IMG/VR virus record: IMGVR_UViG_3300048929_000250
Span: 1-30,902 of that record
Strand: one strand, 5' to 3'
DNA: 30,902 nt
From: a virus
The notes below the pieces were generated by a model. It saw only the letters and a list, made by a program, of their open reading frames with translations. It was not told where the DNA came from and ran no database searches. Made by a program: the position numbers and the translations under genes. Shown here piece by piece: positions 1 through 30,902 of the stretch. Every line of letters begins with the position of its first letter. Within the stretch, counting starts at the first letter, position 1.

Positions 1-209
1 AGCCAACCTGCCACTGCGTAGCCATTTTGTAGTCACTGATGTAAAAAAAAGGGGTTAGCCGATGGCTAACCCCTTGTTCTATATTAACTAGTAGATGTCG
101 CGTTAGCGATACCTTAGTTAAGACGCTTTTAAGGATGGATATTGATTTATATATATTTTTATTATTTTTCAGCAAGCTAAATCAATACTTACCGCAATGA
201 AATGCAGTG
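1..209. other. Left flank / probable attL side, no gene
   Basis: I see no convincing coding sequence here. The stretch holds a strong hairpin terminator (separate entry) and, from about 120 to 190, very AT-rich DNA. In P2-like prophages attL lies just beyond the 3' end of int, so the phage-host junction should be in or just left of this segment. I cannot identify a core repeat because the other end of the prophage is outside the window, and I recognise no tRNA or tmRNA 3' end. Confidence 0.4.
43..75 (-). terminator. Rho-independent terminator downstream of int
   Basis: A 10-bp GC-rich stem, GGGGTTAGCC (51-60) with GGCTAACCCC (64-73), has a 3-nt loop. Read on the minus strand it is followed by eight U residues (43-50). 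It lies 135 bp beyond the int stop in the int transcription direction. It could instead end a host gene if the attachment junction lies between it and int. Confidence 0.8.
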
Positions 210-1259
210 CTATGCAACCTTCGCCGCCACTTTGCCGCCATTTTTGAAAGCTAACGGATTCAAATTTATTGCTTCTTCCAGGTGGTCTGGAGCAAAGTGC
301 GCATAGCGCATTGTTTCGCGAATATTGGCATGACCGAGTATGCGCTGTAGCACCAAAATATTGCCGCCATTCATCATAAAATGAGAGGCAAAAGTGTGTC
401 GTAAGACATGCGTTTTTTGCCCTTCTGGTAATTCGATATCGGTCAGGGCTAGCGCCTTTTTAAACTCTTGATAGCATGGTTTGAACATCTTCCCCTGCAT
501 CACTTTTAGTTCATCATATAGCCAGTCTGCGATCGGGACAGTCCGGTTTTTCTTACCCTTGGTTTTAAAAAAAGTCAGTTTATTTGGTGATAATTGAGAA
601 CGGCTCAACCCTTCTGCCTCACTCCAGCGCGCTCCTGTTGCTAAGCAAATCTTGACAATACAAGTTAGGTTGTCTTTTCCATAGCGTTCACATGCTGCAA
701 TCAGTTCCTTGATCTGCGCGTGTGTGAGCCAGGACATTTCCTTTTCTTCTTCTTTAAAGGTTCGCACGCCATCAAGAGGATTAGGTAGCGACCATTCACC
801 TAATCGTTTTAGCTCGTTGAACATAGCATCAAGATACTGTTGCTCTCTGTTCACTGTTATCGGTTTGGCAATCCATTTCTCTGGATTCTCATGATAACCA
901 TTGCTGATCTCTCCACGCAGCCGTTTGCCGCGATATGTAGACCAGTCTTTTGCAGTTAACTGTGAGGCAATTGGATCCTTAAGGCCGTTACAAATAATAC
1001 GTAACTTCCCCATGCGAGACTTGCCCGCAGAAAGCGTCTGCCCGTGAAGCTTATCCCAAAGCTCAATAAGCTCACTGAGTTTACGCCGATCCTCCTTCTC
1101 ACCGAGCCACGGCTTATTTTTAGTTTCTTCTAGGGTGAAGGTTTCAAATGCTACAGCCTCCCCTTTGGTAGCAAAGGTTTTGCGCAGGCGCTTTTTGTCG
1201 CGCCCGTTTGGGTAGCTTTCAACTAGCCATTGTCCTGAGGGAAGTTTTCTTACGGTCAT
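210..1259 (-). CDS. int: P2-type tyrosine-recombinase integrase
   Basis: This 349-aa site-specific recombinase would integrate and excise the phage at att. The C-terminal catalytic domain has the full tyrosine-recombinase set: R211 (GARWSEA), a lysine around 233-237 (FFKTKGKK), H284 and R287 (HVLRHTF), H310 (LGH) and nucleophile Y319 (MRYAHF). The N-terminus (about 1-65) resembles the arm-binding domain of phage integrases and residues 65-165 the core-binding domain. The length is close to P2 Int (about 337 aa). It is transcribed leftward toward the att end, the usual P2/186 arrangement. The start ATG at 1259 is the first in frame and gives a normal MTVRKLPSGQW start. Confidence 0.95.
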   Translation of the reverse strand: MTVRKLPSGQWLVESYPNGRDKKRLRKTFATKGEAVAFETFTLEETKNKPWLGEKEDRRKLSELIELWDKLHGQTLSAGKSRMGKLRIICNGLKDPIASQLTAKDWSTYRGKRLRGEISNGYHENPEKWIAKPITVNREQQYLDAMFNELKRLGEWSLPNPLDGVRTFKEEEKEMSWLTHAQIKELIAACERYGKDNLTCIVKICLATGARWSEAEGLSRSQLSPNKLTFFKTKGKKNRTVPIADWLYDELKVMQGKMFKPCYQEFKKALALTDIELPEGQKTHVLRHTFASHFMMNGGNILVLQRILGHANIRETMRYAHFAPDHLEEAINLNPLAFKNGGKVAAKVA

Positions 1260-1285
1260 GCAGCACCTACAAAAGAAATGATGTG

Positions 1286-1320
1286 ATTAGCCATGCTCAA
1301 AAAATTAATACATGGCTAAT
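1286..1320. repeat. Perfect 10-bp inverted repeat upstream of int
   Basis: ATTAGCCATG (1286-1295) and CATGGCTAAT (1311-1320) are exact reverse complements separated by an AT-rich 15-nt spacer. The repeat lies between the int start and the stop of the upstream membrane-protein gene. The spacer is long and no U-tract follows, so a terminator is unlikely. A protein-binding dyad controlling int, or a recombination-related site, fits better. Confidence 0.6.
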
Positions 1321-1330
1321 TAGAGATGAT

Positions 1331-2056
1331 TTAATTTTGAACGATACTGACGATGTCACCTGTATTTAAATCTACTCTCGCGGCAACTTGCTCCTTAACA
1401 ACGGCCCCGTAGGCGTTCTTTCCTTTGAAAGTTGTTTTGACAATACCATGAGGATCCTTTCCTAAAACAATGCTGGATACCGTTTCAACATGCTTGTAAG
1501 AATCATCATCATTCATACTTTTCTTAATGAGTTTTTCAAGTGGGCGGTATGACCCATCCCACCCGCTAAAATTAGCTTGAAATGCATCGAGATTTATACG
1601 TTTGGATAAGGCAGCAGGGTTTGTTTCATACTCACCCTCGCACCACCCTAAGACCGTGCTTAAAGGTAGGCTCCCATCTTTCAATAAACTATTTTCACTC
1701 ATGCACGCATAGAATGAATCACTACTTTTAGTGTCAATTTTTTTAAACTTTACATAGTCGCCAATAATTTCATGTCGTGTAGCCTGAGCTTCGCGTCGAT
1801 AATCGCTTAAAGATAAATCAGCGTATTCAAATTTAGCTGGTTCCGCGGCCTTCGGCTCATTTTTGGTATTGGTATCTACAGTGGTCTTAGGTGTTGGATC
1901 GAGCTTCGCACCAGCTACAGCAGCAACTATGAAGACAACTATATAAACCAAACTTGAGCGTTTTCTATTTGGCATAAGAACAAGTTCAGGTTTAGCAAGC
2001 CCAACGAAAAAGGCGATGAATGCTGCAAATGAAATTAATGCTAGTAAAGTTCCCAT
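1331..2056 (-). CDS. Membrane-anchored hypothetical protein between int and cI
   Basis: A 241-aa protein that I cannot assign to a named family. The N-terminus has two hydrophobic segments (about 3-20 and 36-50) separated by a short loop with positive residues (NRKRSS). A Lys/Pro/Thr-rich linker (about 52-75) and a soluble domain (about 75-241) follow. The soluble part ends in a motif-like stretch: GWDGSYRPLEKLIKKSMNDD, then VKTTFKGKNAYGAVV. This suggests a protein anchored in the inner membrane with its bulk on one side. AAGGA lies 7 nt before the ATG. It reads in the same direction as cI and int, so it may be expressed in the lysogen. Superinfection exclusion or lysogenic conversion would fit the position, but this is only inference. 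Confidence 0.8.
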   Translation of the reverse strand: MGTLLALISFAAFIAFFVGLAKPELVLMPNRKRSSLVYIVVFIVAAVAGAKLDPTPKTTVDTNTKNEPKAAEPAKFEYADLSLSDYRREAQATRHEIIGDYVKFKKIDTKSSDSFYACMSENSLLKDGSLPLSTVLGWCEGEYETNPAALSKRINLDAFQANFSGWDGSYRPLEKLIKKSMNDDDSYKHVETVSSIVLGKDPHGIVKTTFKGKNAYGAVVKEQVAARVDLNTGDIVSIVQN

Positions 2057-2140
2057 TTAGATATCCTTAGTTAATAACTATCCCGTATTTATAAATACTC
2101 ATACTTTAAAATAATATTAAGTCCATTTATTTATCAGTCC

Positions 2141-3022
2141 TTAAACATGTATCTCTGTGGTCGCTACAATCAAACCAATCGCTTTTATATCATCAGAGGA
2201 ACATTGAAATTCAGTAGTATCATTTTTTACTTGTAACTTATTCCCAGGTAACCTAGAAATACTATAAACATCAACATTGTCGTCCAAATCGATAAGCCAT
2301 TTTCCATTTGCAATGTTTTTAACTGCCATATCTGCAAGCCAAATAAAACGACCTGAATAAATATAGGCTGGCTTACTAATATTTGGTTGCAGTACTTTAG
2401 GGTCAGTGAGTACCTCACCAGACTCTTTCATTTGACCGGCGGATAATTGATATTTGCAAACGCTCAATAATTGAGATGATTTTGGTGTTTCACTGGTGTT
2501 AGCAATATTTTGGGTTTGTGCCAAATTTAGTACCAGTTGTTGACCGGTAGCTAACCAATACAAAGGTACACCTGTGTCTATAGCACATGTGACTACAACT
2601 TCACCAGGAAAGAAGTCACGCCGTATCCACGTACTGATCGTCCCCGAAGATAGCTCAAAGTAATCACCAAGTTCGGTCTGGGTTTTGAACCCGTACGAAT
2701 CCATGATGCGACGAATTAAGGCCTTTCCGCCTGAGCCATTGAGAAGTTGTTGACGCAATTTGCTACCGCGAATCGGAGGTGGTTCAAACTCACCAATTCT
2801 TGCATCTGTGAACTTTCCAAAAACTAACCAAGATAGGTCGGCACCTGTATCTAACGCACAGTCAATGATTGCGTTGCCCGAAACGCTGCCCCTTTGCAAC
2901 CAGTTACTAATACTATTTGATGCAATTCCGAGTTTTTCACTTAACTCTTTTTGAGTCATAACCCCATAAGAAGAAAGAAGTCTTTCTAAAATCTCGGCAG
3001 CATTTCCCTTCTCTGAACGCAT
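2141..3022 (-). CDS. cI: CI-like lysogeny repressor with duplicated HTH domain
   Basis: A 293-aa repressor that should bind the adjacent operator and silence the rightward early promoter. It carries two similar N-terminal modules of the phage CI-repressor type. Module 1 (about residues 9-67) contains TQKELSEKLGIASNSISNWL and ends CALDTGADLSWLVFG. Module 2 (about 96-157) contains TQTELGDYFELSSGTISTWI and ends CAIDTGVPLYWLATG. The C-terminal part (about 205-293; GRFIWLADMAVKNIANGKWLIDLD) resembles the oligomerisation domain of 186 CI, with no visible Ser-Lys peptidase pair, so LexA-like self-cleavage is not expected. 186 CI is about 192 aa with a single HTH module, so this protein is enlarged. 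I chose ATG 3022 over GTG 3028 because GAGG lies 5 nt before the ATG. Confidence 0.88.
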   Translation of the reverse strand: MRSEKGNAAEILERLLSSYGVMTQKELSEKLGIASNSISNWLQRGSVSGNAIIDCALDTGADLSWLVFGKFTDARIGEFEPPPIRGSKLRQQLLNGSGGKALIRRIMDSYGFKTQTELGDYFELSSGTISTWIRRDFFPGEVVVTCAIDTGVPLYWLATGQQLVLNLAQTQNIANTSETPKSSQLLSVCKYQLSAGQMKESGEVLTDPKVLQPNISKPAYIYSGRFIWLADMAVKNIANGKWLIDLDDNVDVYSISRLPGNKLQVKNDTTEFQCSSDDIKAIGLIVATTEIHV

Positions 3023-3039
3023 AAGCACCTCAACAAGAA

Positions 3040-3070
3040 CTCAAAAGAGGTTTACATAAACTCTTTTGAG
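3040..3070. promoter_or_regulatory. Probable CI operator (perfect inverted repeat)
   Basis: CTCAAAAGAG (3040-3049) and CTCTTTTGAG (3061-3070) form a perfect 10-bp inverted repeat with an 11-nt spacer. Each arm is itself a small palindrome (CTC-N4-GAG). The repeat lies between the divergent cI and Cox-like genes, with cI starting 18 bp away, and overlaps the likely rightward promoter. Four CTC/GAG half-sites would suit a repressor with two DNA-binding modules per subunit. Confidence 0.7.
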
Positions 3071-3079
3071 AATTAAAGT
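3051..3079 (+). promoter_or_regulatory. Candidate early lytic promoter
   Basis: A TTTACA -35 box (3051-3056), a 17-nt spacer and a TAAAGT -10 box (3074-3079) read toward the early operon. The -35 box lies inside the spacer of the perfect inverted repeat and the right arm is inside the promoter spacer. Repressor bound there would block RNA polymerase directly. Confidence 0.55.
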
Positions 3080-3143
3080 GTCGTTCATCGACCAAGATGC
3101 GCAACACTGCACTAAAAACACACTTAACCGGAGATAATGCGAT

Positions 3144-3521
3144 ATGGCCCCCCAAATTGCAACGCAGTCACCCGTTCAATTTCAAGAAATCCCATCATCA
3201 ATTCCTCAGCTTAACCAGTTAGTTTCATTGCTGGTTCCTGCGTTAGTAGAAGCTTTACTGCCAAACCTAGCTCGTTCTGTTGGTATCAATACCGCTGAAT
3301 CTGTAACTGTTCGCGACTTTGCATCATCTGCTGGAATCAGTGAACGCCTTGTGTGGCAATGGCTTGAAGACGGCGTTCTATTGGCAGCCCCGACTAAAGA
3401 CACATCAAAAAGCCGCTCAACCAAAAAAAGCGCGGTCACAAAATCACGCACTCTCATCAACATGACGGCCTGGCGTGCTAAGCAACATCAGCAGGCGAAG
3501 GATTGTAAGTACATTCGTTAA
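3144..3521 (+). CDS. Cox/Apl-like regulator and excisionase
   Basis: A 125-aa protein in the first position of the early operon, divergent from cI, where P2 has cox and 186 has apl. Such proteins repress the lysogenic promoter and act as the directionality factor for excision by Int. An HTH-like stretch is visible at about 54-82 (VTVRDFASSAGISERLVWQW), followed by a wing-like segment and INMTAWRAKQHQQ. That is the layout of P2 Cox, in which the HTH is followed by a region ending in an xLPAWN-type motif. A hydrophobic 50-aa N-terminal extension is absent from P2 Cox (91 aa). GGAG lies 10 nt before the ATG. Confidence 0.75.
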   Translation: MAPQIATQSPVQFQEIPSSIPQLNQLVSLLVPALVEALLPNLARSVGINTAESVTVRDFASSAGISERLVWQWLEDGVLLAAPTKDTSKSRSTKKSAVTKSRTLINMTAWRAKQHQQAKDCKYIR

Positions 3522-3569
3522 TGATGCGTTTAGTTAATCTTGAGTATTCAAGAATTGCAGGAGAATGTC

Positions 3570-4076
3570 ATGTTTGATTATCGGGTATCTAAACAACCTC
3601 ATTTTGACACCGCATGTACAGCTTTCGTTAGAAAACATAATGTTGCAGAAATTGCTAAAGAGATGGGCATCAGCTCGCAGGTGCTTAGAAACAAGCTAAA
3701 TCCTGAACAGCAACACAATTTAAGCTGCCAGGAACTTTTGATTCTTACAGATTTAACAGAAGACCCTACGTTGATCGATGGTCTGCTGGCTCAATTACAT
3801 TGTATGCCCGCGGTTCCGGTTAATGAGTTAGCGGAGGACAACATTGCGGCCTATACGCTTCATGCAACTGCGGCTCTTGGTTCAGTAGCTGCATGCACAG
3901 TTTCAAAGGAACGCCACACACGCCAGGCTAAAAACGCAATTATGGAAAGCGTGAATGCTGGCATTCGCCATCTTTCGCTAATCGGTTTAGCGATGCAAGG
4001 GCGCGTAGAAGCATCCCCCGCTCTGGCCTCCGTTGTTGGTGCTGTCGCAAGTGTTGCCACTAACGGGATGGTCTGA
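3570..4076 (+). CDS. cII: 186-type CII transcriptional activator of lysogeny
   Basis: A 168-aa regulator of the phage CII family of 186, which activates the promoter that establishes repressor synthesis. The N-terminal DNA-binding helices are visible at residues about 15-50 (HNVAEIAKEMGISSQVLRNK), followed by a motif typical of the family (LSCQELLILTDLTEDPTLIDGLL). The C-terminal half is helical and Ala-rich (about 85-165), as expected for the multimerisation part. I chose ATG 3570, which has GGAG 6 nt upstream. A TTG start at 3540 in the same frame would add 10 residues without a ribosome site. The Fil gene starts 2 bp after the stop. Confidence 0.88.
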   Translation: MFDYRVSKQPHFDTACTAFVRKHNVAEIAKEMGISSQVLRNKLNPEQQHNLSCQELLILTDLTEDPTLIDGLLAQLHCMPAVPVNELAEDNIAAYTLHATAALGSVAACTVSKERHTRQAKNAIMESVNAGIRHLSLIGLAMQGRVEASPALASVVGAVASVATNGMV

Positions 4077-4078
4077 AC

Positions 4079-4249
4079 ATGGTGATCTCAATTGCTCCGC
4101 TACTAAAACAGCAAAGTCCTTCACGTCATTTCGGCCATGGTTGCATTGAGCTGCCAGACGGGAAGCGCTGGAGTCCTTTAATGTCAAAAGCCACTGCCCC
4201 GCAGGCAGTGAGAAATACAAAGCCGCTTTTAAAGCGCCTTTTTAGTTGA
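4079..4249 (+). CDS. fil: Fil-like filamentation protein
   Basis: A 56-aa early protein. The start MVISIAPLLKQQSPSRHFGH and the following GCIELPDGKRWSP match my memory of the 186 Fil family (LLKQQSP, FGHGW, LPDGRRW). In 186, expression of Fil blocks host cell division and causes filamentation. ATG 4079 begins 2 bp after the cII stop, so translation is likely coupled. The C-terminus is basic (KPLLKRLFS). The canonical FGHGW reads FGHGC here. Confidence 0.85.
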   Translation: MVISIAPLLKQQSPSRHFGHGCIELPDGKRWSPLMSKATAPQAVRNTKPLLKRLFS

Positions 4250-4256
4250 GGTGATT

Positions 4257-4559
4257 ATGTCCTTAATTAATGAAGAGCATATTCAAATAGGTAAAAAACA
4301 TCTTTCGCGCATTAAAGAGATGTTTGATTTCAGAAAGAATGTAGCGCAGGAAACATTTGATACTCAGCCGCTGCATATGCGCAAAACAATCTGCTTTCAC
4401 GCTGGCCTTAAAAACCGTCATGTTGAAATGAAGTTTGCAGAATTAACGCCGACTGAAAGGCATCAAGTAGTTGCGGCGCTAAATTCTTTACTGGGATTAA
4501 CTGAGACCCTGCCGAAATTTATCAGTGAAGACGATTGCAGAATAAATATTAAACACTAA
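4257..4559 (+). CDS. Small early protein of unknown function
   Basis: A 100-aa soluble protein in the early operon, in the position of the small 186 genes between fil and A. It is predicted mainly helical, with a conserved-looking core MRKTICFHAGLKNRH and ELTPTERHQVVAALNSLLGL. I know of no function. ATG 4257 is chosen because GAGGTG lies just upstream. A GTG at 4251 in frame would add two residues. It starts 7 bp after the fil stop. Confidence 0.8.
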   Translation: MSLINEEHIQIGKKHLSRIKEMFDFRKNVAQETFDTQPLHMRKTICFHAGLKNRHVEMKFAELTPTERHQVVAALNSLLGLTETLPKFISEDDCRINIKH

Positions 4560-4626
4560 CCCGCATTCAAATTAATAGGCGTAAACCCGCCGGGCATTCT
4601 TTTGCCCAAAAACAGGAGTTTGACAC

Positions 4627-4905
4627 ATGAAAGAAATGATTAATAAATCTCGCCACGGCTTTGCTGGTTTGTCGGTTGTCGGTTTCGATATGGGTTCGGC
4701 TGAGGGTGATTACACCGGTGAGCTGACCTTAATGCTTAATGCTGCACGTAATGAAGAACGCGGCAATCGTGCGCAGGTGTTTGCCTCCCGCCTGGAAGCT
4801 ATCGCCTGTTTCATCATCCAAAAAGAAATGACCGGAACCGAAGCTGCCGAAGCCTTACGCCAGGAAGCCACCCGCATTCAAAATGAAGCGGGAGACCTGC
4901 ACTAA
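4627..4905 (+). CDS. DUF2732-like early protein
   Basis: A 92-aa acidic protein. The central and C-terminal part (GELTLMLNAARNEERGNRAQ, then FASRLEAIACFI and GTEAAEALRQEA) fits the family of short P2/186 early proteins called DUF2732 as I remember it. Function is unknown. It is predicted to be almost entirely helical. CAGGAG lies 8 nt before the ATG. Its stop overlaps the next start (TAATG), so translation is probably coupled. Confidence 0.82.
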   Translation: MKEMINKSRHGFAGLSVVGFDMGSAEGDYTGELTLMLNAARNEERGNRAQVFASRLEAIACFIIQKEMTGTEAAEALRQEATRIQNEAGDLH

Positions 4906-5246
4906 TGATGAAACATGAAGAAGCCACGCCAGAAATGGCGGCAGCAATGGCAAAGCGCATTGATATCGATCTGGCGTTCACCATCATCCCTAAAAAGAAC
5001 GGCGACCTGATTCTGGCTGAAATCAAGACAGATAAAGAAACCCGTACACAGTATTGCTCCACGCTGGCTGTGTTTCAGTTGAGGTTTTCCCTTGCTACCG
5101 AATTCATCAACCGCTGTGTTGATCGCGCTATATGGGCTAAGAAAATCACCAGCGCGGCAACAATGCGCAATGAGTACAACCGCGCTGCCGATCTGGTATT
5201 TGCTGCCCTGGTAAAACTGCAACAACCGGAGGTGGCAAATGGCTGA
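4905..5246 (+). CDS. Conserved early protein of unknown function
   Basis: A 113-aa soluble protein with no membrane segment. It starts at the ATG that overlaps the upstream stop by one base and ends 8 bp inside the downstream zinc-finger gene, so it sits in a fully coupled cluster. Features visible are a short charged N-terminus, a beta-like stretch (LAFTIIPKKNGDLILAEIKT) and a helical C-terminal half (FSLATEFINRCVDRAIWAKK). P2/186-like phages regularly carry a gene of this size at this place. I do not know its function. Confidence 0.82.
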   Translation: MMKHEEATPEMAAAMAKRIDIDLAFTIIPKKNGDLILAEIKTDKETRTQYCSTLAVFQLRFSLATEFINRCVDRAIWAKKITSAATMRNEYNRAADLVFAALVKLQQPEVANG

Positions 5247-5463
5247 TGTTATCGACACCGCTCAGGAACGTGCAGACCTGATTCTGGCTGCACAAATCCA
5301 AGCTGCCCGCGCCCCAGTTGCGGGCGTTTCTGCAATGTTCTGCCTTGATTGTGATCGCCCAATTCCCGAAGAACGTCGTGCAGCTCTGCCTGGTGTCGAG
5401 TTTTGCGTGTATTGCAAAGAACTTAGTGAACTCAATGCCAAACACTACCGAGGCAACCAGTGA
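5239..5463 (+). CDS. TraR/DksA-type C4 zinc-finger protein
   Basis: A 74-aa protein of the TraR/DksA family, short phage and plasmid relatives of DksA that bind RNA polymerase through the secondary channel. Four cysteines form the zinc site: C35 and C38 (FCLDCDRPIP), then C56 and C59 (EFCVYCKEL). The N-terminal helix carries an acidic start (MADVIDTAQERADLIL) like that in TraR. GGAGG lies 6 nt before the ATG. The gene overlaps the previous one by 8 bp and the following micro-ORF by 4 bp (GTGA). Confidence 0.92.
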   Translation: MADVIDTAQERADLILAAQIQAARAPVAGVSAMFCLDCDRPIPEERRAALPGVEFCVYCKELSELNAKHYRGNQ

Positions 5464-5543
5464 TCATATTCGCGATGGTGTTGCTTGTATTGGCCTCTAT
5501 CAATGCGGGCTATCTGGTCATTGATCTCAAAGACGGCATGTAA
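5460..5543 (+). CDS. 27-aa hydrophobic micro-protein
   Basis: An ORF encoding a peptide that starts MIIFAMVLLVLASINAGYLV and ends IDLKDGM. It overlaps the zinc-finger gene by 4 bp (GTGA) and shares its last base with the gpA start (TAATG). This tight coupling on both sides and the single predicted membrane helix (about 2-20) suggest a real product rather than chance. Even if the peptide has no function, its translation would deliver ribosomes to the gpA start, which has no clear Shine-Dalgarno of its own. The start is GTG. Confidence 0.6.
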   Translation: MIIFAMVLLVLASINAGYLVIDLKDGM

Positions 5544-7792
5544 TGCAGACAAGCCGCTTCACTCCGCAAATTAAAACGCCCGATGCCTGGGCGTTTTCCT
5601 GGAACAAACCACGCCAGGCCGTTTCTGGCCTGGAAAGACCGCTTACCCGTGATGAATACGATCAGGGGCAAGCTGTTTTAATCAGAGTAAAAAACCTCTC
5701 TACCGACCTGCGGGAAATTTTCACAGGCCGTCATGCGCATCTGCTGAAAACCCAGGGCATCCACGCCGCCAATAAATACCTGGTTTATACCCTTGGGCGC
5801 AGCATTCTGCCGCGTGTGGATGCAGTCAATTCAGCGCATGAAATGAATCTTCATGCTTCCATAAAATTCATGTCTGAGGCAGACACCTATCATGGCCTGC
5901 CGAGCATGAGCGACAAACCGCTGCGCCGGTTCGCGCAGGATATCGCCGGACAACTGAAAGAAATCTATGAAGACTATTGCGATCAATTGCTGGAAGAAAA
6001 CGGCGGAGATAATACAGCGCTTTTCTCAGCTTTCACGCAAGGCCACCTATACGGTGAAATCGCCGGAATGGCTCGCGCTTTCAACGTCACGCCGATGTAC
6101 TGGAAGAAATACTGCAAAGGTAAATTAGATGCGGTTTCCGCAATCGCCGGTATGTCACGTTTGGTTAATCCGGATTGGTGGTTAAGTCAGTTGAAAGGCC
6201 AGCGCACCCGCTGGCGTGAGTCTTTGCTGATCGCCATCGGCAAGGTAAACCGCGACTCTTCCCCATATGCCAGTAAGCAGGCTATCCGTGAAGTACGTGC
6301 GCGCCGTCTGTCGAATCTCGATTATCTGAAAAGCTGCGACCTGGAGAACATCGAAACCGGCGAGCGTTTCAGTCTGATCGACAAAGTGATGGCGAGTATT
6401 TCAAACCCTGAAATCCGCCGCATGGAGTTAATGAGCACGATCGCCGGCACCGAAAAATATGCCGCTGCAAATGGCGACGTCGGCATGTTCCTGACCATCA
6501 CCACCCCTTCTAAATATCACCCGACGCGCATGGTGGGTAAGGGCGATAAAAAGCGCGTTCAGCGAAATCACTCCTGGGACAAAGAAGCCTATACCCCGAA
6601 AGATGCTCAGCGTTATCTGTGCGGGATCTGGAGCAAAATGCGCACCGCGTTCAAGGATAGCGGTCTGTCTGTTTACGGGATGCGCGTTGTTGAGCCTCAC
6701 CACGACGCGACACCGCACTGGCACATGATGTTATTCACTAAGCCCGCCATGCGTCAGCGGGTGATCGATATCATGCGCAAATATGCTTTGAAAGAAGATG
6801 GTGACGAACGCGGCGCTGCAAAGAATCGTTTTGACTGCAAGCATATGAACCGTGGCGGTGCGGCTGGCTACATCGCCAAATACATCGCCAAAAATATCGA
6901 CGGTTACGCCCTTGAAGGGGAACGTGATAAAGAAACAGGTGAATTACTTACAGAAGTTGCCGCCGCTGTAACCGCCTGGGCAGCTACCTGGCGTATTCCT
7001 CAGTTTCGCCCTATCGGCCTGCCTACCATGGGTTCATACCGTGAGTGTCGCCGTATCCGCTCCATCAGTCTGTCTGAAACCTTTGACGAAGAAGTGGAAG
7101 CCGTTCGCGCTGCTGCTGATGCCGGTGACTTTATGGCGTACATGTCAGCCCAGGGCGGTGCAAATGTGCCTCGCGACGATCAGACTGTGCGCGTAGCCCG
7201 CCGCGTTGCTGACGAGTTGAATGCCTACGATGAAGAAGTGAAAAAGGTTGTGGGCATTTTTGCGCCTCACCTCGGCGACTCCCGCGTTTATGAAACCCGT
7301 ACAACTCAATGGCGCATCGTTTCTTCCGCCGTTGACGTTGAGGTTTTGACCTTAAAAAGCGCCTCCGGCGCGCCTCGGAGTCCTGTCAATAACTGTGGGT
7401 TAGGTGGAAAGAAACAAGCCACAAATAGGCTCGATAGCAAGGCTGGGAGCGCACCTACAGCGTCTAATTCTGACAACCAGCGAGTTATTGACTGGACAGA
7501 CACAGCCGCCGTGAGGGCGATTGTGGCGCGTATAAGAGAGGAAACACCGAGAGTCAGCAAGGCGCAGCGAAGTTTTGACCCAACAAAGGAGTGCGATGTG
7601 GCCCCATCAGCAAGATTGACGTCTGAAGAACGGGCGCTATTGCCTCAGATTGAACAGGAATTGGTTAAAAACGATATCAAAGCTCAAAGATGGGAGCTGG
7701 AAGCATTAACCCGGGGAGCCAAAATCAGTTTTGGTGATGTTGTGATCCATCATCCCCCTCTTGTGGACTGGCAGGAATTTTATGGCGACTAA
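5543..7792 (+). CDS. A: P2 gpA-type rolling-circle replication endonuclease
   Basis: A 749-aa initiator (P2 A is 761 aa) that nicks one strand at the origin, stays bound to the 5' end and starts rolling-circle replication. The HUH metal motif is H392-W-H394 in TPHWHMMLF, and two catalytic tyrosines sit four residues apart, Y443 and Y447 (YIAKYIAKNIDGY), as in P2 gpA (Y450/Y454). The N-terminal third is the family-specific region. A conserved MGSYRECRRIRSISLS block lies after the tyrosines. The C-terminal 130 residues look less conserved and contain the candidate origin in the DNA. The gene is the last member of the coupled early cluster. Confidence 0.95.
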   Translation: MQTSRFTPQIKTPDAWAFSWNKPRQAVSGLERPLTRDEYDQGQAVLIRVKNLSTDLREIFTGRHAHLLKTQGIHAANKYLVYTLGRSILPRVDAVNSAHEMNLHASIKFMSEADTYHGLPSMSDKPLRRFAQDIAGQLKEIYEDYCDQLLEENGGDNTALFSAFTQGHLYGEIAGMARAFNVTPMYWKKYCKGKLDAVSAIAGMSRLVNPDWWLSQLKGQRTRWRESLLIAIGKVNRDSSPYASKQAIREVRARRLSNLDYLKSCDLENIETGERFSLIDKVMASISNPEIRRMELMSTIAGTEKYAAANGDVGMFLTITTPSKYHPTRMVGKGDKKRVQRNHSWDKEAYTPKDAQRYLCGIWSKMRTAFKDSGLSVYGMRVVEPHHDATPHWHMMLFTKPAMRQRVIDIMRKYALKEDGDERGAAKNRFDCKHMNRGGAAGYIAKYIAKNIDGYALEGERDKETGELLTEVAAAVTAWAATWRIPQFRPIGLPTMGSYRECRRIRSISLSETFDEEVEAVRAAADAGDFMAYMSAQGGANVPRDDQTVRVARRVADELNAYDEEVKKVVGIFAPHLGDSRVYETRTTQWRIVSSAVDVEVLTLKSASGAPRSPVNNCGLGGKKQATNRLDSKAGSAPTASNSDNQRVIDWTDTAAVRAIVARIREETPRVSKAQRSFDPTKECDVAPSARLTSEERALLPQIEQELVKNDIKAQRWELEALTRGAKISFGDVVIHHPPLVDWQEFYGD
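7361..7390 (+). other. ori: Candidate P2-type nick origin inside gene A
   Basis: A short stem CTCCG (7363-7367) / CGGAG (7376-7380) encloses GCGCGCCT and is followed by TCCTGTCAAT. The block CGCCTCGGAGTCCTGTCAA agrees with my memory of the P2 ori cleavage region, which is also located inside gene A. Identification rests on recalled similarity, position and the hairpin. Confidence 0.6.
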
Positions 7793-7875
7793 GACTGTTT
7801 AAACATTCAACTAACCTATTGGTTAAAAAGTAACATTCAGTTTTTATTGGAATTTGTTAAGGAATGGTAATATTA

Positions 7876-7895
7876 TACTGTATAAATAAACAGTG
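7876..7895 (+). promoter_or_regulatory. LexA (SOS) box
   Basis: TACTGTATAAATAAACAGTG has the CTG-N10-CAG core (7878-7880 and 7891-7893) and an AT-rich centre, close to the E. coli consensus. It lies 14 bp before the ATG of the 63-aa gene and overlaps AT-rich promoter-like DNA. LexA binding would repress that gene until DNA damage. Confidence 0.85.
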
Positions 7896-7909
7896 CACTG
7901 GAGTGAGTA

Positions 7910-8101
7910 ATGGAATCCTCGCATGAGCTAAAGATGGCTTTGATAAAAATCCGGCTTATGGCTGACATCGCACAGTCAGGCCAGTGCAGAAATGACGAGT
8001 ACGCACTGGTGATGGAAATGATCTCTGATATGGCCGATAGCGTTCTGGGTGAAGCAGACACACCGTCAGTGCCGCTCCCTGTTTACGACGATGAAGAATA
8101 G
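7910..8101 (+). CDS. LexA-controlled 63-aa protein in the tum position
   Basis: A 63-aa acidic protein with an N-terminal helical part (HELKMALIKIRLMADIAQSG, then YALVMEMISDMADSVLG) and a disordered acidic tail ending DDEE. GGAGTGAG precedes the ATG. It lies directly behind a LexA box, between gene A and cos. In 186 this is the place of the LexA-repressed tum gene, whose product inactivates CI. A short SOS-induced antirepressor is therefore the leading idea, but I cannot recognise homology to Tum or to DinI. Because the CI-like repressor here lacks a visible cleavage site, some such inducer would be needed for SOS induction. Confidence 0.75.
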   Translation: MESSHELKMALIKIRLMADIAQSGQCRNDEYALVMEMISDMADSVLGEADTPSVPLPVYDDEE

Positions 8102-8318
8102 CCAGGAACGCGGGCGATCTCTCTTTGATAGCTCTGCATGCAGTGAGTGCATGATTTTGCATTGTGATCGCCCTGCTCTTTTCTCCCCGCGACACCAGTG
8201 CTGGCATGGATCACAGTGGATCACGCAACTGCATCAAAAGCGACCCATAAAGCGGGCAGGCGTGGCGGGGATAGCATTGCGCGCGGTATTTAATTTAAAT
8301 AAAAACCTTGTTGTTTAA
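8091..8318 (+). CDS. Doubtful 75-aa ORF spanning the cos region
   Basis: An ORF in another frame, starting 11 bp before the stop of the 63-aa gene and running through the cohesive-end site. It encodes several Cys and His residues (SSACSECMILHCD, HQCWH) and ends in NLNKNLVV. There is no ribosome-binding site before ATG 8091. The DNA here is likely to be conserved because it is the cos/terminase recognition region, so an open frame could be incidental. I list it because such an ORF may be annotated in related phages. Confidence 0.25.
   Translation: MKNSQERGRSLFDSSACSECMILHCDRPALFSPRHQCWHGSQWITQLHQKRPIKRAGVAGIALRAVFNLNKNLVV
8259..8277. other. cos: cos: 19-nt cohesive-end sequence
   Basis: GGCGTGGCGGGGATAGCAT closely matches the 19-base cohesive ends of P2 (GGCGAGGCGGGGAAAGCAC) and 186 (GGCGTGGCGGGGAAAGCAT) as I remember them, with one difference from 186. 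Terminase P/M would cut here. The preceding 100 bp contain repeated TGCAT motifs (about 8136-8162) and a GATCAC repeat (8208-8223), which may be part of the terminase recognition region. Confidence 0.85.
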
Positions 8319-8430
8319 CGGCACAACGTAGATTTCTGGTTGATAGATGACTATTTGTGCTTTAATGAAGCTAAATCAGAACTATCATCACTAAACACTG
8401 TCTTCTGAATACAGAGAAGTACTATAGTAG

Positions 8431-8448
8431 TAACCTTATTCAAGGTTA
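8431..8448. repeat. 7-bp perfect inverted repeat, possible operator
   Basis: TAACCTT (8431-8437) and AAGGTTA (8442-8448) are separated by ATTC. A further copy of AAGGTTA follows at 8459-8465. The position upstream of the candidate promoter suggests a regulatory dyad. No U-tract follows, so it is not an obvious terminator. Confidence 0.4.
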
Positions 8449-8488
8449 TGCCGATAGAAGGTTACACAGCAATTTTCTTACTAGATTC

Positions 8489-8517
8489 TTGAGCTCTGTT
8501 ACTACAAACGTTATTTT
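8489..8517 (+). promoter_or_regulatory. Candidate promoter of the cargo operon
   Basis: TTGAGC (8489-8494), a 17-nt spacer and TATTTT (8512-8517) form a reasonable sigma-70 promoter about 70 bp before the first cargo gene. Other AT-rich hexamers nearby are possible. Confidence 0.45.
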
Positions 8518-8586
8518 TTATGAAAAAATTTATTTTGAAGTTGAAGCATACCGATGCAAAGGAATCTTAGTCAGTTAAGGAACTCT

Positions 8587-9393
8587 ATGTCTAAAGTCAC
8601 ACCATGTAACGACAATAATGCGATAAAAAATGTTGCCTACGCTTTCGAATTCGCCAATCCTTTACCATTTTCAATAGTTCAAGAAATCATTGAAATGTAT
8701 AGGAAAGATCCAGAATTATCAAAAGCACTACCGCGCATGCAACCCATTGAAGCGCTAACGTTTGAGTTTGGTGCTGCAGGTAATCATTCGCAATCGCCAA
8801 GCTCTGTAGGCGTTATTTTTGATCGTTTGCTACCTAATGGTGATCAAGCTTGGGCTTTAGTTATAAAATCTGATGCTTTGATAGTAAGTTGTGCAACCTA
8901 TACGAACTGGACTGAAATATTCAGCACAGTAAAAAACTATATTAAAAAAATAGCTAATTTCTTGAATGAGCAGCAGTTAAAAGCTATTGCACTAGAGTTT
9001 TATGATGAATTTAATGTAGAAAGTTTAGCGGATCCAGAATGGATAAATGAGTTATTCAACAATTCGTCTAAATATTTATCTGCAAATGCTCTTCAACAAA
9101 CTGGATCATGGCATTTACATCAAGGCTATTGGAAGATAATTCCATACAAAGATAAGCATTACATCTCTCTAAATAATATAGATTTAAGCTGCCTGGAAGA
9201 AGGAGTTAAGAACATTGCAAGAATACGCCACCTTCAAAAATCTACAGGGTTTGAATTTGGTAATTTAAACTCGATGATTGAAAGCGGTTTTTTTGAAGAC
9301 CTATTTTCTATTAGTCATGATTCGAATCTTGGGCTGATGCGGGATTTAATTTCTCATTCAATGCTTGCTAAAATAAAGCTGGAGGTAGAGTAA
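8587..9393 (+). CDS. TIGR04255-like protein, cargo operon gene 1
   Basis: A 268-aa soluble protein resembling the sporadically distributed TIGR04255 family (about 250-280 aa, no established activity that I know). The family-like signs are an N-terminal AFEFANPLPFSIVQEII, then WALVIKSDALIVSCATYTNW, a long helix of about 20 residues, and an LKAIALEFYDEF stretch. ATG 8587 is chosen over the in-frame ATG 8554 because AAGGA lies 6 nt before it. The stop overlaps the next ATG (TAATG). The codon composition is AT-rich, unlike the late genes. Members of this family are scattered between strains and often sit on mobile DNA, which suits a cargo role. A part in phage defence is inference from the location. 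Confidence 0.78.
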   Translation: MSKVTPCNDNNAIKNVAYAFEFANPLPFSIVQEIIEMYRKDPELSKALPRMQPIEALTFEFGAAGNHSQSPSSVGVIFDRLLPNGDQAWALVIKSDALIVSCATYTNWTEIFSTVKNYIKKIANFLNEQQLKAIALEFYDEFNVESLADPEWINELFNNSSKYLSANALQQTGSWHLHQGYWKIIPYKDKHYISLNNIDLSCLEEGVKNIARIRHLQKSTGFEFGNLNSMIESGFFEDLFSISHDSNLGLMRDLISHSMLAKIKLEVE

Positions 9394-9962
9394 TGAATAC
9401 AATGATGAATACAAACGTTACCACTGCTCCGTTATTTGCAGCCTTTGCGTTATCATTTGCGGTTCCGACAGCCAATGCACAATATACAAAGGAAGTGTAT
9501 ATCCCATCTAGAGCTTATGAGAGACCAGGTGGGGAAAGGAAGTCCATGTTAACAATAAATTCAGGACGTCAGTTGAATACTTTATTTAACAAAATATCTA
9601 AGGAAATCAATAGCTATAGTTCTTTACGGGAAGACTGGGATGGCTATGGTGGAACTGCTCCAACAAATGATGTCATCGCATTAAGCCTTAACTTTTTATC
9701 AATAATTAATTCTAATCATTTACCATTACCTAAGCCAATGGTATCTGGTGACGGAGCGGTGAGTTTATATTGGGAAGATAAAGAAGCTTCTATATATGTT
9801 GAAGTTGCTTTTGATGAAAGCAACTCTTACTCATACATTATTAAAAATTCCGAGGATATGGCTGGTGAAGACGATATAGATCTTTCAGTACTCGGTATAA
9901 AGGGTTGTATCTTGGATACAATTAGAAGCATCCCTAATTCTAGAACTCTAATATTGGCGTAG
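9393..9962 (+). CDS. WDGYG-motif protein, cargo operon gene 2
   Basis: A 189-aa protein coupled to gene 1 by a one-base overlap, with GGAGG 7 nt upstream of the ATG. The core (about 70-160) has a pattern I associate with a widespread uncharacterised family: LREDWDGYGGTAPTND, a helix ending in FLSIIN, then LPLPKPMVSGDGAVSLYWED and a beta-rich stretch. The N-terminus contains a hydrophobic segment (about 11-31) ending AVPTANAQ, which looks like a Sec signal with an AxA-Q cleavage site. There is no Lys or Arg before it, so export is uncertain. The function is unknown, and the fixed operon position suggests a partner of its neighbours. Confidence 0.78.
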   Translation: MNTMMNTNVTTAPLFAAFALSFAVPTANAQYTKEVYIPSRAYERPGGERKSMLTINSGRQLNTLFNKISKEINSYSSLREDWDGYGGTAPTNDVIALSLNFLSIINSNHLPLPKPMVSGDGAVSLYWEDKEASIYVEVAFDESNSYSYIIKNSEDMAGEDDIDLSVLGIKGCILDTIRSIPNSRTLILA

Positions 9963-9966
9963 GTTT

Positions 9967-10554
9967 ATGGAAGAACTAAAGTTAGTATTTATTGATGACG
10001 AAAAATCTGCAGAAAAATGCAAACTACTAGCAGCTAATCATACCGACGCGGTCCATTTAGAGGGTTTTTCCGTAAGCGAGCATTCGCCTTCTATAGTTGC
10101 TAATGATGAAACTGTAGCCAGACAAATTTTTTCTCCATTACATTACGACGATTCACTGGATGAGATTAAAGCATCGGCTTTTACTGATGTTAATAACAAA
10201 GGTCTCTCAGTCAATAGGCTTCGGTTAGTAGAAGAACGAGCTATACACGAACAGGGTCAAAGCAAAGAACTTGCTGACAATACTAGGCTTGAATTACTAG
10301 ATGTCGATAACATAAATCGCCGAAAATATCTTGGCTTTACTAAAGCAAATGTTCAGGATATTAGAGCCGATTTGGAAAATGAGAAGCGTGTATTTGCAAT
10401 ATATGATAGCGCTCTTTTAACGACTCCTTCTCATGCTGATATTTGCCTTATAAAACAAGATGTTGTAGATGGCCTTTCCAAAAAATCCGCAAATATGTTT
10501 CGTCGTAAAAGACTTCAGGAAATGTTTGGAAAGCTTCAAGTAGGTATTAATTAA
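9967..10554 (+). CDS. VARQIFSPLH-motif protein, cargo operon gene 3
   Basis: A 195-aa soluble, charged protein starting 4 bp after gene 2. The most conserved-looking part is residues 48-82: ETVARQIFSPLHYD followed by SAFTDVNNKGLSVNRLRL. I associate this motif with uncharacterised proteins encoded beside WDGYG-type genes, which would make genes 2 and 3 a recurrent pair. No membrane segment or known catalytic motif is visible. The C-terminus is basic (KKSANMFRRKRLQEMFGKLQ). Its last 8 bp overlap the convergent portal gene at TTAATTAA. Function unknown. Confidence 0.78.
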   Translation: MEELKLVFIDDEKSAEKCKLLAANHTDAVHLEGFSVSEHSPSIVANDETVARQIFSPLHYDDSLDEIKASAFTDVNNKGLSVNRLRLVEERAIHEQGQSKELADNTRLELLDVDNINRRKYLGFTKANVQDIRADLENEKRVFAIYDSALLTTPSHADICLIKQDVVDGLSKKSANMFRRKRLQEMFGKLQVGIN

Positions 10555-11569
10555 TCCCCAGGTTGTATTTGTCAAACTCAATTATTAGGATACCGAAATA
10601 TCCATTTACTTCCTTCATTCTCTCTTGCAGCGGCGTCAGCTCGTTCCTAACAAACACTTGCGACGCCTTCTCCACATCCCCGAATCCTCCCGCGTTATCA
10701 GGAATAATTCCCATCATCTGGGGCGGTACACGGTGTGCGCTTAACAGGTCATCACGGCTGGATTTTTTGATATTGAAGAAATCATCCTTGGTGGCGACTT
10801 CACTCAGCGGCAGAATCTGAATGCCGTCCTTCTTGCCGTTGGGCGCGTACATGAACAGGTTGCGGAAGTTTCCCAGGCCTTTGGTGTCCCGCATCGCCTT
10901 TCGCATTGAGTCAATATCACTGCTGCTCTGCGCTGCGTCGGTCATATACAGGATGTAACCCGCGTGCGCGCCGTTCTGGTAGTACTTCCGGCGGAACAAC
11001 GTCGCGGCTTCGTTTAGCCAGGCAGAGTTAAGCGCGCTCAGGTATTCCGGCAGGCCATAAATTTCCTGGTTAATGTCTGGTTCGATCAGGTGGAAGATGC
11101 TGCCTGCGGCGAACTGGTGAGGTTCTTTCCACCCTTGCACAAACCAGTACTCCCCCTCTTCAACTCCGCGACGAACATACTTAGCTGGCACGGTCTCAAA
11201 GCGCAGCGGTTCGCCGAGCTGGTTGCGGATAAGTTCCAGATACGCATTCCCGAATACCAGATAGTCCAGCGCAAATTTGCTGAACTCCTGCTGGCTCAGC
11301 AATGGATGCGGGATAAACGTCGAGGCGAGGATATTGCGCTTCACGTAAATCGGCGAGCTGTGGTGAACGGCGGCGCGAAGGCTGCGGGCAAGGCCATCGA
11401 AACTGACCGGAGGCTCATACCAGCGACCGTTGCCGGTGCACTCGATGTAATCCAGAATCTCGCGACGGTCTAACACCGGCGTCGGATCACCGAAGCTAAA
11501 CATCTCTGCACCCTGCTGGTTTTCTGCGGTGGTGGTTTGTGTGGCTTTACGATATTTGCGCTTGCTCAT
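10547..11569 (-). CDS. Q: Portal protein (P2 gpQ)
   Basis: A 340-aa portal subunit (P2 gpQ 344 aa) forming the dodecameric ring through which DNA enters the capsid. Recognisable parts are the start MSKRKYRKATQ, the FSFGDPTPVLDRREILDYIE region, and the DDLLSAHRVPPQMMGIIPDN block near the C-terminus, which is typical of phage portals. The gene begins directly next to the stop of P, in the leftward P-Q late unit. The last codons overlap the convergent cargo gene and no terminator is visible between them. The coding sequence is GC-rich except at the very 3' end. Confidence 0.95.
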   Translation of the reverse strand: MSKRKYRKATQTTTAENQQGAEMFSFGDPTPVLDRREILDYIECTGNGRWYEPPVSFDGLARSLRAAVHHSSPIYVKRNILASTFIPHPLLSQQEFSKFALDYLVFGNAYLELIRNQLGEPLRFETVPAKYVRRGVEEGEYWFVQGWKEPHQFAAGSIFHLIEPDINQEIYGLPEYLSALNSAWLNEAATLFRRKYYQNGAHAGYILYMTDAAQSSSDIDSMRKAMRDTKGLGNFRNLFMYAPNGKKDGIQILPLSEVATKDDFFNIKKSSRDDLLSAHRVPPQMMGIIPDNAGGFGDVEKASQVFVRNELTPLQERMKEVNGYFGILIIEFDKYNLGIN

Positions 11570-13333
11570 TTAGTAGAACTCCAGAATGTTCGGGCTTTGT
11601 CCGCCATTGGCGGCGGTCAGCGGTTCATTTAACAGGGCGTGCATGATTGCCCACGCGACGTCGGCGTGGCTGGCCTCTTCACTGCGGCTGGCTTCGTAGG
11701 TTGAACGGTTGCCGCTGGCGGTCATTGTTTTGCGAATTGCCATAAACGACGCGGTAATATCGGTATGGCCGGTATCGTACTCGAGACGGCCGGAGCTGAT
11801 GGTGTCTTTTGCTTTGAGTACCAGTGCGGTTTTTACCTCGGGGCTGTAGCGGATCTCCCGCGCGGCAGGAAAGAACTGCTGAACAAGCTGGAATACCCCC
11901 TGCCCGATGCCAGTCGCATCGATGCCGATGTACTCCACGGCATAACGATTGGTGAGTTCCTCGATACTTCTGGCCTGCGCGGCAAAGTCCATGCCTTTCC
12001 ACTGGTGACGCTCGAGCACGCGGAACTTGCCGCCGGAAACCACCGGCGGAGCAATTACCGCGCAGCCTGCGCTATCGCCGGTATGCGACGGGTCATAGCC
12101 AATCCACACGGGACGATAGGCAAATGGCCGTTTTAGATAGGGATCGAAGTCTTCCCACTCATCCAGGCTGTCCACCATGCAGCCCTGCAACTCGGCGAAC
12201 GGGAACACCGATGCCTGATCGTCCACGAACTCGCACATCAGCAAGTTTTCATATTCGGCGGGGCTGTATTCCAGTTGCAGCTGTTCAAGGTCGAACAGAT
12301 TGCAGCCGCCTGACAGTGCGTCTTCCACCGTCACAATCTGCCGCCACTGGCCGTCATCGCACAGCACGCCTTTTGACAAGTGCGCATGCGTCAGATCCAG
12401 GTCAATTCTGTCGGCTTTATTGCGACGGCCTTTGTTGAACAGTTCACCCGACCAGAACGGATAGGCGCTGTGTGCCAGACTTGATGGTGTGGAGAAGTAG
12501 GTGCTTCGCCATTTTTTATGTAGCGACATACCGGAAGCCACTTTGCGCAGCTCCTGAAATTTAGGGATCCAGAAATACTCGTCCAGGTATAAATTGCCGG
12601 TATAGCTCTGCGCGGTGCGGACGTTGGTACCGAGGAAAATCAGCCGTGCGCCGTTCGGCAGTACAATCGGATCGCCTTTTAAATCGACGTCCACCTGTTT
12701 CGCAAAGTCGATGATGTAGTTCTTAAATACATGCGCCTGTGCCTTACTGGCCGACAGGAAAATCTGATTACGACCGGTGGTCAGCGCATCAATCAAAGCT
12801 TCCCGGGCAAAGTAGAAGGTTGCACCAATCTGGCGGGACTTCAGGATATTGCGGATACGGTGCTGTAATCCGGCCTGATGCCATCCGCGCTGATACTCGA
12901 ACGATGTCTCGATAAAAATATCGCCGAGCTTTTCGATGGCTTCATCACTGAAAACATTCTTATCGGGTGCCTTTCGTTCGCCCTTGTTACGGTTAGCGAC
13001 GTTCGGGTTTAAATCAGCCTCGCTGCCGGTATGGTTGTAACGGTTTACCCGTGCCAGGCGTTCAATCTGTCGGCCTAACAGGTCGATCTCTTTGTAGTCC
13101 TTCCCCTCTTTTACATCTTTCATGACGAGTTGAATCAGCCGCGCTTCCATGCTGGTTTCCACGCGAGAAATGGGCGCAATGGCCTCCCACTGATCGCGAG
13201 TTTTCCAGCTCTGCACAGTCGGCGTTTTTTGGCTCAGCATCTCCCCGATTTGCCGCACAGAAAAACCCTGCCAGTAAAGCAGTGCCGCCTGTCGGCGCGG
13301 GTCGCTGATGATGGTGGAGTTTGAAATATTCAT
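11570..13333 (-). CDS. P: Terminase large subunit, ATPase (P2 gpP)
   Basis: A 587-aa packaging motor and nuclease (P2 gpP 590 aa). The N-terminus has a small HTH-like domain (about 12-50; RRQAALLYWQGFSVRQIGEM). The ATPase part has a divergent Walker A around 165-180 (KSRQIGATFYFAREA) and a Walker B around 245-255 (LYLDEYFW). The C-terminal nuclease fold shows the acidic residues in IGYDPSHTGDSAG, YIGIDATGIGQG and SHADVAWAIMHAL. It cuts at cos with gpM and docks on portal gpQ. Transcription is leftward from a late promoter in the P-O intergenic region. The ATG is at 13333. Confidence 0.95.
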   Translation of the reverse strand: MNISNSTIISDPRRQAALLYWQGFSVRQIGEMLSQKTPTVQSWKTRDQWEAIAPISRVETSMEARLIQLVMKDVKEGKDYKEIDLLGRQIERLARVNRYNHTGSEADLNPNVANRNKGERKAPDKNVFSDEAIEKLGDIFIETSFEYQRGWHQAGLQHRIRNILKSRQIGATFYFAREALIDALTTGRNQIFLSASKAQAHVFKNYIIDFAKQVDVDLKGDPIVLPNGARLIFLGTNVRTAQSYTGNLYLDEYFWIPKFQELRKVASGMSLHKKWRSTYFSTPSSLAHSAYPFWSGELFNKGRRNKADRIDLDLTHAHLSKGVLCDDGQWRQIVTVEDALSGGCNLFDLEQLQLEYSPAEYENLLMCEFVDDQASVFPFAELQGCMVDSLDEWEDFDPYLKRPFAYRPVWIGYDPSHTGDSAGCAVIAPPVVSGGKFRVLERHQWKGMDFAAQARSIEELTNRYAVEYIGIDATGIGQGVFQLVQQFFPAAREIRYSPEVKTALVLKAKDTISSGRLEYDTGHTDITASFMAIRKTMTASGNRSTYEASRSEEASHADVAWAIMHALLNEPLTAANGGQSPNILEFY

Positions 13334-13378
13334 GCCGCCACGTTACCGACCAGACAGCCGTTTTTCGCGCTGCCCACG

Positions 13379-13397
13379 TTGTGCCATCGGGCAACAA
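13379..13397. promoter_or_regulatory. Probable Ogr/delta activator site between P and O
   Basis: TTGTGCCATCGGGCAACAA is a hyphenated dyad with TGT and ACA separated by 11 nt, like the late-activator sites centred near -55 in P2 late promoters. It lies in the 142-bp gap between divergent P and O. Two related sequences precede V and FI, all sharing CGTTGTGCCAT. A symmetrical site here could serve both directions. Confidence 0.65.
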
Positions 13398-13475
13398 CCC
13401 GCATCGGCTGGCGGCCTGCGGTGACTGTCTGGAAACTAACTCCCGTTCTCAACACTCATTACCGGAGTCAGTCAC

Positions 13476-14324
13476 ATGGCAAAGAAAGTATCGAAATGGT
13501 TCCGCATCGGGGTCGAAGGTGACACCTGCGATGGCCGCGAAATTGATGCTAACGACATCAAGCAAATGGCTGAGACATACAGCGCGAAAGCCTACGGTGC
13601 CCGCGTCAATCTGGAGCACATCAAAGGCGTTTTACCGACCAGTGATTTCCGCCGTTATGGCGACGTGATCCAGCTTAAAGCCGAACAGATTGATGATGCG
13701 GCTGAACCACTGCTGCATGACAAATGGGCGCTGTACGCAATGATCAGCCCGACCGCGGATTTAACGCAGATGGTCGGCGACGGGCAGAAGGTTTACACCT
13801 CGATGGAGATCAAACGCAATTTCGCCAATTCCAATAAATCCTACCTGGTCGGTCTGGCTGTCACCGATGACCCCGCAAGCCTCGGCACTGAAATGCTGGA
13901 GTTCAGCCGCAAAGCCAAACAGAACCCGCTCGCCGGTCGTAAAACCGATCCGGACAGCCTCTTTACGGTTGCCACCGAAGCACTGATTGAGTTTGAAGAT
14001 GTGCCGGAAACTGCCCCCTCTCTTTTCGCTCTGGTGAAACAAAAGCTTTCACGTAAACAGGCGTCAGACGATGCCCGCCTGGCCGATGTTCATGAAGCCG
14101 TCAGCGAAGTCGCTCAATACGCTCAGACAGGACTTGATAAGCATGAAACCAGCCTGACTGACCTGCTGAGCCGCGTCGATACCCTGGAAAAATCCACCGC
14201 TGCCGAACATGACGCCCTCACTGAATTGAAAGGCAAGCTTGCGCAGACACCGGCGCAGAACTTTAACCAGCGCCCGCAAGCCACCGGCGGCGCAGGCGTA
14301 GACGAGACGGTCACCGACTGCTGA
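13476..14324 (+). CDS. O: Capsid scaffold and maturation protease (P2 gpO)
   Basis: A 282-aa protein (P2 gpO 284 aa) combining an N-terminal serine protease with a C-terminal scaffolding domain. The protease triad described for P2 (Asp19, His48, Ser107) is visible as D19 (TCDGREI), H48 (NLEHIKG) and S109 (VYTSMEIKRNF). The C-terminal third (about 180-260) is helical with a coiled-coil look (ADVHEAVSEVAQYAQ and VDTLEKSTAAEHDALTELKG), as needed for internal scaffolding. It is the first gene of the rightward late unit and would cleave N, L and itself. Confidence 0.95.
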   Translation: MAKKVSKWFRIGVEGDTCDGREIDANDIKQMAETYSAKAYGARVNLEHIKGVLPTSDFRRYGDVIQLKAEQIDDAAEPLLHDKWALYAMISPTADLTQMVGDGQKVYTSMEIKRNFANSNKSYLVGLAVTDDPASLGTEMLEFSRKAKQNPLAGRKTDPDSLFTVATEALIEFEDVPETAPSLFALVKQKLSRKQASDDARLADVHEAVSEVAQYAQTGLDKHETSLTDLLSRVDTLEKSTAAEHDALTELKGKLAQTPAQNFNQRPQATGGAGVDETVTDC

Positions 14325-14359
14325 TCCAATACCTTTAACTCATTCTCAGGAAACACCTC

Positions 14360-15499
14360 ATGAAAAAAGAAACGCGCTTTAAATTTAATGCGTTCCTCTC
14401 CCAGCTCGCCAAGCTCAACAATGTTGACGTCGGCACGCTGGACAAGAAATTTAACGTCGAGCCGTCCGTCACTCAGACGCTGATGACACGATTACAGGAA
14501 TCCTCAGAGTTCCTGACCCGTATCAACATCATTCCGGTGGACGAAATGATGGGCGCGAAAGTGGGCGTCGGCGTAACCGGTACGATTGCCAGTACCACCA
14601 ACACTGACGCCGGTGACGAGCGTGAAACCGCTGATTTCACCAAGCTGGATCAGGAAGGCTATCACTGCACCAAAACCAACTACGACTTCCACTGGATGTA
14701 CAGCAAGCTGGATTTGTGGGCGCGCTACAATGATTTTCAGACCCGTCTTCGTGACGCCATTATCAAGCGTCAGGCGCTGGATCGCATCCTGGTCGGCTTT
14801 AACGGTGTTTCCCGCGCACCGACGTCTAACCGCGTTCAGAATCCGCTGTTGCAGGATGTCGGCGTGGGCTGGCTGCAAAAATACCGCCTGAATGCCCCGT
14901 CCAAAGTGATGGGCATGATTGTCGCCGAAGACGGTACCGTGACCAATGAGGCAGTGAAAGTCGGTGGCGAAGGTGATTACAAAAACCTCGACGCGCTGGT
15001 CTTTGATGCGGTGAATGAACTGATCGACCCAATCTATCAGGACGACACCGAACTGGTGGTTATCTGCGGCCGCAAGCTGCTCGCGGATAAGTATTTCCCG
15101 CTGATCAACAAACAACAGCCGAACACGGAGGCAATGGCTGCCGACCTGATTGTCAGCCAGAAACGCATCGGCAATCTGCCCGCCGTGCGTGTGCCCGGCT
15201 TCCCTGCCAATGCCATGCTGATCACCCGTCTGGATAACCTGTCCATTTACTGGCAGGACGGCACGCACCGCCGCCACGTTGAGGAAGTACCAAAACGTGA
15301 CCGCATCGAAAACTACGAATCCATTAACGAGGATTACGTGGTGGAAGATTACGGCTGCGGTTGTCTGATCGAGAACATCGAAGTGACCGCCGGAGAAGAC
15401 GACACAGCTGAAAAAACCGAACTCAGCAAATTCACCTCGGCGATCGTTGATGCCATCAAAACTGCATCCGGTACCACCGCACCGGCAGCTCAGGAGTAA
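14360..15499 (+). CDS. N: Major capsid protein (P2 gpN)
   Basis: A 379-aa HK97-fold capsid precursor (P2 gpN 357 aa). The N-terminus MKKETRFKFNAFLSQLAKLN and the blocks FNGVSRAPTSN, QDDTELVVICGRKLLADKYF and DRIENYESINEDYVVEDYG are characteristic of the family. The N-terminal 30 or so residues should be removed by gpO. It is about 20 residues longer than P2 N at the C-terminus, with an acidic, Ala/Thr-rich tail (about 350-379). CAGGAA lies before the ATG, 35 bp after O. Confidence 0.96.
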   Translation: MKKETRFKFNAFLSQLAKLNNVDVGTLDKKFNVEPSVTQTLMTRLQESSEFLTRINIIPVDEMMGAKVGVGVTGTIASTTNTDAGDERETADFTKLDQEGYHCTKTNYDFHWMYSKLDLWARYNDFQTRLRDAIIKRQALDRILVGFNGVSRAPTSNRVQNPLLQDVGVGWLQKYRLNAPSKVMGMIVAEDGTVTNEAVKVGGEGDYKNLDALVFDAVNELIDPIYQDDTELVVICGRKLLADKYFPLINKQQPNTEAMAADLIVSQKRIGNLPAVRVPGFPANAMLITRLDNLSIYWQDGTHRRHVEEVPKRDRIENYESINEDYVVEDYGCGCLIENIEVTAGEDDTAEKTELSKFTSAIVDAIKTASGTTAPAAQE

Positions 15500-15502
15500 G
15501 CC

Positions 15503-16159
15503 ATGACCAGCCCTGCCCGACGTCATTTGTTGCGGCAGTCAGCGATCGAAGCCGCGCAGCAGGATACCAGCCTGCTGCGTCATGCCACCGGCTATGAACT
15601 GCTGCTGCAAAAGCTTAATGCTGACCAGAAAGCCCTGAAAAAAGCCTACTCCGCTGAGAAAAAGGCAGAACTCAAACGCAAGATGCTGCCCGAATATGCG
15701 CCGTGGGTGGCGGGCGTTCTCGCTGGGGGTAAAGGCGCTCAGGACGCCATCCTGATGACCATCATGATTTGGCGTATTGATGCCGGTGACTACGCTGGTG
15801 CGCTGGAAATCGCCCGCTATGCGCTGCATTACAAGCTGGCGATGCCGTTCGGCAAACGTCCTGCCGGTTATGCACTGGCGGAGGAAATCGCCGACATGAG
15901 CACCCGCGCTCATGCTGCCGGTGAGCCGGTCAGTCTCGATGTACTGATGACCACGATGGAACTGACGGAAAACCAGGACATGCCGGATCAGGTGCGCGCC
16001 AAGTTGCACAAAATCACCGGCTACCTGTATCGCGACGCGGAGAAACTACCGCTCGCCCTGCAACACCTGAAACGCGCCTTCCAGTTGAACAGCAACTGCG
16101 GCGTTAAAAAGGATATTGAGCGGTTGGAGTCAGCCATCAAAAAGGCGGCCAACGGCTAA
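15503..16159 (+). CDS. M: Terminase small/endonuclease subunit (P2 gpM)
   Basis: A 218-aa partner of gpP (P2 gpM 247 aa) required for cos recognition and cutting. It starts MTSPARRHLLRQSAIEAAQQ, 3 bp after N. The middle has the typical MLPEYAPWVAGVLAGGKGAQ block followed by MTIMIWRIDAGDYAGALEIA. It ends in a helical, basic region with a tetratricopeptide-like look (LALQHLKRAFQLNSNCGVKK). It is somewhat shorter than the P2 protein. Confidence 0.94.
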   Translation: MTSPARRHLLRQSAIEAAQQDTSLLRHATGYELLLQKLNADQKALKKAYSAEKKAELKRKMLPEYAPWVAGVLAGGKGAQDAILMTIMIWRIDAGDYAGALEIARYALHYKLAMPFGKRPAGYALAEEIADMSTRAHAAGEPVSLDVLMTTMELTENQDMPDQVRAKLHKITGYLYRDAEKLPLALQHLKRAFQLNSNCGVKKDIERLESAIKKAANG

Positions 16160-16254
16160 ACAGAACGCGCCCCGCGCCGGACGGCACGCCAGCCGCAACA
16201 GGTCTTAGACCTCGTTCAACGCTGGCGTCCACCGTCCCCTATTCAGAGGTCACT

Positions 16255-16725
16255 ATGTCTCTTGTTGTACCTGCACCAAAGCCGGACGCCGCGACGGAAC
16301 CCGCGATTAAAAATACCCACTTTTGGCCTGATGTGGATCCGGTTGAGCTGCGCGACACGCTGCGACTGGAGGGCACCGTCACCGCGAAACGTCTGCGCAC
16401 CGCCGCAAAGTTTGCCATGACCGAAGTGAACGCCGAGCTGTTCAGCTTTCGCGATGCGCAGATTGCCCAGGGGTTTACACGCCTGGCGGATGTTCCCGCC
16501 GATCAGATTGACGATGAAAGCGTGAAGGTTTGCGCCTATCAGCGCGCCGTGGCGTCTATCGCGGCGGCCTTCCTGGCGGAGCGTTACCCGAACAGTGATA
16601 CCACGGACAAGGGCAGCAAAAAGGCTGAGATCGTGGAAAGCACGGTAGATGAACTGTGGCGTGATGCCCGCAACGCGATCAGCGATGTCGCCGGTGTGTC
16701 TCACTGCATCATCGGGCTGCTCTGA
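16255..16725 (+). CDS. L: Head completion protein (P2 gpL)
   Basis: A 156-aa protein (P2 gpL 169 aa) that completes filled heads at the portal vertex. FWPDVDPVELRDTLRLEGTV near residue 23 and the region FSFRDAQIAQGFTRLADVPA match the family. GAGG precedes the ATG. The stop overlaps the start of X (TGATG). The 95 bp between M and L contain a small palindrome (AGGTCTTAGACCT) but no gene. Confidence 0.94.
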   Translation: MSLVVPAPKPDAATEPAIKNTHFWPDVDPVELRDTLRLEGTVTAKRLRTAAKFAMTEVNAELFSFRDAQIAQGFTRLADVPADQIDDESVKVCAYQRAVASIAAAFLAERYPNSDTTDKGSKKAEIVESTVDELWRDARNAISDVAGVSHCIIGLL

Positions 16726-16928
16726 TGAAAGTCACTGCCGAACAGGGCGACACCGTAGATTCGCTGTGCTGGCGGTACTACGGGCGCACGACATCGGTCG
16801 TTGAACACGTTTACGCGGCTAACGTGGGGTTAGCTGCTGCCGGGGCAATATTGCCCCATGGCTACGCGGTGGAACTGCCGGACATTACCCCAACCGCAGT
16901 CAGTGAAACCGTCTCACTTTGGGACTGA
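16725..16928 (+). CDS. X: Tail protein X (LysM-like, P2 gpX)
   Basis: A 67-aa tail assembly protein, the same size as P2 gpX. The small LysM-like fold is visible: AEQGDTVDSLCWRYYGRT at the start, and ILPHGYAVELPDI toward the end. It is translationally coupled to L upstream and to the holin gene downstream (TGATG). Confidence 0.95.
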   Translation: MKVTAEQGDTVDSLCWRYYGRTTSVVEHVYAANVGLAAAGAILPHGYAVELPDITPTAVSETVSLWD

Positions 16929-17143
16929 TGACCATGGAGCGCATCACCTCGTTTATTTGTTACTGCGTCGCGGCCTTTCTTGCCTGGCTCGGCGCAATGT
17001 CACCGCAGGATATCGCCTTTCTGGTAGGGGCAGGCGTCGGCGTCGCGACCTTCCTGGTGAACTGGTACTACCGGCGCAAAACCTATCGCCTTCTGAAAAA
17101 GATGGGCGTCAGTGGAGAAATCAATGCAGCCATCAATCGTTAG
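16928..17143 (+). CDS. Holin
   Basis: A 71-aa membrane protein between X and the lysozyme, where P2 has holin gene Y. Two predicted membrane helices are visible (about 5-21, ITSFICYCVAAFLAWLG, and about 27-45, IAFLVGAGVGVATFLVNW), followed by a basic C-terminus (YYRRKTYRLLKK). This class II layout resembles the HP1-type phage holins rather than P2 Y, which is longer. A second ATG at 16934 is a possible alternative start, and such dual starts are common in holins. It overlaps the lysozyme gene by 20 bp. Confidence 0.87.
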   Translation: MTMERITSFICYCVAAFLAWLGAMSPQDIAFLVGAGVGVATFLVNWYYRRKTYRLLKKMGVSGEINAAINR

Positions 17144-17633
17144 GCGCTGCGCCGTCGCCGCTGTCCTGGCGATTGCCGCGCTGCTGCCGCAAACGCCGAC
17201 GTTGAAAACCTCCGCCGCCGGTCTGGCACTGATTGCCGATTTTGAAGGCTGCCGCCTGTCCGCCTATCAGTGCAGCGCGGGCGTCTGGACAAACGGCATC
17301 GGGCACACCGCAGGCGTGAAGCCGCAAACGCAAATCAGCGAACGTCAGGCCGCCGTTAACCTGGTGGAAGACGTGATGTGGGTGGAGACAGGCATTGCGC
17401 GCTGTATGCCGATTGCCATGCCGCAGCCGGTGTATGACGCCGTGGTGTCCTTTGCGTTCAACGTCGGCGTGACGGCGGCCTGCAAATCCACGCTGGCATT
17501 TTTCATCAACAAAGAGCAATGGCGGGACGCCTGCGAACAGTTGCCGCGCTGGGTGTTTGTGAACGGTGTCCGCATCACCGGGCTGGAACGCCGCCGCGCG
17601 AATGAGCTGGCCTACTGCCTGCGGGGTGTCTGA
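17124..17633 (+). CDS. K: Endolysin, GH24 lysozyme (P2 gpK)
   Basis: A 169-aa muramidase that degrades peptidoglycan. ATG 17124 is chosen because GGAG precedes it and the result, MQPSIVRRCAVAAVLAIAAL, aligns with the start of P2 K. An in-frame GTG at 17112 has no such support. The catalytic triad in T4-lysozyme spacing is E41, C50 and T56 (FEGCRLSAYQC, then SAGVWT). The Cys replaces Asp, as in several phage lysozymes. The hydrophobic N-terminus (about 9-22) looks like a signal-anchor-release segment, so export may be Sec-dependent with holin-triggered activation. RRANELAYCL near the end is family-typical. Confidence 0.94.
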   Translation: MQPSIVRRCAVAAVLAIAALLPQTPTLKTSAAGLALIADFEGCRLSAYQCSAGVWTNGIGHTAGVKPQTQISERQAAVNLVEDVMWVETGIARCMPIAMPQPVYDAVVSFAFNVGVTAACKSTLAFFINKEQWRDACEQLPRWVFVNGVRITGLERRRANELAYCLRGV

Positions 17634-18058
17634 TGCGCATTTTAATTTTGTTACTGCTGGCGGCGCTTGCCCTGGCGGGGCTGCAAACCTGGCGTATCGG
17701 CGGCCTGCATGATGAAGCAGACCAGGCGCAGCGCATCATTGGCACGCTGTCCGCCGGTATTGAAAGCCGAGACAACGCCATTAACCGCCTGAGCGATGAG
17801 GCCGTAACGCGGGAACGCCAGGAACAAAGCCTGCGCACCCAGCTCGTACAGGCGGGTGAGCAGGCACGCGTCCGTGAAATTCACATTCAAAGGTTACTCA
17901 ATGAAAATCAGGAAATGCGCGATTGGTATGCAGCTATTCTGCCTGATGGTATTAGCCGGATGCACGCCCGTCCCGCCTTTGCCAGCGCCGCAGATTATTT
18001 ACATTGGCTGTCCGGCGGTAACCAGTTGCCCGATACCGGCAAGCTCACCGGTCACTAA
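17633..18058 (+). CDS. lysB: i-spanin, Rz-like (P2 LysB)
   Basis: A 141-aa protein, the length of P2 LysB. One N-terminal membrane helix (about 2-18; RILILLLLAALALAGL) is followed by a long heptad-like periplasmic coiled coil (about 25-105; DEADQAQRIIGTLSAGIE and EQSLRTQLVQAGEQARVR). This is an inner-membrane spanin that works with the outer-membrane partner encoded in the overlapping frame. It starts one base before the K stop ends (TGATG). Confidence 0.92.
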   Translation: MRILILLLLAALALAGLQTWRIGGLHDEADQAQRIIGTLSAGIESRDNAINRLSDEAVTRERQEQSLRTQLVQAGEQARVREIHIQRLLNENQEMRDWYAAILPDGISRMHARPAFASAADYLHWLSGGNQLPDTGKLTGH

Positions 18059-18191
18059 CGGCGATTTAAGCAGTGATGTCAGAAACCTGGAGGCCGAGCT
18101 GGTTGCCTGCGGCCTCCAGGTGGAAGCGGTCAAACAATGCCAGGAGGAACACCGTGTTAAAACCCGCACAGCTTCGAAAAGCGTTAACTGA
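17901..18191 (+). CDS. lysC: o-spanin lipoprotein, Rz1-like (P2 LysC)
   Basis: A 96-aa lipoprotein in the +1 frame, embedded in the 3' half of lysB and extending beyond it. The signal peptide MKIRKCAIGMQLFCLMVLAG ends in the lipobox LAGC, with cleavage before C21. A Pro-rich stretch (TPVPPLPAPQ) follows, as in Rz1 proteins. ATG 17901 is selected because it gives a normal basic signal peptide. An upstream in-frame start would place 15 extra residues before it. The 3' end overlaps R by 38 bp. Confidence 0.9.
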   Translation: MKIRKCAIGMQLFCLMVLAGCTPVPPLPAPQIIYIGCPAVTSCPIPASSPVTNGDLSSDVRNLEAELVACGLQVEAVKQCQEEHRVKTRTASKSVN

Positions 18192-18621
18192 CGCCGTGCC
18201 GGTGCTGCAAACCAGCCCCGACACCCTGCGGATGTTTGTGGACAATGGGCGTATCGTTTCCACATTAGCCAGCTCGCTGTCGTTTGAATATCAGTATCAG
18301 ACGGAGCTGCTTATCACCAACTTTGCCCAGGACTGCGATCTGATCATTGTGCCCATTCTGGCCTGGTTGCGTGAGAACCAGCCGGACATCATGGCGACAC
18401 CGGAGAAGCAGCAGACTGGCTTTAAATTCAAGGCCGATATGCTCGATGATGGTTCCTACGATATCGCTATTGACGTGCAGCTCACTGAACGCGTGATCGT
18501 CAAACAGATTGATGCCGGTCTGTACGTGGAGCATTTTCCGGAACCGCCGCTGCCGGAGCCGGTGGAAAGGCCGCGTGAACTGTACCTGCACGGCGAGTTA
18601 GTGAGCCAGTGGCATGAGTGA
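18154..18621 (+). CDS. R: Tail completion protein R
   Basis: A 155-aa protein, exactly the length of P2 gpR, needed to finish the tail for joining to the head. The GTG start at 18154 has AGGAGG 7 nt upstream and yields MLKPAQLRKALTDAVPVLQT, aligning with P2 R. The family blocks LRMFVDNGRI, LIIVPILAWLRENQPDIM and RELYLHGELVSQW are intact. A longer frame opens upstream but has no ribosome site. It overlaps lysC upstream and S downstream (8 bp). Confidence 0.94.
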   Translation: MLKPAQLRKALTDAVPVLQTSPDTLRMFVDNGRIVSTLASSLSFEYQYQTELLITNFAQDCDLIIVPILAWLRENQPDIMATPEKQQTGFKFKADMLDDGSYDIAIDVQLTERVIVKQIDAGLYVEHFPEPPLPEPVERPRELYLHGELVSQWHE

Positions 18622-19072
18622 GCTGTCAGCGTTTGATACCCGTCTGGCAGGGCTGATTGCCGCGCTCTCACCGCAAAGCCGGAAGGCGATGGCGGCGACC
18701 ATTGCGAAGCGTCTGCGCAAACATCAGCAGCAGCGCATTAAACAGCAAATTACCCCGGAGGGGCAGCCCTTCACACCCCGTCGCCCGCAGCCTTTACGCG
18801 CAAAGAAAGGCCGCATTAAGCGGGAAATGTTCGCCAAGCTGCGCACGGCAAAATACATGAAAGCCAAAGGCACCGCTGACGACGCCGTGGTGGAATTTAC
18901 CGGCCAGGTGCAACGGATGGCAAAAGTGCATCAGTACGGGCTGCGGGATCGCCCGTCCGTCCGTGCAAAAGAAATGCAGTATCCGGCGCGCCCGCTGTTA
19001 GGACTCATTCATGATGATCTTGAAATCATTGAGCAGACTTTTTTAAATATATTACATAATAATATTGACTGA
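18614..19072 (+). CDS. S: Tail completion protein S
   Basis: A 152-aa protein (P2 gpS 150 aa) of the phage virion morphogenesis family. The blocks LSPQSRKAMAATIAKRLRKH, FTPRRPQPLRAKKGRIKREM and VHQYGLRDRP are typical. PARPLLGLIHDDLEIIEQTF near the end is also normal. The last ten codons (FLNILHNNID region, about 19037-19069) switch abruptly to AT-rich codons, so the 3' end was probably rewritten by the cargo insertion that follows. Confidence 0.93.
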   Translation: MSELSAFDTRLAGLIAALSPQSRKAMAATIAKRLRKHQQQRIKQQITPEGQPFTPRRPQPLRAKKGRIKREMFAKLRTAKYMKAKGTADDAVVEFTGQVQRMAKVHQYGLRDRPSVRAKEMQYPARPLLGLIHDDLEIIEQTFLNILHNNID

Positions 19073-19106
19073 TGTTACGCTAAAAAAATTTTAACTCATA
19101 ATGAGT

Positions 19107-19142
19107 AAAACTATGGGGTTTTATTAATCGCCCCATAGTTTT
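19107..19142 (+). terminator. Terminator after S (possibly bidirectional)
   Basis: A perfect 12-bp stem, AAAACTATGGGG (19107-19118) with CCCCATAGTTTT (19131-19142), has a 12-nt loop and is followed by a pyrimidine-rich tail (CCTCTTT). It would end the O-to-S late transcript 35 bp after the S stop and may also act on the convergent phosphatase transcript. Confidence 0.75.
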
Positions 19143-19281
19143 CCTCTTTAAGAACTTCGTTCTGCTTGTGCTTTACATAGTAATGCATTCAAATCAAAAG
19201 CCAAAATGAAAGAGCTTATTCATTGCATGCAAAAAAAATAACAATCAAATAAATAACTGCATATACATAAATCAATTATGC

Positions 19282-19977
19282 TTATTGGATTTGTATAATG
19301 TTTATCTCATTTCCTACGTAAGAGCTAGTATCAATCCATACTTGATTCCCGTCTCTGAAGGGGGCAGTTAATGAGCTATGACCAAAAATGAATTGCTTTG
19401 CCCCTTTGATTTTTCGACCATTCGCGTTCATAGCATTAAATAGTCTTTCACGGCTCCAGCTCACTTTCCAGAGATCAACACTTTTCCCGAATTTATAATA
19501 GTTACTTGGATAATCAGCATGACAAATAACATGCTTTCCATCATTAACATTTGCCTCAATAATGAAAGGTAAGCTTTGAATTTTCCTTATTAAAATGTCA
19601 ACCTTTCTTTTATCTTCTAAATCCAGATTGAAGTACCAACTCCCCCCATGTGATTTCCAATACGCGGCGTTCACACCCTCTATAGCATCAAGAGCCATTT
19701 CTTCATGATTACCACGCACAGAGACAAACCAACTTTGCCCGATTAGTTCGAGGCACTTAATATTATCAGAGCCATAGTCTATTAAATTCCCGACAGAAAT
19801 AAGAAGGTCCTTTTCTTTGTTAAAGCTTACATTTAATAGTTCTTGATTAAGCTGGTGGAAGTTACCGTGAACATCACCGACAACAAAAATCCTTTCATAT
19901 TCCTTCCCATTGATCTTCCGATAAGTTCCTTTTGGAGACCGGCAAAGACCTAAAAAATAGAGTATCGACTTAATCAT
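19282..19977 (-). CDS. Lambda/PrpA-type serine/threonine protein phosphatase (cargo)
   Basis: A 231-aa metallophosphoesterase of the phage lambda phosphatase/PrpA type (lambda protein 221 aa). Motifs in order are FVVGDVHGNFHQL (about 32-44), VGNLIDYGSDN (about 64-74), VRGNHEEMALDA (about 89-100), VICHADYP and QFIFGHSSLTAP. The second motif is normally GDxxDRG. Here the metal-bridging Asp is Asn and the Arg is Tyr, so activity may be altered. ATG 19977 is chosen, with AGAGA upstream. A GTG at 19989 would add four residues. The gene is AT-rich, antisense to the late operon and placed at the S-V junction where P2 has orf30, so it is a moron probably expressed in the lysogen. Confidence 0.85.
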   Translation of the reverse strand: MIKSILYFLGLCRSPKGTYRKINGKEYERIFVVGDVHGNFHQLNQELLNVSFNKEKDLLISVGNLIDYGSDNIKCLELIGQSWFVSVRGNHEEMALDAIEGVNAAYWKSHGGSWYFNLDLEDKRKVDILIRKIQSLPFIIEANVNDGKHVICHADYPSNYYKFGKSVDLWKVSWSRERLFNAMNANGRKIKGAKQFIFGHSSLTAPFRDGNQVWIDTSSYVGNEINIIQIQ

Positions 19978-20615
19978 ACTTTCTCTCACGACTCACTCAT
20001 TCTTACTGCCGAAGCGTCAACGAAGCCGGGCTGGTGCCGTTTCAAATGCTACTAACTATCCTGGAACAAGGTTTTATAGAATTCTTCAGTTTGCTACCCC
20101 TTTGAAGAGCGATTTAACTTTACGATAATCTGATAAAAATCAAATGTTAACAAATTTCACATTAAGCCAATAGGAATAATCTTAATAAACGCAAAGATAT
20201 CATTAGATTTTCTTGAGTTTTTTTATGAGTACGTATGAACCCTTGACTTGAAGTTTTTAGCAAGAAAATAAAAAAAACCAATTAAAGTAGTTACATAACT
20301 AATTTCTTGTAAAAAATTAGCAGGTTGCTGACATCATTGTTTTTAGAGGGTTAGCCTCAGTTAACCATGATGATAATGTATCTACTTTATTTTTTTTAAA
20401 GGAATGGACGATTCAGCTTATGTTTGGCATTGACGAGCTTTTATAGATTCGGACGATGAAAAATAATTAGGAGTGATAACTTCCGTAATTAAAGGACTCC
20501 CGGATTACATGTGGCGGAACGCTTGAGGAAAATCTTCATGCATTTCTCTGCGAACCCGCATGAATGGACAAAAAAGGACTGGCTTAGACACTGTTATTTA
20601 GGCTTAGGTTGGACG
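19978..20615. other. AT-rich cargo flank without a credible gene
   Basis: About 640 bp between the phosphatase and the V late promoter. Most of it is very AT-rich with runs of A and T. A short patch near 20008-20050 and the last 120 bp return to higher GC. Only short frames exist. The right part has an open frame 20493-20662 discussed as a finding. The phosphatase promoter should lie in the left part. Confidence 0.5.
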
Positions 20616-20634
20616 TTGTGCCATCCGCCATCAA
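20616..20634. promoter_or_regulatory. Probable Ogr/delta activator site before V
   Basis: TTGTGCCATCCGCCATCAA keeps TTGTGCCATC of the P/O site and has TCA where the dyad expects ACA, 11 nt after TGT. It lies about 57 bp upstream of the V start, so the predicted transcript would have almost no leader, which is odd. It marks the return to phage late-region sequence after the cargo insertion. Confidence 0.55.
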
Positions 20635-20681
20635 CCCGCCTCAAATTGTATGCTACCTGACAGGGCGGCATTCTTTTATCC

Positions 20682-21323
20682 ATGAATACATCCATCCCAA
20701 ACAACGACATTCCGCGCCTGCTGCGCAATCTGATCCGCATTGGCACCGTTGCCGAGGTGGATTTGGATGCGGGCACCTGTCGCGTCAATACCGGCGGTAA
20801 CGTCACCGACTGGCTGCACTGGCTGACCTCCCGCGCAGGGCGCTCGCGTTCCTGGTGGGCACCCTCTGCCGGTGAGCAGGTTTTATTGTTTTGCCTGGGC
20901 GGTGAACTGGATACTGCCTTTGTGATGCCGGGCGTTTTCTCTGATGAATTCGCCGCCCCGTCGGCGTCAGCCGATGCCGTACACGTCACGTTTCCTGACG
21001 GCGCGGTAATTGAGTACGAACCCAAAACAGGCGCATTGCTGGCTACCGGTATCAAGTCCGCCACGGTGAACGCCTCGGACAAGGTGGCGGTGACTGCACC
21101 GGACATCACCTGCACGGCATCCACCCGTATCACGCTCGACACGCCAGAGGTGGTTTGTACCAAAAAACTCACCACGGGCAGTCTGGAGGTGAAACAAGGC
21201 GGCACGATGACCGGGAACCTCACCCATTCCGGCGGCAGCCTCACGTCAAACGGCGTGGTGGTGCATACCCATAAACACGGCGGCGTCCAGACGGGCGGCG
21301 GTCAAACGCAGGTGCCTTCATGA
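20682..21323 (+). CDS. V: Baseplate spike protein (P2 gpV)
   Basis: A 213-aa spike (P2 gpV 211 aa) that tips the tail tube and pierces the outer membrane. The N-terminal OB-like domain (about 18-95) includes GTVAEVDLDAGTCRVNTGG and WWAPSAGEQVLLFCLGGELD. The ADAVHVTFPDGAVIEYEPKTG block leads into the beta-helix (about 125-200; CTASTRITLDTPEVVCTKKL). The C-terminal HTHKH provides the HxH iron-binding apex. The ATG has no strong ribosome site. The last 4 bp overlap W (ATGA). Confidence 0.95.
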   Translation: MNTSIPNNDIPRLLRNLIRIGTVAEVDLDAGTCRVNTGGNVTDWLHWLTSRAGRSRSWWAPSAGEQVLLFCLGGELDTAFVMPGVFSDEFAAPSASADAVHVTFPDGAVIEYEPKTGALLATGIKSATVNASDKVAVTAPDITCTASTRITLDTPEVVCTKKLTTGSLEVKQGGTMTGNLTHSGGSLTSNGVVVHTHKHGGVQTGGGQTQVPS

Positions 21324-21670
21324 GTAATGCAAAATACATCGGCCTGGCTCGCGACACGGGGCGCAGCGTCGAAGACCTGGCGCACATTCAGCAGTCGGTC
21401 AGCGACATTCTGCGCACGCCCGTCGGTTCCCGCGTCATGCGCCGTGATTATGGTTCGCTGCTGTCTGAGTTGACTGACCGCCCGCAGAATGCGGCGCTGC
21501 GCCTGCAAATCATGGCGGCCTGTTACAGCGCAATCCTCAAGTGGGAGCCACGCGTCAGCCTGACCGGCATCACCTTTGAAACGACGTTTGACGGGAAAAT
21601 GGTGGTGGATATTACCGGCACCCGCAAAGACACGTCCGCCGCCATTTCCTTAACCCTTCCTGTGAGCTGA
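21320..21670 (+). CDS. W: Baseplate wedge protein (P2 gpW, gp25-like)
   Basis: A 116-aa protein of the GPW/gp25 family (P2 W 115 aa), a lysozyme-like baseplate wedge component next to the sheath. IQQSVSDILRTPVGSRVMRR and YGSLLSELTDRP carry the family signature. It overlaps V by 4 bp, with J starting 3 bp downstream, in the coupled VWJI cluster. Confidence 0.96.
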   Translation: MSNAKYIGLARDTGRSVEDLAHIQQSVSDILRTPVGSRVMRRDYGSLLSELTDRPQNAALRLQIMAACYSAILKWEPRVSLTGITFETTFDGKMVVDITGTRKDTSAAISLTLPVS

Positions 21671-21673
21671 CTT

Positions 21674-22582
21674 ATGGCAACGATTGATCTCAGCCAGTTA
21701 CCCGCCCCCGACGTGGTGGAGGTGCTGGATTACGAAATTCTCCTGGCGGAACGCAAAGCCACGCTGGTATCGCTTTATCCCGAAGATCAGCAGTCCGCTA
21801 TCGCCCGCACGCTGACCCTGGAATCTGAACCCATTGTGAAGCTGCTGGAGGAAAACGCTTACCGCGAAGTGATCCTGCGTCAGCGGGTTAACGAGGCGGC
21901 GCAGGCGGTGATGCTGGCCTATGCCACCGGCACAGACCTCGACAATATCGCCGCCACTTTCAGCGTGGAACGCCTGACGATTACCCCTGCGGATACGGTC
22001 AGCGTGCCTGCTGTCGCAGCAGTGATGGAAAGCGATGCGGATTTGCGTATCCGTGCGCAGCAGGCGTTTGAAGGGCTAAGCGTAGCCGGTCCGGTCGGTT
22101 CCTATGAGTATCACGGGCGCTCGGCTGACGGGCGGCTGGCGGATATTTCGGTGATAAGCCCCTCGCCCGCCTGCGTGACGATTTCCGTGCTGGCACAGAC
22201 CGGCAACGGCACCGCCCCCGCTGACCTGCTGGCGGTGGTGCAGGCCGCGCTCAATGACGAGAACGTCCGCCCCGTGGCTGACCGCGTGACCGTCCAGTCC
22301 GCCACCGTGGTGAATTACACCATTGACGCCGTGCTGTATCTGTTTCCGGGTCCGGAAGCCGAACCCATTCGCGAAGCTGCTGAAGCAAAACTGATCGCCT
22401 ACACCACCGCGCAGCACCGTTTAGGTCGCGACATCCGGCTGTCCGCCATTTATGCCGCGTTGCACGTTGAGGGTGTGCAGCGGGTGGAGCTGAAAAGCCC
22501 CGCCGCTGACATCGAACTGGATAAGACGCAGGCGTCATTCTGCACCGCGTACACCCTGAAAGTGGGCGGCTACGATGAGTGA
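21674..22582 (+). CDS. J: Baseplate wedge protein (P2 gpJ)
   Basis: A 302-aa baseplate J-like protein, the same length as P2 gpJ. Start MATIDLSQLPAPDVVEVLDY, then the conserved YREVILRQRVNEAAQAVMLA, ATGTDLDNIAATF and SYEYHGRSADGRLADISVIS. It forms the periphery of the baseplate that carries the tail fibres. It overlaps I by 8 bp. Confidence 0.96.
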   Translation: MATIDLSQLPAPDVVEVLDYEILLAERKATLVSLYPEDQQSAIARTLTLESEPIVKLLEENAYREVILRQRVNEAAQAVMLAYATGTDLDNIAATFSVERLTITPADTVSVPAVAAVMESDADLRIRAQQAFEGLSVAGPVGSYEYHGRSADGRLADISVISPSPACVTISVLAQTGNGTAPADLLAVVQAALNDENVRPVADRVTVQSATVVNYTIDAVLYLFPGPEAEPIREAAEAKLIAYTTAQHRLGRDIRLSAIYAALHVEGVQRVELKSPAADIELDKTQASFCTAYTLKVGGYDE

Positions 22583-23102
22583 TCGCCTGCTGCCCGCCGG
22601 TTCCTCGGCTCTTGAGGTGGCCGCCGCCGAGGCCTGCGCCGCGCTTGAAAACGTGCCGGTGCCGCTGCGGCAGCTCTGGGATCCGCTGACCTGTCCGGCC
22701 AGGTTTTTGCCGTACCTGGCGTGGGCGCTGTCGGTTGACCGCTGGGATGAAAACTGGCCTGTCGCGACTAAGCGCCGCGTGATCCAGTCGGCCTGGTTCA
22801 TTCACTGCCATAAAGGAACCATTGGTGCTATCCGGCGCGTGGTGGAGCCGCTCGGCTACCTGATTAACGTGACCGAATGGTGGGAAACGAATGACGAACC
22901 CGGCACGTTTCGCCTGGATATCGGCGTGCTGGAAACCGGCATCACCGAAGACATGTATTTGGAGATGGAGCGGCTGATTGCTGACGCCAAACCGGCCAGC
23001 CGCCATCTGATTGGCCTGACCATCACCCAGGATATTAAAGGCGATGTTTACATTGGCGCAGCGCAGTACACCGGCGAGCTGCTGACCGTTTACCCCGCAT
23101 AA
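22575..23102 (+). CDS. I: Tail protein I (baseplate)
   Basis: A 175-aa protein (P2 gpI 176 aa) that connects the baseplate to the tail fibres. The signature LWDPLTCPARFLPYLAWALS and VDRWDENWPVATKRRVIQSA is present, as is HKGTIGAIRRVVEPLGY. It precedes the fibre gene by 9 bp. Confidence 0.96.
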   Translation: MSDRLLPAGSSALEVAAAEACAALENVPVPLRQLWDPLTCPARFLPYLAWALSVDRWDENWPVATKRRVIQSAWFIHCHKGTIGAIRRVVEPLGYLINVTEWWETNDEPGTFRLDIGVLETGITEDMYLEMERLIADAKPASRHLIGLTITQDIKGDVYIGAAQYTGELLTVYPA

Positions 23103-23111
23103 GAGGACGAT

Positions 23112-25607
23112 ATGAGCACATTTAAATCCGTGGTCACCACGCTCGGGCAGTCGCGTATTGCGGCCGCCATTGCGGCGGGGACTGACATCAACATTACGCA
23201 GCTTGCCGTCGGTGACGGCAACGGCAAGGCGACCACGCCGGTCGCCACCCAGACAAAACTGGTTAAAGAGGTATACCGCACGCCGCTCAATTCCTTAAAG
23301 CTCGACCCGACTCACGGTAACTGGGTCATTGCTGAGGCGGTACTCTCTGCGAGCGTCGGCGGTTTCTGGATGCGTGAAATGGGGCTGTTTGCTGACGACG
23401 GCACGCTGATTGCCGTCTGTAATATGGCGGACACTTACAAACCGACCCTGGCGGAAGGTTCAGGCCGCACGCAAACGTTGCGCATGGTGATTGCGGTCAG
23501 CAATACCGAGGCCATCAGCCTGCTGATTGACGACTCGGTGATTATGGCCACCGAGCAGTATGTGAATGACCTGCTGGCCGCACATGAAAAATCCCGCAAC
23601 CACCCCGACGGCACGCTGACGGCAAAGGGTTTTGTCCAGCTTAACAGCTCGGTCAGCAGTACCAGCGAAGCGCTGGCCGCCACGCCCAAAGCGGTCAAGG
23701 CCGCCAACGACAATGCCAATAGCCGCGTGCCGTCCACCCGTAAGGTGAACAATAAAGCGCTGAGCGCTGACATTACCCTGACGGCGGCAGACGTGGGGGC
23801 GCTGCCTGTGGCGTCCGCCGTTCTCGGCACCGCGAATATCAATACGCTGAATCTGGCAAAAATCGGGGTTTACGTGCAGAGCACCGGCGCGAATGCCACC
23901 GTCGCCAATGGCTATCCGGCCGGTTCACAGGCGGCGGGCGTGCTGGAGGTTATCCCCGCGTCCTGGACGGGCGGCGTGCTGCAGCGTTACACCGTGCAAA
24001 ACACCGGCATGGTGTGGACGCGTGCGCTCAATGCATCCTGGAATGGCACAGATGGACCCTGGCGTGACTGGGTGCAGGCCAGCGCGGTGAACTCCGTCAC
24101 GGTGCCGTCGGCCATCCTGACCACCGCGGATATTAATACCCTGGGCTTTGCCAGCGGAGCCGGAAGCGCCGCACTGTACGCGCAGCCTAAAAATGCCAAC
24201 GCCACGGCGGCGTTGCACTATCCGCAAGGCATCGCAGGCACGCTGTACGTCACGCCGAGCGCCTACGGCTGTCAGCAGATGTACGTTACGTTCACGGGCA
24301 ATATCTGGAATCGCGGATTGTCCGCTGACTGGAACGGCGTCGATGGTCCCTGGAAAGAGTGGGTGCCAACGTACAGCGCGAATAACAAACCCACCGCCGC
24401 CGACGTGGGCGCGTGGACTGCTGCGCAAAGCGCCGCCAGCGAAAAGGCGTTGTCTGATGAAATTGCGACGGCCTTTAAAATCCGCACTAACCTAACCGCG
24501 ACGGACTCCCCCAACGCGCTGCATGGTACGGCCATGTTCGGGCATTACGGCGTGCCCGGTGCTGCTGCCGCGACCACGGACAAAGGCTACCCGATGAACG
24601 GGTTTGTCGGCGTGATTTTCGTGACCTGGGGTCCGAATGCGACGCAGCAGATTGCCTTTAACAACAACGGACGACAGTTTACCCGTGGCGCGTCGGGGGC
24701 GTGGAACGGCGTCGATGGTCCATGGACGGCCTGGAATGAAATTTACTGCCAGGCGAACAAACCGACACCGGCAGACGTCGGTGCGTTACCGGCAGGCGGG
24801 ACGGCCGTCGCCGCGTCCAAACTCGCCACTGCCCGCAAAATTGCCGGTGTGGCGTTTGATGGCACGCAGGATATCAGCCTTAGCGCGGCAAACGTGGGCG
24901 CACTTCCTGCAAATGGCACAGCCGTTGCCGCGACCAAACTCGCCACTGCCCGCAAGATTGCCGGTGTGGCGTTCGATGGCACCCAGGATATCGGGTTGAA
25001 TGCGGATAATGTGGGCGCATTTCCCCGCGTAGGCGGTGATGTCAACGGTCGCGTCACGGCGAATTATCTCCGGGCGATAACCATCCCACAGCCCGGCGAC
25101 GGACAAGGGACCTATTTAGGCTGGAACGAAAGCGGCGGCCAGGGCGAATCCAACTTTGTGAACAACAAAGGCGGCGGCGTGGGCGGGTTCAAATTCCGCA
25201 TCGTCAACCAGGGCAATACGGTACAAACCGGCGAGATGACCCTGTCCGGCAACGGCGACAGTAATACGTCCGGCACCGTGAATGAGATGGGGCAGCGCGT
25301 TTTCAGCCCCAATAACCGGCAGCCGGTCAATTCCAATACCGCCAATCTCGGCGGCGGCTGGTGGCGCTGCGGTGACACAGGAATGATTAAGCAGTGGGGC
25401 GTCGTCAACAAAGGGAGTCGCGGCTGGTCAACGGTGAATTTCCCCATTCCCTTCCCGAGCACCTGCGTCAACGTTCAGGTGACCGCCATCAATGGCGGCG
25501 GCGGGACGTTCAATGACAACTTTGGTACGGCGCAAATTATTAATAACATCGGTTTCACCTGCGGCCAGGACAGCGGCGGCAGTTACTGGGAAGCCACCGG
25601 CTGGTAA
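23112..25607 (+). CDS. H: Tail fibre protein (P2 gpH)
   Basis: An 831-aa receptor-binding fibre (P2 gpH 669 aa). The N-terminal baseplate-attachment part (about 1-150) is conserved, for example YRTPLNSLKLDPTHGNWVIA and GGFWMREMGLFADDGTLIAV. The middle carries phage fibre repeats (HPDGTLTAKGFVQLNSSVSS) and three degenerate knob-like units, each ending W-N-G-x-D-G-P-W (near residues 315, 415 and 540). Two exact-length tandem 39-residue repeats follow (about 556-633). The tip (about 730-831) resembles the gp53-like C-terminal fibre domain and ends GSYWEATGW. The enlarged centre and the tip set host range. Confidence 0.92.
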   Translation: MSTFKSVVTTLGQSRIAAAIAAGTDINITQLAVGDGNGKATTPVATQTKLVKEVYRTPLNSLKLDPTHGNWVIAEAVLSASVGGFWMREMGLFADDGTLIAVCNMADTYKPTLAEGSGRTQTLRMVIAVSNTEAISLLIDDSVIMATEQYVNDLLAAHEKSRNHPDGTLTAKGFVQLNSSVSSTSEALAATPKAVKAANDNANSRVPSTRKVNNKALSADITLTAADVGALPVASAVLGTANINTLNLAKIGVYVQSTGANATVANGYPAGSQAAGVLEVIPASWTGGVLQRYTVQNTGMVWTRALNASWNGTDGPWRDWVQASAVNSVTVPSAILTTADINTLGFASGAGSAALYAQPKNANATAALHYPQGIAGTLYVTPSAYGCQQMYVTFTGNIWNRGLSADWNGVDGPWKEWVPTYSANNKPTAADVGAWTAAQSAASEKALSDEIATAFKIRTNLTATDSPNALHGTAMFGHYGVPGAAAATTDKGYPMNGFVGVIFVTWGPNATQQIAFNNNGRQFTRGASGAWNGVDGPWTAWNEIYCQANKPTPADVGALPAGGTAVAASKLATARKIAGVAFDGTQDISLSAANVGALPANGTAVAATKLATARKIAGVAFDGTQDIGLNADNVGAFPRVGGDVNGRVTANYLRAITIPQPGDGQGTYLGWNESGGQGESNFVNNKGGGVGGFKFRIVNQGNTVQTGEMTLSGNGDSNTSGTVNEMGQRVFSPNNRQPVNSNTANLGGGWWRCGDTGMIKQWGVVNKGSRGWSTVNFPIPFPSTCVNVQVTAINGGGGTFNDNFGTAQIINNIGFTCGQDSGGSYWEATGW
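24777..25010 (+). repeat. Two tandem 117-bp repeats in the fibre gene
   Basis: Units 24777-24893 and 24894-25010 both encode VGALPA-G-GTAVAA, then KLATARKIAGVAFDGTQDI, and differ at scattered mostly synonymous positions. A third copy begins at 25011 (VGAFPRVGGDV) and diverges at once. The repeat is in frame (39 codons), so copy number can change without breaking the protein. Confidence 0.85.
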
Positions 25608-25616
25608 GGGAAAATA

Positions 25617-26072
25617 ATGAGCAACTATTACAGCGCAGTCACCTCAAGTCTTTATGTTTACAGCCCGCTCACCAACGGTTTTTATCCGCGTGAACTGCGG
25701 GACGTGTACGACGATGCCGGAAGCTGGCCGGATGATGGCATTGCGGTCAGTGATGTGGTTTACCGTGAATATCAAACCCTTCCGCCGCCAGAGGGTAAAA
25801 TGCGGGTTGCGGGCACGGACGGTCTGCCCGCCTGGGGAGATGTTCCGCCGCCGACGGTTGAAGAACGCAAGGCCGAAGCCGTTACGGCATTGTCCGCGCT
25901 GATGGCAAAAGCGAACGCCGCCATTACGCCTTTGCAGGATGCCGTCGATATTGGCGATGCCACGGAAGGGGAACGGGCAAGCCTGACCGCCTGGAAAAAA
26001 TACCGCGTCGCCCTTAACCGGCTGGATTTGTCTGACGCGCCGGATATTACCTGGCCGGAAATCCCCGCTTAA
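25617..26072 (+). CDS. G: Tail fibre assembly chaperone (P2 gpG)
   Basis: A 151-aa chaperone (P2 gpG 175 aa) that helps the matching fibre fold and attach. The N-terminus (YSPLTNGFYPRELRDVYDDA) and the C-terminal block ITPLQDAVDIGDATEGERAS, then WKKYRVALNRLD and ITWPEIPA, are the common tail-fibre-assembly signature. It lies 9 bp after the fibre gene, as usual for matched fibre/chaperone pairs. Confidence 0.93.
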   Translation: MSNYYSAVTSSLYVYSPLTNGFYPRELRDVYDDAGSWPDDGIAVSDVVYREYQTLPPPEGKMRVAGTDGLPAWGDVPPPTVEERKAEAVTALSALMAKANAAITPLQDAVDIGDATEGERASLTAWKKYRVALNRLDLSDAPDITWPEIPA

Positions 26073-26086
26073 TTCATGTAATTCAT

Positions 26087-26107
26087 GCCCCGAAAGGGGC
26101 GTTTTGT
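26087..26107 (+). terminator. Terminator after G
   Basis: GCCCC-GAAA-GGGGC (26087-26100) with a GNRA-type loop is followed by GTTTTGT. It ends the V-to-G late unit 15 bp after the G stop. A short direct repeat AATTCATGT precedes it. Confidence 0.75.
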
Positions 26108-26188
26108 ATCGAGCACAGTCAAATCTGACCATGCAGGACATAACGTTTTCGGTACCGCATAGACAGATGTGACTGTGCTGCAGCCACG

Positions 26189-26207
26189 TTGTGCCATTGT
26201 TCAAACA
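26189..26207. promoter_or_regulatory. Probable Ogr/delta activator site before FI
   Basis: TTGTGCCATTGTTCAAACA has TGT and ACA separated by 12 nt and shares CCACGTTGTGCCAT with the P/O site. Its centre is about 80 bp before the FI start, which suits activation from about -55 and a 24-nt leader. Confidence 0.65.
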
Positions 26208-26277
26208 TCCCTCCCGCCGTGCCTGATTGTCCCCAACACGCGATGATTGACCTCACCCCAAACACAGGAAAAACACC

Positions 26278-27447
26278 ATGGCTGATTATCATCACGGTGT
26301 GCGCGTTGTTGAAATCAATGACGGCACCCGCGTTATCTCCACCGTTTCCACCGCCATCATCGGGATGGTCTGCACCGGCAACGATGCCGACGCGGCGACC
26401 TTCCCGCTGGATACGCCGGTGCTCATTACCAACGTGCTGACCGCCGCTGGCAAGGCCGGTAAAACCGGCACGCTGCGCGCCTCCCTGATGGCAATTGCCA
26501 ACCAGGCTAAGCCGGTGGTCGTCGTGGTGCGCGTCGCACAAGGCGAGACCGAAGCGGAAACCACCTCCAACATCATCGGCGGGTCGGACGACACCGGCAT
26601 GTATACCGGTATGAAAGCCCTGCTGTCTGCGCAAACTGAACTCGGCGTAAAGCCGCGCATTCTCGGCGTGCCGGGTCTGGATAACCAGGAAGTCGCCACC
26701 GCACTCGCCGCCGTCTGTCAGCAGCTCCGCGCCTTTGGCTACGTCAGCGCATGGGGATGCAAAACGGTCTCTGATGCCATCAAGTATCGCGACAATTTCA
26801 GCCAGCGTGAGCTGATGGTGGTCTGGCCTGACTTCGTGTCCTGGAACACCACCACCAACGCCAGCGACATCGCCCCCGCTACGGCTTATGCCCTCGGCCT
26901 GCGTGCCAAAATCGACGCGGAAACCGGCTGGCATAAAACCCTGTCTAACGTCGGGATCAACGGCGTCACCGGCCTGTCTGCCAGCGTGTACTGGGATTTG
27001 CAGACCCCCGGCACCGATGCCGACCTGCTGAACCAGGCGTGCGTGACCACCCTTATCCGCAAGGACGGCTTTAAGTTCTGGGGGCAGCGCACCTGCTCGG
27101 ATGATCCGCTGTTCCTGTTTGAGAACTACACCCGTACCGCGCAGGTGCTGGCGGACACGATGGCGGAAGCGCACCTGTGGGCGATGGACCGGCCAATGAC
27201 CCCGACGCTTATCAAGGACATGATTGCAGGCATTAACGCCAAGCTGCGCGAAATGAAAACCGCCGGTCTGATCATTGATGGCAACTGCTGGTATGACCCA
27301 GACGCCAACACCGTTGAGACCCTGAAGGCGGGCAAGCTGTTCATTGATTACGACTATACGCCGGTGCCGCCGCTGGAAGATTTAACCCTGCGTCAGCGCA
27401 TCACCGACCAGTACCTGGCGACGTTCGCCACGGCCATCAACAGCTAA
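26278..27447 (+). CDS. FI: Tail sheath protein (P2 gpFI)
   Basis: A 389-aa contractile sheath subunit (P2 FI 396 aa). The start MADYHHGVRVVEINDGTRVI is typical, as are ILGVPGLDNQEVATAL in the middle and FENYTRTAQVLADTMAEAHL toward the C-terminus. The C-terminal YDYTPVPPLEDLTLRQRITD forms the arm that links neighbouring subunits. It opens the FI-FII-E-T unit behind its own late promoter. Confidence 0.96.
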   Translation: MADYHHGVRVVEINDGTRVISTVSTAIIGMVCTGNDADAATFPLDTPVLITNVLTAAGKAGKTGTLRASLMAIANQAKPVVVVVRVAQGETEAETTSNIIGGSDDTGMYTGMKALLSAQTELGVKPRILGVPGLDNQEVATALAAVCQQLRAFGYVSAWGCKTVSDAIKYRDNFSQRELMVVWPDFVSWNTTTNASDIAPATAYALGLRAKIDAETGWHKTLSNVGINGVTGLSASVYWDLQTPGTDADLLNQACVTTLIRKDGFKFWGQRTCSDDPLFLFENYTRTAQVLADTMAEAHLWAMDRPMTPTLIKDMIAGINAKLREMKTAGLIIDGNCWYDPDANTVETLKAGKLFIDYDYTPVPPLEDLTLRQRITDQYLATFATAINS

Positions 27448-27460
27448 GAGGCGCTAAACC

Positions 27461-27970
27461 ATGGCACTGCCTAAGAAACTGAAATACCTGAACCTGTTTA
27501 ACGACGGGAACAGCTACCTCGGCACAGTCAGCGCGCTGACGCTGCCGAAACTCACCCGCAAGCTGGAGAACTATCGCGGCGGCGGCATGACCGGTTCGGC
27601 CTCAATTGATTTTGGCCTGGACGATGACGCGCTGAGCTTTGAGTGGACGGTGGGCGGACTGGATGAACTGGTGTTGAAACAGTGGGGCGCGGTCGATGCC
27701 GTGCCGCTGCGCTTTGCCGGTTCCTTCCAGCGCGACGATACCGGCGACACCTCCGCCGTGGAAGTCACCCTGCGCGGACGTCACAAAGAAATGGATTTTG
27801 GTGAGTACAAGCAGGGGGAAGACACCGAAACCAAAATCACCACCCAGTGCACCTATTTCAAGCTCACGATTGACGGCAAAGACATGATTGAAGTCGATAC
27901 CGTGAACATGGTGGAAATCGTCGGCGGCGTTGACCGCGTGGCGGAGCACCGCAAAAACATCGGCCTGTAA
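27461..27970 (+). CDS. FII: Tail tube protein (P2 gpFII)
   Basis: A 169-aa major tail tube protein (P2 FII 172 aa). MALPKKLKYLNLFNDGNSYL, LTRKLENYRGGGMTGS and VTLRGRHKEMDFGEYKQGED are the family blocks. It follows the sheath gene by 13 bp, so sheath and tube are produced together. Confidence 0.96.
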   Translation: MALPKKLKYLNLFNDGNSYLGTVSALTLPKLTRKLENYRGGGMTGSASIDFGLDDDALSFEWTVGGLDELVLKQWGAVDAVPLRFAGSFQRDDTGDTSAVEVTLRGRHKEMDFGEYKQGEDTETKITTQCTYFKLTIDGKDMIEVDTVNMVEIVGGVDRVAEHRKNIGL

Positions 27971-27980
27971 CCCGTAACCC

Positions 27981-27997
27981 GCGCCGGACACCGGCGC
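27981..27997 (+). terminator. GC-rich hairpin between FII and E, possible attenuator
   Basis: GCGCCGG-ACA-CCGGCGC forms a perfect 7-bp stem. It is followed by a pyrimidine-rich stretch with TTTT eight bases after the stem, not an immediate U-tract. Partial termination here would make the abundant sheath and tube mRNA exceed the E-T mRNA. It could instead just stabilise the 3' end of the sheath-tube message. Confidence 0.45.
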
Positions 27998-28027
27998 TTC
28001 ACTCCCTTTTGAACAAGAGACACAGCT

Positions 28028-28309
28028 ATGTCAGAACACAATGAAAACATCGTAATCCTGGAAGAACCGATCAAGCGCGGCGATACCCTGATCACGCAGA
28101 TTGAAATCATCAAGCCGAACGCCGGACACCTGCGCGGGATTGGCCTGGCGGCGCTGGCAAATGCCGACGTTGACGCGCTGACCGTCATTCTGCCGCGCAT
28201 TACCGTCCCGAACCTCACCGCCCAGGACTGCAAAAGCCTGAACCTGCCCGACCTGATTGCGATGGCCGGTAAGGTGATTGGTTTTTTATCGCCGAAGTCG
28301 GAACAGTAA
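28028..28309 (+). CDS. E: Tail assembly protein E
   Basis: A 93-aa tail assembly chaperone (P2 E 91 aa). The blocks IVILEEPIKRGDTLITQIEI and LRGIGLAALANADVDALTVI are family-typical. It occupies the place between tube and tape-measure genes where tailed phages encode the G/GT-type chaperone pair. Most ribosomes would make this short form. A fraction shift frame near its end to make the longer product. Confidence 0.95.
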   Translation: MSEHNENIVILEEPIKRGDTLITQIEIIKPNAGHLRGIGLAALANADVDALTVILPRITVPNLTAQDCKSLNLPDLIAMAGKVIGFLSPKSEQ

Positions 28310-28461
28310 AACTCCCTGCGGCACTGACCGTTGATGACCTGATGGCGGACGTGGCAGTGATTTTTCACTGGCCGCCGTCAGAACTGAACCCGATGACGCT
28401 GACCGAGCTGCTGGTGTGGCGTCATAAGGCCATGCAGCGCAGCGGAGCTGAGAGTGAGTAA
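28028..28461 (+). CDS. E': E+E' product made by -1 ribosomal frameshift
   Basis: A predicted 144-aa fusion (P2 E+E' 142 aa). The zero-frame codons GGT TTT TTA at 28280-28288 contain the slippery heptamer T-TTT-TTA (28282-28288). After a -1 shift, translation continues from ATC at 28288 to the TAA at 28459. The extension reads IAEVGTVKLPAALTVDDLMA and then FHWPPSELNPMTLTELL and WRHKAMQRSGAESE, matching the style of P2 E'. There is no independent ribosome site for the E' frame. This fusion is the tape-measure chaperone. Confidence 0.88.
28282..28288 (+). promoter_or_regulatory. Slippery heptamer for E/E' frameshift
   Basis: T-TTT-TTA in the correct register (TTT and TTA are zero-frame codons), seven codons before the E stop. 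Confidence 0.8.
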
Positions 28462-30902
28462 TTTAAAAGTAGAGGTGCTGTTAAAGGCGGTTGACCAGGC
28501 GACCCGCCCGTTTAAATCGGTGCAGAACGCCAGTAAGGCGCTGGCCGGAGATATCCGCAATTCGCAGACCACCCTCAAAGACCTGAACGCTCAGGCCGGA
28601 AAGATTGACGGCTTCCGCAAAACCAGCGCGCAGCTCGCCGTCACCGGCCAGAAGCTCAACGCCGCCAAGGCGGAAGCGGCGGCGCTGGCGATCCAGTTCA
28701 AAAACACCGCCAGCCCGACCCGCGCCCAGGCGCAGGCCATGGAATCGGCGAAGCGTACCGCCGCGCAGTTGCAGACCCAGTTCAACGGGCTGCGCCAGTC
28801 GGTGCAGCGTCAGCGCACCGAACTTACCCAGGCGGGCATCAGCACGCGCACGCTGTCCGAGTCTGAGCGCCGCCTGAGAACGTCCATCAGCGAAACCACC
28901 GCGCAGCTCAACCGGCAGCGCGAATCCCTGGCACGCGTCAGCGCACAGCAGGCCAAACTCAACGCCGTAAAAGGCCGGTATCAGGCCGGTAAACAACTGG
29001 CCGGCAGCGTCACCGGTGCAGGAGCGGCAGGTGTCGGGATTGCCACGGCGGGCACGGCGGCGGGTGTCGGGCTGCTGATGCCCGGATTTAACTTTGCGCA
29101 GAAAAACTCAGAATTGCAGGCAACGTTAGGGCTGGAGAAAGATTCCGCTGATATGACCGCGCTGCGCACCCAGGCGCGTCAGCTCGGCGACAACACCGCC
29201 GCCTCTGCCGATGATGCCGCCGCCGCGCAAATCATCGTGGCGAAGTCCGGCGCGGACAAAGATGGCATTCTGGCGGCAACGCCGACCATCCTGAATTTGT
29301 CCCTGGCGAACAAGCGCACCATGGAGGAAAACGCCACGCTGCTGATGGGCGTGAAGTCCGCGTTTGGCATGACCAATGACACCGTGGCGCACATCGGCGA
29401 CGTGCTTTCATCGGCCATGAATAAGTCTGCCGCCACCTTTGAGGGGCTGTCTGACACCATGACCTATGCCGCGCCGGTGGCAAAGCAGGCCGGTATCAGC
29501 GTCGAAGAAACGGCGGCGATGGCCGCTGCCCTGGCGGATGCCAAAATCACCGGCTCGATGGCGGGTACCGGTGCGCGTGCGGTCATTACCCGCCTGCAGG
29601 CACCGACGGGCACCGCTGCGGCCGCGCTCGGTGAGCTGAAGGTAAAAACGGCGGACAGCAAAGGCAACATGCGCCCGCTGTTTGTCATCCTGAAAGAAAT
29701 GCAAAAGAGTTTTGCGAAAAACAAGCTCGGCGATGCGCAGCGTGCGCAGTACATGAAAGCCATCTTTGGTGAAGAGGCCAGCTCGTCGGCGATGGTGCTG
29801 ATGGACGGCGCAACCTCGGGCAAGCTCGACAAGCTTACCCAGGCGTTCAAAACCTCGGACGGGAAAACCGAGGCGCTGGTGGCGATCATGCAGGACAACC
29901 TCGGCGGCGACTTTAAGGAATTTCAGTCCGCCTATGAGGCGGTCGGCACAGACCTGTTTGATCAGCAGGATTCGTCACTGCGCAAACTGGTACAAACCGC
30001 CACCGGCTACGTGCTCAAACTGGATAAGTGGGTGGTGAACAATAAAGCCCTGGCGGACACGCTCGGCAAAGTGGCAGGCGGTGCGCTGCTGATTATCGGC
30101 GCGCTGGGTGTGTTTGGCCTGGTGGCGGGTCCGGTTATCAGCGGGATTAATCTGATTGTCGCCGCTGCGGGTGTGCTCTGGACCATTCTCGGCACGGTGG
30201 GCGGCGCGATTGCGACGGTGATCGGTGGGCTGACATGGCCGATTGTTGCCGTCGGTGTCGCCATTGTCGCCGGTGCGCTGCTTATCCGTAAATACTGGGA
30301 GCCGATCAGCGCCTTCTTTGCGGGCGTCATTGAAGGGCTGGGGGTGGCATTCGAGCCGGTGAAAGAGATGTTTGCGCCGCTTAAGCCGGTGTTTGACTGG
30401 CTTGGGGACAGGCTCAAAGTCTTGTGGCAGTGGTTCAAAGACCTGATCCAACCGGTGAAATCCACGCAGGAAACGCTGAATAGTTGTAAAGATGCGGGGG
30501 TGTCGTTTGGTCGCCTGGTCGCTAACGCACTGACCGCACCGCTGCAGGTGGCTAATAAGCTGCGTAGCAGCGTGGTCTGGCTGCTGGAGAAACTCGGTGT
30601 CATCAAGGATGAATCGGCTGACATTGATAAAACGGCGGATAAGGCTGACCGGCGTTCGAAACAATCCGGCGACGGGGGTCCGCAAGCGCATCCGCTGGAT
30701 AATCCTGCCCCCATTGTCCCGCCGCCGGGCGGTCTGCTGGGAGGCGGTTACACGCCGGTGTCCGTCGGCGGCGGGCGCAGCTATATCGACCGCAGCACGC
30801 ACCATTACACCATTGCCGCCGGTGCCGGTTTAGGCGTCCAGGATACCAGCCGCCAGATCCGCGCCGAGCTGGAAGCCCGTGACCGCGCCCGCGCCGCCCA
30901 GC
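28454..30902 (+). CDS. T: Tape measure protein (P2 gpT), cut by window edge
   Basis: A partial gene: 816 codons are present and the frame is still open at the edge (P2 gpT 815 aa). The GTG start at 28454 overlaps the E' end by 8 bp and gives MSNLKVEVLLKAVDQATRPF, matching the P2 start. The N-terminal 160 residues are coiled coil (AQLQTQFNGLRQSVQRQRTE). An Ala/Gly-rich hydrophobic segment (about 175-210) leads to the conserved phage tape-measure domain (TTIL-like TPTILNLSLANKRTMEE, then MAGTGARAVITRLQAP). Several membrane-like helices lie at about 540-612. The protein sets tail length and is ejected ahead of DNA. Confidence 0.94.
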   Translation, partial: MSNLKVEVLLKAVDQATRPFKSVQNASKALAGDIRNSQTTLKDLNAQAGKIDGFRKTSAQLAVTGQKLNAAKAEAAALAIQFKNTASPTRAQAQAMESAKRTAAQLQTQFNGLRQSVQRQRTELTQAGISTRTLSESERRLRTSISETTAQLNRQRESLARVSAQQAKLNAVKGRYQAGKQLAGSVTGAGAAGVGIATAGTAAGVGLLMPGFNFAQKNSELQATLGLEKDSADMTALRTQARQLGDNTAASADDAAAAQIIVAKSGADKDGILAATPTILNLSLANKRTMEENATLLMGVKSAFGMTNDTVAHIGDVLSSAMNKSAATFEGLSDTMTYAAPVAKQAGISVEETAAMAAALADAKITGSMAGTGARAVITRLQAPTGTAAAALGELKVKTADSKGNMRPLFVILKEMQKSFAKNKLGDAQRAQYMKAIFGEEASSSAMVLMDGATSGKLDKLTQAFKTSDGKTEALVAIMQDNLGGDFKEFQSAYEAVGTDLFDQQDSSLRKLVQTATGYVLKLDKWVVNNKALADTLGKVAGGALLIIGALGVFGLVAGPVISGINLIVAAAGVLWTILGTVGGAIATVIGGLTWPIVAVGVAIVAGALLIRKYWEPISAFFAGVIEGLGVAFEPVKEMFAPLKPVFDWLGDRLKVLWQWFKDLIQPVKSTQETLNSCKDAGVSFGRLVANALTAPLQVANKLRSSVVWLLEKLGVIKDESADIDKTADKADRRSKQSGDGGPQAHPLDNPAPIVPPPGGLLGGGYTPVSVGGGRSYIDRSTHHYTIAAGAGLGVQDTSRQIRAELEARDRARAAQ

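Follow-up and report, generated by a model that had tools for sequence, protein, structure and literature searches.

What do three adjacent AT-rich genes do between the packaging site and the portal gene of a P2-like prophage, and do they act together? The locus lies in a 30.9-kb IMG/VR record, analysed here over its full length of 30,902 nucleotides (the window). A sequence-only reading had proposed that the genes form a single functional unit, probably an undescribed system protecting the lysogen from other phages.

The prophage and the edges of the insert

The window corresponds to a P2-like prophage with the order integrase, CI-type repressor, CII (CP76), DUF2732, DUF5405, gpA, cos, cargo, portal/terminase region and late genes, the last two identified by DNA similarity to P2-like phages. 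The cos-like site (Table 1) is the only one in the window resembling the P2 cos 19-mer. An identical sequence is present in Erwinia phage ENT90, and E. coli P2-like prophages carry the exact P2 19-mer at the equivalent position. Blastn comparison of the window with ENT90 gives 91% identity over positions 8217-8285, nothing until 10610 and then 80% identity inside Q. The foreign DNA therefore starts about 8 bp after cos and includes the last ~20 codons of Q. It had first been delimited by the end of gene 3 (10554), which is too short: it extends to about 10609. The cargo does lie between cos and the portal gene, as proposed, and its codons are indeed AT-rich and unlike those of the phage genes: the three genes have a GC content of 35-37% (25-30% at third codon positions, GC3) against 52-55% (GC3 55-67%) for gpA, O, N and Q. 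The locus had also been credited with its own promoter. However, promoter-like sites are no more common than in shuffled sequence (10 found, 9.8 expected), so that such a promoter is not established.

Table 1. Coordinates in the window of the insert, its genes and the flanking features
Feature	Position	Strand	Evidence
gpA replication protein (flank)	5543..7792	+	Pfam PF05840 (Phage_GPA), E 1.8e-102
cos-like packaging site GGCGTGGCGGGGATAGCAT	8259..8277	+	3 mismatches to P2 cos 19-mer; 0.01 expected by chance
AT-rich insert (cargo)	about 8286..10609		~8 bp past cos to inside 3' end of Q; blastn against ENT90, GC
Gene 1, TIGR04255 family protein, 268 aa; proposed sensor or chaperone-like component	8587..9393 (ORF from ATG 8554)	+	NCBIfam TIGR04255, E 8.9e-14
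Gene 2, WDGYG-domain protein, 189 aa; proposed adaptor or antitoxin	9393..9962	+	PADLOC PDC-M32A, E 3.2e-8; relatives adjoin gene 3
DWDGYG motif of gene 2	9633..9650	+	Read from sequence; invariant in alignment A2
Gene 3, 195 aa; proposed effector	9967..10554	+	HMM A1 relatives, conserved residues, AF2 core
Portal gene Q (flank)	10547..11569	-	DNA similarity to annotated portal gene of ENT90; last ~20 codons within inserted DNA

Two other regions of the window carry AT-rich DNA. P2-like phages keep morons in the tail region between S and V. A second AT-rich cargo (about 19070-20650) lies between tail-region ORFs 18614-19072 and 20682-21323, which are probably S and V; a lambda-type Ser/Thr protein phosphatase is encoded at 19282-19989 on the minus strand (PDB 1g5b, E 3e-62). 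An AT-rich gene between the integrase and the CI repressor (1331-2056, minus strand) encodes a 241-aa protein with N-terminal hydrophobic segments and no Pfam family.

A variable site beside cos

The tin and old genes of P2 are located on the gpA side of cos. The sequence-only reading had likened the present cargo to them: proximity to cos is common to both, while the side differs, as the window cargo lies on the Q side. P2-like prophages carry cargo on either side when the window is set beside four E. coli prophages. It is mostly or wholly on the gpA side in three of the four (L002, L172, L173) and on the Q side in the fourth (L171), as in the window.

The interval between gpA and gpQ was defined as a hotspot by Rousset et al. 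2022 (PMC9122126) and was likewise observed by Vassallo et al. 2022 (PMC9519451), both reporting antiviral cassettes there. The insert agrees with the definition given in PMC9122126, being variable, between gpA and gpQ and adjoining cos. It shares with old, tin and the cassettes of both studies the locus beside cos, the AT-richness, the variability and an edge near cos. It differs in gene content, which is not named in the available portions of either study. Other P2-like prophages carry at this site an ABC-three component system, an AAA ATPase, a DUF262 protein, DprA or a reverse transcriptase.

Conservation of the three genes as a unit

The three genes are co-directional, with a one-base overlap between the first and second ORFs (8554-9393 and 9393-9962) and a 4-bp gap before the third, as originally noted. 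Nucleotide and tblastn searches with the window's own sequences identified no relatives among phages, plasmids, E. coli genomes and IMG/VR. Relatives were found with a codon pattern for DWDGYG followed by G or A, run on IMG/VR, and then with an HMM of gene 3. Among the gene-2 relatives retrieved by the pattern, three loci (L020, L030, L047) include all three genes in the same order, at 25-36% identity. The HMM built on gene 3 only (A1) added relatives from 10 more genomes or contigs. Three are Pseudomonas aylmerensis (L054), Pseudomonas sp. R-28-1W-6 (L055) and Spirosoma endophyticum (L056); the other seven genomes belong to the order of Pseudomonas, its class and the order of Spirosoma. These gene-3 relatives from Pseudomonas, other Gammaproteobacteria and Bacteroidota show 23-37% identity.

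Gene 2 adjoins gene 3 in 11 of 11 loci and a TIGR04255 gene lies upstream in 10 of the 11, a count that takes in L020 and L052 and leaves out L071, at a contig end. The exception (L067) has no upstream TIGR04255 gene and contains an unmatched 343-aa ORF. In the reverse direction, 10 of 27 TIGR04255 loci from 185 gammaproteobacterial genomes are followed downstream by gene 2 and/or gene 3 according to the HMMs, two of these ten being already known through the gene-3 search. TIGR04255 occurs in about 10% of the gammaproteobacterial genomes sampled, and gene-3 relatives in about 1% of the sampled genomes of the Pseudomonadales order and Gammaproteobacteria. Overlaps or short intergenic gaps were observed in most of the nine loci measured. 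The three genes therefore form one conserved unit, which bears out the proposed functional unit as far as conservation goes, and they co-occur in the same order in distant genomes of Gammaproteobacteria and Bacteroidota. That they are decaying cargo or came together by chance, sharing no function, is extremely improbable: the absence of relatives from the phage and plasmid collections searched is all that speaks for it, while the intact frames, the overlaps and short gaps, and above all an order conserved across phyla at such low identity already contradict it.

Genomic surroundings of the relatives

A proximity to defence genes had been suggested as a check, and several relatives do occupy prophages or have restriction or Abi-type genes as neighbours. 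One locus (L067) directly adjoins a type IIG restriction-modification enzyme and a DUF262-type (HEC-05) protein, and four others (L054, L056, L069, L070) are near integrase or capsid genes. An integrase is found within 16 kb in four of nine module loci against none of 20 control windows taken from these contigs (Fisher p 0.005), in a small sample where the integrase HMM was built from integrases including three of the scored module loci and the control windows were placed at round coordinates.

As prophage cargo, the cassette may alternatively act in superinfection exclusion without killing, or in lysogenic conversion. The wider possibility that it serves lysogenic conversion or anti-defence, for example by altering host physiology or countering host restriction, would agree with the commonness of such roles among prophage cargo genes and with the fact that all three families are dark in Pfam. 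However, the hotspot precedent stands against it, and relatives outside phages adjoin restriction enzymes (L067), a setting ill-suited to an anti-restriction gene; we consider this role very unlikely.

The three proteins

Gene 1 had been likened to TIGR04255, and its score (51.9 bits) exceeds the curated cut-off of 30 bits. Its start is probably ATG 8587 and not 8554, because an AAGGA motif (8577-8581) lies 5 nt upstream and the position aligns with the starts of the relatives. The AF2 model is alpha/beta with long antiparallel strands (pLDDT 74). Foldseek and VIA-align searches with it gave no trusted fold match, only common alpha/beta arrangements (AdoMetDC, guanidino kinases, TBP; Z up to 8.4). 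In Pfam, Pox_B6 was a near miss below cut-off. TIGR04255 itself is annotated by NCBIfam as a "sporadically distributed" family; gene 1 is a member, but the family is defined by sequence only, with no described function, and no paper naming it was found in the literature searched.

Gene 2 contains the WDGYG core noted at the outset, within a DWDGYG motif whose invariance in alignment A2 is to be read knowing that the distant members were retrieved with this very motif. No Pfam or NCBIfam family was found for this protein. Its residues 66-176 match the C-terminal third (~110 positions) of the PADLOC profile PDC-M32A. The window protein has a hydrophobic N-terminal stretch (KD 1.53), which is present in two of 20 gene-2 proteins, the window's included, and in seven of 12 middle genes of other TIGR04255 operons. 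The idea that gene-2 proteins generally bear an N-terminal segment for the membrane or for chaperone addiction found no statistical support, two of 20 being no more than in gene 1.

Gene 3 falls into none of the families of Pfam, NCBIfam, PADLOC or PHROGs, with no PADLOC match up to E 1 and a Pfam near miss (Phage_tail_S) below cut-off. Four residues are conserved across its superfamily in alignments A4 and A7 (R52, S81, R84 and H156 in window numbering); the broad alignment is too divergent to scan by pattern. The core of the AF2 model is well predicted (pLDDT 83-94, pTM 0.75). Foldseek and VIA-align gave no usable fold match and no recognised toxin, ADP-ribosyltransferase or RNase fold. The best VIA-align match, to residues 758-883 of SdeA in its ART region (Z 3.8, 90 residues, rmsd 3.3), is too weak to rely on. 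Sequence searches of the PDB identified no solved relative of any of the three proteins. The missing fold matches of genes 1 and 3 do not amount to a demonstration of new folds.

Relation to the PDC-M32 defence candidate

PDC-M32 is a phage defence candidate of PADLOC composed of PDC-M32A and PDC-M32B. The similarity of gene 2 to PDC-M32A lies in the C-terminal domain (E 3e-8), and the order, A then B, is the same. The gene-3 superfamily as a whole aligns with PDC-M32B in hhalign (probability 95.5%, E 1e-8; unrelated controls at most 0.2%) whereas the close gene-3 group alone does not (1%, no alignment), so that the link goes via intermediate relatives. The N-terminal ~250 residues of PDC-M32A are replaced in the window by a separate gene, and show no similarity to TIGR04255 or gene 1 in hhalign (probability 0.1%). 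Gene 2 thus covers the C-terminal ~110 positions of PDC-M32A and not the full protein with its N-terminal and WDGxG domains, and gene 3 is not matched by the PDC-M32B HMM.

In the PDC-M32A proteins examined (L074-L078), an unrelated N-terminal domain is fused to the WDGxG domain and followed, where checked, by PDC-M32B. In several loci PDC-M32A adjoins a type I methyltransferase gene or an HsdS-like ORF (HsdS recognized by eye), the sampling being mostly of copies near type I restriction genes. The gene-2 domain is also fused to TPR-like repeats (by eye) in L080. In L083 (881-3393), the gene-2/gene-3 pair follows an AbiLi-like ATPase, possibly a third upstream partner. As genes 2 and 3 are thus found behind the PDC-M32A N-terminus, the repeats or the ATPase, the pair forms a core whose upstream component can be exchanged. 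In L080 (1106-2790) and L087, the PDC-M32-type pairs are followed by ORFs that appear by eye MNT-like (both loci) and HEPN-like (L087).

Other TIGR04255 operons and toxin-antitoxin-chaperone systems

TIGR04255 genes also head operons with other partners. In these sister operons the middle gene carries an HTH or a hydrophobic N-terminus, and the third gene encodes a protein with a T/S-x-x-C-D-[IL] motif, an NlpC-like protein (by eye) or a PIN domain. The T/S-x-x-C-D-[IL] family terminates seven of them (L088, L091, L102, L105, L107, L108, L111), several with an HTH middle protein bearing an N-terminal hydrophobic stretch, and no Pfam family was found among its members scanned. The PIN case (L093, 1480-3015) comprises TIGR04255, a short hydrophobic protein and the PIN domain (PF01850, E 1.4e-8); it looks like a three-part VapBC-type operon and is the only sampled TIGR04255 operon ending in a known toxin domain.

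In toxin-antitoxin-chaperone (TAC) systems, a single family of chaperones is found with several toxin-antitoxin pairs (PMC5105189, PMC11618068). The present cassette resembles TAC systems such as CmdTAC (PD-T4-9) and M. tuberculosis HigBA-SecB in its three co-directional genes on mobile elements and in a constant partner, TIGR04255, joined to varied middle and third pairs including an HTH middle and a PIN third. However, the order in the window is reversed, with the chaperone seat first, a chaperone-addiction extension is not evident in the gene-2 relatives, and gene 3 lacks a recognised ADP-ribosyltransferase or RNase fold. The operon logic suggested TIGR04255 as a SecB homologue, which was rejected on sequence: hhalign of 26 TIGR04255 against 27 SecB sequences gives a probability of 0.3%. 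In Foldseek, a SecB chain appears only at rank 46 for the gene 1 model (prob 0.41).

Because tested features that define each of them are absent, we place the cassette, as a variant, among the TA-like candidate defence cassettes carried by prophages, outside both PDC-M32 and TAC. The claim of an undescribed system needs qualifying, since a relative is already a PADLOC candidate, through PDC-M32A (E 3e-8) and, by profile comparison, PDC-M32B. The PADLOC profiles recovered gene 2 and left gene 3 without a match.

An ordinary toxin-antitoxin or addiction module, keeping the prophage stable or taking part in a general response to stress and not directed against phages, would account for the compact, translationally coupled genes on mobile elements, for the PIN and HTH partners of the sister operons and for the MNT/HEPN-like ORFs (by eye) beside PDC-M32 copies. 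We regard it as unlikely, given a hotspot shared with many antiviral cassettes and PDC-M32 copies in restriction loci, although these too are compatible with it.

A possible abortive infection cassette

A defence role of the cassette is probable from its context. The reading that we favour, tentatively and at somewhat less than an even chance, is that of a mobile three-gene cassette occupying the cargo site beside cos in a P2-like prophage and protecting the lysogen by abortive infection with a sensor, an adaptor and an effector arranged in a TAC-like logic. The TIGR04255 protein would watch for a phage product, and the WDGYG protein would couple it to gene 3 and keep the latter silent. Titration or alteration of the gene 1 protein during infection would then release gene 3 and stop growth. 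The cassette would thus work like a TAC system with TIGR04255 in the sensor or chaperone seat, and with no detectable SecB homology. We infer the gene roles, and with them the trigger and the killing step; the sensor, regulator and toxin assignment is drawn from the exchangeable partners and the PIN-ended sister operon. The order conserved across phyla, the reverse test, the hotspot, the modular partners, the restriction neighbours and the integrase enrichment argue for abortive infection. Against it weigh the lack of a recognised toxin fold in gene 3, of a trusted fold match for gene 1 and of profile similarity to SecB, an N-terminal extension limited to two of 20 gene-2 proteins, and the singularity of the PIN-ended operon.

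An anti-phage cassette with another division of labour is fairly unlikely. Gene 3 would then sense or bind the phage product with gene 1 as effector, or the three proteins would form one complex that blocks a step in phage growth without killing. TIGR04255, constant across several operon types, could equally be the effector that stays the same, and what changes beside the gene-2/gene-3 pair is the first or N-terminal part. The cargo site (PMC9122126) favours defence either way. However, the third-position PIN domain of one TIGR04255 operon and the middle HTH of others suggest a toxin in third place and a regulator or antitoxin in the middle, as in the abortive infection scheme.

We also propose, with considerable doubt, that TIGR04255 is the constant part of a large unrecognised class of tripartite defence systems, where it would be a non-SecB sensor or chaperone with interchangeable regulator and effector genes. 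These pairs would comprise WDGYG with gene 3, HTH with the T/S-x-x-C-D protein, a short protein with PIN, and others. The first of these is the type present in the window, and the fold of its effector would be new.

An insert edge lying about 8 bp from cos agrees with the published proposal that cos is a point of cargo exchange in P2-like phages. If the cassette is a defence system, three families with no Pfam entry (TIGR04255, the WDGYG domain and gene 3) would gain a function together, and the PDC-M32 candidate would be explained as its fused cousin.
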